Of a stretch of DNA of 64,000 nt, positions 1 to 64,000 are shown one piece after another. How positions within the stretch are numbered: the stretch's first letter is position 1; the number at the start of each line of letters is the position of its first letter. The position numbers were made by a program, and so were the translations under genes. The notes beneath the pieces are model-generated. The model did no database searches. It saw nothing but the letters and a program-made list of their open reading frames with translations, and was not told the origin of the DNA. The DNA is taken from assembly GCF_001956585.1 (NCBI RefSeq), contig NZ_MSRR01000013.1, positions 1 through 64,000 on the forward strand, in the 5' to 3' direction. The stretch comes from Actinomyces naeslundii. GTDB lineage: Bacteria; Actinomycetota; Actinomycetes; Actinomycetales; Actinomycetaceae.

Positions 1-1
1 C

Positions 2-868
2 CGCAGCACCTTCACCGTGTCGAAGAAGGTGGAGGGCGACGGCGCCGAGACCCACAAGAACGTGACCTTCACCTTCGGGTACAGCTGCACGTCCGACGTC
101 GAGGGCGAAGTGAAGGGTGAGCTGACGGCTCGTGGAGACGGCACTGCCGTGTCCGGACCCGCGCTGCCGGTCGGGGCGACGTGCTCGGTGTCGGAGAAGA
201 CGTCGTCGGCCCAGGTCAACGGCTTTGACGTGAAGGCCTCTGAGACGCAGAACGTGACGATCGCGGAGAAGGACGCCGCCCTGTCCTTCACCAACACCTA
301 CACGCGTCAGACCGGCTCCTTCTCGGTGCTCAAGACGGTGACGGGTGCGCAGGTCGGCGACAGGGAGTTCACCTTTGCTTACACCTGCTCCGACGGGACC
401 GAGGGCACGCTGAAGGCCAAGGCCGACGGCAAGGCAGTCACCGGACCGAAGGTCCCCACAGGCACGCAGTGCACCGTGACCGAGGACGCCAAGGCGGCCG
501 CGATTGATGGCTACACGCTGGCGGCTCCGGAGGCCCAGAAGGTGACGGTCTCGGAGAAGGACCAGGTAGTCAACACCTCCTTCACCAACACCTACACCGC
601 GGTCGCTGACACGCCCTCGCCGTCGGCGACCCCTCAGCCTTCTGCGTCCGGTAAGGCGACGCCGAGCGAGTCGACGCCAGGTGAGCCGACGCCAAGCGGA
701 TCGGCACCAAGTGACCCGACGTCAAGCGGATCAGCACCGAGTGCCCCGGCACAGGACGGCTCCGGCTCGCCCCTCGCCCGGACCGGGGCGTACGTGGGAA
801 TCCCGCTCGTCCTGGCGCTGGCCGCGATCGCAGGAGGTGTGCTGCTGGCTTACCGCCGCAGAGCCTAA
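2..868 (+). CDS. LPXTG-type cell-wall-anchored surface protein, DUF5979 repeats (5' partial)
   Basis: This is the C-terminal part of a secreted, sortase-anchored adhesin-like protein; the frame is open to the left window edge, so the true start is outside. Two repeats of about 95 residues are visible, each opening with a TFTV/SFSVLKTV strand and closing with SFTNTYT, with a paired-cysteine pattern (YSC/TCSV and YTC/QCTV). This is the DUF5979 (Ig-like, pilus/adhesin stalk) pattern. A Pro/Ser/Thr linker of SGSAPSxPT-like units follows, then the sorting signal LARTG at about 773-787, a hydrophobic stretch and the terminal YRRRA. The signal is LARTG rather than LPXTG, which is common in actinobacteria. 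A strong hairpin lies just downstream. The ligand is unknown. Confidence 0.85.
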   Translation, partial: RSTFTVSKKVEGDGAETHKNVTFTFGYSCTSDVEGEVKGELTARGDGTAVSGPALPVGATCSVSEKTSSAQVNGFDVKASETQNVTIAEKDAALSFTNTYTRQTGSFSVLKTVTGAQVGDREFTFAYTCSDGTEGTLKAKADGKAVTGPKVPTGTQCTVTEDAKAAAIDGYTLAAPEAQKVTVSEKDQVVNTSFTNTYTAVADTPSPSATPQPSASGKATPSESTPGEPTPSGSAPSDPTSSGSAPSAPAQDGSGSPLARTGAYVGIPLVLALAAIAGGVLLAYRRRA

Positions 869-910
869 GCCAAGGCGCTGAGAGCCGGCAGCCGCAACGC
901 TGCTGAGTGA

Positions 911-942
911 GGGGATCCCTACCCGTGTGGGTAGGGATCCCC
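911..942. terminator. perfect hairpin after the surface protein gene
   Basis: A 14-bp perfect stem (GGGGATCCCTACCC and its complement) closes on a GTGT loop, 43 bp past the surface-protein stop. There is no long U tract, as is common in actinobacteria. It probably ends that transcript before the AIM24 gene. Confidence 0.7.
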
Positions 943-1043
943 ATTGCGTTGCGACTCCGCGGCCGACGACGATGGACCAGTCGGAAGTCTGAAGCCGACA
1001 AGGCCCCGTATCCGTACCGCCCCATGAAACAGAGGTACCTTCC

Positions 1044-1712
1044 ATGCGCAGTCCCCTTTTTGAGCAGGCCAACCGTGAGCAGGAGACCGGTCAGCGTTGG
1101 ACTGTCCAGTCCAGCAAGATGCTTCGTGTGGCCCTGGGCCCGGAGGTGCTGGCCGCGCAGGGCGCGATGGTCGCCTACCAGGGAAACATTGACTTCTCCT
1201 ACCAGGGGTCGAGGAGCCTGGGCGGCATGATTAAGAAGGCCGCCACCGGGGAGGGCGGCAACCTCATGCGTGTCTCGGGTCAGGGCGAGGTGTTCTTCGC
1301 CCGCAGTGCCCAGAACGTGTTCCTGCTTCAGCTGGAGGGGGATGCGATCACGGTGAACACGCCGTCCCTGCTGGCCTTCGACGCGCACCTGGGCTATGAC
1401 ATCAGGATGCTGGGCAATGCCGGGATCCTTGCCGGAGGGCTGTTCAACCTCGTCGTTCAGGGGCAGGGCGTGGTGGCCGTGTCCTCCGACGGGCCACCGT
1501 TGCTTCTGGACTGCTCCCAGCAGCCCACCTTCGTTGACCCGCAGGCGGCGATCTGCTGGTCGGCGAACCTGCAGCCGCAGATCAAGAGCAGCTTCAAGAT
1601 GGGCTCCCTCATTGGGCGCGGCTCAGGCGAGTCCTTCCAACTGGCGTTCCACGGGCCGGGCTTCGTGGTGGTCCAGCCCAGCGAGGGCCAGCCGGTGGTG
1701 GCGTCGTCCTGA
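1044..1712 (+). CDS. AIM24 family protein
   Basis: A 222-residue protein of the AIM24 (formerly DUF124) beta-barrel-like family. Family features visible are the early segment MVAYQGNIDF, the central GQGEVFFA, the turn LLAFDAHLGY, and a late GSGESFQLAFHGPGFVVVQPSE stretch followed by a short tail. In bacteria the family's role is unclear; the name comes from a yeast mitochondrial protein. The start is ATG at 1044 with AGAGG upstream. It is notable because the last 207 bp of this gene reappear in diverged form at 2589-2795, beyond the next gene. The function is not established. Confidence 0.85.
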   Translation: MRSPLFEQANREQETGQRWTVQSSKMLRVALGPEVLAAQGAMVAYQGNIDFSYQGSRSLGGMIKKAATGEGGNLMRVSGQGEVFFARSAQNVFLLQLEGDAITVNTPSLLAFDAHLGYDIRMLGNAGILAGGLFNLVVQGQGVVAVSSDGPPLLLDCSQQPTFVDPQAAICWSANLQPQIKSSFKMGSLIGRGSGESFQLAFHGPGFVVVQPSEGQPVVASS

Positions 1713-1865
1713 GCGAGGGCGATGACGGCGGAGCGCTCGACAGTCAGGATCTGTGTGAGCGACCGACAACCGCGAAGAGGCGTTCGCGGGAGGCGGTCAT
1801 CGCTTCTCTCCTGCCCATGTCTGAGGGCTGAGTAACCACCCTGTTCTTGTTGAGACAATGGCTCT

Positions 1866-2465
1866 GTGACTACTCCCCCGCCGATCCGCGCACCCAGGCC
1901 CACGCCGCTGTCGGGTGAGGAGGTGGTGGCCGGTACGGATGCGACGGTCGTGGATTTCTGGCGCTTCGCTCTGTCAAATCTCCGGATGAACAATGCCCGT
2001 GGCTACCTGGCTGAGTTCCTGGTGGCGAAGGCGGTCGGCTCGACCGGACTGCGGATCGAGTGGGATCCTTACGATGTTCTGGCGCCGGATGGGACCACGA
2101 TCGAGGTCAAGACCTCTGCCTACCTCCAGGCGTGGGACCAGTACAAGCTCTCAACGATCCAGTTCACGGGGCTTCGCAGTCGCATCTGGTCCACAGAGGG
2201 TGGGCTGACGCCAGTTCCCACCTACAACGCCGCTGTGTACGTCTTCGCGATCCAGACAGCGCGCACCCACGAGGAGTACAACCCGCTCCTGGCCTCGCAA
2301 TGGCGCTTCCACGTCCTTCCTAAACGGACGATAGAGGATCTTGGTCAGGACTCCATTGGCCTGACAACCCTGGAGAAACTTGCCGGTCCCTCAGTTGCGT
2401 ACGAAGAACTTTCTGAAGCCATCAACGCCGCAGCCAGGAAAGACAACAAGAGTCCACAGCACTGA
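1866..2465 (+). CDS. small PD-(D/E)XK nuclease-like protein, unknown role
   Basis: A 199-residue protein not matched to a named family. It has a nuclease-like core: helix RGYLAEFLVAKAV (E50), then strand RIEWDPYD (D70) and IEVKTS (E80-x-K82). This is the D-x9-E-x-K spacing of PD-(D/E)XK endonuclease folds (restriction enzymes, Holliday-junction resolvases, VSR-like). The rest is rich in aromatic residues with no other motif. The GTG start lies about 6 nt after a GACAAT -10-like box, so the mRNA may be leaderless. It sits alone between the AIM24 gene and a truncated AIM24 copy, with no methyltransferase next to it. Nuclease activity is inferred from the motif only. Confidence 0.55.
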   Translation: MTTPPPIRAPRPTPLSGEEVVAGTDATVVDFWRFALSNLRMNNARGYLAEFLVAKAVGSTGLRIEWDPYDVLAPDGTTIEVKTSAYLQAWDQYKLSTIQFTGLRSRIWSTEGGLTPVPTYNAAVYVFAIQTARTHEEYNPLLASQWRFHVLPKRTIEDLGQDSIGLTTLEKLAGPSVAYEELSEAINAAARKDNKSPQH

Positions 2466-2555
2466 CGTTGAGTCAAAGACGACCTGCACCGGAAACGATT
2501 CATATCCCGCCTAATCTCATCGGGCTCTGACCAGACACCATCGAGGGATGAGACG

Positions 2556-2795
2556 GTGCCTGGCCCCGATAACGGGCTGCCTGCACGTCTGGACAACTCG
2601 CAGCAACCGACCTTCGCTGACACACAGGAGGCGACCTGCGAGTCAACGAACTTGCAGCCGCAGATCAAGAGCAACTTCAAGATGATCTCCCTCATTGAAC
2701 GCAGGTCGGGCGATTCCTTCCATCTGGCCTTCCATGGTCCGGGCTTCGCGGTGGTCCAACCCAGCGAGAGCCAGCCGGTGGTGACGGCTTCCTGA
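2556..2795 (+). pseudogene. truncated second copy of the AIM24 gene 3' end
   Basis: A 79-codon open frame whose last 68 residues align without gaps to the last 68 residues of the AIM24 protein encoded at 1044-1712, about 51 of 68 identical (for example NLQPQIKS, FKM, SLI, LAFHGPGF, VVQPSE, QPVV). The DNA match covers 2589-2795 against 1506-1712, equal length, both ending at the stop. The first 150 or so residues of the family are missing, so this is a gene fragment. A GTG at 2556 could start a short peptide, but no good ribosome site is visible. The two copies bracket the PD-(D/E)XK-like gene as a direct repeat. Confidence 0.75.
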
Positions 2796-2919
2796 ACTGG
2801 GTCTCTGCGGATCTTCACTACTCAGTCAACCATTCTCGAGGTAACTGCCGGCCAGGGGTTCGTCGACAAAGGCAATAATGCGATCGTCTGCTTTTCGTGT
2901 GTCTCTCAGATACAAACAC

Positions 2920-3186
2920 TCAGGCCGCACCATAAAATGTCTCCACGTCCACAAGGGCCTGATCACGAATCAGTGGGTACAACGAGTTTCGTGACACCAG
3001 GTCAACTGGACGTCCGAATAGGTTAGCAAGATCTTGAGACAGGCCCTCAAACTCTCGACCGAGTCTGAGCAAGTTCGTAAGACGATCGGCGTCGCTTCCT
3101 GGCCGATCCTCACCACGAGCGACCGATTCAAAGACATCGAGGCATGCAATCCTGAAACGACGACTGATTGCATCCAACCACCCCAT
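2920..3186 (-). CDS. degenerate MNT-type nucleotidyltransferase (orphan MntA-like)
   Basis: An 88-residue protein resembling minimal nucleotidyltransferases (MntA antitoxin type). The family line FGSxARGExRPxSDxDLLV is seen as FESVARGEDRPGSDADRLT (residues 19-37), and the family C-terminal segment appears as LFGRPVDLVSRNSLYPLIRDQAL. The metal-binding D32-x-D34 and D62 (VDLV) remain, but the Gly of the GS motif is Glu (FES), and the hydrophobic strand after the DxD is altered, which suggests decay. The start is ATG at 3186; an upstream in-frame ATG at 3324 would add unrelated residues. MntA normally pairs with a HEPN toxin HepT; none is visible next to it. It lies in the AT-rich island. Confidence 0.6.
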   Translation of the reverse strand: MGWLDAISRRFRIACLDVFESVARGEDRPGSDADRLTNLLRLGREFEGLSQDLANLFGRPVDLVSRNSLYPLIRDQALVDVETFYGAA

Positions 3187-3519
3187 TATTGCTTTTACCA
3201 CCACACCTGAAGTATATCTAAACAGGGTATCGTTGTATTTTCCAAAATGAACTGCCTGCAAGGTGTAGATCAACATTCTACCAAACTTCGTTGCTAGTCG
3301 GAACCTCAAACAAACCCACCTCACCTCACATGCCGAGAGTCAGCTCACTTGCTCACACTGCGGAAACTTATGGGCGGCCGACGAGCAATACTCGACTCAA
3401 CCATACAAGCACCTCAACCCCCATCGTCACTGCCGACACTCATTCCAGCACCCCTACCCCCTACACACCACAAAGGAATTCATCCACCCCCTTGAAAACT
3501 CAAGAAGACACTCGTGAAA
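3187..3519. other. 333-bp AT-rich gap in the island
   Basis: No supported gene. A plus-strand open frame here encodes a Thr/Ser/Pro low-complexity string and runs into the antisense of the GTPase gene, so it is not credible. The base composition is clearly more AT-rich than the flanking chromosome. It should hold the promoter of the MNT-like gene and the end of the GTPase transcript, but I see no convincing hexamers or hairpin. Confidence 0.5.
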
Positions 3520-4542
3520 CTATTCAGCAGACAACATTAACCATTTTACGAGATCTGAAGATAGTTGCTGATTCCTTGCCTGTAAAGCCGAAGAAACGGT
3601 ATAGCGGATCACAAACTCTGACGACAATCTCTCGCTAAAATTATTCACGTAGCTTACGATGTCTTCATCCTTAATTTCTCTTTCCTGAACGATTTGAGTG
3701 CGATCGAATACCCGAAACAGAGCTCCACAATCTGAAGAATGTCGGACAGCCTCACCATCAAACTTGCTGAACACTACGAGTAACGGAATTGCACTCTTAG
3801 CGCCTCTCCGTGAGTTACTAATTAACTTTGCCGCCATCTCAAGATCTGACACATCATCAACCAAACCACTCTTACCGCTGCGCAGTTCTGGAACAGAAAC
3901 GACGTGCACCAACGCATCAGAAGACGCCACCAACGTCAGATACGGACGCTCAGACGAACTTGTTTCCTCTAAACTAGCCCAATTCTCGCCGGCTGTATCA
4001 GCAATAGATATCTCGTATATGCTAGAACCACTATACTTTGTATGACGCGAAAGTTCTCCTTTCACCACCGACACTCCATCGGCACTGGTTTCCACAGGCC
4101 AGTCACCCAAGTCAAAGCCTTTCAGCATTCGAAACATCTTTATTATGTTATCCGTTTCCCCCGAGAATTCTACATCCTCCGGAGGAGAGGAGGAAATAAT
4201 ATAGTAAAGCAGGACAGAAAATACCGTTTTCCCGACCCTAGGTCGTCCGGTAAGAGATATTCTCATCCTATAGCGACGGCGACGATGCATTCGACGATGT
4301 ATCAAGATGAAGGCAAAAATAATGTATGCTATGTACACAATAAGCATGGACGCCAGCAAAGAGCGTCGCGAATCTGAAAACTCGCCCCCGCTCAAGCTAG
4401 CGAGCGCCGGGAACAACGTAACCAACGCGCAAAGCAGAGAAATGAGTGATGCTACCACAGCAAATATGTCTATTCGTTGTAGACGTCTCTTGATATCCAC
4501 CGACTCAGGTGATCGTTTTTCATAGTCTTGAATTTCAGGCAT
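3520..4542 (-). CDS. membrane-tethered GTPase-like P-loop NTPase
   Basis: A 340-residue protein with two N-terminal membrane helices (about 25-50 and 61-82), a highly basic stop-transfer run (HRRMHRRRRYR) and a cytosolic P-loop domain. Walker A/G1 is GRPRVGKT (99-106), the G3-like motif is DTAGE (182-186), and the G4-like motif is SKFD (259-262, in place of NKxD). WPVETS before G3 could be the G2 threonine region. The layout recalls bacterial conflict-system GTPases (DO-GTPase2-like), but that family assignment is inference. The start is ATG at 4542, because GGAGGT sits 8 nt upstream and the frame then overlaps the previous stop as ATGCCTGA. It is co-translated with the 4-TM gene. Base composition marks the pair as acquired. 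Confidence 0.65.
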   Translation of the reverse strand: MPEIQDYEKRSPESVDIKRRLQRIDIFAVVASLISLLCALVTLFPALASLSGGEFSDSRRSLLASMLIVYIAYIIFAFILIHRRMHRRRRYRMRISLTGRPRVGKTVFSVLLYYIISSSPPEDVEFSGETDNIIKMFRMLKGFDLGDWPVETSADGVSVVKGELSRHTKYSGSSIYEISIADTAGENWASLEETSSSERPYLTLVASSDALVHVVSVPELRSGKSGLVDDVSDLEMAAKLISNSRRGAKSAIPLLVVFSKFDGEAVRHSSDCGALFRVFDRTQIVQEREIKDEDIVSYVNNFSERLSSEFVIRYTVSSALQARNQQLSSDLVKWLMLSAE

Positions 4543-5086
4543 TTTCTTGACCTCCGAGAATAATCCACCCTTCATAGATTGCGACAATCGCTAAGGACGT
4601 ATAGCTAAGTATCCAATAAAGAACTCCCGGAGAATGTTGAGTCACCTCTGTCGCTAATGATTGAGCAATCTGAATGTTCCCATCTTGCTCACTTGACTTT
4701 ACCGCCGCCAACAATCTTGTTACCTGCGCTGTAGAATCACAAGCCACCAAAACGGTCATTTCAATCATTAAAAACATGCCGGACAGAAATGCGACAAGCC
4801 AACCGTGCGATTCCTTAGGTTTTCCCCAATTTCGGGCGAGCAACGCTATCATTACTGCACAGACAGTCGCACCGCAGTCCCCAATTGATAGATTAAATAC
4901 CCCCATCTGGTTGTACCTAAACAGCCATATAGAGAAATTGGGAATAAGAATTGGAACAACAATCAAGACTAGGTATTCTACAATTCTAACTCTGAGAGGA
5001 ACGTCTCCCCAATATCCTCTTTTCGATGTAGACTCAGAAAAATCAGCTCGCCTTCCAAGACTATCCATCACACCTCGCATAAGCAT
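4535..5086 (-). CDS. four-helix membrane protein coupled to the GTPase-like gene
   Basis: A 183-residue protein with no recognised family. Four hydrophobic segments are visible: YLVLIVVPILIPNFSIWLF, then one around GATVCAVMIALLA, then WLVAFLSGMFLMIEMTVLVA, and a last one around VLYWILSYTSLAIVAIYEGW. A polar loop (about 118-150, rich in Ser/Gln/Glu) separates helices 3 and 4 and should lie outside if the N-terminus is cytosolic. Its stop overlaps the start of the GTPase-like gene by 8 nt, so the two are one operon and probably one complex. Alternative starts are at 5080 and 5068; the last has GAGGTG immediately upstream but tightly spaced. The role is unknown. Confidence 0.6.
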   Translation of the reverse strand: MLMRGVMDSLGRRADFSESTSKRGYWGDVPLRVRIVEYLVLIVVPILIPNFSIWLFRYNQMGVFNLSIGDCGATVCAVMIALLARNWGKPKESHGWLVAFLSGMFLMIEMTVLVACDSTAQVTRLLAAVKSSEQDGNIQIAQSLATEVTQHSPGVLYWILSYTSLAIVAIYEGWIILGGQENA

Positions 5087-5122
5087 GGTTATTTTTTCAC
5101 GTGGACTTGCACCGAAGTTGCA

Positions 5123-5139
5123 TTTAGATCGATTCTAAA
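5123..5139. promoter_or_regulatory. palindrome upstream of the membrane/GTPase operon
   Basis: TTTAGA and TCTAAA arms surround TCGAT, 37 bp before the start of the 4-TM gene. On the minus strand it contains TAGAAT, a plausible -10 box, so it could be an operator over the promoter. No clear -35 box is seen. The rest of 5140-5384 holds no gene that I can support. Confidence 0.3.
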
Positions 5140-5384
5140 GCCTTTTTGCCACTACCCTCCCTATTGTGAATATTGGATAGATTGTTCGGGAAGTACTGTT
5201 GTAGCGGCACCTACGTCGCCACGCCTGCTGTAAGCTCAGTCAGGAGCAGTATGCGCTTTTCGCTAATGAGGCCACGCTAAAGATCAGCGCCTGGAATGGC
5301 GGGACACATAAACATAATCACATAAATTCGGAGTCGGCTAGAGGACTAAAGTATGCCTCAAAGAATTTTGTTACTTTTATGCAC

Positions 5385-6470
5385 CTAAACATTAAACCTG
5401 AACTCGACGACATCCCCGTCTGCCATGACGTAGTCCTTTCCTTCCATGCGCACTCGGCCGTGAGCGCGGGCTTCGGCAACGCTGCCGTACTGGACCAGAT
5501 CATCATAACTCACGATCTCTGCCTTGATAAAACCCCGCTCAAAGTCAGTATGGATGACACCCGCTGCCTGAGGCGCCGTCGCGCCCTTGCGGATCGTCCA
5601 CGCGCGGGACTCCTTCTCCCCCGCCGTCAGGTACGTCTGCAGCCCCAGGGTGTCGAAGCCGACCCTGGCCAGCTTGTCCAGACCGGACTCCTCCTGCCCG
5701 TTCTCATGCAGCATCTCCGCTGCCTCCTCCGGCTCCAGCTCCACGAGCTCGGCCTCGAACTGGGCGTCCAGGAAGATCGCCTCCGCCGGCGCCACCAACT
5801 CGCGCAGCTCTGCCTGACGGGCCTCGTCGCTCATCCCGGCGTCGTCCATGTTGAACACGTAGATGAAGGGCTTGGTGGTCATGAGCTGGAAGGTCCCCAG
5901 CACCTCCGCATCAATCCCTGCGGCCTGCGCCCCGGCGGACAGCAGTGTCCCCTCCTCCAGGACCTTGAGGGCCGCTTGCGCCGTCTCCAGCACCACGGGC
6001 TCCGTCTTCTTGCCCCGCACCTCCTTCTCCAGGCGCGGGATCGCCTTCTCCAGGGTCTGCATGTCCGCCAGCACCAGCTCGGTGCTGATCGTCTCGATGT
6101 CCCCGGCCGGTTCCACCTTGCCGTCCACGTGGACCACGTCCGGGTCCTCGAAGGCGCGCGTCACCATGCAGATCGCGTCGGCCTCACGGATATTGGCCAG
6201 GAACTGGTTACCCAGCCCCTCGCCCTCACTGGCGCCGCGCACGATCCCGGCGATATCCACGAAGGAGACCGTCGCCGGGACCACCCTCGCGGAGTGGAAC
6301 AGCTCGGCGAGCTTGTCCAGGCGCGCATCCGGCAGGGGCACAACCCCCACGTTCGGCTCAATGGTTGCGAACGGGTAGTTGGCGGCCAGGACGGTCGCAC
6401 GGGTCAGGGCGTTGAACAGGGTGGACTTGCCGACGTTGGGCAGTCCGACGATTCCGATGGTAAGTGCCAC
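5385..6470 (-). CDS. ychF: redox-regulated ATPase YchF (Obg family)
   Basis: A 361-residue cytosolic Obg-family P-loop ATPase that binds ribosomes and prefers ATP to GTP. The G1 motif GLPNVGKST lies at 9-17, followed by the YPFATIEPN switch I, DIAGIVRGAS (G3), the NMDD element in the G4 position that marks YchF, then the coiled-coil insertion (LEKEVRGKK region) and the C-terminal TGS domain ending VEFRFNV. Length is usual for the family. The GTG at 6470 gives the family-typical ALTIGIVGLPNVGK N-terminus; a GTG at 6500 would add 10 residues. It has no clear operon partner. Confidence 0.93.
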   Translation of the reverse strand: MALTIGIVGLPNVGKSTLFNALTRATVLAANYPFATIEPNVGVVPLPDARLDKLAELFHSARVVPATVSFVDIAGIVRGASEGEGLGNQFLANIREADAICMVTRAFEDPDVVHVDGKVEPAGDIETISTELVLADMQTLEKAIPRLEKEVRGKKTEPVVLETAQAALKVLEEGTLLSAGAQAAGIDAEVLGTFQLMTTKPFIYVFNMDDAGMSDEARQAELRELVAPAEAIFLDAQFEAELVELEPEEAAEMLHENGQEESGLDKLARVGFDTLGLQTYLTAGEKESRAWTIRKGATAPQAAGVIHTDFERGFIKAEIVSYDDLVQYGSVAEARAHGRVRMEGKDYVMADGDVVEFRFNV

Positions 6471-6550
6471 GCAGGAGAGTTTAGACGGCCCCTCCGACAC
6501 CGTGCGCCCCGACGGCGTCCCCCGGCGGGATCAGGCCGCCGGAGCACCAC

Positions 6551-8161
6551 TCACTTCCCGGCGGTGTTGCTCACCCGGACCGAGGCCCGCAGATCACGCC
6601 ACGAGGTGTAGAAGCCCCCGCCGGCGTTGACGCCGATTCCCGCCGCCAGCGCGACCAGGCCCGCCGTCACCATCACCACCACGATGCGTCCCAGGATCGC
6701 GCCGCCCAGCCGCGCCACCGACGGCTTGCCGCCGTCACGCCGTCGACCCCAGCGGGGCGACCAGAACAGGGCGGTTCCGAGCGCGACCAGCGCGGCGACC
6801 ACCGCCACGGTGATGGTGCCCAGACCGTTGATCTCGAAGGGCTTGGCACGCGTCGGCGAGAGGGACCCCACCACACGCTGGTCCCTGGGCGTCTCCGTCA
6901 GAGGCCTCACGCCGGCGGCGGTGGCCTTGGCCCATACATCGCCCTCCTGCGCCGGCAGACCGGCCGCGGCGAAGACCGCCGGGTCCGAGCCCCACCACGT
7001 CAGCAGCGACGGGAAGTAGTTGTTCCACAGGACCCAGGAGTGCCCGCCGTGAGCCGGGGTGTCGATCGTTACCGAGTCGGGCTCCCGCGCCGCGTCCTCC
7101 ATGAACCAGGCGGCCCGGGCCGAGCCGGTGGAGTCGTCCTGGGCCCCCATGACGTAGAAGCGCAGGCCGTCGGGCTTACGCGCTTCCAGCATGGTGGACA
7201 GCGTGTTCTGCGCCTGGAGCTGCTTGCCCCCGTGAGCCAGTGCCCCCTCATCGGGGTGGTCGAAGGCGGACATGACGCCCACCGAGCCGAATCGCTGCGG
7301 GACGTCATAGGCGGTCCGGGCCGCGCAGTAGGCGCCCGCTGAGATACCCATGAGCATCCATCCGGCCCGCTGCGTGGAGACATTGGGGAAGGTGGCCTGA
7401 ATCATGCGGGGGATCTCCTCGGCGGTCCAGGTCTCCACGGGCGGGCGGCCGGCGATATTGACGCAGTCGTGCTGGCTGCCGTCCACGTTGACCGAGGGGA
7501 TCACCATGATCGACGGCGGGATGCGGCCGGCGTCGATCGCCTCCTGGAGCCGCTTGGGCGAGGCCATGCCCGTCACCAGGGACTGCGGGTCACCGACCCA
7601 GCCGTGGATGCCCTCGATGACGTTGTAGGTGCGGCCGTCATCAGGCCTGTAGCCCGACGGCACGATGACGCGCACCGGCAGAGTGATGCCGCTGACCGGA
7701 CCGGTCCAGGTGGCCTCCTGGGAGCCGTCGCCGGCATCGTGGAAGGACGCCTTCCAGGCCGAGGCTGGGGCGGCCTCGTAGGCGGAGGCCTCCGGCAGGG
7801 GCGTGACGCGCGAGACGACCTGGGTTCGTGGGGAGGCCGCCTCGATGACGTCGCCGACAGTGCGCACGTAGTGCATGGGCCGGTTGATGAGCAGCCCCGC
7901 GAGCACCATGACGAGCAGCACCGGCACACTCACCATGACGGTGCGAGCCGTGTAGCGTCCGACGGCGCGCAGCACCGTTCGGAGCGCGGGGTGGGCAGGG
8001 CCGTCAGCGGTCTTCTCCCGCGTGGCGGCCGGGACCGTCCGTGGCAGGAGTACTGCCGCGATGACGGCGGTCAGGAGGGCGAGAAGGGCGACGGCCAGGA
8101 TCAGCTTGAAACTGGTCAGTTCGATACCACGCAGGACGCTCACGTCTACTAAGCATGGCAC
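6551..8161 (-). CDS. membrane-bound alpha/beta-hydrolase, esterase family
   Basis: A 536-residue protein with an N-terminal membrane helix (LILAVALLALLTAVIAAVLL), a second one near 80-100, an extracytoplasmic esterase domain and two C-terminal helices. The nucleophile elbow is GISAGA in the context WMLMGISAGAYCA, typical of the esterase D/antigen-85-like superfamily; DDS and HGGHSW later supply likely acid and histidine. This resembles actinobacterial esterase family proteins that act on cell-envelope acyl groups, but the substrate cannot be read from sequence. The GTG start at 8161 is uncertain; GAGGAGG lies about 19 nt upstream, further than ideal. Confidence 0.75.
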   Translation of the reverse strand: MPCLVDVSVLRGIELTSFKLILAVALLALLTAVIAAVLLPRTVPAATREKTADGPAHPALRTVLRAVGRYTARTVMVSVPVLLVMVLAGLLINRPMHYVRTVGDVIEAASPRTQVVSRVTPLPEASAYEAAPASAWKASFHDAGDGSQEATWTGPVSGITLPVRVIVPSGYRPDDGRTYNVIEGIHGWVGDPQSLVTGMASPKRLQEAIDAGRIPPSIMVIPSVNVDGSQHDCVNIAGRPPVETWTAEEIPRMIQATFPNVSTQRAGWMLMGISAGAYCAARTAYDVPQRFGSVGVMSAFDHPDEGALAHGGKQLQAQNTLSTMLEARKPDGLRFYVMGAQDDSTGSARAAWFMEDAAREPDSVTIDTPAHGGHSWVLWNNYFPSLLTWWGSDPAVFAAAGLPAQEGDVWAKATAAGVRPLTETPRDQRVVGSLSPTRAKPFEINGLGTITVAVVAALVALGTALFWSPRWGRRRDGGKPSVARLGGAILGRIVVVMVTAGLVALAAGIGVNAGGGFYTSWRDLRASVRVSNTAGK

Positions 8162-8410
8162 TGCCTGCGCAGATACCCATCCTCCTCAAGTAGCAGAGGC
8201 GCCGTGCCGTTGGTCTCTTCTCGGTGACCGCTTGGTCGAGAGGTCGGGATTCAGGACTGTTGACCCAGGTCCGAGCGGTTGGTTGACATGCGGCTGCGAA
8301 GGGTTGGCCGACGACGTCGGGGCGGGCAGGAGCGGCGACTGGCAGCCGCCTGGCGCCACTGCGCTTAAGGGGGCGAGATAGATGTCGTACCTCTGGGGCA
8401 CCATCGGTTC

Positions 8411-9664
8411 ATGAGCTCCTCACCCGTCCTTCTTCCCATCCTGCTGCTCCTGGTCGGTCTGGCGATCGGGGTGGTCATCGGCTACATCGGCGCGATCGCC
8501 CGGCGCACCACCGCGGCCCGCTCGGACCACGAGCAGGTGGCGGAGCTGCGGGCCCAGGCCGCCCAGTGGCAGGCGCGGGCCGAGGAGCTGTCCTCGCGCA
8601 CCCAGGTGGCCGAGGAACGTGCCGAGCGGGACGGCTCCGTGCTGCGGGCCCTGGCACCGGTGCGCAGCCAGCTCGAGCAGGTGGGGACCCGGGTGGAGTC
8701 CCTGGAGAAACAGCGAGCCGAGCAGCACGCGGCCCTGGCCGAGCAGCTGCGGGCCACCGCGCTGCGCGAGCAGGACCTGGCCCGCTCCACCGCCTCCCTG
8801 GAGGGTGCGCTGCGCTCGCGCTCGGCGCGTGGCATGTGGGGCGAGGTCGAGCTGGCCAGGGTCCTGGAGGCCTCCGGGATGATGCGGCACGTGGACTTCT
8901 CCGAGCAGCGCACCATCGGGGCACTGGTTCAGAGGCGCGGCGGCCTGACAGGCCCGGCCTCCGGTGAGGGCGCTGCAGGCCGGTCCCGGCCCGACGTCGT
9001 CGTCCACCTGCCCGGGGACGGGTACCTGGCCGTGGACGCCAAGGCGCCTATGGACTCCTACCTGGCGGCCACCGCCGTCCAGGGCGCCGGCCCGGAGGAC
9101 GAGTCCCAGCGAGGCGAGCTCCTAGCCGCTCACGCCAAGGCTCTGCGCGGACACGTCGACCAGCTGGCCACACGCCGATACGACCGGGCTCTGGGGGACT
9201 CGCCCGAGCTCGTGGTGCTCTTCGTCCCGGCTGAGGCCGTGCTCTCGGCCGCTCTGGAGGCAGACCCCGCGCTTCTGGAGCACGCGCTGGGGCGCGGAGT
9301 CGCCCTGGCCTCACCGGTGACGCTACTGACCCTGCTACGCACCTGCGCCACGGCCTGGGCCCGCACCGCCGTCAACGACGACGCCCGCGAGCTGCTGGAG
9401 CTCGGCCGAACCCTCTACGAGCGGCTGGGGACCGTCGCCAGCCATCTCGATGCCCTGGGTGGGGCGCTGCGGCGCAGCGTGACCGCCTACAACAAGGCGG
9501 TCGGCTCCATGGAGAACCGGCTGCTGGTGACCGCCCGCTCCCTGGAGACTCTCGGTGAGCAGGTGGACTCCCCCACACTCATCGGCGCAGATGCCGCCCA
9601 GGTGCGCACCTTCACCGCGCCCGAGCTCACCGCCGAAGGACAGACCGACCCGACAGCGCTGTAA
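8411..9664 (+). CDS. rmuC: DNA recombination protein RmuC
   Basis: A 417-residue RmuC family protein. An N-terminal membrane helix (ILLLLVGLAIGVVIGYIGAIA) is followed by a long coiled coil (about 35-135, rich in Ala/Glu/Arg/Gln) and the RmuC nuclease-like domain with the family block SARGMWGEVELARVLEASGM and the PDVVVHLPGDGYLAVDAKAPMDSY segment, which carries the PD-(D/E)XK-type D...DAK. RmuC limits inversions and other recombination at repeats. The start ATG at 8411 gives an N-terminus that begins directly with the helix. It is divergent from the esterase gene. Confidence 0.9.
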   Translation: MSSSPVLLPILLLLVGLAIGVVIGYIGAIARRTTAARSDHEQVAELRAQAAQWQARAEELSSRTQVAEERAERDGSVLRALAPVRSQLEQVGTRVESLEKQRAEQHAALAEQLRATALREQDLARSTASLEGALRSRSARGMWGEVELARVLEASGMMRHVDFSEQRTIGALVQRRGGLTGPASGEGAAGRSRPDVVVHLPGDGYLAVDAKAPMDSYLAATAVQGAGPEDESQRGELLAAHAKALRGHVDQLATRRYDRALGDSPELVVLFVPAEAVLSAALEADPALLEHALGRGVALASPVTLLTLLRTCATAWARTAVNDDARELLELGRTLYERLGTVASHLDALGGALRRSVTAYNKAVGSMENRLLVTARSLETLGEQVDSPTLIGADAAQVRTFTAPELTAEGQTDPTAL

Positions 9665-9826
9665 TGCGTGCCACACTTCCGGACCATGACGATTAACCGT
9701 TCCATGGCGTCTATCAGGGAGTGTTGCCTCTCATCTCATGACTGGCTGACACGCTCCACAACCGTACTCATGTCCATGTGAGTGAGGCGCACCCCGCTTC
9801 ATCGGACACCGTCGAAGGAAGAGACC

Positions 9827-10084
9827 ATGCTGTCAATCATCGGAATGATCATCGCCGGCGCCATCATCGGAGCCCTGGCTCGACTCATCATGCGGGGCGA
9901 GCAGAACATCTCGGTGCTGTGGACCATCGTGCTGGGCGCCGTGGGCGCACTCATCGGAAGCACGGTTGCCGGATTCTTCGGCGTCGCTCAGACCGCCGGC
10001 ATCGACTGGATCCGCTGGGCCCTGTCCATCATCGCCGCCATCGTCGCGATCTCCATCTACCTGAGCGTCACCGGCCGGAAGTAG
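9827..10084 (+). CDS. GlsB/YeaQ/YmgE family stress-response membrane protein
   Basis: An 85-residue, three-helix, glycine-rich membrane protein of the transglycosylase-associated (GlsB/YeaQ/YmgE) family: MLSIIGMIIAGAIIGALARL, then VLWTIVLGAVGALIGSTVAGFFG and a third helix ending in YLSVTGRK. GGAAGAG sits 4-10 nt before the ATG at 9827, which decides this start over an in-frame upstream ATG at 9782. GlsB-type proteins are often encoded beside Asp23/Gls24 genes, as here. A perfect 21-bp hairpin follows, so it is probably a separate transcript from the Asp23 operon. Confidence 0.85.
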   Translation: MLSIIGMIIAGAIIGALARLIMRGEQNISVLWTIVLGAVGALIGSTVAGFFGVAQTAGIDWIRWALSIIAAIVAISIYLSVTGRK

Positions 10085-10097
10085 ACCCTCGGCGCCC

Positions 10098-10146
10098 CGA
10101 AGCGGGTTTCATGGAGGCACTCATCGCCTCCATGAAACCCGCTTCG
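10098..10146. terminator. 21-bp perfect hairpin after glsB
   Basis: The left arm at 10098-10118 and right arm at 10126-10146 are perfect complements over 21 bp (CGAAGCGGGTTTCATGGAGG core) with a 7-nt loop ACTCATC. It lies 14 bp past the glsB stop. It probably acts as a terminator, although the stem is unusually long and no U tract follows. Confidence 0.65.
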
Positions 10147-10373
10147 CCGTTCTTGTGACGCAAGCCATGGCCTGGAGGCGTGAGGATTCCCCGGCCGGCA
10201 ACGTCCTCCTATCAGCGCGGCAGTCATGACGGATAGCAAAGACAGTCGGTCAAGACGGCCAGTTACACGAGCCGGCCACGGAAGCCACCGGGCACCTTGA
10301 CAGAACAGTTGCTGGCCCGCGCACCACCACATTCCGTCACTATCCATCTCACGGATCAACGAAAGAGGCTCTC

Positions 10374-10850
10374 ATGAGCAACAACGACATTCCCCAGACC
10401 GGCCAGCAGCGCGAGCGCAACGAGCAGGCCGAGGAGGACAAGTCCCCTCGCGGTCCCCTCCAGACCTCGCACGGCGTGACCACCATTGACGAGAACGTCG
10501 TCGCCAAGATCGCCGGTATGGCCGCTCGTGAGGTGCCCGGCGTCTACGACATGGGCAACGCCGTGCGCCGCGCCTTCAGTGCGGTGACCGACCGCATCCC
10601 CAACGCCCAGACCAACGTCGCCGGTGGCATCAGCGTCCAGAAGGGCGAGACCCAGGCCGCCGTCGAGGTCACCGTGGTGGTCGAGTACGGCGTCTCCATC
10701 GTCGAGGTCGCCGACGCCATCCGCCGCAACATCATCGAGCAGATCGAGGGCACCACCGGCCTGGAGGTCGTCGAGGTCAACATCAACGTCACCGACGTCC
10801 ACCTGCCTGACGACGACTCCGACGTCGCCGAGGCCACCGACCTCAAGTGA
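10374..10850 (+). CDS. Asp23/Gls24 family envelope stress protein
   Basis: A 158-residue protein. After a polar N-terminal tail (1-33) comes the Asp23 domain: HGVTTIDENVVAKIAGMAAREVPGVYDM, a hypervariable turn, then VAVEVTVVVEYGVSI-like strands and the helix VADAIRRNIIEQIEGTTGLEVVEVNINVTDVHL. Asp23 coats the inner membrane face in Firmicutes and is anchored by AmaP. It is the first gene of the main block; AAAGAGG precedes the ATG. The product is highly acidic at its C-terminus. Three further Asp23-like genes follow. Confidence 0.9.
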   Translation: MSNNDIPQTGQQRERNEQAEEDKSPRGPLQTSHGVTTIDENVVAKIAGMAAREVPGVYDMGNAVRRAFSAVTDRIPNAQTNVAGGISVQKGETQAAVEVTVVVEYGVSIVEVADAIRRNIIEQIEGTTGLEVVEVNINVTDVHLPDDDSDVAEATDLK

Positions 10851-10881
10851 TCCATCCCGACGCCTGATCTGAGGAGTCCTC

Positions 10882-11058
10882 ATGAAGACAACGCACCTGG
10901 CCCTCCTGGTGGGCCTGTTCCTTGGAACCATCCTCGCCTTCGGCTCCTTCGCCGACTTCGTCCTGGTGACCCTGTGCGGCCTGGCCGGATTGGCGGTGGG
11001 CCTCTACCTGGAGGGCCGGGTCGATGTCCGAAGCATCCTGGATCGGCGAAGGAAGTGA
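10882..11058 (+). CDS. DUF2273 small integral membrane protein
   Basis: A 58-residue protein starting MKTTHLALLVGLFLG, with two hydrophobic helices and a basic end (SILDRRRK). This matches the small DUF2273 proteins regularly found between asp23-type genes. GAGGAG lies 6 nt before the ATG at 10882. It is 31 bp after the first asp23 gene and its stop is 2 bp before the next start. It is likely to help anchor Asp23-type proteins at the membrane, by analogy. Confidence 0.8.
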   Translation: MKTTHLALLVGLFLGTILAFGSFADFVLVTLCGLAGLAVGLYLEGRVDVRSILDRRRK

Positions 11059-11060
11059 AG

Positions 11061-11477
11061 ATGGCGATCGCGACCCAGCCGGCGATCACGCAGCCGGGGC
11101 CCTCCCGGGATGAGGACTCCTCCCGGGAGCAGCGCGGAGTCACCACCATTCCGGCCCGAGTCGTCGCCCAGATCGCCGCCCAGGCCGCCTATGAGACCGG
11201 CAACGTCGGTTCCAACGCCGGAGGGCTCCTGGGAATCGGCACCCGCCGCAACTTCGCCTCCCGACCTGAAGCCCAGTGCGAGCTCTACGGACAGGTCGCT
11301 GTCCTCCACCTCAACCTCGGCCTGGTCTTCCCCACGCCACTGACCTCCACCATCGAGGACCTGCGCGCGCACGTGCGCAGCCGCGTCGAGCACCTCACCG
11401 GGCTGCGCGTCGGCAAGATCGCCATCGAGATCTCCTGGCTCAATCCGAGCAGCCACGTCAGGAAGAGCCTGAAATGA
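11061..11477 (+). CDS. second Asp23-like protein
   Basis: A 138-residue protein. A polar tail (1-24) is followed by RGVTTIPARVVAQIAAQAAYETGNVG, the Asp23 opening, an inserted Gly/Asn loop (about 50-65), then the beta strands (LYGQVAVLHLNLGLVFP) and a helix with EDLRAHVRSRVEHLTGLRVGK. The start ATG at 11061 follows GGAAG and lies 2 bp after the DUF2273 stop; the longer frame from 10974 would overlap that gene entirely. It ends in an ATGA overlap with the next gene, so the two are translationally coupled. Confidence 0.85.
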   Translation: MAIATQPAITQPGPSRDEDSSREQRGVTTIPARVVAQIAAQAAYETGNVGSNAGGLLGIGTRRNFASRPEAQCELYGQVAVLHLNLGLVFPTPLTSTIEDLRAHVRSRVEHLTGLRVGKIAIEISWLNPSSHVRKSLK

Positions 11478-12022
11478 GAGCACCCATCCAGAAACTCATT
11501 CGTCGCCCGTCCCGCAGCGTGCCCAGTGTCATCCTGGCGCTGCTGCTGCTCACCGCAGGAGGACTGGGGGCCTGGCTGCTGGGGCACCGGATCGTGAACG
11601 GCACCTGGCCAGACCGGGCCGCCTCCACACTCGACGCCATCGAATCCACCACCCTCGGATCCGCCACAGTACTCATAACCGCCGGGATCGCCGCCGTATG
11701 CGGCCTGGTCATGATCCTCATGGCCCTGTGGCCGGGGGTCCCCGAGCGCGTCGAGATCCTCCCCGACGCCGTCCCCGGCCAGACCGCAGTAACGCGCCGG
11801 GACCTGTCCGGACTGGTGAGAACCCAGATCGAGCAGGTCGACGGGGTCCACAGCGCCACCGTCAGAGTTCGCCGCTCACGGGTCGACGTCGTCGTCCTCA
11901 GCGTCCTGGACGACCTCACCCCGGTACGAGAAGCCGCCCGCAAGAAGGCCGATGAGGCCCTGCAGGCGTTCAAGCCCGAGGGCATCGCACGCAGCCGAGT
12001 GCGGATCAGGCACACGAGCTGA
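11474..12022 (+). CDS. DUF6286-type membrane protein of the Asp23 block
   Basis: A 182-residue protein with two membrane helices (SVILALLLLTAGGLGAWLLG; a second around LITAGIAAVCGLVMILMALW) and a soluble C-terminal domain. The latter (VTRRDLSGLVRTQIEQVDGVHSATVRVRR) looks like the DUF6286 domain seen in actinobacterial Asp23 clusters, itself Asp23-like in pattern. It is coupled to the gene before by ATGA. It probably works as a membrane anchor for the Asp23-like proteins. Confidence 0.75.
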   Translation: MRAPIQKLIRRPSRSVPSVILALLLLTAGGLGAWLLGHRIVNGTWPDRAASTLDAIESTTLGSATVLITAGIAAVCGLVMILMALWPGVPERVEILPDAVPGQTAVTRRDLSGLVRTQIEQVDGVHSATVRVRRSRVDVVVLSVLDDLTPVREAARKKADEALQAFKPEGIARSRVRIRHTS

Positions 12023-12035
12023 AAGGGAGAACACT

Positions 12036-12683
12036 ATGCGTTCAGTCTCCGGAGTCCTCAACAGGACAGTCCTGGCCGGCTGCGGCCTTCTCATCACGGC
12101 AGCGGCATCCTGGCTGCTTGCCTCCGGCCTCGGTACCGGTCGGTCATGGCCCGACGTCGCCCCGCTCCTGGCCACTGCGCAGGACCGGGTGGACAGCCTC
12201 ATCACGCCCCAGGCGCACTGGCTCCTGCCGACCACCGCGCTGGCGTCAGTGCTCGCCTTCATCGCTGGGCTGGTCCTACTCGCCATGCAAGTCCCCCGCA
12301 AGGCGGCCGCCTCGCCCCTGAGATTCAGCGACTCCGAGGGCGTCCTGCTGGCCACCGTCAGCCCCGACGTCCTGGCACAGGCCCTGTCCGAGCGGGCCCA
12401 GGACGTCCCCGGGGTGGAGCGGTGCTCGGTGTGGGTCACTGGTTCCCCAAGCAGTCTGTGGCTCCAAGGGGTCGCCACTGTGTCCCAGGGCTGCGAGGTC
12501 GAGTGGACCGTCGCCGCTCTCAGGCGCCGACTCGAGGATGACGTGACCACGTCCCTGGATACGCGCCCCAGACAAGTCGACATCCTGGTGCGTCTGGAGC
12601 GCTCCTCGAACTCGCGCAACATCTCGCAGACCGTCACAGGACGGCATGCGCCCGAGAGCACCGGGGACGGCGATGACACATGA
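12036..12683 (+). CDS. AmaP-like alkaline-shock membrane anchor
   Basis: A 215-residue protein of the same plan as its neighbour: helix LAGCGLLITAAASWLLASG, an extracytoplasmic loop of about 40 residues, helix LASVLAFIAGLVLLAMQV, then a cytosolic domain (SDSEGVLLATVSPDVLAQALSERA onward) ending in a polar tail. This is the AmaP architecture. GGGAG is 7 nt before the ATG at 12036. Its end overlaps the sigma-factor start by 11 bp. Sequence similarity to Firmicute AmaP is weak by eye, so the name rests on architecture and context. Confidence 0.7.
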   Translation: MRSVSGVLNRTVLAGCGLLITAAASWLLASGLGTGRSWPDVAPLLATAQDRVDSLITPQAHWLLPTTALASVLAFIAGLVLLAMQVPRKAAASPLRFSDSEGVLLATVSPDVLAQALSERAQDVPGVERCSVWVTGSPSSLWLQGVATVSQGCEVEWTVAALRRRLEDDVTTSLDTRPRQVDILVRLERSSNSRNISQTVTGRHAPESTGDGDDT

Positions 12684-13320
12684 GAAGCAGGACGAGGCAG
12701 TGCCGGCACCTCGCCCGCGTCCACACCACGCCGCACCACCGAGCGCTTCGTCCTATGACAGGGACCGCTACCTGGTCCTGCGCGCCCAGGACGGAGACAT
12801 CAACGCCTTCGAACAGCTCGTCGAGCGTTACCAGGGGCGTCTGTTCCGCACCGCCTACATGATCGTGCGAAACCGTCACGACAGTGAGGACATCGTCCAG
12901 GAGACCCTCATCCAGGCCTGGCGCAGTCTTCACCTGGTCAGAGAGCCTGCCGCCTTTCGGAGCTGGCTCATGCGGATCTGCACCAACAAGGCCACCAGCA
13001 TGACGCGCAAGCGTCAGCGTCGGGCTACCGATCCCTACGACTCCGAGAGCCTCGAGACCGCGAGCGCCATGGCGGGAACGACTTCGAGCAGCACCACTGA
13101 CCCGGCCGAGTCCAGCGAGGTCAACGCCCAGATCGAGGCACTGGCCGACCTGCTGGCCTCCGTGCGGCCCGAGCTGCGCATCGTCTGGGTGCTCCGAGAG
13201 GTCGACGACATGTCCTACGAGGAGATCGCCCAGGCCCTGAATCTCACCGAGTCCACCGTCCGCGGGAGGCTGGCACGCGCTCGCGCTCTCGTCATGCGCC
13301 AGATGAAGGAGTGGTCATGA
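12673..13320 (+). CDS. ECF-type RNA polymerase sigma factor in the Asp23 block
   Basis: A 215-residue sigma-70 family protein of ECF layout. Region 2 (about 42-95) has DAFEQLVERYQ-like DGDINAFEQLVERYQGRL, then HDSEDIVQETLIQAWRSL. Region 4 (about 155-205) has LRPELRIVWVLREVDDMS-type sequence, YEEIAQALNLTESTVRGRLAR as the helix-turn-helix. A Ser/Thr/Ala linker separates them. It overlaps the AmaP-like gene by 11 bp and the next gene by ATGA, so it is made from the same transcript as the envelope-stress proteins. No zinc-binding anti-sigma factor is present; the gene immediately downstream is the positional candidate. Confidence 0.9.
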   Translation: MTHEKQDEAVPAPRPRPHHAAPPSASSYDRDRYLVLRAQDGDINAFEQLVERYQGRLFRTAYMIVRNRHDSEDIVQETLIQAWRSLHLVREPAAFRSWLMRICTNKATSMTRKRQRRATDPYDSESLETASAMAGTTSSSTTDPAESSEVNAQIEALADLLASVRPELRIVWVLREVDDMSYEEIAQALNLTESTVRGRLARARALVMRQMKEWS

Positions 13321-13865
13321 GCACTGCCAACCAGCTCTCACGCAGCGCCCGACGCTCGACGGCGTCGGCCAGGCCATTCACCCGGTCTCACGAGCAGGAT
13401 GACGCGGACACGCGGGAGTACCTGCGCCTGATCGCCTCCCTCCACGAGGAGTGGGACCGGCTGGAGTCTCAGGCGAGCGCCTCGGTCATGCCGCAGCGCC
13501 ACTTGATGGAAGCCGTCATCGCCGAGACCCGTCACGGCGCCCAGGTGCAGATGCCCGCCACCGATCTGGGGCCCTACAGCATGTCCGAGTTCTCGCTGCG
13601 AGCGCTCATCCGACGAGCTGTGGACTCCGTACCCGGCGCGCGCGCCCTGCGGTCCTCCTTCGAGCACGCGCCTTCGGGCGAGGATCACCGCGGCCTGGGG
13701 GTTCCAGAGACCATCTCCTGCCGGATCTCCGCCCACGTCAACGCGGGCAGCCTGCCGCAGCTCGCCCAGCGGGTCCGCGACGCCGTTCGAGGAGCCTGCC
13801 ATGAGAACCTAGGAGTGTCCCCGACCGTCAACGTCCACATCGAGGATCTCCACGATGACGACTAG
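13317..13865 (+). CDS. Asp23-like protein with N-terminal extension, downstream of the sigma factor
   Basis: A 182-residue protein. The N-terminal half (1-95) is polar, with a helix (TREYLRLIASLHEEWDRLES). The C-terminal half has the Asp23 pattern in shortened form: LRALIRRAVDSVPGARAL, then ISCRISAHVNAGSLPQLAQ and VRDAVRGACHENLGV. It starts by ATGA overlap with the sigma gene (13317-13320). Such tight coupling usually marks a sigma-factor partner, so it may sense or bind the sigma factor; that is inference. It overlaps the next gene by 11 bp. Confidence 0.65.
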   Translation: MSTANQLSRSARRSTASARPFTRSHEQDDADTREYLRLIASLHEEWDRLESQASASVMPQRHLMEAVIAETRHGAQVQMPATDLGPYSMSEFSLRALIRRAVDSVPGARALRSSFEHAPSGEDHRGLGVPETISCRISAHVNAGSLPQLAQRVRDAVRGACHENLGVSPTVNVHIEDLHDDD

Positions 13866-14226
13866 CCTCTCAGCAGCCGAGCTGGCAAACCTGGTCACTG
13901 CTGTCCCCGGCGTACGAGGAATCGAGCCGGGGATAGGCAGCACGTTGAGGGCGATCGGCAGTCACATCCGGCAGCAGGACCCTCGTCAGGCCCGCTTCGG
14001 AGTCGTCGTCGAGGCGGGTTCACGCAGGGCCGTCATCGAGATCGGTATCGACGGCTCACGGCCCGTCAGGGAGATCGTGCACGACGTCCAGGAGACCATC
14101 ATTCAGTCTCTGTCGGAGGCGGGCGAGCCCGACGACACCTCCGAGGCACGCGAGGACTACGGCTCCCCCGGCGTCGGGGGCCGGAGCACTCCCCAGGTCA
14201 CAGTGCGGGTGCAGTCCCTGCTGTAG
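13855..14226 (+). CDS. fourth Asp23-like protein, end of the block
   Basis: A 123-residue protein with a compact Asp23-like pattern: LANLVTAVPGVRGIEPG, then FGVVVEAGSRRAVIEIGIDG and REIVHDVQETIIQSLSEAG, with an acidic/Gly-rich stretch before a last strand QVTVRVQSLL. It overlaps the previous gene by 11 bp. A 19-bp perfect hairpin 49 bp downstream ends the operon. Similarity to canonical Asp23 is remote. Confidence 0.65.
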   Translation: MTTSLSAAELANLVTAVPGVRGIEPGIGSTLRAIGSHIRQQDPRQARFGVVVEAGSRRAVIEIGIDGSRPVREIVHDVQETIIQSLSEAGEPDDTSEAREDYGSPGVGGRSTPQVTVRVQSLL

Positions 14227-14275
14227 GCACCCGATCCGCAGCGATTCCCCGCCCTCGTGCAGATCCCAGCACGAG

Positions 14276-14318
14276 CCGACGTCGGGCCACCGGTGGCTGA
14301 CCGGTGGCCCGACGTCGG
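14276..14318. terminator. 19-bp perfect hairpin between convergent genes
   Basis: Arms at 14276-14294 and 14300-14318 are perfect complements (CCGACGTCGGGCCACCGGT core) with a 5-nt loop GGCTG. It lies between the end of the Asp23 block (plus) and the permease gene (minus), so it can serve as a bidirectional terminator. Confidence 0.8.
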
Positions 14319-14341
14319 ATATGGGGTGAGGAGGGCGCTAC

Positions 14342-15928
14342 TCAGTGACGCTCGCGGACGACCACGCCCGAGACGTCGGCATCCTCCAGGCGCACCACGC
14401 GCGAGCCGGAGACGATCCGGTGCCCCAGCCAGATGGCCCCGAAGACCGGCAGACCGATGTAGGAGGAGAGCACCTCCAGCAGCTGGCCCTTGAAGACGGC
14501 CTCGTAGTTCTGACCCAGGATCACCAGAGCGCACAGGGTGAAGGCCAGGATCGGCCCCAGTGGGAACCAGGGCGCCCGATAGGGCAGGTCGGCCGGGTCG
14601 TTGCCCTGGAGCACGTAGGCGCGCCGGAAGCGGAAGTGGCACACGGCAATCCCCAGCCACACGATGAAACCGCACAGGGCGGAGACGTTGAGCAACCACG
14701 TGTAGGCGGTGTCCTGCCCCACCACGGCGGTGAGGAAGCCGGCGGCGCCCACCAGCGCCGTCGCCCCCAGAGCCCTCACCGGGACCCCGTGGCGGTTGAC
14801 GTAGGCGAACCAGGCCGGTGCCTGGCCCTGCAGGGCCATCGAGTGCAGCATGCGGGTCGAGGCGTACAGGCCCGAGTTCCCGGCGCTGAGCACGGCGGTG
14901 AGGATGACCGCGTTCATGATGGCGGCCGCGATCCCGATCCCCGCCCGCTCGAAGACCAGGGTGAAGGGCGAGTAGGAGATGTCGGAGGTCTCCGAGCGCA
15001 GCAGGTTGGGGTCGGTGTAGGGCACCAGGAAGCCGACCACCGCGATCGCCCCGATGTAGAAGATCATGATCCGCCAGAACACCGTGTGGATCGCCCTGGG
15101 GACGTCGCGGCGGGGGTTACGGGCCTCGCCGGCCGCCACACCCACGAGCTCGGTGCCCTGGAAGGAGAACCCGGCCACCATGAACACCGACACGATCGCC
15201 AGCATCCCGCCGTGGAAGGGGGCGTCGCCAGTGGTCCAGTTGCCGAAGCCCGCCGGCCTGCCGCCGACGATGCCGGCGATCATCGCCACGCCCGCGATCA
15301 GGAAGACGATGACGGTGACCACCTTGATGGCCGACAGCCAGAACTCGCCCTCCCCGAAGGCTCGGGCGGACAGGGCGTTGAGCGTCGTCAACAGGGCCAG
15401 GAACAACGCCGCCCATATCCATGAGGGCACCCCCGGCAGCCAGTAGGCCATGACGATCCCCGCCGCCACCAGCTCAGCAGCCACCGTGATCGCCCAGTTG
15501 AACCAGTAGTTCCACCCCATGGCGAAACCGAAGGAGGGGCTGACGAACCGGGTGGCATAGGTCTGGAAGGAGCCGGCCACCGGCATGTGCGCGGTCATCT
15601 CCCCCAGGGACTGCATGAGGAGCAGCACCATGAGGCCGATCGCCGCGTAGGCCACCAGGGCGCCGCCCGGCCCGGCCGTGGAGACCGTGGCGCCCGAGGC
15701 CACGAACAGCCCCGTACCGATGGCGCCACCGATGGCGATCATCTGCATGTGCCGGTTGGTCAGGCTGCGCTGCAGCCCGCTCTCCTCCTCCAACGCCTCG
15801 TTGGAGACCTGGTCGGGGGCGCCGGAAACCAGCGCCTCTACAGGGACGTCGCCGCCAGCGCCGGGCCGTCCGCCAGACCCGACGGAAGGAGGGCTGCTAG
15901 GGGCCGACTCGTCGTGGGAGTGTGTCAC
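14342..15928 (-). CDS. amino-acid permease, AAT/LysP type
   Basis: A 528-residue APC-superfamily permease with 12 hydrophobic segments. Helix 1 carries the family motif IAIGGAIGTGLFVASG; FSFQGTELVGVAAGEARNP is the signature after helix 6, and NAVILTAVLSAGNSGLYASTR is typical of the amino-acid transporter (AAT) family, closest in look to lysine permeases. About 60 polar residues precede helix 1. The GTG at 15928 is chosen; a GTG at 15985 would add 19 residues of unlikely composition. The exact substrate is not certain. Confidence 0.88.
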   Translation of the reverse strand: MTHSHDESAPSSPPSVGSGGRPGAGGDVPVEALVSGAPDQVSNEALEEESGLQRSLTNRHMQMIAIGGAIGTGLFVASGATVSTAGPGGALVAYAAIGLMVLLLMQSLGEMTAHMPVAGSFQTYATRFVSPSFGFAMGWNYWFNWAITVAAELVAAGIVMAYWLPGVPSWIWAALFLALLTTLNALSARAFGEGEFWLSAIKVVTVIVFLIAGVAMIAGIVGGRPAGFGNWTTGDAPFHGGMLAIVSVFMVAGFSFQGTELVGVAAGEARNPRRDVPRAIHTVFWRIMIFYIGAIAVVGFLVPYTDPNLLRSETSDISYSPFTLVFERAGIGIAAAIMNAVILTAVLSAGNSGLYASTRMLHSMALQGQAPAWFAYVNRHGVPVRALGATALVGAAGFLTAVVGQDTAYTWLLNVSALCGFIVWLGIAVCHFRFRRAYVLQGNDPADLPYRAPWFPLGPILAFTLCALVILGQNYEAVFKGQLLEVLSSYIGLPVFGAIWLGHRIVSGSRVVRLEDADVSGVVVRERH

Positions 15929-16042
15929 CCAACCGAGGGTAATCGTCGAGCACGCAACCCGTCGTTCACGTTCGGCCTGTCTCACGCGCCCTGGCCTGTG
16001 CTGACGCTCACGGTCGACGGAGCTGCCGGGGCGGCCGCGGTC

Positions 16043-17134
16043 TCAGCAGGTGTGGTCGGCGCCCGGCTCGCGGCGCTTGTGGGTCGCCGGGCCTCCCTGG
16101 GCTGCCATGAGGTCAGCGCGCAGGTTCTTGGGCAGGGAGAAGGAGATCTTCTCCGTGGTGGTGCGCACCTCCTCGACATCGTCGAAGCCGAACTCGGCCA
16201 GGCGCTCAACGACCTCGCGCACGAGGATCTCCGGCACCGAGGCGCCCGAGGTCAGACCGATCGTCTCAACGCCGTCGAGCCAGGACGGGTCGATCTCACT
16301 GGCGAAGTCCACCCGGTGGGAGGCGCCGGCCCCGGCCTCCAGAGCCACCTCCTTGAGACGCACCGAGTTCGAGGAGTTGCCCGAGCCGACAACGATCATG
16401 AGGTCCACCTGCGGGGCGATCTGCTTGACCGCGCCCTGACGGTTCTGGGTGGCGTAGCAGATGTCCTCGCCGGGCGGGTCGATCATCTCCGGGAAGCGCT
16501 CGCGCAGGAGGCGCACCGTCTCCAGGGTCTCATCGACGCTCAGGGTGGTCTGGCTGATCCACACGACCTTGGAGGGGTCGCGCACCTCGACCTGGTCCAC
16601 CTCGTGGGGACCGTTGACGACCTGGATGTGCTCGGGGGCCTCCCCCTGGGTGCCCTCGACCTCCTCGTGGCCGGTATGGCCCACGAGGATGATGTCGTAG
16701 TCCTTGTCCGCGAAGCGCACGGCCTGCTTGTGGACCTTGGTCACCAGCGGGCAGGTCGCGTCAATGGTGGCCAGCCGGCGCTCGGCGGCCTCGGCGTGGA
16801 CGGCCGGGGAGACGCCGTGGGCGGAGAAGACGACGCGGGCCCCCACCGGAACCTCGTCGGTCTCGGAGACGAAGACGGCTCCGCGCTTCGAGAGGGCGTC
16901 CACGACGAACTTGTTGTGGACGATCTCCTTGCGCACGTAGATCGGCGCCCCGTAGTGGGCCAAGGCCTGCTCGACGGCGTCGACGGCGCGGTCCACGCCG
17001 GCGCAGTAGCCGCGTGGGGCAGCCATGAGGATCCGCTTGCCGCTCTTCGCGGCGGAGGGCGAGGCCTCGGGGGCGGACACGGGGCTGATGGTGTGCGCGG
17101 CGGCGTCAGTCTGCTCGCTGGCGAGCTCGGTCAT
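16043..17134 (-). CDS. ispH: 4-hydroxy-3-methylbut-2-enyl diphosphate reductase
   Basis: A 363-residue IspH, the last enzyme of the MEP isoprenoid pathway, making IPP and DMAPP. The three cluster cysteines are in [23 protein letters not shown] and [12 protein letters not shown]; substrate-binding HGV (FSAHGVSP), the HTGHEE and the SGNSSNS motifs are also present. The N-terminal 30 residues are variable; GTG at 17149 is an alternative start. It is divergent from xseA, with a palindrome over its 5' end. Confidence 0.95.
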
Positions 17135-17145
17135 CGTCACGGCAA

Positions 17146-17197
17146 CCACTGTGCCACAGTGGGACCCAGGTCCCCAGTGGTGGACGTGGCACAGTGG
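17146..17197. promoter_or_regulatory. palindromes in the ispH-xseA divergent region
   Basis: CACTGTG-C-CACAGTG forms a perfect 15-bp palindrome at 17147-17161. The 12-bp sequence CCACTGTGCCAC (17146-17157) is repeated inverted at 17186-17197 (GTGGCACAGTGG), overlapping the xseA start. Symmetric sites in a divergent promoter suggest a dimeric regulator, or a looped mRNA leader. No regulator is assigned. Confidence 0.45.
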
Positions 17198-18555
17198 TGC
17201 ATGTGACAGGCCAGAGCCCCACCCAGCCCAGCCCGCAGTCCTCCCCCGCCGGCGGCCCGGCGTCCGCCTCCGCCGCAGACGGGGCCCCGCAGGAACTGGC
17301 GCCGCGCGCGAATCTCACCACCGCGGAGAACCCCTGGCCGCTGCGGCTGCTGTCCTCCAAGATCGACCAGTACGTCGCCCGCATGAGTCAGGTGTGGGTG
17401 GAGGGCCAGATCATCCAGCTCAACCGCCGCCCCGGCGCCGGCATGGCCTTCCTCACCCTGCGGGACACGGACGCCGATGTCTCCATGTCGGTGGCGATCT
17501 ACGCGCGCGTCCTCGACGCCGTCCTGGCCCGCACCGGCGCCGAGCTGAACGAGGGCGCCCGCGTCGTCATTCGTGCCAAGCCCACCTTCTGGACCAAGCG
17601 GGGCTCCCTCCAGCTGCAGGCCGACGACATCCGGCCCGTCGGCGTCGGGGACCTGCTGGCCCGCATCGAGCAGCTGCGCCGCGTCCTGGCCGCCGAGGGA
17701 CTGTTCGACGCCGAGCGCAAGCGGCCCCTTCCCTTCCTGCCGCGCAAGGTGGGCCTCGTGTGCGGCCGCCAGGCCAAGGCCAAGGACGACGTGCTGGTCA
17801 ACGCCCGACTGCGCTGGCCCGGACTGCCCTTCGAGATCCGGGAGGTCGCCGTCCAGGGGACGCGCGCCGTCGGCGAGGTCACCCGCGCCATCCAGGAGCT
17901 CGACACTGATGCGCAGATCGACGTCATCGTCGTGGCCCGAGGGGGCGGCGCCGTCGAGGACCTGCTGCCCTTCTCCGACGAGGGGCTCGTGCGCGCCGCG
18001 GCAGCCTGCCGCACGCCGCTGGTCTCCGCGATCGGCCACGAGACCGACTGCCCCCTGCTGGACCTGGTGGCCGACTACCGGGCCTCCACCCCCACCGACG
18101 CCGCCCGTCGGATCGTCCCCGACCTCGCCCAGGAGACCGTGGGCCTGGACTCGGCCCGTGAGCGCCTGCGCAGCGTGCTCACCTCGCGGCTGGACGCCGA
18201 GCAGGCGGCCCTGGACCAGCTGCGGGCCCGGCCGGTCATGGCCGACCCCACCTCGATCGTGCGCGACCGGGTCATCGAGCTCGACCAGGCCCGTGACCGG
18301 ATGCGCCGGGCGGTCAGCCACCGCCTGTCGCTGGCGGCCGCGGACCTGCGCGCCGATCACGCCCGGCTGACGGCCCTGTCGCCGCAGGGCGTCCTGGATC
18401 GCGGCTACACGATCCTGCGCACCCCCGGTGGGAAGGTCATCACCGGCGCCGAGGACGTCAAGAAGGGCGATCTCATCGAGGGCGTCCTGGCCCAGGGGCG
18501 TCTCGTCGCCCAGGTCGTCGGCGCCACCAAGCCCCGGCCCGCCAATATCGACTGA
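17194..18555 (+). CDS. xseA: exodeoxyribonuclease VII large subunit
   Basis: A 453-residue XseA. An OB-fold domain (about 45-145: [23 protein letters not shown]) is followed by the catalytic domain with [38 protein letters not shown] and [24 protein letters not shown], then a coiled coil and a C-terminal segment with LDRGYTILR. With XseB it degrades single-stranded DNA. The GTG at 17194 or at 17203 could start it. Its partner xseB is 2.6 kb away at 21170, with an exporter/regulator pair between. Confidence 0.95.
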
Positions 18556-18616
18556 GTAGCGGCTGGGCGCCGGCGACGCCCTAGGGACGCTCGCTGACGG
18601 CATCCGGAGGCATCGT

Positions 18617-18679
18617 GGACGCACCATAGGGCTCGTGGACAGCGTCCCGGGGCCAGTCATCGAGACCTACGGTGCGTCC
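18617..18679. repeat. imperfect palindromic element, copy 1 (related to 44570-44637)
   Basis: A 19-nt left arm (18617-18635) pairs with 18661-18679, 17 of 19 positions, with a 25-nt loop. It begins GGACGCACCATAGG, matching the element at 44570-44637, which begins GGACGCACCATAAG. It lies between the convergent xseA and MFS genes and covers the MFS stop codon, so it may also terminate transcription. Confidence 0.5.
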
Positions 18680-20043
18680 GCGCGCTTCGGGCGACCGGTC
18701 GCCACAAGGACAACGGCGACGGCGATCGCGGCCACCGCGAAGACGGCCGACGCCCCAGTCACCGCCCTATGGAATCCGGTCAGGAAGTCGCCTGAGGCGA
18801 TCAGGCCGCCAAGGACGGCCACACCAACGACGCTGCCGGTCTGTCGGGCCGCGTTGATGACACTGCCGGCCACGCCGGTGTAACCCGCCGGTGCGGAGGC
18901 GACGGCGGCCGAGGTCGCGGCCGGCATGGTCAGTGCGGTGCCGAAACCTCCCAGGAAGGTCAGGGCCGCCACCACCGGGTACGGCGTCGAGGCCGTGACA
19001 AGAGCGAGCCCCGCGAATCCGGCAGCACCGGTGAGCAGGCCCATCAGCATCGTGGGGAACGCCCCGATCCTGGCGGTCATCCTGCCTCCCAGCGGGGAGG
19101 CGACGACGGCGCTGCACGCCTGCGGCGCCAGGGCCAGGCCGGCGAGCCAGGGTGAGTAGCCCAGGTAGCGCTGGAGGAACAGGGCCAGGACGAAGAGCTG
19201 GCCGAAGAAGCCGGTGTTGAGCACGAGCCCGACCACAGCGGCCACGGCGAAACGCGGTCGGGAGAACACCGTCGTCGGCAGCATCGGCCTGCTCGCGGTC
19301 CGTTCAACCAGGACGAAGGCCGTCAACAAGCTCAGTCCGGCGAGGGTCGAGGCGACAACGGGTGGGCTCCACCCGTGCTCACCGGCGGCGATGATCCCGT
19401 AGGTGGCGGCTGCGAGCCCGGCGACGGAGAGGGTCTGTCCGGGCAGGTCGCCGCCTCCTCCTCGCCGTGCCGACCGGATCGCCGGCTCGGGCAGGCAGCG
19501 GGCGGTGAGCCACATGCCGACCGCGACGAGGGGCAGGTTCACCCAGAACACGAACCGCCAGCCGGTGAAGGTCACGAGCAGTCCCCCGGCCACCGGGCCG
19601 ACGGCCGCGGCGACTCCGCCGGCACCTCCCCACAGGCCGATGGCTCGGGCTCGGTCGGCGGGGCGATCATGGATGAGGGAGAGCATTGCCAGGGAGGCCG
19701 GGACGATCGCTGCGGCGCCGACACCCTGCAGCGCCCGGAAGGCGATGAGTGCTCCGCCGGCAGGAGCCAGGGCGCAGGCCGCCGAGAGCAGGCCGAAGAC
19801 CGCCAGGCCGAGCAGGTGGACGCTCCTAGCACCCATCCGGTCGCAGGCCGCCCCTGCCGACAGCTGCAAGGCGGCGAAGGTGAGGGCGTAGGCATCGACG
19901 ACCCACTGCAGGGAGGCGACCGGAGCGCCCAGGTCCGTGCCGATCCGCGCCAGTGCCACGTTGACGACCGTCGTGTCGAGCATGACGACGAAGAACCCGA
20001 GCAGCGCCGCGATGAGGGCGCCGCACCGTCGGTATCCGCTCAT
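18667..20043 (-). CDS. MFS exporter, DHA2 (EmrB/QacA) type
   Basis: A 458-residue major-facilitator with 12 to 14 hydrophobic segments. Drug:H+ antiporter motifs are visible: LDTTVVNVALARIG in helix 1 (motif D1), the GxxxDRMGAR loop (CDRMGARSVHLLG, motif A), FRALQGVGAAAIVPASLAM (motif B), and AVGPVAGGLLV (motif C). The substrate is unknown but drug or metabolite export is likely. It is divergently arranged with an ArsR-type regulator, the usual layout for repressor-controlled efflux. The pair interrupts xseA-xseB. Confidence 0.88.
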   Translation of the reverse strand: MSGYRRCGALIAALLGFFVVMLDTTVVNVALARIGTDLGAPVASLQWVVDAYALTFAALQLSAGAACDRMGARSVHLLGLAVFGLLSAACALAPAGGALIAFRALQGVGAAAIVPASLAMLSLIHDRPADRARAIGLWGGAGGVAAAVGPVAGGLLVTFTGWRFVFWVNLPLVAVGMWLTARCLPEPAIRSARRGGGGDLPGQTLSVAGLAAATYGIIAAGEHGWSPPVVASTLAGLSLLTAFVLVERTASRPMLPTTVFSRPRFAVAAVVGLVLNTGFFGQLFVLALFLQRYLGYSPWLAGLALAPQACSAVVASPLGGRMTARIGAFPTMLMGLLTGAAGFAGLALVTASTPYPVVAALTFLGGFGTALTMPAATSAAVASAPAGYTGVAGSVINAARQTGSVVGVAVLGGLIASGDFLTGFHRAVTGASAVFAVAAIAVAVVLVATGRPKRADAP

Positions 20044-20092
20044 AAGTGGTCTCCTTGTCGCTTCGGGCCCCCTGGCCCCGTCTGCCGGCTGA

Positions 20093-20141
20093 TGCCGGTC
20101 ACCGGCAGGTTAGAGCCGCAATCGTTCGGCGCTCACCGAAC
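20093..20141. promoter_or_regulatory. two candidate operators between the exporter and its regulator
   Basis: TGCCGG-TCA-CCGGCA (20093-20107) and GTTCGG-CGCTCA-CCGAAC (20124-20141) are perfect inverted repeats in the 121-bp divergent intergenic region. Either could bind the adjacent ArsR-type protein and control both promoters. Confidence 0.5.
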
Positions 20142-20164
20142 CGGCGCGGGCGCATACTGGCCAC

Positions 20165-20902
20165 ATGTCACGGATTCCCGGCCGTTTCTTCCCCGAGGCG
20201 GTTCCCGACGTCGCCGGCACGGCCGCGGCGCTCGCCGACCCGTCGCGGGCCGCCATGTGCGCGGCGCTCATGGACGGCCGTGCCTGGACGGTGGGCGAGC
20301 TCGGCTCATACGCCGGGACCGCGCGATCGACGGCCAGCGAGCATGTCGACGTGCTGGAAGCGCACGGTCTCATCACGAGGGTCCGCCAGGGGCGGCACTG
20401 CTACGTCACGATCTCCGGACCCGAGGCGGCTCGAGTCATCGAGGCACTGGGGGCGATGTCAGCATCAGTACTGCCCACGGCGCACAGCCTCAATGCGTGG
20501 ACCGCCAACAAGCGGCTGCTGGCAGCCCGTACCTGCTACCGCCACCTGGCGGGGCGACTCGGCGTGAGTCTGGCCGAGTACCTCCAGGAGCGCGGCCACC
20601 TGGATCCCTCCTGGCGGCTGACCGATTCCGGAGGGGATCTGCTGGCCACCTGGGGGCTGGAGAAGCCGCTTCGTTCCCGCGGGGAGGCGTGCATGGACTC
20701 CACTGAGCGGCGGTTCCACCTCGGCGGGCCGCTGGGGACCGCACTGACGCAGGCGTTCTTCGATCGGGCCTGGATCACGCGCATCGGGCGGAGCCGGGCC
20801 GTCAAGGTTACGGAGGTCGGCCGCGAGGCACTGGCGCAGGCAGGTTTGGCGGAAGCGCTGACACACCTCGATGAGACGACCTCCAACGGCACAGCGGGGT
20901 AG
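20165..20902 (+). CDS. ArsR-type winged-helix transcriptional regulator
   Basis: A 245-residue protein with an N-terminal winged helix: ALADPSRAAMCAALMDGRAWTVGELGSYAGTARSTASEHVDVLEAHGLITRVRQGRHCYVTIS-type pattern, the ArsR/SmtB layout. No metal-binding CxC in helix 3 is visible, so it is unlikely to sense metals in the usual way. The C-terminal 150 residues are longer than in simple ArsR proteins and may bind an effector (LAEYLQERGHLDPSWRLTDSG). It is divergent from the MFS exporter, probably its repressor. Confidence 0.85.
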   Translation: MSRIPGRFFPEAVPDVAGTAAALADPSRAAMCAALMDGRAWTVGELGSYAGTARSTASEHVDVLEAHGLITRVRQGRHCYVTISGPEAARVIEALGAMSASVLPTAHSLNAWTANKRLLAARTCYRHLAGRLGVSLAEYLQERGHLDPSWRLTDSGGDLLATWGLEKPLRSRGEACMDSTERRFHLGGPLGTALTQAFFDRAWITRIGRSRAVKVTEVGREALAQAGLAEALTHLDETTSNGTAG

Positions 20903-20976
20903 AAGTGTGGTCTGACGCATCGGTGCTCTTCGGCCGGAACCAGCAGGAGTCAAGGAGAGACTCAGGCCGGGATTTT

Positions 20977-21094
20977 GTCCATATGGGACGACTTTGGAGC
21001 TTCCACAACCAGACGACACCGCACCAAAACGCTCTGGCCAGCACAGATGCGAACGCCACTGAGACGGGGCCCGTCAAAGTCGTCCCTCTTGGAC
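20977..21094. repeat. 118-bp element with 20-bp terminal inverted repeats
   Basis: The left end GTCCATATGGGACGACTTTG (20977-20996) and right end at 21075-21094 are inverted repeats, 18 of 20 positions matching. The interior (about 78 bp) has no gene. The size and ends are like a MITE, but no second copy or target duplication is visible in the window. A weak plus-strand open frame crosses it and is not credible. Confidence 0.4.
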
Positions 21095-21169
21095 ACTTTT
21101 GCACCGAGGGCACCCCTCAGACCGCCCAGCCCGCTCTGCTTGTAGCCCGGCCCGTGCGAGAATCGGCAT

Positions 21170-21511
21170 GTGAGCTCCGAGATGAACCCCGGCCCATACT
21201 CCGACCAGTACCCAGACGAGTACTCACCCCAGAACAGCGCCTACTCGGCATCGTCAGGGTCCTCACCGTCTTCGGCATCCTCCGGTGATGGTGCCTCCAG
21301 CGCCAACGAGGACGTGGGCTCGCTCAGCTACGAGCGGGCCCGCGAGGAGCTGGTGGCCGTCGTGCAGCGCCTCGAGGCGGGATCCGTCCCGCTGGAGGAC
21401 TCCCTGGCCCTGTGGGAGCGCGGCGAGGCCCTGGCCCAGCGGTGCCAGACCTGGCTCGACGATGCCCGCGCCCGCCTGGCCGCTGTCGCTCAGGACGAGT
21501 CCACGGACTGA
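21170..21511 (+). CDS. xseB: exodeoxyribonuclease VII small subunit
   Basis: A 113-residue protein. The C-terminal 65 residues are XseB: LSYERAREELVAVVQRLEAGSVPLEDSLALWERGEALAQRC, then the helix that ends the family. The N-terminal 48 residues are a Ser/Pro/Tyr-rich tail not usual in short XseB proteins. Starts are possible at GTG 21170 or ATG 21182. It partners with XseA at 17194-18555; the exporter module separates them. Confidence 0.9.
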   Translation: MSSEMNPGPYSDQYPDEYSPQNSAYSASSGSSPSSASSGDGASSANEDVGSLSYERAREELVAVVQRLEAGSVPLEDSLALWERGEALAQRCQTWLDDARARLAAVAQDESTD

Positions 21512-21981
21512 CAGGCATGACCCGCCCGGATCAGCGGCTCCAGGCCGCGCTCGTGCCCGCCCGCGCGACGAAGGGACCGGGGCTCCGGCTGGCAGCGGTG
21601 CGCTGATCGGGCGACACCGGGAACCAGAACAGGAGCCGGAAGGGAGCCGTGGATGTCCAAATCTGTGACAAACGCTCGGATCGTTCTCATTCAGACGGAG
21701 TGCAACTGCATGATTCCAAGGTTTCCCTTCATGCGTTCCGGGACCTGGAGCTCCTTTGTCGCGGATTCGGACATCGTCGGGCGAGACACGCCCTGAGGGC
21801 GGTGCCGGATCGGTAGTCTGTGAGTGTTCACCCTTCGGCCCCACTCATCGACCATTCTGCCGACCATCCACGGGGAGCTTCGCGCCGACGCGTCCCCCCT
21901 CTGCCCGGATCACGCCTCGCCGTCTCTCCCTCTCACCTCACTCACAGCGACCGGTCCCCGGTCCCGCACAAAGGAGTCACC
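21512..21981. other. 470-bp gap between xseB and the PfkB kinase gene
   Basis: No gene that I can support. Open frames on both strands have the composition of out-of-frame GC-rich DNA. The region just before the kinase (AAGGAG at 21971) is a normal ribosome site. The middle stretch, about 21650-21720, is less GC-rich and may hold a promoter, but no clear hexamers are visible. Confidence 0.4.
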
Positions 21982-22923
21982 ATGACCGCACCCGGCCGCC
22001 AAGGATCCGCCCTCGTCATCGGCGAGGCGCTGGTCGATGTCGTCATCCACCCCGGGCAGGAGCCCGTGGACATCCCCGGCGGCTCGCCCGCCAACGTCGC
22101 CCTGGGGCTGGCGCGCCTGGGCCGCGACGCCGAGCTGCACTGCTGGATCGGCACCGATGAGCGCGGCAAGGCCGTGCGCGCCCATCTGGAGGCCTCCGGG
22201 GTCCGCCTGGCTGCGGGCGCCGACGGCGCCGAGCGCACCTCGACGGCGCAGGCCACGATCGGTGAGGACCGCGCCGCCACCTATGTCTTCGACCTGGACT
22301 GGAACCCGCCGCGCCCGAACCTGGCTGACGGTGAGGCGCCACTATTGGTGCACACCGGCTCGATCGCGGCGATCCTGGCCCCCGGCGCCGCCACCGTGGA
22401 GCAGCTGCTGCGCGCGACCCGCGCCACATCCACCATCGCCTACGACCCCAACGCCCGCCCCCAGCTCATGGGTGAGCCCGAGGACGCCCGCCGGATCGTC
22501 GAGCGCCTCGTGGCCCTGTCCGACCTGGTCAAGTGCTCCGATGAGGACATCGCTTGGCTCTACGGTCAGGACGCGGACCTGGAGACGGTGCTGCGCTCCT
22601 GGCTGGAGGCGGGGGCGGCCGTCGTGGTCGTCACGCGCGGCAAGGAGGGGGCACTGGCCCTGTCCGCCTCCGGGGTGCGCCTGGAGGTGCCCGCCGACCC
22701 GAGCGTCGTCGTGGCAGACACAGTGGGCGCAGGCGACTCCTTCATGGGCGGCCTGGAGGACGCCCTGTGGAGCGAGGACCTCGTGGGCGCGGAGCGGCGC
22801 GAGGCGCTGCGCGCCGTGGACGCCGAGACCCTGGAGCGGATCGTGCGTCACGCCGCGGCCATCGCCGACATCACGGTCTCGCGGGCCGGGGCCAATCCGC
22901 CCACCCGCGACGAGCTGCCCTGA
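21982..22923 (+). CDS. PfkB-family carbohydrate kinase (fructokinase-like)
   Basis: A 313-residue ribokinase/PfkB sugar kinase. The N-terminal signature is GGSPANVALGLARLGRDAELHC and the C-terminal one DTVGAGDSFMGGL with catalytic Asp in GAGD; YDPNARP and KCSDEDIAWLYG are typical of fructokinases. Start ATG at 21982 with AAGGAG 5 nt upstream; a longer frame from 21820 lacks a ribosome site. It may feed fructose 6-phosphate into glycolysis; the substrate is not proven. Confidence 0.88.
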   Translation: MTAPGRQGSALVIGEALVDVVIHPGQEPVDIPGGSPANVALGLARLGRDAELHCWIGTDERGKAVRAHLEASGVRLAAGADGAERTSTAQATIGEDRAATYVFDLDWNPPRPNLADGEAPLLVHTGSIAAILAPGAATVEQLLRATRATSTIAYDPNARPQLMGEPEDARRIVERLVALSDLVKCSDEDIAWLYGQDADLETVLRSWLEAGAAVVVVTRGKEGALALSASGVRLEVPADPSVVVADTVGAGDSFMGGLEDALWSEDLVGAERREALRAVDAETLERIVRHAAAIADITVSRAGANPPTRDELP

Positions 22924-22936
22924 GACGATGAGCCCG

Positions 22937-22969
22937 CGCCGCCGCGATCAGCGCAGGATCGCGGCGGCG
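22937..22969. terminator. hairpin between convergent kinase and AEC genes
   Basis: A 13-bp perfect stem (CGCCGCCGCGATC and complement) with a 7-nt loop, overlapping the stop codon of the minus-strand AEC gene. It can terminate both convergent transcripts. Confidence 0.6.
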
Positions 22970-23910
22970 AGCAGGACCACGGGCACGAACCCGGCGGTGG
23001 TCAGCAGGACCGCGTCACGCGCCAGGTCCTTACCCACCCCGTAGCGCGAGGCGTACATGAAGACGTTCTGCGCCGTGGGCAGGGTGGCGGTGACGACCGG
23101 GGTCAGCAGCTGTGCTCCGCTGAGTCCCGTCGCCAGCCCGACGACGACGGCCAGCCCCGGCATGACAGCGAGCTTCCAGCCCACGGCCAGCCACAGGCCG
23201 CTGCGCCGGCCCGCGCCTCGGACAGAAGCGTCCGGCTCAGGACTCCGCAGGGGCCGGGGCGCCCCGGCCAGGCTCATGCCCAGCGCCAGCATCATGAGCG
23301 GCACCGCGACGCGCCCGAGCATCTCCAGGCCCTGGGCCGGGTAGCCCCCGCACCAGGCAGTCAGGTCCAGGCCGCTCAGGTTCGCCGCGGTCCCGGCCAC
23401 GACACCCCACAGCAGCGGATTGCACAGCGGGACGGTCAGGGTCGCCAGGCGAGACGGGTTACCGCGGCGGGTGACGGCGTCGAGCACGGTGAAGGTGACA
23501 GGGGTGAGCACCAAGAGCTGGAGCAGAAGGATCGGGGCGATGGTGGCCGCGTCGCCCAGGACGAGGACGGCCACCGGGATGCCCAGGTTCGCGGCGTTGA
23601 CGTAGCCGGAGGCGAGCGCGCCGATGGTGGCCTCGGCGGTGGAGCGGCGCAGCACGAGGCGGTGCAGGCACCAGGCGGAGACGATGGCCACGAGCTCGGC
23701 GGCCACGGCCACGGCGGTGGTCCGCGAGACCACGGCCGTGAGGTCCGCTCGGCTCAGGGTGGTCACCAGCAGCGCCGGGGTGGCGGCGAAGAAGCACACG
23801 CGGGTGAGGACCCCGTCGGCGTCGGCGGGCACGGCCCGGGTGCGCACCAGCAGCCAGCCGACGGCGATGACCACCCCGAAGACGGCCAGCCCCGCGACGA
23901 CATCGCCCAT
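22948..23910 (-). CDS. AEC family (auxin-efflux-carrier type) transporter
   Basis: A 320-residue membrane protein with about ten hydrophobic helices and the AEC family look: N-terminal VVIAVGWLLVRTRAVPADADGVLTRVCFFAATPALL, a central ASGYVNAANLGIPVAVLVLG and the late LTPVVTATLPTAQNVFMYASRYG. AEC members export or import small carboxylates or amino acids. The substrate is unknown. It stands alone; the 209 bp upstream hold its promoter and a tiny unassigned ORF on the other strand. Confidence 0.85.
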   Translation of the reverse strand: MGDVVAGLAVFGVVIAVGWLLVRTRAVPADADGVLTRVCFFAATPALLVTTLSRADLTAVVSRTTAVAVAAELVAIVSAWCLHRLVLRRSTAEATIGALASGYVNAANLGIPVAVLVLGDAATIAPILLLQLLVLTPVTFTVLDAVTRRGNPSRLATLTVPLCNPLLWGVVAGTAANLSGLDLTAWCGGYPAQGLEMLGRVAVPLMMLALGMSLAGAPRPLRSPEPDASVRGAGRRSGLWLAVGWKLAVMPGLAVVVGLATGLSGAQLLTPVVTATLPTAQNVFMYASRYGVGKDLARDAVLLTTAGFVPVVLLAAAILR

Positions 23911-24119
23911 AGCCTCGGCGTCCCCCTCTCATCGGCCGCTTCGACGGAGATAATCCGACTGAGATCATAGGACGCGGCGCGACGAGTTCGTAGGGTAGAG
24001 CGCGCCTTCGTACCCTCTGCGCCTCGAACGCGCCCCTCAAGGAAGGACCGCATGAGGGCGCGGGACCGCAACGGGGCCGGGTACACGCCCCGTAGCTGAG
24101 GCGCGGGGGCACGCAGCGG

Positions 24120-25109
24120 CTAGCCGACCGGCTCGAGGTCCACCCAGGTGCCGACGTGGTCGGAGATGATGAAGGAGGCCGTCCCCCAGTCCACGGCACG
24201 CAGCAGCGGGCTCCCGGCTTCCCCGTCTCCCGCCGCGGCCACGGCCGCCTCATCGGTCAGCGGAAGACCGTCGGGGCCGGTGGGCCACAGGTCGGTGAGG
24301 ACGTGGTCGATGCGCCTCGTGGGGTCGGCGGCCGGGAAGGTATGCCCCTCCCCCACGGTGCGCCCCAGCCCCAGGGCCTCGACCTGCTCGGCACCCAGGT
24401 TGTAGTCGCCCACGAGCAGGTGCGGTCCGGGCAGCCCGGCCAGTGCCGCCCAGGCGGCGGCGAGCTGACGTGCCGCCATGGACCCGCGGGTGGCCAGGTG
24501 CGTGGAGGCGACGGAGAGCCGGCGAGCCGGCCCACCGACATCCTCCGGCAGGTCGAGGGTCGCGGCCACCATGACACGGCTGGAGGCGGTGAAGACCTTG
24601 TAGGAGCGCGGGTCCCAGGCGCGCTCACCGCGCTTGACGATGCTGGAGGGCCCCCGCCCCAGGCGCTTGACGTGCCAGCCGGCCACCGGGAAGCGGGAGA
24701 TGAGGGCATTGCCGTAACCGATCGGCCCGGCCCCGACGGCGGCGCGCAGCAGCCCGAAGACATCGTCGGTCGGCGAGCCGAGCGCGCTGCGCAGGGGCCG
24801 ACGGCGCAGCCCCACGGCCGGTCCGGCGTAGCTGGCGGCGAAGCGGCAGGTGGGCATCCCCAGCTCCTCGGCCAGGAAGGCGGCCTGGTGAAGGCGCCCG
24901 GAACGGGCCTGGCCCAGGTCCACCTCCTGGAGCGCGACGATGTCGGGGGCCAGCTCGGCGATCTGCTCGGCCGTGGCCCGCATGACGGCGCGGGCGGTGG
25001 CGGGGTCGGAGATGTCGGCGCCGGCCAGCGAGCCGGTGGCGGCGCTGCCGTCCCCGGCCCCGGCGCCGGGCAGACCGTGCTGGAGATTGAGGCTCAGGAC
25101 CCGGATCAT
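24120..25109 (-). CDS. endonuclease/exonuclease/phosphatase family protein
   Basis: A 329-residue EEP-fold hydrolase. Visible motifs are LSLNLQHG (Asn in the first strand), DIVALQEVD (metal-binding Glu), STHLA, LLVGDYNLG (the GDxN motif) and the C-terminal SDHVG (catalytic SDH). Substrates of the fold range from DNA to inositol phosphates; which one is not readable here. AGGAGG is placed 7 nt before the ATG at 25109, so that start is preferred over ATG at 25115, which overlaps the msrB stop. Both lie in one operon with msrB. Confidence 0.82.
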   Translation of the reverse strand: MIRVLSLNLQHGLPGAGAGDGSAATGSLAGADISDPATARAVMRATAEQIAELAPDIVALQEVDLGQARSGRLHQAAFLAEELGMPTCRFAASYAGPAVGLRRRPLRSALGSPTDDVFGLLRAAVGAGPIGYGNALISRFPVAGWHVKRLGRGPSSIVKRGERAWDPRSYKVFTASSRVMVAATLDLPEDVGGPARRLSVASTHLATRGSMAARQLAAAWAALAGLPGPHLLVGDYNLGAEQVEALGLGRTVGEGHTFPAADPTRRIDHVLTDLWPTGPDGLPLTDEAAVAAAGDGEAGSPLLRAVDWGTASFIISDHVGTWVDLEPVG

Positions 25110-25111
25110 GC

Positions 25112-25576
25112 TCATTCCTCCTCGAAGGTCAGGCTCACGGAGTTCATGCAGTAACGCTGTCCGGTGGGAGTCTGGGGGGCGTCGTCGAAGACGTGGCCCA
25201 GGTGGCCGTTGCAGGTGGCGCAGCGGACCTCGGTGCGCACCATGCCGTGGGAGGTGTCGGTGCTCAAAGTGACCGCCTCGAGGCTGGCAGGGTCGTAGAA
25301 GGAGGGCCAGCCGCAGTGGGAGTCGAACTTGGTGGTGGAGCGGAACAGCTCGGCGCCGCAGCCGCGGCAGCGGTAGACACCCTCGCGGTGCTCGTCGAGC
25401 AGGGCGCCGGTGAAGGGCCGCTCGGTGCCGGCCTCGCGCAGCACGTGGTACTCCATGGGGCTCAGGGCGGCGCGCCACTGCGCATCGGTGCGCACCGCGG
25501 CCTCCAGGTCGACAACCGGCTCGGAGGGCGTGGAGGCAGGCGTCACGGAGGGCTCACCGCTCGTGTCAGTACTCAT
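25112..25576 (-). CDS. msrB: peptide-methionine (R)-S-oxide reductase
   Basis: A 154-residue MsrB, repairing methionine-R-sulfoxide in oxidised proteins. The two zinc CxxC pairs are CRGC and CATC; HCGWPSF and GHVFDD are typical; the catalytic cysteine is in RYCMNSVSL. The N-terminal 35 residues are variable and Pro/Ser-rich. It is the first gene of a two-gene minus-strand operon with the EEP-family gene. Confidence 0.95.
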
Positions 25577-25680
25577 GGCCCCATCGTCACCCGCACGACG
25601 GCGCCGGGCGAACCGCGTTCACGCAGCGAAAACGCACCAATCCGCTCAGGTGCCGGCAACGTAGCACGCCCCGGCCCGAC

Positions 25681-27102
25681 TCACCGAGGGCCCAGGCCCC
25701 CGCGCCGGGCGCGGTGCAGCAGGGAGCGGCCCATGGCACGCCCCAGCGTGACGGCGCGCCTGGCCCCTAGGCCGTGCGCCGCGGTCTCCCCTGCGGCCTC
25801 GGTGGCCGTATCGTCGTCACCGGCCACCGTCTTGATGGCAGTGTCGGCCTCGGCCTTCTGCTTGGCGACGATCTCCTCGGCCGCACGGGCGACCTCCTCC
25901 GGGCCGAGGTCCTGGGTGACCTCGACCTGCTCGACCTCCACCCGCGTGCGCGGCAGGGCGTAGGGGGCCTCGCGCTGCAGCCAGGCGACCAGTTCCTCGC
26001 GCACATAGGACTTGAGGGTGCCGACGTCGCCCGGGTTGGCTCCAGTGAGGACCACGCGTACGGTGACGTGGTCGCCGACGGCGTCGGAGACCTCGAGAGA
26101 GGCCTGGCGCCCGTCCCAGACCGTGGAGGCGGCCACGAGCCGGGCCAGCTCGGCGCGCAGCGCGGCGACGGGCACGCGCCAGTCCAGCTCGAGGGTGAAG
26201 GTGCCGGTGCTCTGGGAGCCGCCGCGCGTCCAGTTGGCGAAGGGGTTCTCGGTGAAGTGGGTCGAGGGCAGGATGAGGCGCCGCTCGTCCCAGGTGCGCA
26301 TGACCACGTAGGTCAGGGTGATCTCCTCAATGGTGCCCTGCTCGTTGTCGACGACGACGACATCGTCCACGCGAATGGCGTCGGTGGTGGCCAGCTGGAG
26401 GCCGGCGAAGACGTTGCCGAGCATGGAGCGTGCGGCCATACCGGCGATGACGGAGGCCAGACCGGCCGAGGCGAGCAGGGAGCCCATGGCCAGCTGGACG
26501 CTGGGGAAGGTCATGATGGCGCTGACGAGCCCGGCGATGACGATGACCACCTGGGCGACGCGCCGGATGATCTGGCTCTGGGTGGTCACGCGGTTGGCGC
26601 GCCCCTGGTTCTCGCTGGCCTGCACCCCTTTGACGACGGTGGACTCGATGGCCTTGGCGAAGGCGACGACGAGCCAGGTCACCGAGAAGATGAGCGCGAT
26701 GGTCACCCCCCGCTCGATGACGACCATCGTCGTCGAGTCCTCCTTGGTCTGCCGCAGCCCGGTCAGAGCGATCTGGGTGCCCAGGAAGGCCCCGGTCATG
26801 GCACCGACGGCGTAGGCGGGGCGGCGCCCGAAGTCCACGATCTCGCGGTACAGGAGGCGGCGCCTGCCCATGAAGCTGAGGATCGACATGAGCACGACGG
26901 CGACCAGGATGCCGATGGCGGCGCCGACACCGGCCTGCAGGCCGATGGCGGCGAGGTCGTTCGTCGTCTTGGAGACCACCTCGACCGTCTGGTCGACGTT
27001 CAGGGACGGTATGCCCGTGGGACCGGGGGTGGGCGTGGGAGTCGGGGTCGCCGAAGGATCCGCGCTGGGGGACGCGGGTGGAGTGGTGGCTGCGAAGAGC
27101 AT
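25681..27102 (-). CDS. MscS-family mechanosensitive channel
   Basis: A 473-residue small-conductance channel homologue. After a Pro/Thr-rich leader (about 8-35) come membrane helices around GIGILVAVVLMSIL, AVGAMTGAFLG, TIALIFSVTWLVVAF and VVIVIAGLVSAIM. The pore helix is SLLASAGLASVIAGMAARSMLGNVFAGLQLA, followed by the beta domain with DDVVVVDNEQGTIEEITLTY and a vestibule domain. An acidic tail (about 400-440) ends in a basic stretch. The start at ATG 27102 has no clear ribosome site. It releases solutes under hypo-osmotic stress. Confidence 0.88.
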   Translation of the reverse strand: MLFAATTPPASPSADPSATPTPTPTPGPTGIPSLNVDQTVEVVSKTTNDLAAIGLQAGVGAAIGILVAVVLMSILSFMGRRRLLYREIVDFGRRPAYAVGAMTGAFLGTQIALTGLRQTKEDSTTMVVIERGVTIALIFSVTWLVVAFAKAIESTVVKGVQASENQGRANRVTTQSQIIRRVAQVVIVIAGLVSAIMTFPSVQLAMGSLLASAGLASVIAGMAARSMLGNVFAGLQLATTDAIRVDDVVVVDNEQGTIEEITLTYVVMRTWDERRLILPSTHFTENPFANWTRGGSQSTGTFTLELDWRVPVAALRAELARLVAASTVWDGRQASLEVSDAVGDHVTVRVVLTGANPGDVGTLKSYVREELVAWLQREAPYALPRTRVEVEQVEVTQDLGPEEVARAAEEIVAKQKAEADTAIKTVAGDDDTATEAAGETAAHGLGARRAVTLGRAMGRSLLHRARRGGLGPR

Positions 27103-27185
27103 GGGACCAGCGTAGGCAGCGGGGCTGTACCCCGGCTGTGACGAACGGCCACGAGTGACGATGAAGTCCCCCGCCCAAATTCCAT

Positions 27186-27214
27186 TTGACGTACTACGCG
27201 TGCCGTAGTACGTT
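27186..27214 (+). promoter_or_regulatory. padR promoter with overlapping palindromic operator
   Basis: TTGACG (-35, 27186-27191) and TACGTT (-10, 27209-27214) are 17 bp apart. Between and over them lies a perfect inverted repeat ACGTACTACG-CGTGC-CGTAGTACGT (27189-27213). This places an operator exactly across the promoter, suggesting autorepression by the PadR protein encoded 60 bp downstream. AAGGAAGGAG at 27256-27265 region is the ribosome site. Confidence 0.75.
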
Positions 27215-27271
27215 AGATGCACACAAGGACCTCAGGGTCACCCTCACAGCAAGCCAAGGAAGGAGGGTCAC

Positions 27272-27601
27272 ATGATCAGCGCAGATGCCATTCGCGGCTA
27301 CATCGACCTCATCGTGCTGTCCCTGCTGAAGCGGCAACCGTCCTACGCCTACGATCTCGCCAAGACCATCACCGAGGTCTCCGACGGCGAGTACACCATC
27401 AAGCAGACCACCCTCTACACCGCCCTCAAGCGCCTGGAGTCCACCGGCCTGGCCGCCTCCTACGCAGGAGTGTCCGAGTCCGGCAAGTCCCGCACCTACT
27501 ACCGCCTCACCTCCGAGGGCACCGCCCACCTGACCACCAAGGTCTCCGAGTGGGAGGACACCAAGACCCTCGTCGACCGCTTCGCGAAAGGAACCCACTG
27601 A
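27272..27601 (+). CDS. PadR family transcriptional regulator
   Basis: A 109-residue winged-helix repressor of the small PadR type (PadR-s2): GYIDLIVLSLLKRQPSYAYDLAKTI, then LYTALKRLESTGLAAS as the recognition helix region and the wing SGKSRTYYRLTSEG. PadR proteins usually repress their own operon and a neighbouring membrane or efflux gene. A perfect palindrome overlaps its promoter. Its stop overlaps the next start (TGATG). Confidence 0.92.
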   Translation: MISADAIRGYIDLIVLSLLKRQPSYAYDLAKTITEVSDGEYTIKQTTLYTALKRLESTGLAASYAGVSESGKSRTYYRLTSEGTAHLTTKVSEWEDTKTLVDRFAKGTH

Positions 27602-28134
27602 TGGACACCATCGAGACCTTCCTCGACAACATGTTCGCCCCCTACCCGGCCACGCCGCGCCTGACCGAGGCCCGCAGCGAGCTGCGCGCCATGATGGAGG
27701 ACGCCTACAACGACGCCATCGCCCAGGGCAAGACCCACAACGAGGCGGTCGGTCAGGTCATCACCGACTTCGGCAACCTTCAGGAGCTGGCCCCGACGCT
27801 GGGCATCGCGGCCGACATCCAGCCCGGCGGTGCTCCGCAGGCCGCTCCCGCAGCCGGCGCCCCGACCGAGCCCAGTCGGCCCGCCGGCCCCGCGCCCACG
27901 CCCGTCAGCCCCAGCAACTACACCGCCTGGCAGCACAATGAGCAGGACGGGGACAAGGACGACCCCTTCATCAGCTTCGTGGCCAGCATCTACTGGCCGG
28001 CCACGGTGATCATCTACCTGCTGTGGAGCTTCGTCTTCGACGCCTGGGACATCTCATGGATCATCTGGCCGGTCGCCGCCATCGCCTTCGGGATCTTCGC
28101 CACCGGCCACGCCTATCGGCGCAGTCGGAAGTGA
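27601..28134 (+). CDS. HAAS-domain (permease-prefix-like) membrane protein co-expressed with PadR
   Basis: A 177-residue protein. The N-terminal 70 residues form an all-helical region (TIETFLDNMFAPYPATPRLTEARSEL, then EAVGQVITDFGNLQEL) like the HAAS/DUF1700 domains found next to PadR regulators. A Pro/Ala linker (75-110) follows, then two membrane helices (VASIYWPATVIIYLLWSFVF and SWIIWPVAAIAFGIFATGHA). It starts at ATG 27601, directly overlapping the padR stop. In related pairs the membrane protein modulates envelope functions; here the target is unknown. Confidence 0.75.
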   Translation: MDTIETFLDNMFAPYPATPRLTEARSELRAMMEDAYNDAIAQGKTHNEAVGQVITDFGNLQELAPTLGIAADIQPGGAPQAAPAAGAPTEPSRPAGPAPTPVSPSNYTAWQHNEQDGDKDDPFISFVASIYWPATVIIYLLWSFVFDAWDISWIIWPVAAIAFGIFATGHAYRRSRK

Positions 28135-28180
28135 AGACTCTCCCCCCCCCACCTCAGCCGGGGCTCGCCCAGGCGTGAAC

Positions 28181-28213
28181 GAGGGCCCGGGACCCGTCAG
28201 GTCCCGGGCCCTC
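28181..28213. terminator. terminator hairpin after the PadR operon
   Basis: A 14-bp perfect stem (GAGGGCCCGGGACC and complement) with the loop CGTCA, 47 bp past the end of the HAAS-like gene. Confidence 0.75.
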
Positions 28214-28222
28214 ACGGCGGCT

Positions 28223-28254
28223 CCGGCCGGGCCCCGGATCAGGGGCCCGGCCGG
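28223..28254. terminator. second hairpin, facing the acs gene
   Basis: A 13-bp perfect stem (CCGGCCGGGCCCC and complement) with the loop GGATCA, 11 bp from the stop of the minus-strand acetyl-CoA synthetase gene. With the hairpin before it, it insulates two convergent operons. Confidence 0.65.
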
Positions 28255-28265
28255 GGCCGAGGCGC

Positions 28266-30194
28266 TCACTCCTCGGCGAGGGTGGAGAGGTCTCCCTCGT
28301 CCTGCCCCAGCGCCCGGGCCCGCAGCACCCGGCGCAGGATCTTGCCCGAACGGGTCTTGGGCAGCGACTCGGGGAAGCAGAAGGACTCCGGCTTGGCGAT
28401 CGGCGACAGGGTCGCCGCCACGTGCTGGCGCAGCTCGGCCTCGAGCTCACGCGAGGGCTCGACCCCGGTGGCCAGGACGACGGCGACGTGAACGGAGTGC
28501 CCCTTGACCTCGTGGGGCAGCCCGACGGCGGCGGCCTCGGTCACCGCGGAGTGGGAGACGAGCGCCGACTCGACCTCGGCCGTACCCAGACGGTGGCCGG
28601 AGACCTTGATGACGTCGTCGGTGCGCCCAATGATCCAGAACCAGCCGTCGGCGTCGCGCTTGGCCGAGTCCCCGGTCAGGTACAGGCCCGGGTACTTGCT
28701 CCAATAGGTGTCCACGTAGCGCTGCGGGTCACGGAAGAGAGTGCGCATCATCGAGGGCCAGGGCCGCTTGAGGACGAGGTTCCCCTCAACGCCGTCGGGG
28801 ACCTCCCGGCCCTCCTCGTCGACGACGGCCGCCTCCTGGCCGAACACCGGCCGGCCGGCCGCGCCGGGCTTCTGAGGCATGGAGGGGACCGTCGTGATCT
28901 GGAACATGCCGGTCTCGGTCTGCCACCAGGTGTCGATGATCGGGCAGCGGTCGGCGCCGACGACGTGGTGGAACCAGCGCCACGCCTCGGGGTTGAGGGG
29001 CTCGCCGACGCTGCCCAGCAGCCGCAGGCTGGACAGGTCGTGGCGCCGCACCCAGGCCTCGCCGAAGCGCATGAGTGTGCGGATGGCCGTGGGGGCGGTG
29101 TAGAAGGCGTTGATGCCGTAGCGCTCAATGAGGTTCCACCAGCGGTCCGGGTAGGGGAAGGTCGGGTTTCCCTCGTACATGAAGACGGTGGCGCCGTTGA
29201 GCAGGGGGCCGTAGACGAGGTAGCTGTGGCCGGTGATCCAGCCCGGGTCGGAGGTGCACCACCAGCGGTCGGCGTCATGGACGTCGAAGCAGTCGTGGAG
29301 GGTGACGTAGGTGCCCACCTGGTAGCCGCCGTGAGAGTGCAGGATCGCCTTGGGCTTTCCGGTGGACCCGGAGGTGTAGAGGATGAACAGGGGGTCCTCG
29401 GCGTCGACCTGCACGGTCTCGCAGCGGCCCTGGGCGATTGGGAGCTTGCACAGCTCGTGGTACCAGTGGTCGCGGATGGGGTCCATGACAGCCTCGGTGG
29501 CGGTGTTGCGCACGACGATGACGTTCTGGACGGTGGGCGAGAAGCGCACCGCGTCGTCGACGATCTTCTTCAAGGGGAAGACCTTGCCGTTGATCCACGA
29601 GCCGTCGGCAGTGATGACGACCTTGGACTCCGAGTCGTCGATGCGCGCGCTCAGGGCGTCGGAGGAGTAGCCAGCGAAGACCACCGAGTGGATGGCCCCG
29701 AGCTTGGCGCAGGCGAGCATGGCGAAGAAGATCTCGGGGATGCGGGGCAGGTAGATCGTCACGACGTCACCCTTGCCCACACCCATGGCCTTGAGGACGT
29801 TGGCCATCCTCTCGACCTCCCGGCCCAGGTCGAAGTAGGAGAAGGTACGCACCTGCTCGACATCCTCACCCACCCAGATGAGGGCGAGCTTGTTGCGGTG
29901 GGAGTTGGTCAGGTGCCGGTCGACGGCGTTGGAGACGATATTCGTCCTAGCACCGACGAACCAACGGTAGAAAGGGGCCCCGGACTCGTCGAGCACCGTG
30001 TCCCAGGGCCTGGACCACTCCAGCTCGCCGGCGCGCTCGGCCCAGTAGCCCTCCAGGTCCGCGGCGGCCCGCTCCTCCAGAGCGCGCCAGTCGCCGACCC
30101 AGGCGTTCGCGACGACCTCGGGGTCGGGATGGATGGTCTCCTCCGGCTCCTCCATCGGCTCGCCCGGGGGCTGAGTCACGGTCCTTGAGATCAT
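28266..30194 (-). CDS. acs: acetyl-CoA synthetase (acetate--CoA ligase)
   Basis: A 642-residue AMP-forming ligase, close to the usual 640-660 of Acs, which activates acetate via acetyl-AMP. The ATP-binding loop is YTSGSTGKPKA (from residue 273); WWQTETGM, LTGDSAKRDADGWFWIIGRTDD and the C-terminal KTRSGKILRR are present, with the catalytic and usually acetylatable lysine at about K618. The start ATG at 30194 has AAGGAGG 5 nt upstream; an in-frame longer version from 30287 has none. The sequence differs somewhat from E. coli Acs in the N-terminus, so another short acyl substrate is possible. Confidence 0.9.
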   Translation of the reverse strand: MISRTVTQPPGEPMEEPEETIHPDPEVVANAWVGDWRALEERAAADLEGYWAERAGELEWSRPWDTVLDESGAPFYRWFVGARTNIVSNAVDRHLTNSHRNKLALIWVGEDVEQVRTFSYFDLGREVERMANVLKAMGVGKGDVVTIYLPRIPEIFFAMLACAKLGAIHSVVFAGYSSDALSARIDDSESKVVITADGSWINGKVFPLKKIVDDAVRFSPTVQNVIVVRNTATEAVMDPIRDHWYHELCKLPIAQGRCETVQVDAEDPLFILYTSGSTGKPKAILHSHGGYQVGTYVTLHDCFDVHDADRWWCTSDPGWITGHSYLVYGPLLNGATVFMYEGNPTFPYPDRWWNLIERYGINAFYTAPTAIRTLMRFGEAWVRRHDLSSLRLLGSVGEPLNPEAWRWFHHVVGADRCPIIDTWWQTETGMFQITTVPSMPQKPGAAGRPVFGQEAAVVDEEGREVPDGVEGNLVLKRPWPSMMRTLFRDPQRYVDTYWSKYPGLYLTGDSAKRDADGWFWIIGRTDDVIKVSGHRLGTAEVESALVSHSAVTEAAAVGLPHEVKGHSVHVAVVLATGVEPSRELEAELRQHVAATLSPIAKPESFCFPESLPKTRSGKILRRVLRARALGQDEGDLSTLAEE

Positions 30195-30525
30195 GGCGTC
30201 CTCCTTGCGCAGTATGAATATGGCGCCGTCACGCGGCGAGGGGTGTCTGGAGGCGTGCGGGCCGCGTAGAGTACGGGCTCTTGGCACTCACGAACGTGGC
30301 GTCGCACACATGCAGGGCTGCCATCATCCACTATGAAGGCCTGCTTGGCGACCGATATGGCGAGGGAATCCCGCAGGCGACCCGCAGAAGAGGCCTGGCG
30401 CGCTCGGGCGTGCCCGCCCCGACGCACGCACGTGACCACACCCCATGCGTCTGACGACCGCTCCGGCGCATCAGGAGGCGGACCTGCAGCACAGACCCAG
30501 ACGGAGCGCGCGCAGACAGAGCGAA
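30195..30525. other. 331-bp gap between acs and the tRNA-Phe terminator
   Basis: No supported gene. On the minus strand the acs promoter should be here; CATATT and CATACT around 30205-30220 are -10-like, but no good -35 is visible. Open frames on both strands have the composition of non-coding GC-rich DNA or antisense of the tRNAs. Confidence 0.4.
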
Positions 30526-30552
30526 GGCCCGGAACCTTGTGGGTTCCGGGCC
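30526..30552 (-). terminator. terminator of the tRNA operon
   Basis: An 11-bp perfect stem (GGCCCGGAACC and complement) with a 5-nt loop, 9 bp after the 3' end of tRNA-Phe on the minus strand. Confidence 0.75.
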
Positions 30553-30560
30553 TTTCGCGG

Positions 30561-30633
30561 TGGCTCCGACCGGCGTCGATCCGGTGACCTTTCGATTTTC
30601 AGTCGAACGCTCTACCAACTGAGCTACAGAGCC
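30561..30633 (-). tRNA. tRNA-Phe (GAA)
   Basis: A 73-nt cloverleaf on the minus strand. The acceptor pairs GGCTCTG with CGGAGCC, the D arm carries AGCTCAGTTGGTAGAGC, the anticodon loop reads CTGAAAA (anticodon GAA) and the T arm GGTCACCGGATCGACGCCGG region closes with discriminator A. The CCA end is not encoded. It is the last of three tRNA genes transcribed together. Confidence 0.95.
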
Positions 30634-30681
30634 TTGGGATGGAATCGGTCCGACCATTTCTGATCGGACCGATCCTTTCCG

Positions 30682-30755
30682 CGACCTCGACGGGACTTGA
30701 ACCCGCGACCTCCGCCGTGACAGGGCGGCGCGCTAACCAACTGCGCCACGAGGCC
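30682..30755 (-). tRNA. tRNA-Asp (GTC)
   Basis: A 74-nt cloverleaf on the minus strand. The acceptor GGCCTCG pairs with CGAGGTC (one G-U), the D arm is GCGCAGTTGGTTAGCGC, the anticodon loop CTGTCAC gives GTC, the T arm is CGGGTTCAAGTCCCG, and the discriminator is G, an Asp identity element. CCA is not encoded. Confidence 0.95.
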
Positions 30756-30793
30756 AGTGTGAATTCACTGTGTTATTCACTTGTGCGAATCCG

Positions 30794-30866
30794 TACCCCC
30801 AACGGGATTCGAACCCGTGCTACCGCCGTGAAAGGGCGGGGTCCTAGGCCGCTAGACGATGGGGGC
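30794..30866 (-). tRNA. tRNA-Glu (TTC)
   Basis: A 73-nt cloverleaf on the minus strand. The acceptor GCCCCCA pairs with TGGGGGT, the D arm holds TCGTCTAGCGGCCTAGGA, the anticodon loop CTTTCAC gives TTC and the T arm is CGGGTTCGAATCCCG with discriminator A. CCA is not encoded. It is the promoter-proximal tRNA of the Glu-Asp-Phe set. Confidence 0.95.
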
Positions 30867-31034
30867 CAGGGGCCTTCGACGTCGTCGCGCCTCGAACCGG
30901 GATGAACACTAAGGGGACAGTCTTCCGCAGCGCAAATCCCGACGACGTGACCCTCCTCACCGCTCGGTTTCCGGCGAGATTCCGGGCATCCAGGACAGTC
31001 GAGTCGGAGGCCGCCGGTCTGGCAGGCTGGCCCC

Positions 31035-31466
31035 GTGAGCCACGCGCACCAGCAGGGGGCGGAACAGCCCCGGGTACAGCCCTCGGGGCGGATGACGGAT
31101 CAGGAGTTCGAGGACGTCGTCGGCGACGCCCTGGACCAGATCCCGGAGGACCTGGCCGAGGCGATGGACAACGTCGTCGTCCTCGTCCAGGACGAGCCCG
31201 ACCCGGAGATGCTCACCGAGGAGGACTACGACGAGACCGGCCGCCCCACGCTCCTGGGACTGTACGACGGCGTCCCTCTCACCGAGCGCGACGAGGGCTG
31301 GACCATGGTGCTGCCCGATCGCGTCCTCATCTTCCGCGGGCCGCTGGAGCGCTGGTGCACCGACCGCGAGGAGCTCGTGGAGGAGATCACGGTCACCGTC
31401 ATCCATGAGATCGCCCACCACTTCGGCATCCCCGACGAGCGCCTCCACGAACTGGGCTGGGCGTAG
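31035..31466 (+). CDS. zinicin-like metallopeptidase family protein
   Basis: A 143-residue actinobacterial protein with the zinc motif HEIAHHFGI (HExxHxxxI) and the following DERLHELGW, the signature of the small metallopeptidase (DUF1025/zincin-like) family. The N-terminal half is strongly acidic (FEDVVGDALDQIPEDLAEAM), with LLGLYDGVPLTER in the middle. GTG at 31035 starts it. Proteolytic activity is inferred from the zinc motif; the target is unknown. It stands next to the tRNA cluster, divergently. Confidence 0.88.
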   Translation: MSHAHQQGAEQPRVQPSGRMTDQEFEDVVGDALDQIPEDLAEAMDNVVVLVQDEPDPEMLTEEDYDETGRPTLLGLYDGVPLTERDEGWTMVLPDRVLIFRGPLERWCTDREELVEEITVTVIHEIAHHFGIPDERLHELGWA

Positions 31467-31544
31467 CCCCGGGAACAGTCCCGGAACAGACCGGATGACT
31501 CATTACCTCGCAAGCACCCAGGGACCTGCCTTAGTGTGGCCGGC

Positions 31545-32861
31545 ATGAATGACCGTCATCGGCCTGCCGCTCCGGGTGCCGGGGAGCCTCCCAGCCCCAT
31601 CGCCCCGAGTGAGTTCCCGCAGCACCACGTGAGTCGGCGGCCAGTACTTCTGGCGCTCCTCGGGGCTGGTTCCCTGGCGGGGTGCTCCCTCATCCCCGGC
31701 TCCTCGTCGGCCGGAGGATCCTCCTCCAGCCCGCAGCCCACCACCCCGGCGCCGGCATCGCCCAGCGCCGCCCCCTCGCACACCGCGGCCGCGAGCGCGA
31801 CGCCGTCGGCCACAGCGACGGCCACCGGCGGAGCGCTGGAGGGCTGGAGCCTGGAGGAGAAGGTCGGCCAGCTCATGATGGTCGGGGTGGACGCCACCGC
31901 CCCCAAGCAGTCCTCCGACGAGGCCGTCGACACCCACCATGTCGGCAACATCTTCATTGCCGGCCGCACCACGGCTGGCAGCCAGGCGACCCAGAAGGTC
32001 ATCGGCTCGTTCACAGGCAGGGTCGGCTCGGCCACCACCCACAACACCCCGATGCTCGTGGCCACCGACCAGGAGGGCGGCGAGGTCCAGGTCCTGTCCG
32101 GCTCGGGCTTCTCCGACATCCCCTCGGCGATGGACCAGTCGACCCAGCCGCGCGATCAGCTGGAGGCCGCGGCGCGCACCTGGGGCAAGGAGCTGGCCGA
32201 CGTCGGTGTCAACATGAACCTGGCCCCGGTCGTCGACCTGGTCGACATCGACCGACCGACCACCAATGAGCCCATCGGCCACTGGGGGCGCGAGTACGGC
32301 CACGACGCCACCACCGTCTCCTCCCAGGCCGGCGCCTTCGCCGCGGGGATGCAGGCCTCGAAAGTCATCCCCACCTACAAGCACTTCCCGGGCCTGGGGC
32401 GGGTCACGGCCAACACGGACACCTCCGCCGACGTCGTCGACCGCACCACGGGCCGCCTGCCCGACGCTGCCGTCAGCGTCTTCGCCTCCGCCATCGCCGC
32501 CGGCGCGCAGGTCATCATGGTCTCCTCGGCCACCTACGCGCTCATTGACGCCTCGGCGCCGGCCGTCTTCTCCTCGAAGATCGTCACCGACATGCTGCGC
32601 ACGGAGATGGGTTTCTCCGGGGTGGTCATCACCGACGACGTCTCCGCCGCCGTCCAGGTCCAGGGCGTGGCCGCGGGCGATCGGGCCGTGCAGGCGATCC
32701 GGGCCGGCTGCGACATCGTGCTGGCCTCGGCGGAGCCGGCTGTGGCCGCCGACATGGTCAAGGCCCTCATCGCCGCCGCCCAGTCCGACCCCGCCTTCGC
32801 GGCGCGGGTGGACGAGTCGGCCGCACGGGTGCTGGCCCTCAAGGGCAGTCTCCAGTCCTGA
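31545..32861 (+). CDS. glycoside hydrolase family 3 lipoprotein (beta-N-acetylhexosaminidase type)
   Basis: A 438-residue secreted lipoprotein. A twin-arginine-free N-terminus (HVSRRPVLLALLGAGSLAGCS) ends in a lipobox with the cysteine to be lipidated, followed by a Ser/Pro/Ala linker and the GH3 N-domain: NMNLAPVVDL, KHFPGLGR (about K279), and VVITDDVS with the likely nucleophile Asp near 364. Single-domain GH3 enzymes of this type are NagZ-like and act on GlcNAc-containing peptidoglycan or glycans. The KHFPG motif is followed by VTANTDTS rather than the usual DSH triplet, so the acid/base loop may differ. Start ATG 31545 (GTG at 31536 possible). Confidence 0.85.
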   Translation: MNDRHRPAAPGAGEPPSPIAPSEFPQHHVSRRPVLLALLGAGSLAGCSLIPGSSSAGGSSSSPQPTTPAPASPSAAPSHTAAASATPSATATATGGALEGWSLEEKVGQLMMVGVDATAPKQSSDEAVDTHHVGNIFIAGRTTAGSQATQKVIGSFTGRVGSATTHNTPMLVATDQEGGEVQVLSGSGFSDIPSAMDQSTQPRDQLEAAARTWGKELADVGVNMNLAPVVDLVDIDRPTTNEPIGHWGREYGHDATTVSSQAGAFAAGMQASKVIPTYKHFPGLGRVTANTDTSADVVDRTTGRLPDAAVSVFASAIAAGAQVIMVSSATYALIDASAPAVFSSKIVTDMLRTEMGFSGVVITDDVSAAVQVQGVAAGDRAVQAIRAGCDIVLASAEPAVAADMVKALIAAAQSDPAFAARVDESAARVLALKGSLQS

Positions 32862-32897
32862 AGCGCGCCGGCCCGGCCGGCCCCGCAGGGCGGAGCC

Positions 32898-35207
32898 TCA
32901 GCGGGACTTGGTGGTGCCCTGCGGCGATCCGCTGGACTCCATGCGCTTGGCCAGGCAGTGCTCGGCGTCGTAGCCCTGGGAGTCGCACCAGGCGTTGGCC
33001 TCGTCGGCGGTCGCGTAGAGCTCGCCGGACAGGGTCACCCACCAACCACCGACGTCGAACACCGACCACTCGCTGGTGTTGACGATCACGGCATTCGGGT
33101 TGGCCTGCCGCGTCTTGAGGAACTCGGCGAGGATCGAGCGGTTGGTCCATGTCTGCCCGTCGGCGACCAGGTCCACCTGCTTGGAGGACAGCTGCGGGGT
33201 CCACTTGCCCAGGAACTTACTCATGACGGCGGAGCGGTCGTGCTTGGCCTGCCACTGCAGGGCGTCGCCGGCGGCCTGCTCGTCCTGCTCCTGCTGGTTC
33301 GCGTTGGAGTTCGAGGACGAGGCCATCGTCATCGGGGAGTTCGTCGAGCTCTTCGAGGTGACGCTGGACTGCGAGCCGCGGTCGAAAGAGGGCTTGACCG
33401 TGAGGGTCTTGAGGTCGAGGTCCTTGGCGGTGCGGAAGTAGTGCTGCTCACCGAAGCGCAGCGTCACCGCCCGTCCGCCGTTGGGGATGATGAGCGGATC
33501 GCTGGAGAGGTCGAAGGTTCCCGAGGCCACGAGGTGGTCGACGTCGGCACCGCCGGTCGGGCTCGCGGAGCTGTAGATGAGGACCTGGTTGGACGATCCG
33601 CCGAGGAAGTCGCCCTCGGCGCAGGAGGTCGTCACATTGCCCTGGACATTCAGCTCACCCTGGCCGTCCTCCACCGAGGTGATGGTGAAGGTCGGCATGC
33701 TGGAGCAGGCCTTGACCGCCCCCGAGGGCAGGGCCGTCGCGGTTGACGTGGCGGCAGCGTCGGCCTGACCGTTGTTCTGGTTGCCGCCCTCGCCGGCCTT
33801 GTCCTGGGAGGTGGAGTCGTCGTCCTTGTCCTTGCTGGAGAAGTAGTTGCCGGCCCATACGCCGCCTCCGCCGGCGATGATGAGGAGGAGAACCACGATG
33901 ATCGCCACCAGGCGCCCGGTGCCGGATCTCGAGGGCTGCTTCTGCTGCTGGGGCGGCGGCATCTGGGCCGCCATCTGGGCCCCGAACATGTCCTGCTCCA
34001 CCGCCGGCTGCGCGGCGGAGAAGCCCGACGGCGCCCCGCTGGGGGTCTCCGCCCAGGCGGCAATGTCCTCGGCCGACGGTGGCGGTGCCACCGGAAGAGC
34101 CACCGAATCGGCCGAGCCCGCCGCAGAAGCAACCGAGCCGGCCGCCGGGGCCGCGGACTGCGCCGAGGTCATCGCCTCGGCCGAGCCGACCTCGGGCCAC
34201 TGAGACGCGGAGGCGAAGACCGCCGGGGCCTCAACCTCTGGGATGTCCTCGGTCTGACCCTCATCAGCCGCGGGGACGGGCTCAGTCTGACTGTCGTCAA
34301 CCTCTGGGATGTCCTCGGTCCGGCCCTCATCAGCCGCGACCGACTCATCCCCGGAGTCGTCAGCCGGCTCGCCGGCTGCTGAGTCCTCGACGGCCTGATC
34401 ACCCGGACCCGACTCGTCCTCGAAGGACTCGTCCGCCTCCGCTTCCTCATCGGCCGTGCCGGCACCATCATCGTCGGAGTCCGCAGCCTCGTCGTCCTCG
34501 GTCGGCTCCGCCGTCAGATCGGTGGCCGGCTCATCGGAGCCTTCATCATCCGGCTCATCGGGGCCCGGGTCCTCAGCCGCTTCGGCGTCCTCCTCGGCCT
34601 CCTTGCCCTCCTCGGCCTCCCTAGTCTCCTGCTCGTCATCGGCCTCGCCAGGACCGTCATCAGCGGTGCCCACGGCCTCGTCAGTGACAGCCTCAGTGAC
34701 ATCCTCGGTGACATCCTCGGTGACGTCTGCATCCTCTGCGGTCTCAGTGGCAGTCTCACCGCCCTCAGCCGCTTCGGCCTCGTCCTCGTCCACCGGCGTG
34801 GGATCGTCCTCAGCCGGCTCGGTCTCCTCGGAGGCCTGCGGCGCCTCGGTCTGCTCCTGACTCTGCTCCGCGTCCGTCTGCTTCTCTTCAGCCGGCTCCG
34901 CCTCCGCCGGGGCCTCCTGGGCGGTAGCGGGCTCCGCGACGGGCTCGCCGCCCGCGGTACCGGCAGCAGCAGACTCCGCGTCGTCGGTCAGGAAGCCACG
35001 TGCCCGGAGGTTGGCGAGCACCTCGACGTTCCCGGTGCTGGCCAGCCAGCCGAGCAGGTCGGGGTAGGCCGCCGGGTTGGTCGACAACGGAGCCCACAGG
35101 TCTGGCCGGCTCTGCGCGATCGCGGCCTGCAGGGCCTGATCCGGAGTCTGGGCGGCAACCGCCGCGTCGGCCTGGTGAGCCGCCATCATGAGCTGAACCG
35201 GATCCAT
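32898..35207 (-). CDS. leucine-rich-repeat-variant membrane protein with long acidic linker
   Basis: A 769-residue protein. N-terminal 1-73 carry an LRV-like helical unit (SRPDLWAPLSTNPAAYPDLLGWLASTG, VLANLRARG). Residues about 75-420 are a Glu/Asp/Ala/Pro-rich disordered stretch with internal repeats such as EDIPEV and QTEDIPEV. One membrane helix lies at about 431-453 (AIIVVLLLIIAGGGGVWAG). The C-terminal 300 residues are outside and contain CSSMPTFTI and a VTTSC pair, then a polar region and a final WWVTLSGELYATADEANAWC. The start ATG 35207 has GGAAGGG 7 nt upstream. Topology suggests linking an internal sensor to an envelope domain; the function is unknown. Confidence 0.75.
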   Translation of the reverse strand: MDPVQLMMAAHQADAAVAAQTPDQALQAAIAQSRPDLWAPLSTNPAAYPDLLGWLASTGNVEVLANLRARGFLTDDAESAAAGTAGGEPVAEPATAQEAPAEAEPAEEKQTDAEQSQEQTEAPQASEETEPAEDDPTPVDEDEAEAAEGGETATETAEDADVTEDVTEDVTEAVTDEAVGTADDGPGEADDEQETREAEEGKEAEEDAEAAEDPGPDEPDDEGSDEPATDLTAEPTEDDEAADSDDDGAGTADEEAEADESFEDESGPGDQAVEDSAAGEPADDSGDESVAADEGRTEDIPEVDDSQTEPVPAADEGQTEDIPEVEAPAVFASASQWPEVGSAEAMTSAQSAAPAAGSVASAAGSADSVALPVAPPPSAEDIAAWAETPSGAPSGFSAAQPAVEQDMFGAQMAAQMPPPQQQKQPSRSGTGRLVAIIVVLLLIIAGGGGVWAGNYFSSKDKDDDSTSQDKAGEGGNQNNGQADAAATSTATALPSGAVKACSSMPTFTITSVEDGQGELNVQGNVTTSCAEGDFLGGSSNQVLIYSSASPTGGADVDHLVASGTFDLSSDPLIIPNGGRAVTLRFGEQHYFRTAKDLDLKTLTVKPSFDRGSQSSVTSKSSTNSPMTMASSSNSNANQQEQDEQAAGDALQWQAKHDRSAVMSKFLGKWTPQLSSKQVDLVADGQTWTNRSILAEFLKTRQANPNAVIVNTSEWSVFDVGGWWVTLSGELYATADEANAWCDSQGYDAEHCLAKRMESSGSPQGTTKSR

Positions 35208-35492
35208 GCAGAGCCCTTCCGGGAGAACGTATGGGTGACCTCGACTGATCAGGCTCGTCACAACCCGTCCCGGGTCCTTCAAAGGCGCCGATCAGCCTTG
35301 ATGGTAGTCACGAATCGGCCACGAGGGTCAAGAAACGATGTCGGCCGAGGAAATCCGCCGCCCAGTCACGGGCACGTACCCTCGTCTCAGGGGAGTCCCC
35401 TACCGCAGATCAGGGTCGTTCGGCCATACGGCCAGGGGCTTGTCCTCCGTCAGGAGGATTCGACCGATCCATGCCACTGTCAGACTGAACCT

Positions 35493-36308
35493 ATGAGTAG
35501 TTCCGTTCCTGTACCAGCAGCCCCTTCCGTCCTCGCTCCTCACCGCCCCGTCGACAACCCGGTGGTCTCCGCCCGCAGCCTCACCAAGGTCTACGGCCGC
35601 GGCTCGGGAGCCGTCAAAGCACTCGACGCCGTCAACGTCGACATCGCCCGAGCCCGCTTCACCGCGATCATGGGCCCCTCCGGCTCCGGCAAGTCCACCC
35701 TCATGCACTGCCTGGCGGGCCTGGACTCGGTGACCTCCGGGGAGATCATGCTCGACGGAGACATGGTCTCCTCCATGAGCCAGCGTCGCCTCACCCGTCT
35801 GCGCCGCGAGCGCATCGGCTTCATCTTCCAGTCATTCAACCTGGTCCCCACGCTCTCAGCCTCAGAGAACATCACCCTGCCCCTGGACATCGCCCGCAAG
35901 AAGGTCAACCGGCAGCGCTTCGACCAGGTGGTCGACGCCGTCGGCCTCAAGGACCGCCTGTCCCACCGGCCCGCCGAGCTCTCCGGCGGCCAGGTCCAGC
36001 GCGTGGCCTGCGCCCGAGCGCTCGTGGGCGAGCCGGCAGTCGTCTTCGCCGACGAGCCCACCGGCAACCTCGATTCCCACTCCACCGAGCAGGTCCTGGA
36101 GATCCTGCGCCGCAGCGTCAACGACCTGGGGCAGTCAGTGGTCATGGTGACCCACGAGCCGGAGGCGGCCGCCTGGGCGGACACCGTCATCTTCCTGCGC
36201 GACGGGCACGTCGTGGCCGAGCTGGCCGACCCCAACCGCGACCGGGTCCTGGACGCCCTGCGCGAGCTGAGCGAGGCCGACTCCGCGCCCGCCACCAAGG
36301 GGGCCTGA
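35493..36308 (+). CDS. ABC transporter ATP-binding protein, MacB/LolD type
   Basis: A 271-residue ATPase. Walker A GPSGSGKST, Q-loop FIFQSFNLVPTLSA, signature LSGGQVQRVACARAL, Walker B VVFADEPTGNLD and the H-loop MVTHEPEA are all intact. The pattern (VKALDAVNV, NLVPTLSASENI) is of the MacB/LolD/YknY family that powers FtsX-like permeases. It is followed 3 bp later by such a permease. Start ATG 35493; the upstream longer frame from 35175 is not supported. Confidence 0.93.
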   Translation: MSSSVPVPAAPSVLAPHRPVDNPVVSARSLTKVYGRGSGAVKALDAVNVDIARARFTAIMGPSGSGKSTLMHCLAGLDSVTSGEIMLDGDMVSSMSQRRLTRLRRERIGFIFQSFNLVPTLSASENITLPLDIARKKVNRQRFDQVVDAVGLKDRLSHRPAELSGGQVQRVACARALVGEPAVVFADEPTGNLDSHSTEQVLEILRRSVNDLGQSVVMVTHEPEAAAWADTVIFLRDGHVVAELADPNRDRVLDALRELSEADSAPATKGA

Positions 36309-36311
36309 GCC

Positions 36312-38894
36312 GTGAACCGAGTCGCCTGGCGCTCCGTACGCGCCCATGCCAAGCAGTTCTTCCTCACCACCTTCGCGGTCGTCCTGGGGGTGGCATTCCT
36401 GTCGGGCACGCTGGCCCTGCGCGCCTCCATGTCGGAGACCTTCTCCAAGCTGACCTCCTCCACCATCACCTCGGACCTGTACGTCGAGGGCGCCAAGATC
36501 GCCTCCGACGGCAACAACGGCTCCTCCGACTCCACGCAGACCCAGCCCATTGACAGCTCCCTGGCCGATCAGATCAAGCAGATCGACGGCGTCGAGGCCG
36601 CCAAGCCCGACGCCCAGACGACCGGGGTCCTCGTGGGCGCCAACGACACCCCGGTCTCGAACATGGGAGCACCCACGCTCTTCCTGCCGCTGTACGACAA
36701 GGAGCCGGGCCGGACCTGGGCCCAGGGTCACATGCCCCAGGGCGGGGGCGAGATCGCCCTGGAGTCCGGGGCCCTGAAGAACTCCGGACTCAAGGTCGGG
36801 GACAAGACGCACATCGTCATCCAGGGTCAGCCCACCGAGGTCACCGTGGTCGGTGAGTTCCACTTCGAGTCCTCCATGGCCAGCGCGACGGTCGTGGGAA
36901 TGGACCCGGACTGGCTCATGCCCATCGCCGCCCCGGACGGGAAGGTCTCCAACATCACGATCGACCTTGCTAAAGGAGCCTCGCTGGACACAGTCAAGTC
37001 CGAGGTCACCAAGGTCGTTCCCGACGACGCTCAGGTGAAGACTCGCGCCGAGCTCATCAAGGAGCAGAACAAGACCATCGAGTCCCAGCTGGGCTTCGTT
37101 CAGACCTTCCTCATGGTCTTCGTCGTCGTCGCCATGTTCGTGGGCTCCTTCATCATCATGAACTCCTTCGCGATGAGTGTGCGCCAGCGGGTCAAGGAGT
37201 TCGCCCTCCTGCGGGCGGTGGGCGCATCGCCCGGATCGGTGTTCGGCATCGTGTTCCTCCAGGCGGTCGTCATCGGGATCGTCGGCTCCGCCCTGGGCGT
37301 GGCCGCAGGGGCCGGGCTCCTGGCCGGACTGGCCAAGCTGCTGGACAACATGGGCATGCCGCTGCTGGAGGGCACCGGCCTGACCGCGCCGATCATCGTG
37401 ATCTCACTGGTGGTGGGACTGGCCGTCACCATCATCGGCGCCCTGCTACCGGCGCGTGAGGCCGCCCTGACCCACCCGGTCGAGGCGATGCGCGGGGTCT
37501 CGGGCTCTCGGGAGAAGTCGCTGGTGCTGCGCACGATCATCGGCGGGCTGCTGCTGGCAGCCGGAGCGGCCGCGGTCGCCGCCGCCTGGGTGAACGAGAA
37601 CTTGGAGCAGCGCCAGCTCATCATGGGCCTGGGTGCGGGAGGAGTGGTCCTGGGACTGCTCATCGTCTCCCCGACCCTGGCGCGCCCGGTGGTCGCCGTC
37701 CTGGGACTGCCATTCCGCATGCTGCGGCCGTCTGGACGCCTGGCATTGCGCAACATCGTCCACAACCCGCGCCGCACGGCCAACACCTCCGGCGCCCTCA
37801 TGGTGGGCATGGCCCTGGTGTGCGCCGGCGCCACACTGGCCGCCTCCTTCAGCGCCTCGACCGCCGACGAGATCGACAGGTCCCTCAAGGCCGACTTCTT
37901 GGTCCAGCCCGCAACAATGAGCAGCTCGAACACCAAGCTCTCCAGCGAGAAGGCCAAGGAGCTCGCCGCGATCGACGGCGTCAAGGAGACCTCCTCCTAC
38001 ACCCTCTACGTCAACGCCGTCACCAAACCCGATGGCTCTCAGAATCCTGCGGCGACATCCCTCGTCATCGACCCCGCCACCTACTCCAGTGCCTACGACA
38101 TACGGGTGACCTCCGGATCGTTGAGCGACCTCGATGCCACGCATGTGGCGGTCAACAAGACCGAGAACCTCAAGATGGGCGACAAGGTCACCCTCACCGG
38201 CCCGAACGGGAGCGTGGAGGCAACGGTCGGCGCCATCGTCGACCCGAAGGGAATCGGCGGCACCTACTTCTACTCCCCCAAGGTGGCGGCGGCGGTGGGG
38301 TCCTGGACCTCACCGGGGACCAGCACCGACCCGGACCACGTCCTGGACGCACCCTTGGGCATGCTCCTCACCCTGGAGGACGGTGCGAACCTCGACACCG
38401 TGCGCCACAAGGCGGAGGACATCGTGGCTGACACCTACCAGTACTCGGTGAACGACGCCAGCCAGCTCTCCGACAAGGTCGGCCAGCGGGTCAATCAGAT
38501 GCTCGCCGTCCTCTACGGGCTGCTCGGGCTGAGCATCGTCATCGCCATCCTGGGCATCGTCAACACTCTGGTGCTCTCAGTCTCGGAGCGCACCCGGGAG
38601 ATCGGGCTCATGCGCGCCGTCGGACTGGGCAAGACCCAGCTGTCCGGCGAGATCATCACCGAGTCCGTCCTCACCTCCCTGTACGGCACTGTGCTGGGCG
38701 GGGCGACCGGAGTGGTCTTGGCAGCGGCGCTCAAGAAGATCCTGGAGGACCAGGGGCTCACGTCTCTGAGCGTCCCCTGGGGCCAGATGGTGGGCATGCT
38801 CGCGCTCTCCGTGGTGGTCGGCATTGTCGCGGCCCTGTGGCCGGCGCTGCGGGCCTCCCGGCTCCCGGTCCTGGATGCCATCGCCACCGAGTGA
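36312..38894 (+). CDS. FtsX-family ABC permease (MacB-like, two FtsX domains)
   Basis: An 860-residue permease with an N-terminal helix (FFLTTFAVVLGVAFLSGTLALRA), a periplasmic-type domain, three helices of the first FtsX unit around 265-385 (ending PAREAALTHPVEAMRG), two middle helices, a second extracytoplasmic domain, and three final helices (LYGLLGLSIVIAILGIVNTLVLS ... MRAVGLGK ... PALRASRLPVLDAI). The FtsX loop motif RAVG is seen in both copies. It pairs with the ATPase directly upstream. Such systems move lipids, peptides or antibiotics or act as mechanotransmitters; the substrate is unknown. Start is GTG 36312. Confidence 0.92.
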   Translation: MNRVAWRSVRAHAKQFFLTTFAVVLGVAFLSGTLALRASMSETFSKLTSSTITSDLYVEGAKIASDGNNGSSDSTQTQPIDSSLADQIKQIDGVEAAKPDAQTTGVLVGANDTPVSNMGAPTLFLPLYDKEPGRTWAQGHMPQGGGEIALESGALKNSGLKVGDKTHIVIQGQPTEVTVVGEFHFESSMASATVVGMDPDWLMPIAAPDGKVSNITIDLAKGASLDTVKSEVTKVVPDDAQVKTRAELIKEQNKTIESQLGFVQTFLMVFVVVAMFVGSFIIMNSFAMSVRQRVKEFALLRAVGASPGSVFGIVFLQAVVIGIVGSALGVAAGAGLLAGLAKLLDNMGMPLLEGTGLTAPIIVISLVVGLAVTIIGALLPAREAALTHPVEAMRGVSGSREKSLVLRTIIGGLLLAAGAAAVAAAWVNENLEQRQLIMGLGAGGVVLGLLIVSPTLARPVVAVLGLPFRMLRPSGRLALRNIVHNPRRTANTSGALMVGMALVCAGATLAASFSASTADEIDRSLKADFLVQPATMSSSNTKLSSEKAKELAAIDGVKETSSYTLYVNAVTKPDGSQNPAATSLVIDPATYSSAYDIRVTSGSLSDLDATHVAVNKTENLKMGDKVTLTGPNGSVEATVGAIVDPKGIGGTYFYSPKVAAAVGSWTSPGTSTDPDHVLDAPLGMLLTLEDGANLDTVRHKAEDIVADTYQYSVNDASQLSDKVGQRVNQMLAVLYGLLGLSIVIAILGIVNTLVLSVSERTREIGLMRAVGLGKTQLSGEIITESVLTSLYGTVLGGATGVVLAAALKKILEDQGLTSLSVPWGQMVGMLALSVVVGIVAALWPALRASRLPVLDAIATE

Positions 38895-39033
38895 GCACTG
38901 AGCAGACGGTAGGTGGGAGCGCGGTCCGCCGGCTCCGCCCGGCACCGTCCACACATCTGCTGGCGCCTCACGGCGGCAGCCGGCGGGGCTGAATCATCCA
39001 GCCGGCACTGGAACAGTGACGGACCCGCTGACG

Positions 39034-39080
39034 CCGGCGCCCCGGCCCGATCCCCCGACGGGGGCGGACCGGGGCGCCGG
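39034..39080. terminator. long GC-rich hairpin after the MacB-type operon
   Basis: Outer arms CCGGCGCCCCGG (39034-39045) and its complement (39069-39080) enclose a further CCCCC/GGGGG pair on a GAC loop. It lies 140 bp past the permease stop. The rest of 38895-39208 shows no gene. Confidence 0.65.
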
Positions 39081-39208
39081 TGTGTGCCTGGTCCATCTGA
39101 AACCCGCCCCGAGCCGCACTCACCGGATATTCCCACGCCCGATATCTTCCTTATCACCGGCTCTCCCCCCTGCCGCGCCTGTTTCAGCTCCGATAGCCTC
39201 GGTCGATC

Positions 39209-41127
<1,919 letters not shown>

Positions 41128-41128
<1 letters not shown>

Positions 41129-42864
41129 TGGCGCTTCCCGTCGCACCCGGGCCCGTCGCCCTGCGCAAGACCTTCCGGATCATGGCCTCCTACCGGGGGC
41201 ACTTCGCCGTCGTCCTGGCCCTCCAGATCACGGCGGTCCTGGCCACGCTCGTGGCCCCGCAGCTGCTGGGGCGGCTGGTCGGGCGGGTCTCGGCCGGGCG
41301 GGCCAACGCCGGCTATGTCGACCGGATCGTGCTGACCATCATCGCGGTCTCGCTCGTGGGCGCGCTCATCAACCGCTTCGCCCAGAAGTACGCCCGGACC
41401 CTGGGTGAGTCGGTCTTCGCGGACCTGCGCGAGCGCATGATGAACCGGGTGGTGCACCTGCCGCTGAGCGCCGTGGAGTCCGCCGGCACCGGCGACCTCG
41501 TGGGCCGCACCACCACCGACGTCTCCCGCATCGAGTTCCTCGTCCGGGTGGGGATCCCACAGATCCTCGTGTGCGTGGTGACGATCGTCTTCACCCTCCT
41601 GGCCGCGGCCTTCGCCGACCCCCTCCTGGCGCTCGGGCTGCTCATCATCGCCCCGCCGGTGTGGTCGATGATGCACTGGTACCTGCCGATCTCCATCCCC
41701 GCCTACCGGGCCGAGTCGGCCGCCCAGGCCCGCCTCAACGGCGTGGTCTCCGAGACGGTCGAGCACGCCGAGACCGTGGACGCGCTGGGCATCGGTGCGC
41801 GCCGCGAGCGGGCCATCATGGCCTCCATCAAGGAGGCCTGGTCCCTGGAGCGCTACACGGCCATGCTGCGGGTGCGCCTGTTCATGGTGCTCGACGTCGC
41901 CTGGCGGGCGCCCGTCGTCGTCATCCTCCTGTGGGGCGGGTTCCTGGCCTCCCGCGGCTACGCGACCCTGGGGGCGATCACCACCGTCGCCCTCTACTCG
42001 ATGGAGCTGCGCAAGCCGGTGGGGCAGCTCATGTTCTGGATCGACCAGGTCCAGATCGCCCAGGCCTCCCTGTCCCGGATCCTGGGCGTTGAGGAGGTGC
42101 CCGACGACCGCACCCCGACCGGCGAGGAGCCCGAGGGCACGCGGATCGTGCTTAACGACGTGCGTTTCTCCTACCGGGAGGGCGTCGAGGTGCTCCACGG
42201 GATCGACCTGGAGCTCGTGCCCGGGGAGCGGCTGGCCGTCGTCGGGCCCTCGGGCTCCGGGAAGTCCACGCTGGGGCGGATGCTGGCGGGCATCAACCCG
42301 CCCACCTCCGGGCGCGTGAGCGTGGGCGGGGTGGCGCTGACGGACCTCACCGAGGACGAGCTGCGCCGCCACGTGGCCCTGGTGACCCAGGAGCACCACG
42401 TGTTCGTCGGGTCCGTGGCGGACAACGTGCGCCTGGGGCGTCCGGGCGCCTCGGATGAGACGATCCGCGAGGCGATCGAGGCCATCGGGGCCGACGCCTG
42501 GGTGGACGAGCTGCCCGAGGGGATGGACACGATGGTCGGCTCCGGGCACCTGAACCTCACCCCGGCCCAGGCCCAGGAGGTGGCGCTGGCCCGACTCGTG
42601 CTACTGGACCCGCACACGCTCATCCTGGATGAGGCCACCTCGCTGCTGGACCCGCGCGCCGCGCGGACCCTGGAGCGGACCCTGTCCACGGCGCTGGCCG
42701 GGCGCACCGTCATCGAGGTGGCCCACCGTCTCTACACGGCCGCCGACGCCGACCGGGTCGCCGTCGTCATGGACGGGCGGATCGTCGAGCTCGGCACCCA
42801 CGACGAGCTCGTGGCCCTCGGCGGGGAGTACGCGAGCCTGTGGCAGGCATGGAACCAGGAGTAG
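41128..42864 (+). CDS. heterodimeric ABC exporter half-transporter with degenerate signature
   Basis: A 578-residue subunit: six membrane helices, then an ATPase with intact Walker A GPSGSGKST (373-381), Q-loop VTQEHHVFVGS, and Walker B LILDEATS (D501, E502) and H-loop VAHRLYTA. The signature LSGGQ is changed to LTPAQ (477-481). With the previous subunit it forms one complete ATP site (its own Walker A/B plus the partner's LSGGQ) and one dead site. The start is at 41128, overlapping the upstream stop. It is an exporter, possibly of lipids, peptides or drugs. Confidence 0.93.
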
Positions 42865-43078
42865 CGGTCCGGGTCCGAGCGCTCGCCCTCGTAGATCGCC
42901 GGTGGCGAAAGCCGGGCCCCATATCCCTAACCTACAAACCCGCCCAGGCCTGCGTTGTTCCACGATGGCGCGCGCTGTGAGATTCTTGGGTCGGCGGGTC
43001 GTCCCACTGTCGCGATCCCGCCGCCTCGCAGTCAGTCGACTGCACCCAACGCTGCACCTCACACAAGAAGGTCCGTTC

Positions 43079-43564
43079 ATGCCCAACAACCAGCCACCTC
43101 CCCCGCCGTCGCAGGCGACGCCGTCGGCCTCCACCACGCCTCCTCGGGGGACCAACGGGTCCCAGCCCACGCTCGGTGAGCTCATCGCCCGTATCTCGGA
43201 GAACATCTCGGCGCTGGTGCGAGGTGAGATCGATCTGGCCAAGGCCAAGGGCCAGCGCATGGCCAAGGAGATGGGCCTGGGAGCCGGGCTGCTCGGCGCC
43301 GCCGGGGTTCTGGCCCTGTTCATCTTCGGGCTGCTGCTCGGGGCGATGACGGCGGCGCTGTCCAACGTCATGCCGCTGTGGGCGGCCTTCCTCGTGGTGG
43401 CACTGATCCTCACGGTGATCGCCGTGCCGATGGCCCTGATCGGTATCAAGCGGCTCAAGGCCGCCAAGGCGGACACACCCACGCCGCAGGAGGGTCTGAT
43501 GGAGTCGGTCAACGCCGTCAAGGGCGCCGTCGCCTCCGGCCTGGAGAGGGGGAACGCCCAGTGA
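43079..43564 (+). CDS. phage-holin-superfamily-III-like membrane protein
   Basis: A 161-residue protein: Pro/Ser-rich N-tail (1-30), the amphipathic helix TLGELIARISENISALVRGEIDLAKAKG, and two membrane helices (LLGAAGVLALFIFGLLLGAM and LWAAFLVVALILTVIAVPMAL), then a polar tail. This matches the actinobacterial 'phage holin family' (Phage_holin_3_6) proteins, which are chromosomal and not phage-borne despite the name. AGAAGG precedes the ATG. It heads a three-gene coupled operon. Confidence 0.8.
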   Translation: MPNNQPPPPPSQATPSASTTPPRGTNGSQPTLGELIARISENISALVRGEIDLAKAKGQRMAKEMGLGAGLLGAAGVLALFIFGLLLGAMTAALSNVMPLWAAFLVVALILTVIAVPMALIGIKRLKAAKADTPTPQEGLMESVNAVKGAVASGLERGNAQ

Positions 43565-44037
43565 GCACCCACACCGCACCCACGCCCGCGTCCGCTGCGC
43601 AGGCCGCGCCGTCGGCCGATGCCGTGCTGTCCGACATGGCGGCCCGGCGCCTGGCGCTGGCCGCCGACGTCGACGAGCTCGCCGCCCGCCTGGCGCCGCA
43701 CAACCTGGCCAAGGTCGCCAAGCTCAAGGCCCGCGAGCAGGTCCAGGACCTGCGCAGCCAGGCCGTCAGCAAGGTCGAGGAAAGGGTCGGGCAGGTCAAG
43801 AGCCGTCTGACCTCGCTGGTCGGCGGTGGCACCGACCCCAACGGCGGTGTCGACTCCTACGAACCCGGCACGCTGACCCTCGGCCAGCGCGTCACCCGCC
43901 TGTTCGATGACGCCCGCGACGGCGACCCCGCCTCGCTGGGGATCGTCACGGCGGCGGGGCTCGCCCTGGCGGGTCTGAGTGTGACGGCGACCGTCGCCGC
44001 GGTCAAGGTTTTCCGTGCTCGGGCGGGCCGGGCATGA
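43561..44037 (+). CDS. DUF3618 family protein 1
   Basis: A 158-residue protein with the DUF3618 helix (RRLALAADVDELAARLAPHN), a long charged helix (AKVAKLKAREQVQDLRSQAV) and one membrane helix near the C-terminus (LGIVTAAGLALAGLSVTATVAAV). GTGA overlap couples it to the holin-like gene. DUF3618 proteins are usual partners of that gene; the function is unknown, presumably membrane-associated. Confidence 0.75.
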   Translation: MSTHTAPTPASAAQAAPSADAVLSDMAARRLALAADVDELAARLAPHNLAKVAKLKAREQVQDLRSQAVSKVEERVGQVKSRLTSLVGGGTDPNGGVDSYEPGTLTLGQRVTRLFDDARDGDPASLGIVTAAGLALAGLSVTATVAAVKVFRARAGRA

Positions 44038-44480
44038 CCAGCGGTCAGGAGGCAGGCGCGTCCGGCGCCGATGGCGCCGGGGCTGCCGGCTCCGGGTCGT
44101 TGAGCCCCGAGCAGATCGAGGAGCGGCTGCGCGCCCAGCGCGCGGCCCTGGCGGCGAGCGTCGATGAGTTCGCATCCCGGGTCGACCCGCGCACGCAGGC
44201 GAGGGAGGCCGGGGAGCATCTGCGCGAGCAGGCGAGTGCCCGGGCCGACCACCTGCGTGAGCAGGCCGTCGCCGGGGCCGGCCGGTTGCGTGAGCAAGCA
44301 GAGGCCAGCGCCGGCCGACTGCGCGAGGAGGCCCGCCGGTGGACCGAGCAGGCAGAAGAGACCTGGGAGCGCGCCAAGCAGGGCGACTCCGAGGCGACCT
44401 CCACGCTCGCCAAGGCGGCCGCCGTCGCCGGAGGCGTGGTGACCGCCGGCATCGTCCTGTCCCGCCTCGTCCGTCGCTGA
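44034..44480 (+). CDS. DUF3618 family protein 2 with LREQA repeats
   Basis: A 148-residue protein: the DUF3618 start (SPEQIEERLRAQRAALAASVDEFASRV), then a regular repeat with a period of about 11 residues around LREQA/LREEA (at least four copies between about 62 and 104), which suggests a long amphipathic or coiled helix, and a C-terminal membrane helix (LAKAAAVAGGVVTAGIVLSRLVRR). ATGA overlap with the gene before. It is probably a membrane-anchored helical protein acting with its neighbours. Confidence 0.7.
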   Translation: MTSGQEAGASGADGAGAAGSGSLSPEQIEERLRAQRAALAASVDEFASRVDPRTQAREAGEHLREQASARADHLREQAVAGAGRLREQAEASAGRLREEARRWTEQAEETWERAKQGDSEATSTLAKAAAVAGGVVTAGIVLSRLVRR

Positions 44481-44569
44481 CACCGACGGCTCCCGAGCCC
44501 GCCGAGCGCCAGGCTCCACCCACCCGCCGGACCGCACGTCGTTCCCAGCGGCCACACCGGCCACCTGTC

Positions 44570-44637
44570 GAGGACGCACCATAAGCCTCGAGAACTGCGC
44601 CCCCGGGATCAGTTCTCAGCACTTAAGGTGCGTCCTC
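44570..44637. repeat. long hairpin, palindromic element copy 2 (terminator-like)
   Basis: A 28-nt left arm (44570-44597) pairs with 44610-44637 with few mismatches and a 12-nt loop. It begins GAGGACGCACCATAAG, shared with the element at 18617. It closes the holin/DUF3618 operon and can act as a terminator. Confidence 0.55.
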
Positions 44638-45051
44638 TTCCTGTCGTGCGTCCTCGCGGTTCGGCCAGCCAGGCCACCCACACGTCCGTCAGGCCCGCCA
44701 CGTACGCCCCAGGCGAAGCGCTGCCACCCGCTCGCCCCATATCCTCCCCCGCCCCCTCCCAGGGGCCTTCGAGGCCGCTACGCCGGGCACCCCAGCCTCT
44801 CAGGAGGGGTTTCGGGCTGATCTTGGGCAAAACCCGCAGGAGCACTGAACAAATTCCCAAAATCAACCGAGCAACCCCTGAGAGCCATGTGGGCCTGACG
44901 TCCTGCATGTGGGGTGTGCGTCACCACGACTCTCATCCGGTGTCCGAATGGTGTTCGCGCGCATTGACGTTGTACGGTTGGCCCACGACATATTTGACCA
45001 GGAAGAGCGCGCCCACGTGCGCGCCGTGACACGTTGGAGGGGGTCGAGCCT
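44638..45051. other. 414-bp gap before the DUF3073 gene
   Basis: No supported gene. A TTGACG box lies at about 44965 with AT-rich CATATT further down, a possible promoter with a long spacer for the DUF3073 gene. GGAGG at 45036 is its ribosome site. Open frames in this stretch are Pro/Arg-rich and not convincing. Confidence 0.4.
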
Positions 45052-45255
45052 ATGGGGCGCGGCCGTCAGAAGGCCAAGGCAACCAAGGTTGCCCGTAAGC
45101 TCAAGTACTTCAGCCCGGAGACCGATTACAAGGCTCTGGAGCGGGAGCTCGTCTCAGCGTCCTCGGGATCCGAGCCTGATGACGAGATCGACTACGAGGA
45201 ACTGGCCGCCAAGTATGCCGTCGACGACGACGACTGGGACGAGGGCGGCAAGTAG
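45052..45255 (+). CDS. DUF3073 family small protein
   Basis: A 67-residue protein, basic at the N-terminus (MGRGRQKAKATKVARKLKYF) and acidic after (DDEIDYEELAAKYAVDDDDWDE). This is the conserved actinobacterial DUF3073 pattern (FSPxTDYxALExEL). The function is unknown; charge layout suggests RNA or ribosome contact. The ATG at 45052 follows GGAGGGGG; a TTG at 45034 is a weaker start. Confidence 0.88.
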   Translation: MGRGRQKAKATKVARKLKYFSPETDYKALERELVSASSGSEPDDEIDYEELAAKYAVDDDDWDEGGK

Positions 45256-45273
45256 CCCCACCCCCAGTCTAGG

Positions 45274-45302
45274 AGGGCCGGAGGGACGCACCTACCGGCC
45301 CT
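45274..45302. terminator. hairpin after DUF3073
   Basis: AGGGCCGG and its complement enclose a 13-nt loop, 19 bp after the stop. The loop contains GGACGCACC, the same word that opens the palindromic elements at 18617 and 44570. The rest of 45303-45493 shows no gene. Confidence 0.55.
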
Positions 45303-45493
45303 TCAGCGCGCCTACCAGCGCGTGAGTCGAGGCTGTCGGCAGCCATCCGTGTCACTCTCGGCGACTCTTCACTCCTGCCCCGATTCGCCTGCGTCGCATC
45401 GACCCAGGTCAGGGCGGTGCTGCCCTGGCGCCCCGCTCCGGAACCGACCCAGTCGGGATTGAATAGTCGCCAAGCGTGACACTTCGTGGCGTC

Positions 45494-45532
45494 AGGCCCC
45501 CGTCGGACGCATTCCGCATCCGGCGGGGGCCT
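45494..45532. terminator. terminator of purM
   Basis: AGGCCCCCGTCGGA pairs with TCCGGCGGGGGCCT (one G-T wobble) over an 11-nt loop, 30 bp from the minus-strand purM stop. Confidence 0.75.
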
Positions 45533-45561
45533 CGCTGCTCGCGCTTACGGCACCCCGCCTC

Positions 45562-46707
45562 TCAGGAGGTCCGGTAGGCGCCGTGGATGTCGACAGCGCC
45601 CCCGTCGACGCCCTTGGTGCCGGAGACGACGCGGTCCTGCGCCTCGTACGTCCTGGCCTCATGCACCTCGCCGAGCACCCAGGCGGGGATATCGGATCCC
45701 TCGGCCACCCGCAGAATAGCGTCGACCGCGCTGGGGTCGACGACGGCAACCATCCCCACGCCGAGGTTGAGCGTGCCCTCGAGGTCCTCCCACGGCACCG
45801 AGCCGAGCTCGCGCACGGTGGAGAAGACCGGCGGCACCGTCCAGGAGGCCCGGTCGACGTCGGCGATGAGCCCGGCTGGCAGGACCCGGGCGACGTTGGC
45901 GGCCAGTCCCCCGCCGGTGATGTGGGACAGGGCGTGGACCGGCCCCGGGGCGGCCGGCGAGGACAGGGTCTCCAGCATGGCCAGGCACACGCGGGTGTAG
46001 AGGCGCGTGGGCTCGAGCAGCTCCTGGCCCAGGGTGCGCCCGAACTCGGGAACCTCGCGCTCCAGGTCCCAGCCGGCGTGCTCGATGACCCGGCGCACCA
46101 GGGAGTAGCCGTTGGAGTGCAGGCCGGAGGAGCCCAGGGCGACCAGGACGTCTCCGGCGTGCACCTTCTCCGCACCGAGCATCCGGTCGGCCTCGACGAC
46201 CCCGGTGGCGGCACCCGCGACGTCGTACTCGTCGGGGGCCATGAGGCCGGGGTGCTCGGCGGTCTCCCCACCCAGCAGCGGGGTTCCGACGGCGGCGCAG
46301 GCCTGGGCAACGCCGCGCACGATGTCCGCGATCCGCTCAGGGACCACGTGCCCGCAGGCGATGTAGTCGGTCATGAGCAGGGGCCGGGCCCCGACCACGA
46401 CGATGTCGTCGACGACCATGCCCACCAGGTCCTGGCCGATGGTGTCGTGGATGTCGAGGGCCTGGGCGATGGCAACTTTGGTCCCCACACCATCGGTGGA
46501 GGTGGCCAGCAGCGGGCGGCGGTAGTCGCGCAGGGCAGAGACGTCCACGAGCCCGGCGAAGCCCCCGACGCCGCCGACGACGGCCGGGGTCATGGTGGCG
46601 GCCACCGCGTCCTTCATGAGCGCGACGGCCCGGTCCCCGGCGGCGGTGTCGACGCCGGCGGCGGCGTAGGTGATTCCCGGGGCGGACTGCTCGGGCTGCT
46701 GGGTCAT
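45562..46707 (-). CDS. purM: phosphoribosylformylglycinamidine cyclo-ligase
   Basis: A 381-residue PurM (AIR synthetase), step five of purine synthesis. The family blocks are GGFAGLVDV, LATSTDGVGTKVAIAQ, GQDLVGMVVDDIVVVGARPLLMTDY, GGETAEHPG and HITGGGLAANVARVLP. AAGGAG lies 7 nt before the ATG at 46707. It is 131 bp downstream of purF on the same strand, a common purF-purM pair. Confidence 0.96.
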   Translation of the reverse strand: MTQQPEQSAPGITYAAAGVDTAAGDRAVALMKDAVAATMTPAVVGGVGGFAGLVDVSALRDYRRPLLATSTDGVGTKVAIAQALDIHDTIGQDLVGMVVDDIVVVGARPLLMTDYIACGHVVPERIADIVRGVAQACAAVGTPLLGGETAEHPGLMAPDEYDVAGAATGVVEADRMLGAEKVHAGDVLVALGSSGLHSNGYSLVRRVIEHAGWDLEREVPEFGRTLGQELLEPTRLYTRVCLAMLETLSSPAAPGPVHALSHITGGGLAANVARVLPAGLIADVDRASWTVPPVFSTVRELGSVPWEDLEGTLNLGVGMVAVVDPSAVDAILRVAEGSDIPAWVLGEVHEARTYEAQDRVVSGTKGVDGGAVDIHGAYRTS

Positions 46708-46838
46708 GTGGTGGCTCCTTGAGGACTCGGGTCGGAAGGTGCGGTGGTGGACGGTGGCGAGGTTGGAGCAGGTAACTGGCACAGGTCCCCGGCGGCTGAC
46801 CGGGGCCGGCCAGTCAGCGCACGGCCGGCCGCCCCGGG

Positions 46839-48581
46839 CTACGACGTCGTCGAGCCCAGGGGGCTGCCGGAGGCCAGGTCCGGGCGGGTGATGCTGCCCG
46901 GCGGTATGGTGCGCTCGGCGTCTTCGGCCTTCGCGCGGCGCCGCCCGCGGTAGGCGGTCGGGACGCGGCGCACCGGGATGGTGGCGGACTTCAGGCTGCG
47001 CACCGGCGGCGGGATCGGGTAGTCACCGGTGAAGCAGGCCAGGCACAGGTCGTCGGCCTTCTGACCGCTGGCGGCCACCATGCCCTCGACGGACAGGAAG
47101 CCCAGGGAGTCGGCGCCGATGGACTCGCCGATCTCCTCCACGCTCATGCCGGTGGCGATGAGCTCGGCACGGGTGGCGAAGTCGATGCCGTAGAAGCAGG
47201 GCCACATGACCGGCGGGGAGGAGATGCGCACGTGGACCTCGGCGGCGCCGGCCTCGCGCAGCATCCGCACCAGGGCCCGCTGGGTGTTGCCGCGCACGAT
47301 GGAGTCGTCGACGACGACGAGGCGCTTGCCCTCGATGACCTCGCGCAGGGGGTTGAGCTTGAGGCGGATGCCGAGCTGGCGCAGGGTCTGGGTGGGCTGG
47401 ATGAAGGTGCGCCCCACGTAGGCGTTCTTCACCAGACCCTGACCGTAGGGGATGCCGGAGGCCTGCGCGTAGCCGATGGCGGCCGGGGTGCCCGACTCGG
47501 GCGTGGCGATGACGAGGTCGGCCTCCACCGGGTACTCACGGGCCAGGGCGGCACCCATCTCGTTGCGCGAGGCGATGACGCTGCGTCCGGCGATGCGGGT
47601 GTCGGGGCGGGCCAGGTAGACGTACTCGAAGACGCAGCCGGCCCGGCGTGCGGTGGCGAAGCGCGAGGAGCGCACGCCGTCCTCGTCGATCTCGATGAGC
47701 TCGCCGGGCTCGACCTCGCGCACGAAGGTGGCGCCGACGATGTCCAGGGCGGCTGTCTCGGAGGCCACGGCCCACCCGTTCTCCAGACGCCCGAGCACCA
47801 GGGGCCGCACCCCGTGCGGGTCTCGGGCGGCGTAGAGCGTGCCCTCGTCCATGAAGACCAGGGAGAAGGCGCCGCGCAGCATGGGCAGGACCCGGCGAGC
47901 GGCCTGGTGGACGCTCAAGGGGGCCTGCGTGGAGTAGGCGGCGTCGAGCTCGGCGTCGTCGGTGATGCCGGAGGTGAGGATGTCGGCGGCCGAGTCCCAA
48001 CCCTCCAGGGCGCCGTGCTCAGAGACGAGGTTGAGCAGGGCGGCCAGGACCGCGGTGTCCGTGGAGGAGCCGCGGCCCAGCTCACCGCTGAGGTCCTCCC
48101 CGGAGGTGGTGCGCACGGCGTCCATGAGCTCACGGGTGTTGGTGAGGTTGCCGTTGTGGACCAGGGCGAGGGTGGAGCCGGCCGCCGGGCCGAGCATCGG
48201 CTGGGCGTTCTCCCAGGTGGTGGCACCCTGAGTGGCGTAGCGGACGTGGCCCACGGCCATGTGACCGGTGAGATTGGACAGGGCCTGGTCGTCGAAGACC
48301 TGGGAAACCAGACCGAGATCCTTGTAGACGAGGATCTGGGAGCCGTTGGAGGTGGCGATGCCGGCCGACTCCTGGCCGCGGTGCTGGAGGGCGTACAGGC
48401 CGAAGTAGCTCAGGCGGGAGACGTCCTCGCCGGGGGCCCACACACCGAAGACACCGCACTCCTCTCGCGGCGAGGGCTCGAGCTCGTCGGAGTGGTCATC
48501 GGGCAGAGCAGTCAGGCCGGGGACGGTCTCAGGATGGTCGAAGGCGGTCTGCGAGGGGTTCTCACCGGTGCGCACGCGCAC
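46839..48581 (-). CDS. purF: amidophosphoribosyltransferase
   Basis: A 580-residue PurF, the committing step of purine synthesis (PRPP + glutamine). A 41-residue propeptide precedes the Ntn nucleophile Cys42 in EECGVFGVW. GHVRYATQG, and the PRPP-binding loop VVVDDSIVRGNTQ are present, as are cysteines in the late DLCLACF that usually ligate the iron-sulfur cluster. A start at GTG 48581 is used; GTG 48575 is also possible. It forms an operon with purM. Confidence 0.96.
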   Translation of the reverse strand: MRVRTGENPSQTAFDHPETVPGLTALPDDHSDELEPSPREECGVFGVWAPGEDVSRLSYFGLYALQHRGQESAGIATSNGSQILVYKDLGLVSQVFDDQALSNLTGHMAVGHVRYATQGATTWENAQPMLGPAAGSTLALVHNGNLTNTRELMDAVRTTSGEDLSGELGRGSSTDTAVLAALLNLVSEHGALEGWDSAADILTSGITDDAELDAAYSTQAPLSVHQAARRVLPMLRGAFSLVFMDEGTLYAARDPHGVRPLVLGRLENGWAVASETAALDIVGATFVREVEPGELIEIDEDGVRSSRFATARRAGCVFEYVYLARPDTRIAGRSVIASRNEMGAALAREYPVEADLVIATPESGTPAAIGYAQASGIPYGQGLVKNAYVGRTFIQPTQTLRQLGIRLKLNPLREVIEGKRLVVVDDSIVRGNTQRALVRMLREAGAAEVHVRISSPPVMWPCFYGIDFATRAELIATGMSVEEIGESIGADSLGFLSVEGMVAASGQKADDLCLACFTGDYPIPPPVRSLKSATIPVRRVPTAYRGRRRAKAEDAERTIPPGSITRPDLASGSPLGSTTS

Positions 48582-48763
48582 AGTCTGTCACGACCGGAGG
48601 GGTCCTGCCCATCGGCGGGCACTGACAGGTGCCTGTGGCACGCGGCTTCAACTGCGTGATTCCGGGGTCTTGGAGAATGTCGACGCGTACGGCAATTGAA
48701 TTCTGAAGGTTCCCGGAGGGCCCTGCCCGCGTGTCTCCTCGCCCGTTCCCGGCCCCGCCGCGG

Positions 48764-50386
48764 TCAGCTCGCCGCAAGGAGCTGGAAGCGGATACCGGCG
48801 GCGGGGTCGGCCGACAGGAGGCGGACCCGCACGCGCTCACCGACCGGGAGGCGGTCACCGGACTGCCCGCTTCCCCGGCGGACCTCGGTGACGACGGCGG
48901 GCTCGGTCAGGACGAGCTCGCCGCGTCCCTCGCGCTCGGAGGTGATGACGCCGTCGAAGACCTCGCCCTCATGGCCACGCAGGACCAGGGCCTCCAGAGC
49001 GGTCAGGGCGCCGCGACCGATGGCCCGGGCGCGCTTGCCGGTCTGCTCCATGACGTCGGGCAGGTCGGGCAGGGCCTGGAGCACCCACTCGGGCACGGGC
49101 GCCTGGGCGCAGGCGGCGATGCAGACCTCCTCGCCGTAGCGGTCCACGAGACGTCGCAGCGGCGCGGTGACGTGGGCGTAGCGGGCGGCGATCGCGGAGT
49201 GGACGGCCTCCTCGGCGTCGGCGGCCTCGTCGTCAGCCGGGACGCCGACGCCGCCCGCACCGAAAGCGAGGTAGCCCGAGCCGCGGAAGAGGGACATGGC
49301 CTGGTCCATGAAGGCGGCATGAGCGGGCACGGCATGGTCCAGGCCGCGCACGAGCTCGGAGTATGGCTGGGCTGCCGGCCAGTCGATGCCCAGGGCCGCG
49401 GCGACGCGCCGCAGGCGGGCGTAGTCCTCAGGGCGCGCCGGCGGCAGGGTCCGCAGGATGCCGACGCCGCACTCGACCATGATCCGGGCAGCGCACATAC
49501 CGGTGAGCAGGGAGATCTGGGCGTTGTACTGCTCGGCGGGCACGGGCACGCGGTAGGCGAGCCGGTAACCGGACGGGCCAGGAGCCTCGGCGGACTCCGA
49601 GTCCTCCGCCGACCCTGCCGCCTCGGTCACCTCGACGACCTGCTCAGGCGTCGTCATGCTGATGCCACCGCGGGCGACCTCGCGTTCCAGACGCAGGCGG
49701 CCGATCTCGGCCAGGAGCCCGGGCAGGTCGGTGGGAGCCGACGACGGCAGGGTGCCCTCGCCGTCGATGGCGGCCTGGACCTGACCGTAGGTGAGGCGGG
49801 CCCGCGAGCGCACAAGAGCGCGCTCGACGCGGGCGGAGACGACCTCGCCGCGGGCGTCGAGGTCGATGGTCCACAGGCAAGCCGGGCGATCCACGTCCTC
49901 CAGGAGGGAGGCGGCGCCGTGGGAGAGGACCTCGGGGTGCAGGGGCGTGGCGGCGTCTGGGGCGTAGATGGTCTCGCCGCGGCGGCTCAGCTCGGCGTCC
50001 AGGGCACCACCGGGGGGCACGAAGGTGGCCAGCGAGGCGATGGCGTAGTGGATGCGGTAGGTGGCCGCCGATCCGGGCGCGTCCCCGACCGACGTGCCCG
50101 CAGCCTCGCTCCAGGCAGGAAGTCGTTCCAGGAGCACTGCCTGGTCGAGGTCCATGGAGCCGGGCGGGTCGATGGTGACCAGTTCCAGGTCACGGGCGTC
50201 GCGGGCGCCGTCGGCCAGGAGCCGGGCGGGTCCGTCCTGGGCCCAGGAGGTGGCGGCGGCCTCGGCCTCGGCAAGGGCCTCAGGCGGGAAGGCGGTGGGC
50301 ACCTCGTAGCGAGCGCGCAGCTCGTCCAGGGCGCGGACGACCTCGGCGGGCGGGGCGGTGTAGGTGCTCAGGCGCTTGCGACTCAT
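48764..50386 (-). CDS. RNB-domain ribonuclease (RNase II/R family)
   Basis: A 540-residue protein with an RNB catalytic domain. The first catalytic block is TIDPPGSMDLDQAV (family DPxxAxDxDDA) and later ARGEVVSARV, LTYGQVQAAID and YAHVTAPLRRLVDRY are typical. The usual N-terminal cold-shock domains and a full S1 domain are not obvious, so it is the short actinobacterial form. The Asp spacing (DLDQA instead of DxDDA) changes one metal ligand, so activity should be checked. It has no clear operon partner. Confidence 0.88.
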   Translation of the reverse strand: MSRKRLSTYTAPPAEVVRALDELRARYEVPTAFPPEALAEAEAAATSWAQDGPARLLADGARDARDLELVTIDPPGSMDLDQAVLLERLPAWSEAAGTSVGDAPGSAATYRIHYAIASLATFVPPGGALDAELSRRGETIYAPDAATPLHPEVLSHGAASLLEDVDRPACLWTIDLDARGEVVSARVERALVRSRARLTYGQVQAAIDGEGTLPSSAPTDLPGLLAEIGRLRLEREVARGGISMTTPEQVVEVTEAAGSAEDSESAEAPGPSGYRLAYRVPVPAEQYNAQISLLTGMCAARIMVECGVGILRTLPPARPEDYARLRRVAAALGIDWPAAQPYSELVRGLDHAVPAHAAFMDQAMSLFRGSGYLAFGAGGVGVPADDEAADAEEAVHSAIAARYAHVTAPLRRLVDRYGEEVCIAACAQAPVPEWVLQALPDLPDVMEQTGKRARAIGRGALTALEALVLRGHEGEVFDGVITSEREGRGELVLTEPAVVTEVRRGSGQSGDRLPVGERVRVRLLSADPAAGIRFQLLAAS

Positions 50387-50476
50387 GGGACGAACCTACC
50401 GGCGCGGACCCCACTCACCGACGTGATCCTCACATTCGACGCGTAGCCGCGTTGCCTGTGACGAAGATGCTGGTAC

Positions 50477-50917
50477 TCATGCGGGGATCCGGACCAGGGG
50501 CAGGTAGGCGGACAGGTCGCAGCGTTCACCGGAGGCCTGCAGGGCACCGCTGTCCAGAGCATCCTGCCAGGTCAGGCGGCCGGTGGCCAGTGCCAGCCAG
50601 GTGGGGGCGTCGGTCTCGACGACGCTGGGCGGGGTCCCCCGGCGGTGGACAGTTCCGGCGACGGCCTGGGTGACGCCGAAGGGCGGGACCCGCACCTCGA
50701 CCGAGCGTCCCGGGGTGCAGGCGGCGAGCTCCTCAAGGGTGTAGCGCACGGCGGTCGCGGTCACCCGACGGCGAGCGGCCCGGTCGGCCGGGCTGACGGC
50801 TCCGGCACCGTCCCCGACACCGTTCGCCGAAGCATCCTGGGACTCGTCCTGCTCCTGGACCCACTGGCGCAGGGCCTGGGCACCCGCGGCGGGCTCGATG
50901 CGTCGTCTAGCAGCCAT
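50477..50917 (-). CDS. sterol-carrier-family protein
   Basis: A 146-residue protein of the actinobacterial 'sterol carrier' family (SCP2-like fold): VRYTLEELAACTPGRSVEVRVPPFGVTQAV, then VETDAPTWLALATGRLTWQDALDSGALQASGERCDLSAYLPL. The SCP2-like module typically binds lipids or acts as a C-terminal part of larger enzymes; here it stands alone. ATG 50917 is chosen, as the upstream part of the longer frame is Pro/Arg-rich. The function is unknown. Confidence 0.7.
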   Translation of the reverse strand: MAARRRIEPAAGAQALRQWVQEQDESQDASANGVGDGAGAVSPADRAARRRVTATAVRYTLEELAACTPGRSVEVRVPPFGVTQAVAGTVHRRGTPPSVVETDAPTWLALATGRLTWQDALDSGALQASGERCDLSAYLPLVRIPA

Positions 50918-50972
50918 GATGCGGAGCCTATGCCGCGACCAGCGCCGAGTCCGAGCGCGTGAGCTCATAACG

Positions 50973-51009
50973 ACGAGGACGGCCCGCCCAGATGGCGGAC
51001 CGTCCTCGT
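50973..51009. terminator. terminator of the fructose operon
   Basis: ACGAGGACGG (50973-50982) pairs with CCGTCCTCGT (51000-51009), and the stem continues inward to 16 bp with one mismatch over the loop CAGAT. It is 21 bp from the minus-strand fruA stop. Confidence 0.7.
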
Positions 51010-51029
51010 GACAGGAACCGGGAGCCGGA

Positions 51030-53156
51030 TCAGGCGGCGGGCCGCGCCGCGGCACCGTCCTTGCTGCCCTGGTGACGACCGAGTCCCTTGAGGAGGATGA
51101 CCAGCGCGGTGCTCACCACCGCCCCGGCCAGGATCGCCAGGAGGAAGCCGCCGAAGTTGGTGATGGCGAAGGCGACGAACACACCTCCGTGGGGCGCGCG
51201 CGAGCCGACGTGCATGGCCATGGTCATCGCGCCCGTGACCGCACCGCCGGCCATGGTGGCCGGGATGACGCGCAACGGGTCGGCGGCGGCGAAGGGGATG
51301 GCGCCCTCGGAGATGAAGGACAGCCCCAGCAGCCAAGCGCTGCGCCCGTTCTCCACCTCAGCCTTGGTGAACAGCCGCGAGCGCAGGAAGGTCGCGGCGG
51401 ACATCGCCAGCGGCGGCACCATGCCGGCGGCCATGACGGTGGCCATGATCTCGTAGGGGGCGGTGTTGGCAGCGCTGGCGGCGGACAGGCCCGCCGTACC
51501 GAACAGGTAGGCGGCCTTGTTGACCGGCCCGCCCAGGTCGAAGCACATCATGAGTCCGAGGATGATCCCCAGGAACACGGCGGAGCCTCCCTGAGACATG
51601 GAGGTCAGCCCGTCCTGCAGGGCGGTCATGAGGGAGGCCAGCGGCCGTCCCAGCAGCATGTACATGACGGCGCCCACGGCCAGCGTGGTGCCCAACGGGA
51701 TGATGACAACGGGCATGAGCCCGCGCAGCCAGGCCGGAACGTTGAGTCCGGTGAACCAGGCGGCTACGTAGCCGGCGAGGATGCCGCCGATGAGGCCGCC
51801 GATGAATCCGGAGCCAACCGACACGGCGATGGCGCCCATGGCGAATCCGGGGGCGATGCCGGGCCGACCGGCCAGGCCGAAGGCGATGTAGCCGGCCAGC
51901 GCCGGGACGAGGAAGTTCATGGCCGCCTGCCCCAGCAGGAAGAACACAGAGCCGAGATAGAGCGTCAGTCCGGAGCCGGCGGCGCCCTCCACGGATCCAG
52001 GCAGGCTCCACAGGGTGTAGTCGTGAGCGACAACCTCGGCCATGGACTTGTCGGCGCCCTCAGGCGTCAGGGCGATGTCGTACCCGCCCAGGAGGAAGCC
52101 CAGGGCGATGAGCAGACCACCAGCGGCCACAAAGGGAATCATGTAGGACACGCCGGTCATGACCGAGCGCTGAAGGCGCCGCGCCCAGTGCTCGGAGCCC
52201 TCCTCGCTCTCCTCGCTGGACTCGCCGCCGGCCGGCACGCGGGCGGCGCTCGGGTCATCGGCCGCGGCCAGGGCCTTGTCCACCAGGGACCCGGCGTCGT
52301 TGACGGCGGCCTTGACGCCGACGTCGATGACTGGCTTTCCGGCGAAGCGCTCACGACCCTTGACGGGCAGGTCGTGGGCGAAGATGACGGCGGTGGCCCG
52401 CTTGATGAGGTCAGGGTCGAGGGCGTCGATCTTGCCCGAGCCCTGTCCCTCGATGGCCACGGTGATGCCGCGGTCCTTGCCTGCCTGCTCCAGGGCCTCG
52501 GCGGCCATGAAGGTGTGGGCGATGCCGGTGGGGCAGGAGGAAACCCCCACAATGACGGTCTCGCCGGCCGCTGGGGCCGACGTCGCCGCCGCGGCCCTGG
52601 ACTTCGCGGCACCGACCCCTTCGGCCGAGTCAGCGGAACCTGCGGCCTCACTGACCGCGCCATCCTCGGCCTCTCCCCCGCCCTCGAGCAGCTCGGGCTG
52701 GACCTGCCCGGTGACGATCCGGGCGACTTCCTCGGCGTCGGCGGCCTGACGCAGCGCGTCGGTGAAGTCGGACTGCATGAGCCCGCGGGCGAGCTTGGCC
52801 AGGAGCTGGAGGTGGAAGTCGTCGGCGCCGTCGGGGGCCGCGATCATGAAGACGAGGTCGGCGGCCTGGCCGTCGGCGGCCCCGAAGTCGACAGGTTCGG
52901 CCAGACGGGCGAAGCCGAGGCTGGGAGCCAGGACGTGGGCGCTGCGGCAGTGCGGGATCGCGATGCCCCCGGGGATCCCGGTGGGGGCGGTGGACTCGCG
53001 CTTCTTGGCGTCGGCGGCCAGGCCGTCGGGGCTGGAGGCCCGGCCGGCACCGGCCACGGTGGTGGCCAGGAACTCGATGACGTCTTCCTTGCCCGGGCCT
53101 GCGGCGGCGTCGAGCGCGACCAGCTCGGGGATGATCAGTGGTTTGTTCTCGGTCAT
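51030..53156 (-). CDS. fruA: PTS fructose transporter, fused IIABC
   Basis: A 708-residue multidomain permease. IIA (1-150) has the phospho-His69 in AIPHCRSAH. A linker is followed by IIB (200-300) with the phospho-Cys208 in VGVSSCPTGIAHTFMAAEAL. IIC (about 345-690) has about nine membrane helices, for example SYMIPFVAAGGLLIALGFLLGGY, and GSRAPHGGVF near the end. It imports fructose as fructose 1-phosphate. It is the last gene of fruR-fruK-fruA, 205 bp after fruK. No HPr is in the window. Confidence 0.95.
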   Translation of the reverse strand: MTENKPLIIPELVALDAAAGPGKEDVIEFLATTVAGAGRASSPDGLAADAKKRESTAPTGIPGGIAIPHCRSAHVLAPSLGFARLAEPVDFGAADGQAADLVFMIAAPDGADDFHLQLLAKLARGLMQSDFTDALRQAADAEEVARIVTGQVQPELLEGGGEAEDGAVSEAAGSADSAEGVGAAKSRAAAATSAPAAGETVIVGVSSCPTGIAHTFMAAEALEQAGKDRGITVAIEGQGSGKIDALDPDLIKRATAVIFAHDLPVKGRERFAGKPVIDVGVKAAVNDAGSLVDKALAAADDPSAARVPAGGESSEESEEGSEHWARRLQRSVMTGVSYMIPFVAAGGLLIALGFLLGGYDIALTPEGADKSMAEVVAHDYTLWSLPGSVEGAAGSGLTLYLGSVFFLLGQAAMNFLVPALAGYIAFGLAGRPGIAPGFAMGAIAVSVGSGFIGGLIGGILAGYVAAWFTGLNVPAWLRGLMPVVIIPLGTTLAVGAVMYMLLGRPLASLMTALQDGLTSMSQGGSAVFLGIILGLMMCFDLGGPVNKAAYLFGTAGLSAASAANTAPYEIMATVMAAGMVPPLAMSAATFLRSRLFTKAEVENGRSAWLLGLSFISEGAIPFAAADPLRVIPATMAGGAVTGAMTMAMHVGSRAPHGGVFVAFAITNFGGFLLAILAGAVVSTALVILLKGLGRHQGSKDGAAARPAA

Positions 53157-53361
53157 GGTCTTCCTTGGTGTCCGAGGGGCTGCCGCCCGGTGGGCGGTGG
53201 CGGTGTGTCAGAGGTGGTCAAGGGTGGTGGGCGGCTGTCATGTGGTGGGTGGTTGGCGTGGACGGTCGGGGTGGTCGGGCAGACCGGCAGGCGGCCGGCG
53301 ATGTGTGCGGGGCCGGAGAATGCGGCAGGACTGCGTTCCTGGTGCCTCCGGGCGCCCCGGC

Positions 53362-54372
53362 TCAGGAGAGCCGGGTGACGACCGAGGGATGCTCGGGCAG
53401 GTCAGCGGGCGTGGGCAGGGTGGTCCCCGGCAGGGAGGCGGCGGCCGAGCCGTAGGCCATGGCGGTGCTCAGGCGCTCGGCCTCGTCGCCGCCGTTGACA
53501 TCGGCCAGGATGTAGCCGGCCACCGAGGAGTCCCCGGCCCCGACGGTGGAGACCACCGGGACCTCGGGAGCGGTGGCGTGCCAGGCGCCGTCGGCGGTCA
53601 CCAGGACGGCCCCTGCGGGCCCGAGCGTCACCATGACGGCGCCGATGCCCAGGCCCACCAGAAGGCGAGCCGCGTCGACGACGGGGTCGTAGTTCCCCTC
53701 AACGGCACCCTCCTCAAGGACCATGGCGCGGTCGGCCGGCAGGCCGGCGAGCTGGCCGAGCTCCTCACCATTGGGCTTGATGAGGTCGGGGGCCGAGTCG
53801 GGCAGCTCGGCGGCCAGGGCCGCAAGGGGCTCGTCGGAGGTGTCGACGGCGATGCGCAGCCCCGGCGCGGCCTCGCGCAGGAGCCCCACCAGCCGTGCGT
53901 ACCAGTTGGTTGGGATGCCCGGCGGTAGGGAGCCGGACAGGACCGCCCAGTGGTGGGGCGAGGCTCCGACCGGCAGCGGCGTGGTCGCCAGGGTCTCCAG
54001 CAGGGCGTGCTCAACGGCGGCGATCTCCTGCTCGCTCAGGCCCGCTCCCAGCTCGTTGAGCTTGGTGGTGGTGCCGTCGGGCTCAGTGACCGCGGTGTTG
54101 ATGCGGGCGGCTCCGGTCACCAGCACCGGGTGGACGGTGAGTCCGGGCAGCTCGAGGGCACCCAGGGCGGCGAGGATGGGGTCGTGCTCGGCGGCGGGCA
54201 GGACGGCGGTGGCCGCGCGTCCGGAGTTGGACAGGACGCGGGCGACGTTGACGCCCTTGCCCCCGGGCTCCATGACAACACCGGTCAGACGCTGGACGGT
54301 GCCACGCTGGAGGGGGCCGGGCAGGGAGACAGTACGGTCGAGGGACGGGTTGGGCGTGAGGGTCAGGATCAT
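53362..54372 (-). CDS. fruK: 1-phosphofructokinase
   Basis: A 336-residue PfkB kinase converting fructose 1-phosphate to fructose 1,6-bisphosphate. It starts with the hexose-kinase form LTLTPNPSLDRTVSLPGPLQRG, has GGKGVNVARVL (sugar binding) and STVGAGDSSVAGYI with the catalytic Asp. Context between fruR and fruA fixes the substrate with good confidence. ATGA overlap with the stop of fruR. Confidence 0.95.
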   Translation of the reverse strand: MILTLTPNPSLDRTVSLPGPLQRGTVQRLTGVVMEPGGKGVNVARVLSNSGRAATAVLPAAEHDPILAALGALELPGLTVHPVLVTGAARINTAVTEPDGTTTKLNELGAGLSEQEIAAVEHALLETLATTPLPVGASPHHWAVLSGSLPPGIPTNWYARLVGLLREAAPGLRIAVDTSDEPLAALAAELPDSAPDLIKPNGEELGQLAGLPADRAMVLEEGAVEGNYDPVVDAARLLVGLGIGAVMVTLGPAGAVLVTADGAWHATAPEVPVVSTVGAGDSSVAGYILADVNGGDEAERLSTAMAYGSAAASLPGTTLPTPADLPEHPSVVTRLS

Positions 54373-55133
54373 GCGACGAGGACCTCTGTTTCAGTGGTGG
54401 CGAGATGTTCGGTGAGTGCGGGCGGGAGCTCGACGTCGGTGACCAGGAGGTCGACGTCGTCGAGGGAGGCGAAGGAGACCAGGTGCTCCTGACCGATCTT
54501 GGTGGAGTCGACCAGGGCCACGACCTGGCGGGCGCTGCGCACCATGGCGCGTTTGACGGTGGCCTCGTCGGGGTCGGGCGTGGACATCCCGTGGGCGGCG
54601 CTGACGCCGTTGGCGCCCAGGAGCGCGACATCGACGCGCAGGGTGGACAGGGTCTCGAGCGCCTCGGGGCCAACGGCGGCCTGGGTGAGTCCGCGCAGCT
54701 GGCCGCCCAGGATCCGCACCCGGGTGTGCCCGGCGGCGGCCAGGGAGGCCGCGGTCAGGACGGAGTTGGTGATGATGGTGAGTCCACGGTCGGCGGGCAG
54801 GAGCCGGGCGGCGGCCCCGGTGGTGGTGCCGGCGTCCACCAGGAGGGTGGTGCCGGGCTCCAGGGCCAGCCGTTCCAGGGTCGCGCAGGCAATGGCCTGC
54901 TTGGCCGAGGGGTTGACCTGCTCACGCTGGGCGACCCCGGTCTCCGGCAGAGCGGGGGCGGGAATCGCGCCACCGTGAACCTTGCGCAGGGAGCCGCTGC
55001 GGTCCAGGGCGGTCAGGTCACGGCGAATCGTCTCAGGGGCGACGTCGAAGCGCTCGGCGAGCTCGACGACGAGGACGCGCCCAGCACCACGCACCTGCTC
55101 CACGATCTGGCGGTGCCTGTCCTCGATGCGCAT
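54369..55133 (-). CDS. fruR: DeoR-family regulator of the fructose operon
   Basis: A 254-residue DeoR/GlpR regulator. The N-terminal winged helix reads VVELAERFDVAPETIRRDLTALDRSGSLRKVHGGAI; the C-terminal sensor domain has TTLLVDAGTTTGAAARLLP and LDDVDLLVTDVELPP typical of the sugar-phosphate-binding DeoR C-domain. ATG 55133 follows GGGGGTG; the longer frame from 55235 reaches into the promoter. It is the first gene of the operon and likely represses it until fructose 1-phosphate appears. Confidence 0.93.
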   Translation of the reverse strand: MRIEDRHRQIVEQVRGAGRVLVVELAERFDVAPETIRRDLTALDRSGSLRKVHGGAIPAPALPETGVAQREQVNPSAKQAIACATLERLALEPGTTLLVDAGTTTGAAARLLPADRGLTIITNSVLTAASLAAAGHTRVRILGGQLRGLTQAAVGPEALETLSTLRVDVALLGANGVSAAHGMSTPDPDEATVKRAMVRSARQVVALVDSTKIGQEHLVSFASLDDVDLLVTDVELPPALTEHLATTETEVLVA

Positions 55134-55171
55134 GTTCACCCCCTGACGCCGGTGTCGACGACCGATCATGT

Positions 55172-55234
55172 CCGTTCGGGCATTATCTCGATCTTGAATG
55201 TCTGAACAGGCGTAAGTGTATGCCCGTTCGGTCA
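55172..55234 (-). promoter_or_regulatory. candidate fruR operators and promoter
   Basis: CCGTTCGGGCA at 55172-55182 and CCGTTCGGTCA at 55224-55234 are near-identical direct repeats; a related word GTTCAGACAT is on the minus strand near 55198-55207. GATAAT on the minus strand (55183-55188 region) is a plausible -10 of fruR. Repeats over and next to a promoter suit a DeoR-type repressor binding to its own operon. Confidence 0.5.
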
Positions 55235-55503
55235 CCCACGTCTACCCTTGAGTGACTCACAATACATTTCATAGGCGGTTCTGAGAACAGGTTTCACCCG
55301 GCGGAGATCACTAGGAGTGACGGCAGAGACAGCGGTGTCCACATCTGTCGCGAAGGCCCCGAACGTGAACGCACCGGCGAGAGAGAACCGTATGATTCCT
55401 CGGTTCTATCGGCGTTCTCGTAGGCCCGGAAGCCTCTTTGCGGCAGATGTGGACACCAGTACTGTGCGAATGCTGTGCGAGCGCCCGCGACGCAGGGTCG
55501 GCG

Positions 55504-57981
55504 TCAGGCCTGACGCCGCCCGCGCAGGATCAGGTAGCCGCCGACGGCGAGCAGGGCGAGGGTGAGTACTCCCGCACTGAGCGAGGCGCCAGTACGGGCC
55601 AGAGGCCCACCACTTGCCGCCTCGCCCGGACGGTCGGGCCCAGCCGCCCGGCCGGGCACTCCGGACACGACCGGAGCGGCGGTGGCTGCGGACTGCGCGC
55701 CGTTACCTGCGGACGGCTCGGTGCCGCCGCCCACGGACGACTCATCAGCATCACGGCCGACCGGCGGGGTGGAGGCCGCCTCGCCGACGGCCTCGTCCGC
55801 CGTACTGTCAGCGCCCTCTGCCGCGCTGTCGCCCATGTCCGCACCGTCGCCTGCGGCACCACCCGCATCAGCACCAGGGTCGGCCGCGGCCTCACCCTCG
55901 ATCTCCACCGAGAAGCGATTGAGAACCGTACCTGCGGAGTCGAGGGTCTCGACGGAGACCCAGCGGCAGGTGGTGGCCTGGACCGTGCGGCAGGCGCGCG
56001 TGGGGGCGTCGGTCGGGAACGTGAGGTTGAAGTCGACCCGCCCGGTGGTCGGACCGGCGGGGTCGACAGTGAGGTCGAGATCCTTGGTCAGGATCTCCTT
56101 GTCCCCCGAGCTCACGCGCACGCGCCGGGCACCGGCGGCCTGCTCGGAGGCGTTGGTATAGGCCAGGGAGTCCAGGGTCACTGAGACCATGTTGGTGCTG
56201 CGTGCGCCGCCTGAGCTGATGTACACGGGCCCCACGGTCATCCCGGTCTGCCGCTTGGAGTAGCCGGCCTTGACGGGCTGGTCGCCGAAGGAGGCCAGGT
56301 AGGCGGAGGTGACGTCGCGGTCGAGGACGCCGGTGTTTGTCGACGGCTTGTCCTTCAAGACGGTGTAGCCGTCACCGCCGGTCAGCAGGAAGGAGTTGGA
56401 GGCGACGACGACGCTGTCGCCGTCGGCCAGCGGCTCGCCGTCGATGAGGATCTCGCGGATCGCGGGGGCGGCTCCGGCTTCGCTGCTGTGACTGGCATCG
56501 GTGCTGGCCTCGGTGAGGACGTCGACATTGCTGGACAGCCCCAGGGTGAGCACGGGCCGGCTGGAGCCGGGTTGCCACTGCTGGGTCAGGAGCGTCTTCA
56601 GCTCGGCGCCGGTGAGGGTCGTGTAGGCCATCTCGTTGCCGAAGGGCTGGGCGGTGTAGGCCTCGCCGGAGGTCAGGACGCCGTCGCCCTCGGAGCCGGA
56701 GGCGGCATAGAGGAGGTCGGCGCGCACGCCACCGGGGTTCATGATGCCCACGTAGCGGGTGGAGCCGGCCGGCTGGATGTCGGTGGCGAGCCAGCTGCGG
56801 AAGGACTCGGCGATGAGGTCGGAAGCGGTGGACTCGGTGCCGCGGTTGGAGCCGGGGCCGGAGCCGTCCGAGCCGCGCAGGAAGTCCGACCCGATCTTGG
56901 CCAGCGGCTTGCCGCCCTCGGTGGCGGAGTCCTTCTCCGCCTGGGCCACGATCCCGGCGACGCCGTAGGCGTCGGTGGTGCAGCTCGAGCTGCGCAGGTC
57001 CTCGTTGTCAGCACTGACCACAGTGGTCTTTCGGCTGGCGGGATCATAGCTGAGGCGGATGCGGCCCAGTGCCCAGCCGTAGTGATCGGCCTGGACGACG
57101 GCGATCCGGTTGCCCTCGACACCGGTGACGGTCTGGGCGAAGGGCACGTGGGTGTGTCCGGAGAAGACGGCGTCGACGCTCCCGCCGAAGCTGGTGGCGG
57201 TGGTGGCGGCGTCCTCGTGGCTGAGCACGACGACGACATCAGCCTCACCGTTGGCGGGATCGCCGTCCTTGAGCTCGGCGGCACGGGCGTTGGCGGCGGC
57301 AACCGCGGGGCTCAGGGTGAGGGAGGACAGGGCTGACGGTGACACGAGGGTGGGCAGCTCATCGGTGACGACGCCGACGAAGCCGACGCGCACACCGCCG
57401 ACCTCCTTGATGTAGGCACCTTTCCCACTGCCCTCAGCAGTCAGGGACGCCGAGCCGGAGACGTTGGCGGCCAGGATCGGGAAGTTCGAGGCGGGCAGGA
57501 TGCGCGTCTCCAGGTCGGTCAGGCCCTGGTCGAGCTCGTGGTTGCCCAGGGCGGAGGCATCCAGGGACATCGCGTTGAGCGTCTCCATGGTGGGGCGGTC
57601 CTGGAGAATAGAGGAGACGTAGGCCGATCCGCCCACGGAGTCTCCGGCGGAGACGAACAGAGTGTTGGGGTTGGCGGCGCGGGCGGCGGCGACCTCGCAG
57701 GCCAGGGTGACCGCGCCGGGGTCCTCGACGGAGGCCTGGCCGGTGTCACGGTCCGTCTGGGTGGTGCGGGAGATGTGGCCGTGCAGGTCGGTGATCCCCA
57801 GCAGGTCAATGGTCCTGGCAGAGGCAGCCGGGTCAGCGTCTCCCGCTGCCAGCGCTGCAGCGGGCCGGGCCGCCTCATCGGCGCCGGCGGGCGGGGTGAG
57901 TACGAGGGGACTGAGGGATGTCAGCGTAAGCGCGCAGATGGCGGCGCAGGCCTTGACGGCCCGTATGGGGAGCAGTCGCAT
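55504..57981 (-). CDS. cell-wall-anchored 5'-nucleotidase (UshA type)
   Basis: An 825-residue secreted enzyme. A signal peptide (1-35, ending TPPAGADEA) is followed by a calcineurin-like metallophosphoesterase domain (ITDLHGHISR, AGDSVGGSA, GNHELDQG, VLSHEDA, FSGHTHVP) and a 5'-nucleotidase C-terminal domain (NPGGVRADL, QPFGNEMAYTTLTG, FLLTGGDGY). A Thr/Asp/Ala-rich linker leads to the LARTG sorting signal at about 792-796, a hydrophobic run and RGRRQA. It should cleave extracellular nucleotides to nucleosides. ATG 57981 has AAGGA 7 nt upstream. Confidence 0.92.
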   Translation of the reverse strand: MRLLPIRAVKACAAICALTLTSLSPLVLTPPAGADEAARPAAALAAGDADPAASARTIDLLGITDLHGHISRTTQTDRDTGQASVEDPGAVTLACEVAAARAANPNTLFVSAGDSVGGSAYVSSILQDRPTMETLNAMSLDASALGNHELDQGLTDLETRILPASNFPILAANVSGSASLTAEGSGKGAYIKEVGGVRVGFVGVVTDELPTLVSPSALSSLTLSPAVAAANARAAELKDGDPANGEADVVVVLSHEDAATTATSFGGSVDAVFSGHTHVPFAQTVTGVEGNRIAVVQADHYGWALGRIRLSYDPASRKTTVVSADNEDLRSSSCTTDAYGVAGIVAQAEKDSATEGGKPLAKIGSDFLRGSDGSGPGSNRGTESTASDLIAESFRSWLATDIQPAGSTRYVGIMNPGGVRADLLYAASGSEGDGVLTSGEAYTAQPFGNEMAYTTLTGAELKTLLTQQWQPGSSRPVLTLGLSSNVDVLTEASTDASHSSEAGAAPAIREILIDGEPLADGDSVVVASNSFLLTGGDGYTVLKDKPSTNTGVLDRDVTSAYLASFGDQPVKAGYSKRQTGMTVGPVYISSGGARSTNMVSVTLDSLAYTNASEQAAGARRVRVSSGDKEILTKDLDLTVDPAGPTTGRVDFNLTFPTDAPTRACRTVQATTCRWVSVETLDSAGTVLNRFSVEIEGEAAADPGADAGGAAGDGADMGDSAAEGADSTADEAVGEAASTPPVGRDADESSVGGGTEPSAGNGAQSAATAAPVVSGVPGRAAGPDRPGEAASGGPLARTGASLSAGVLTLALLAVGGYLILRGRRQA

Positions 57982-58152
57982 GTCATTCCTTGTGGGGCGC
58001 GGGATGGTCGGGGCAGTAGTACCGGAGTACCGGGACAACAGTGGGGAGGGGGACATGTCCAACCGTATGCGCCCGCACTGAATTGTGCACATTTTTCACG
58101 AAACCAGGCGCCCCCTGACCGATGGCCGGCGGCAGCTGGGACACGCGCACAA

Positions 58153-58196
58153 CGACGGCACCCGCCGCCTCTTCTCAGAGGCGGCGGGTGCCGTCG
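58153..58196. terminator. 20-bp perfect hairpin after gdhA
   Basis: CGACGGCACCCGCCGCCTCT pairs perfectly with its complement over the loop TCTC. It is 31 bp past the minus-strand gdhA stop. Confidence 0.75.
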
Positions 58197-58226
58197 CTAT
58201 GGGCGCGAACCCGGATCAGCCAGGTA

Positions 58227-59579
<1,353 letters not shown>

Positions 59580-59711
59580 CTAGCGGAATAAGCTCAGCAC
59601 CTGGCTGGTCGCCGCGGCGCCGCGAGAAGACTTCCACCGAGACGTTCACTGAGACGAAACATCTCGCGATCCGGAGGAAACATAGCCGTCGCAAAGGCCG
59701 CATATCGGACG

Positions 59712-60593
59712 ATGATGCAGTCGAGGTCACAGTTCTCGGATGATCCTGTCATGGACGGTGAACAGTATTCGGACACCTCGGGCGGCTCGGCCGGAGCGGC
59801 CCGCTACACCCACGGCCACGGGACGGCGGTCCTCAGCGCGCACTCACGTCGCGGCGCCGAGGACTCGGCCGCCTACCTGCTTCCCCACCTGAACGCTGGA
59901 ATGGACCTGCTCGATGTCGGCTGCGGGCCTGCAACCATCACTGCGGACCTGGCCGAACGGGTGGCTCCCGGACGCGTCGTCGGCCTGGATGCCGCCTCTG
60001 GCGCGCTCGAGGCGGCCCGAGCGACGCTGGCCGAGCGGGACCTGCCCGCGGGGGTGGAGCTCACCAACGGGGACATCATGTCTCTGCCCTTCGATGACGG
60101 CACCTTCGACATCGCCCACGCCCACCAGGTCCTCCAGCACCTCAGCGACCCGGTGGGTGCCCTGGCCGAGATGCGACGGGTCACCCGCCCCGGCGGGATC
60201 GTGGCGGTGCGTGACGCCGTCTACTCCGCCATGACCTGGTACCCGGAGTTCGAGGGCATGGAGCTGTGGCGCTCGGTCTACATGGCCACGGCCCGAGCCA
60301 ACGGCGGCGAGCCCGACGCCGGAGGCCGACTGCTCGCCTGGGCCCACCGGGCGGGGTTCACTGAGGTGACAGCCTCGGCCTCCACCTGGTGCTACGCCAC
60401 ACCCGCCGACCGCGCCTGGCAGTCCGAGACCTGGGCGCAGCGGTGCCTGACCTCCTTCGGGCCCCAGGCCGTCGACCTGGGGCTGGCGCGCAGAGACGAC
60501 CTGGAGACGATGGCCCAGGCCTGGCGGCAGTGGGGTGGCAGCCAGGACGCCTGGTTCGTCGTCGTGCACGGCGAGGTCATTGCCCGTGCCTGA
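59712..60593 (+). CDS. class I SAM-dependent methyltransferase
   Basis: A 293-residue methyltransferase of the UbiE/COQ5-like fold. Motif I is LLDVGCGPATITADL, motif II NGDIMSLPFDDGTFDIAH, then HQVLQHLSDPVGALAEMRRVTRPGGIV. The C-terminal half is not typical of a named subfamily (LLAWAHRAGFTEVTAS). The substrate is unknown. Starts at 59712 or 59751 are possible; neither has a strong ribosome site. It is divergent from gdhA. Confidence 0.85.
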   Translation: MMQSRSQFSDDPVMDGEQYSDTSGGSAGAARYTHGHGTAVLSAHSRRGAEDSAAYLLPHLNAGMDLLDVGCGPATITADLAERVAPGRVVGLDAASGALEAARATLAERDLPAGVELTNGDIMSLPFDDGTFDIAHAHQVLQHLSDPVGALAEMRRVTRPGGIVAVRDAVYSAMTWYPEFEGMELWRSVYMATARANGGEPDAGGRLLAWAHRAGFTEVTASASTWCYATPADRAWQSETWAQRCLTSFGPQAVDLGLARRDDLETMAQAWRQWGGSQDAWFVVVHGEVIARA

Positions 60594-60791
60594 CGGCGGA
60601 CACACGAGATCGTCCGGCACCGTGAGTCCTCGTGCCGGCCGGTGAGGAGGGCGGCTCCAGCATCGGGCCCCGCCGGGGCCAGGACCATCGCGCCCTGACG
60701 GCCGCTAGGCCGCCGCCCCACGCCCCATCAGCGGGCGAGGCAGCCAAAACCGCGCTATCCGCATCATGGTCGCCGCGGCACCGGGGCGGGA

Positions 60792-61805
60792 TCAGGCGCC
60801 GAGTCCCCAGATCGAGGCCGCACCCGGCGCGGTGAAGCGGAAGCCGGAGGCGAGCAGCGCCTGGGGGACCGCACGCTGGGAGGCACCGAGAAGCTCGGCA
60901 AGCATGCTGCCGATGCCTCCGGTACCGCCGGTCGCCCCGCCCCTCCCCGCCCGGTCCAGCAGGGCCTGGGGCACCACCGCTATCGAGGGCGGGCCGCAGG
61001 CGCGGGACAGTAGCCGGTGGAGGTCGCGGTTGCGCAGAGGCTCGGGCGCGGTCAGGTTGACCGGCCCGCGGATGTCGTCGTGCTCGATGGCCCACAGGAG
61101 GCCGGCCGCGGCATCCTCCAGTCCGATCCACGGCTGCCACTGGTCGCCACGGCCGAGCCGGGCCCCCGCCCCCACCCGGTAGGCGGCGCCGAGGAGCCTG
61201 CCCAGCCCGCCCGAGGAGCTGACCACCAGGCCCGTGCGGGACTGGACCGTGCGCAGCCCGGCCCGCGCCGCCGGGCCCGCAGCGGCCTCCCAACGCAGGC
61301 ACAGCTCGGACAGGAACCCCTCACCCGGGCCGCACGCCTCGGTGAGGATCTCATCGCCCCGATCCCCGTAGAAGCCGGTGGCCGACCCACTCAGCAGGAC
61401 CCCGGGCCGCCCCGCCGGGGGCAGGCCCGCGGCGACCCGGGCGATGAGGGCGGTGGTGGACAGGCGCGAGGCCGCCAGCGCGCGACGGCGCGCCGGTGTC
61501 CAGGGGCGCGGCGCGATCGGGGCGCCCGACAGGCACACCACGGCTCTGGCCCCCTCCAGGGCGCCGGGCGCCAGGATGCGCTCGGCGGGGGCCCACCAGG
61601 CGTGCTCCCTGCCGGAGGCATCGACCTCGATGCCCTCCCGCGGTGCCTTGCCCGGTCCGCTGCGGTGGAGGATCCGGATCCTCCAGCCACTGTCCCGGGC
61701 CATATCCGCCAGGCGGGATCCGATGAGGCCCGCACCGGCCACGACGAGCAGCCCCGGGCCGCTGCGGCGGCCGGGCGGCGCTGAGGGGATCCCGTGAGTG
61801 CCCAT
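60792..61805 (-). CDS. TIGR01777-family NAD-dependent epimerase
   Basis: A 337-residue extended short-chain dehydrogenase relative (YfcH/TIGR01777 type). The Rossmann motif is VAGAGLIGSRLADMA; VCLSGAPIAPRPWTPARRR, SGSATGFYGDRGDE and PWIGLEDAAAGLLWAI are family marks, as is the C-terminal DUF1731-like region. The catalytic Tyr of classical epimerases is seen in the TGFYGDRG segment. The substrate is unknown; the family is linked to cell division and envelope by context in other bacteria. Confidence 0.85.
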   Translation of the reverse strand: MGTHGIPSAPPGRRSGPGLLVVAGAGLIGSRLADMARDSGWRIRILHRSGPGKAPREGIEVDASGREHAWWAPAERILAPGALEGARAVVCLSGAPIAPRPWTPARRRALAASRLSTTALIARVAAGLPPAGRPGVLLSGSATGFYGDRGDEILTEACGPGEGFLSELCLRWEAAAGPAARAGLRTVQSRTGLVVSSSGGLGRLLGAAYRVGAGARLGRGDQWQPWIGLEDAAAGLLWAIEHDDIRGPVNLTAPEPLRNRDLHRLLSRACGPPSIAVVPQALLDRAGRGGATGGTGGIGSMLAELLGASQRAVPQALLASGFRFTAPGAASIWGLGA

Positions 61806-61973
61806 TGACCCACCCTAGGCCCTCGGCCGCCCCTTGGTCCCGCCCGGCCTCGTCTGCGCCCCTGGCGCCAGCACCGGGGACAGGATGTCAGGACCCTCCT
61901 CCTGGGCGAGGAGTGAGCCGTATCGACTCACAGGATGCGCACAACGGGCACCCACTCCTCTAGGCTCATCCCA

Positions 61974-62990
61974 ATGCCCGAACACGCCCTCGCCTCCCGC
62001 TCCCCCATCATGGACCTGATGGCCCTGCGCTCCGTCACGGAGCTGCCCATAGCCCAACGCCACATCCTGGACCCAGAGGTCCTGCGGACCGTGGCGGTCG
62101 TCGATCGTGTCGGAGACCTGACGCGCTTCAACGTCGCAGAGGTCCCCGAGCTCGCTCAGGTCTCCAGCCCCGAGGACCTGCTGGCCCCCGACGAACGCGG
62201 CTGGGCGCTGGGGCACGCGCTGTCCCTGGCCGTTGAGCACGGGCAGCGCCTGTGGCTCAGTGAGGTGACCCCGGCACAGCTCGAGCAGCTGCGGGTGGTT
62301 CTGGGCGCGCACCTGGTCCACATCGCCTCCCTGGGCGAGGTCGCGAGGGCTGAGGAGGCCGGAGGAGGCGATCCCGCCGACGACGCCGTGGATGCGCTCG
62401 TGGATGAGGTCACCGTCGTCGCCGTGAGCCCACGCCACCTCCTGGACGAGTGGAGCACCGGAACCCCGGCACAGATCGGATTCCTGCGCACCGTCCTGGA
62501 GGGCACCGATCCGCTGCGGGTCTCGCGCCACACCCTGGCCGCCCTGCGCGAGGCCGGGGTGGATCTGGTGCCGCGCGCCGAGATCGTCCGGCTCCTGCAC
62601 AACCCGCGCTTCCTCGCCTACGCGACAGTGTTCATCTACTCCTCGCTGCGGGCGCTGCCGGCAACCTTCGCCCCCGGATTCCGCGGCAACCCCTGGGTGC
62701 TGTGGACCATCGACATCGTCACCGCCGTGCCCTACACGTGGGGCATCATCGCAATGGTCGCGGGTCGACGACGACGTATCCGCTTCACCGGCTTCCTCGT
62801 CACCCTCATCACCTTCATCGCACCCTACGTGTACTTCTTCTTCGCGGGCAGCCACGGCGACGGCAACCGCTACCCCGGCTGGGTCATCATGGTGGTCATC
62901 GGCCTGGTGCTGGCCACTGTCCTGCTGGAGGGCGGGCGCTGGCTGCGGGATGTGGCGGTCGCTCGAGGCCTGCGCACCTGGGCCGGCTGA
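61974..62990 (+). CDS. multipass membrane protein of unknown function
   Basis: A 338-residue protein not matched to a named family. The first 200 residues are soluble and helical with many acidic pairs (LEQLRVVLGAHLVHIASLGE, VDALVDEVTVVAV). The last 140 hold four hydrophobic segments: FLAYATVFIYSSLRALPA, VLWTIDIVTAVPYTWGIIAMV, FTGFLVTLITFIAPYVYFFF and WVIMVVIGLVLATVLLEG. The N-terminal domain faces the cytosol if the first helix goes out. The start at 61974 follows a weak ribosome site. It is convergent with the CDP-alcohol transferase gene. Confidence 0.7.
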   Translation: MPEHALASRSPIMDLMALRSVTELPIAQRHILDPEVLRTVAVVDRVGDLTRFNVAEVPELAQVSSPEDLLAPDERGWALGHALSLAVEHGQRLWLSEVTPAQLEQLRVVLGAHLVHIASLGEVARAEEAGGGDPADDAVDALVDEVTVVAVSPRHLLDEWSTGTPAQIGFLRTVLEGTDPLRVSRHTLAALREAGVDLVPRAEIVRLLHNPRFLAYATVFIYSSLRALPATFAPGFRGNPWVLWTIDIVTAVPYTWGIIAMVAGRRRRIRFTGFLVTLITFIAPYVYFFFAGSHGDGNRYPGWVIMVVIGLVLATVLLEGGRWLRDVAVARGLRTWAG

Positions 62991-63013
62991 GAGACCTCCG
63001 ACGCGCAAGGAAA

Positions 63014-63041
63014 CGGCCACCCGCCTCACGGTGGGTGGCCG
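63014..63041. terminator. hairpin between convergent genes
   Basis: CGGCCACCC (63014-63022) pairs with GGGTGGCCG (63033-63041) over 10 nt, between the convergent membrane-protein gene and the CDP-alcohol transferase gene. Confidence 0.65.
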
Positions 63042-63089
63042 CTGTGCGAAACTGGGCACCTGCCGGATGGCACGCCCGCAGCTGCGCCG

Positions 63090-63839
63090 CTAGAAGTCGG
63101 TACCGGCGACCGCCGTCTCCGGCTCAGCACCACGGATCGAGCGCAGGAGCCCGGCGAGCAGGAACCATCCGCCGAAGACGACGATGACCGCGACCAGGCT
63201 GAGGGGACGGTGTGGGTAGATCGCCACGAGCCAGCAGGTGGCCAGGAACCATACCGCCACCGCGCCGATGTTGAGGGTACGGAAGCGCTTGACGCGGGCC
63301 GGGTGCGCGTAGTGCGTGGGCACCAGGGTGAGCACCACGAAGATGAGGGTGACGATGATGTTGAAGACCGCCGGGGTCTGCAGCACGTAGAACATGAGCG
63401 CCACGATGTTCCAGGCCGCCGGGAAGCCCACGAAGTAGTAGTCGGTGGACTTCCACTGCTTGTTGGCGTAGCAGAACATCGACGAGCTCAGGATGAGGGC
63501 CATGAGCAGGCCCGCCACCGGCCTGGGCCCCATCGGCAGCGCCACGTACATGAACACCGCCGGGATGAAGGTCCAGGTGAGGTAGTCGACGACGATGTCC
63601 ACAATGCCGCCGTCGAACCAGGGGATGATCTCGGAGACCTTGGCACGGCGGGCCAGGGTGCCATCGACGCCGTCGACGACGAGGGCGACGAGCAACCAGA
63701 CCCACATCCAGGTGAACTCCCGACGGGGGTTGATGGTGGCGAGCATCGCCAGGCTGGCCCATACCAGTCCCGACATGGTCAAGATGTGCACTGCCCAGGC
63801 GGCGACACGGGCCCGTGCCGGGTGCTGCGCCGTCGACAC
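63090..63839 (-). CDS. CDP-alcohol phosphatidyltransferase, phosphatidylcholine-synthase-like
   Basis: A 249-residue membrane enzyme with six to eight helices. The CDP-alcohol signature is DGVDGTLARRAKVSEIIPWF followed by DGGIVDIVVDY, i.e. DGxxGxxAR...GxxxDxxxD with all Asp ligands. HILTMSGLVWASLAMLA before it and LTWTFIPAVFMY after are like phosphatidylcholine synthases (Pcs), which join CDP-diacylglycerol and choline. The subclass is inference; it may use another alcohol. GTG 63839 with AGAGGGG 6 nt upstream sets the start. Confidence 0.8.
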   Translation of the reverse strand: MSTAQHPARARVAAWAVHILTMSGLVWASLAMLATINPRREFTWMWVWLLVALVVDGVDGTLARRAKVSEIIPWFDGGIVDIVVDYLTWTFIPAVFMYVALPMGPRPVAGLLMALILSSSMFCYANKQWKSTDYYFVGFPAAWNIVALMFYVLQTPAVFNIIVTLIFVVLTLVPTHYAHPARVKRFRTLNIGAVAVWFLATCWLVAIYPHRPLSLVAVIVVFGGWFLLAGLLRSIRGAEPETAVAGTDF

Positions 63840-63979
63840 AAACGTCCCCTCTCGGTGGATGACACTGACGGCGGGAAGTCTATGCGGTTCACAGCCACGA
63901 CACATATCCGCAGGGAAGCGCTTCTCCGGCACGCCCCGGCGCCGGCCGGCGCACCCCCGGTCCGAGAACCGCGTGTGGC

Positions 63980-64000
63980 CCCGTACCTAGGAGGTACGGG
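63980..64000. terminator. hairpin at the window end
   Basis: CCCGTACC and GGTACGGG close on TAGGA at the right edge. It probably terminates a gene outside the window, or the region between. The 140 bp before it (63840-63979) hold the promoter side of the Pcs-like gene and no other gene. Confidence 0.5.

Follow-up and report, generated by a model that had tools for sequence, protein, structure and literature searches.

In this work, two overlapping genes of foreign composition were found directly downstream of ychF in Actinomyces naeslundii, at a variable site that is used for defence genes in related species. The analysis covered 64,000 nucleotides at the start of contig NZ_MSRR01000013.1, which we call the window. 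Gene 1 encodes a predicted four-pass membrane protein, and gene 2 encodes a predicted membrane-anchored protein which, judged from its sequence, looks like a divergent GTPase of the DO-GTPase kind. We tentatively read the two genes as an immunity module that arrived by horizontal transfer and now occupies a hotspot of defence genes, and rate this as somewhat short of an even chance. An immunity module is suggested because two membrane proteins, overlapping genes and one GTP switch occur together in a defence site; phage defence is the reading preferred here, and a defence role, for which the location is the ground, has about an even chance. The features on which the argument draws are the following, by position in the window and strand.

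2588 to 2795, plus strand: stretch resembling the 3' part of the AIM24-type genes of relatives (blastn to relatives)
2920 to 3324, minus strand: gene for an MntA-type nucleotidyltransferase with no HepT partner (PADLOC PDC-S09, 5.7e-18; NCBIfam MntA, 28.5 bits, cut-off 60)
3520 to 4542, minus strand: gene 2, open reading frame of 340 aa, DO-GTPase-like with two N-terminal TM helices
3757 to 3768, minus strand: SKFD, putative base-recognition motif of gene 2, residues 259-262 (alignment and hhalign)
3985 to 3999, minus strand: DTAGE, Walker B of gene 2, residues 182-186 (alignment; its glutamate is as described for DO-GTPases in PMC7159879)
4225 to 4248, minus strand: GRPRVGKT, Walker A of gene 2, residues 99-106 (translation; aligned with the P-loops of DO-GTPases)
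4535 to 4542, minus strand: the 8-nt overlap ATGCCTGA, in which gene 1 stops and gene 2 starts (sequence)
4535 to 5086, minus strand: gene 1, open reading frame of 183 aa, four-TM protein
4550 to 4555, minus strand: GGAGGT, ribosome-binding site of gene 2, lying within gene 1, 7 nt 5' of the ATG of gene 2 (sequence)
5385 to 6500, minus strand: ychF, the conserved right border of the variable site (Pfam YchF-GTPase_C; matched in all 49 genus genomes)

The overlapping pair is almost certainly real. An open frame of 340 codons arose in none of 1000 mononucleotide shuffles of the pair region, and both the 8-nt overlap and the GGAGGT placed before the ATG of gene 2, as described in the original prediction, can be read directly from the sequence; translation of the two genes would be coupled. 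For gene 1, an alternative in-frame ATG at 5068 with GAGGTG just 5' of it, which yields a protein of 177 aa, is a likelier start than the one at 5086. The proposed AT-rich island was also borne out, as the GC content of genes 1 and 2 is 0.44 and 0.458, respectively, against 0.69 for the window, and the only 1-kb bins with a GC content below 0.58 (three of 64) are those that start at 3001, 4001 and 5001. The pair was probably acquired horizontally. No repeat pair bracketing the two genes was found within 2400-6000, and promoter and terminator motifs (two and one matches, compared with 2.9 and 2.0 in shuffles) showed no excess, for which reasons neither integration ends nor a promoter are claimed here. 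The same motif counts would fit decaying cargo that has lost its function and whose frames are intact by chance, as would the probable MntA-type relic (2920-3324) and gene fragment (2588-2795) beside the pair. Such decay is very improbable in our judgement, since both frames are fully open, the Walker A, DTAGE and SKFD motifs are intact and gene 2 has a precise overlapping start behind GGAGGT.

The surroundings on the left side of the pair suggest a longer history of the site. The active-site motif of the MntA-type gene is altered, as judged by eye, and this gene is probably a relic of older cargo that came from a toxin-antitoxin pair. The relatives' AIM24-type genes match the window twice, in the gene at 1044-1712 (AIM24 in Pfam) and in the fragment at 2588-2795, which is probably a partial AIM24 duplicate on the left side of the variable stretch. 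Judging from this partial copy and the MntA-type relic, the site was probably used earlier. Two further genes were noted in this part of the window. The gene at 1866-2465 encodes a 199-aa protein with a stretch that may resemble the core of PD-(D/E)XK nucleases, and it is kept beside the same site in one relative (L050). The surface-protein-like gene at 17-868 has DUF5979 repeats, ends in what is presumably an LARTG-type C-terminal anchor and is probably cut by the contig end.

Comparison with relatives showed that the content of the site downstream of ychF differs from genome to genome. In 12 relatives (L043-L054), similarity to the window breaks off at the stop codon of ychF or at most 15 nt before it (blastn borders 5386-5400); in ten of them, it restarts after a gap of approximately 1.6-7.2 kb, within the stretch that holds the gene at 1866-2465 and the AIM24-type genes, and in the other two there is no restart within the stretch that was fetched. 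The cargo between these borders differs across the 12 relatives. Restriction-modification, Abi_2 or Ppl-like genes were found in four of them, namely a BglII-like enzyme with an MT-A70 methylase in L053, Abi_2 in L047, a Ppl-like AAA protein in L044 and an N6 methylase with a specificity subunit in L054. HepT-MntA was present in two (L046 and, by sequence, L052), L046 also having a metallo-hydrolase, while the cargo of L051 gave a weak kinase-like match; frames that looked transposase-like by eye also occurred among the cargo of the 12. The HepT-MntA, Abi_2, BglII restriction-modification and Ppl-like genes, together with ApeA from the wider survey described below, share with our pair the insertion point and, in part, the low GC content; unlike the pair, they belong to named families, and none of them has a family match in common with it. 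The recurrence of HepT-MntA genes or their relic at this site, as well as the small size and overlap of the two genes, would be expected if the pair were a selfish addiction element in which one product is harmful, the other restrains it and the island is thereby retained. We regard this as distinctly improbable, as neither protein matched a toxin or antitoxin family in Pfam, PADLOC or NCBIfam and a membrane GTPase of 340 aa does not resemble the known antitoxins.

A similar picture emerged when 44 of the 49 genus genomes were compared, five being left out. In the first 2.5 kb past ychF, 24 of the 44, including the source, had no 300-nt stretch in common with any other (blastn), a count that may be one too high because one of the 44 stretches has a masked run; the other 20 genomes fell into five groups. 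For 31 further loci (L120-L150), 98 frames were listed, and 45 of these were taken; they were mostly those nearest to ychF and were chosen before any match had been seen. These cargo frames matched 210 PADLOC models at 1e-6, compared with seven models (mad3, mad8, mad2, RTasRmuC, one CARF-LolE and two Csa3) for 43 control frames from elsewhere in the window. Since the tally is not split by locus and the model counts are inflated by redundant models, we describe the hotspot as rich in defence genes and attach no rate to it. Among the first 25 of 34 Pfam families listed for the cargo were five N6_Mtase, two ApeA, two BglII and two MT-A70 members, one C5 methylase and one serine recombinase; the same 25 also included non-defence cargo, i.e., choline-binding repeats, FtsX, YkuD, dehydrogenases and an acetyltransferase. 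The original prediction had compared the pair with GTPase genes of variable islands and had raised the possibility of a new defence or envelope-signalling module. The foreign composition of the pair, its occurrence in the source alone within the genus and the differing content of the site agree with an accessory pair in a variable position, and related species carry defence genes at the same place. We consider it very likely that the pair is foreign cargo of this hotspot.

Several AT-rich inserts at the same site in relatives are unnamed as well. L050 carries a two-gene cassette (3338-5258) that encodes a 229-aa protein with no TM segment and a 362-aa protein with about seven, and that has no match in Pfam (E<=0.1) or PADLOC (E<=0.01). 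The cargo of L045 (3244-4161) includes a 305-aa protein with four TM segments, and that of L049 (9611-11927) consists of three frames, two of which have TM segments. Unnamed membrane cassettes of this kind at the same site, and the combination of a small membrane protein with a membrane-bound NTPase in a variable position, might also point to an immunity cassette in which the two proteins shield the membrane from bacteriocins or contact-dependent competitors. This appears improbable, as the ORF list has no adjoining transporter gene, no toxin or leader peptide was recognised by eye and neither protein matches an immunity family in Pfam, PADLOC or NCBIfam.

The identification of gene 2 relies on its motifs and on profile comparisons. 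A simple hydropathy scan gave two strong TM peaks (26-44 and 63-81) and a third, weak peak (202-220) that lies within the GTPase domain; the topology of both proteins was derived from this scale and from charge and not from a trained predictor. According to hydropathy and charge, a basic N-terminus is followed by two helices with a short outer loop, an Arg-rich linker and a cytosolic domain, of which approximately residues 90-340 are DO-GTPase-like. The GRPRVGKT, DTAGE and SKFD motifs, which had been placed behind two membrane helices, were recovered in the translation and the hydropathy scan, and the protein may, from these motifs, bind and hydrolyse GTP. In Pfam, the two best families were DO-GTPase1 (2e-4, 21.2 bits) and DO-GTPase2 (4.3e-4, 20.5 bits), both under the curated cut-off of 27 bits for DO-GTPases (PF19975 / PF19993), and MMR_HSR1 (0.06) ranked after both of them. 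The core alone gave 22.3 and 21.1 bits in an unchanged order. A search of the source genome with PF19993 did not match gene 2 at E<=0.001, and it was absent at E<=1 from the results of a plain hmmsearch with a 16-sequence DO-GTPase model.

DO-GTPases were described by Kaur et al. (2020; PMC7159879) as TRAFAC GTPases that have a conserved glutamate in Walker B and are encoded with GAP1. We aligned gene 2 with six DO-GTPase or DO-GTPase-like rows, two of which had been found via the query. The P-loop GRPRVGKT and the DTAGE of gene 2 fell in the same columns as those of the DO-GTPases, and seven columns did not vary. These hold two glycines of the P-loop, D and G from DTAGE, the aspartate of an SD (208-209), a serine towards the C-terminus (VS) and a tryptophan in the last helix. 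The Walker-B glutamate was present in gene 2 and in five of the six other rows, the sixth having D, and the K.D motif aligned in only part of the six.

Profile-profile comparison extended this likeness over most of the domain with the larger profiles and did not do so with two smaller ones. Against the six-row profile, two rows of which had been picked through the query, hhalign gave 96% for residues 90-264. A profile of 16 DO-GTPases from the source's taxonomic family gave a probability of 89-90% over 200-203 columns, and an 18-sequence DO-GTPase profile gave 93% over 163-168 columns. In the controls (YchF, a PilT-like ATPase, two AAA-like proteins, an IPP transferase, an AAA_33 enzyme and five shuffles), at most 37 columns were aligned to the 16- and 18-sequence profiles; the labels PilT-like and AAA-like (L043) for these frames, like transposase-like above, are presumptive, some of them having been given by eye. 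With the 18-sequence profile, the IPP transferase and the AAA_33 enzyme reached 81-83% on the P-loop alone, and for this reason the hhalign probability taken by itself is weak evidence. The distant GTPase L079a gave 85% over 163 columns with the same profile. Gene 2 was not found by four-sequence and two-sequence DO-GTPase2 profiles (8-10% and 1.3-1.5%), and a profile of the two L079 genes aligned with it over 90 columns at 45-55%. Of the 16 DO-GTPases in the comparison set, 14 had been collected with the A1 model, which held the query as one of its seven rows. We nevertheless take the set to be genuine, because, of the 13 non-source genomes of the genus that matched the A1 model, 12 were also matched by GAP1-M. 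By eye, the N-termini of the collected proteins are cysteine-rich and zinc-ribbon-like.

Taken together, the top two Pfam families, the glutamate of DTAGE and the alignment over most of the domain with the larger profiles suggest that gene 2 encodes a divergent DO-GTPase-like protein, and a relationship to the DO-GTPases is likely. A TRAFAC-type, DO-GTPase-like nature, for which the original prediction had suggested a search, is supported by the ranking of the Pfam families and by the hhalign alignments, whereas membership of DO-GTPase2 is not, as the curated cut-off was not reached and GAP1-M was not found. GAP1-M was matched in 14 of the 49 genus genomes, in ten of them over the cut-off; the source genome was not matched at E<=0.001 in this GAP1-M search, and in the ORF list no further frame of the island is as large as the GAP1 proteins of L055 and L057 (954 aa). 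Since GAP1-M was not found and the Pfam cut-offs were unmet, the pair was rejected as a DO-GTPase2/GAP1 system, and gene 2, although DO-GTPase-like, is not counted here as a member of the DO-GTPases. It shares with the DO-GTPase/GAP1 systems a P-loop GTPase with the Walker-B glutamate, the SKFD motif (SKFD in L055, GKFD in L057), the SD at 208-209, a (T/A)VS near the C-terminus, the tryptophan of the last helix and membrane association. It differs from them in that gene 2 lies under both Pfam cut-offs, GAP1-M was not found in the source genome and the GTPase is single, as the gene 2 protein and the A1 model each gave one match in the source genome and no paralogous second GTPase. The TM anchor of gene 2 stands where the inspected DO-GTPases of the genus have their cysteine-rich N-termini. 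According to PMC7159879, zinc ribbons occur in 60% of DO-GTPases and N-terminal TM segments in 13%, a TM component is present in 67% of the systems and two paralogous GTPases in 38%. The gene pair is probably a new, GAP1-less and membrane-anchored variant of the DO-GTPase kind.

Searches that reach close to moderate relatives returned no second copy of the pair and no near homologue of either protein. At E<=0.001, gene 2 was matched neither in the 48 non-source genomes of the genus nor in the remaining 395 genomes of the phylum sample, and gene 1 was matched in the source alone among the 49 genus genomes. A pair conserved in all relatives, which would speak against the original prediction, was accordingly not seen, the source being the only one of 49 genus genomes to match either gene. 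In the order sample of 396 genomes, 22 including the source matched gene 2 at E<=0.1; the best other match (3.9e-4) was on TM segments, in what is presumably an M48-type protease-like protein. Seven of the 21 non-source matches were inspected. Five were unrelated proteins, mostly matched on TM segments, one (G779) had no GTPase in its frames, and one (L063, which is the same as L079) was a distant P-loop GTPase with no TM segment. This last locus has two overlapping P-loop genes in a DO-GTPase-like layout (4773-5669 and 5666-6637), with the motifs GR.GVGRS and DFPGD in one and GLAGSGRT and DAAGE in the other and no Pfam match at E<=1. For gene 1, the 396 order genomes gave four weak non-self matches, and these loci had no small four-TM or P-loop frame. 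Neither protein had a relative in peptide-pattern scans of viral and genome contigs or in tblastn searches of plasmids and phages, and PADLOC-DB 2.0 gave 0 families at E<=1 for either. The best match of a PDB sequence search had an E of 0.83, and AlphaFold models built from single sequences (pLDDT 41.0 and 50.8 for the two proteins) were too poor for use. No comparable pair of a GTPase and a four-TM protein was found in the PMC literature on DO-GTPases, GTPase defence, Kiwa and Rex, which includes few subscription papers. As no homologue with both genes together was found elsewhere, the functional linkage of the pair rests on a single locus.

In the case of gene 1, the hydropathy scan placed TM peaks at 38-56, 66-84, 97-115 and 159-177, which bears out the four helices and polar outer loop that had been assigned to it. 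The loop between TM3 and TM4 (116-158, 43 aa) is predicted by hydropathy and charge to lie outside, and the basic N-terminus is predicted to lie inside, i.e., an N-in/C-in topology. The best Pfam match was KbaA (0.017, under the cut-off), PADLOC and NCBIfam gave no match at E<=1 and PHROGs gave just 0.41. The four hydropathy peaks of gene 1 agree with the membrane partners of RexAB-like systems. According to PMC7542560 and PMC12894663, RexB, Butters gp31 and the membrane parts of the Sbash and CarolAnn systems are all four-pass, and the sensor of RexAB is proposed to open a four-pass channel; in PMC7542560, a joint action with a cytosolic partner in abortive infection is proposed for RexB and for three four-pass proteins from comparable phage systems. 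The combination of a switch or sensor with a four-pass membrane protein is therefore shared with RexAB of lambda and the RexAB-like systems (Butters gp30/31, Sbash, CarolAnn and P. putida), whose RexA-type partners are described in these sources as cytosolic and DUF4747-like, whereas here the partner is a membrane-tethered GTPase. Neither gene of the pair matched DUF4747 in Pfam at E<=1.

By this analogy, gene 2 would be a lone switch of the DO-GTPase-like type, anchored in the membrane and independent of GAP1, and gene 1 would be its four-TM partner, produced in step through coupled translation. In the mechanism that we consider likeliest, the GTPase domain beneath the membrane would read an infection or envelope signal, and a change of state of gene 2 with bound GTP would take gene 1 from closed to open; the membrane would then be depolarised and the growth of the infected cell would stop ahead of phage release. 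Physical interaction of the two proteins, a pore function of gene 1 and a trigger from phage are presumed in this scheme. That gene 2 gates gene 1 is possible, if doubtful, and the roles may also be reversed, with gene 1 acting as the sensor via its outer loop. The outer polar loop, the predicted N-in/C-in topology and the cytosolic GTPase would equally suit an accessory, non-defence switch for envelope stress or membrane maintenance, in which gene 1 senses damage by its outer loop and gene 2 transduces the signal. A DO-GTPase family protein reported from some psp operons was predicted to have a membrane-stress role (PMC11237479), and non-defence genes enter the ychF site too. Such a switch seems unlikely, as neither gene was matched in the other 48 genus genomes, the pair is AT-rich and lies in a site rich in defence genes, and no second envelope gene was seen in the ORF list of the island.

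Our reading of the pair as an immunity module has its background in the work on DO-GTPases, which are predicted to be the switches of bacterial conflict systems, those systems being described in PMC7159879 with GAP1 and variable effectors. In its most specific form, which we consider rather unlikely, the pair would be a minimal GAP1-free DO-GTPase immunity module of a type that was absent from the literature searched, i.e., a single anchored GTP switch that directly gates a four-TM pore, and it would merge the DO-GTPase conflict systems with a RexAB-like membrane suicide. Having no more than a membrane-bound switch and a candidate effector, the pair would offer a very simple setting in which the job of the GTPase can be tested. 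The hotspot downstream of ychF is, in addition, a practical place to seek further unnamed defence cassettes in the genus.
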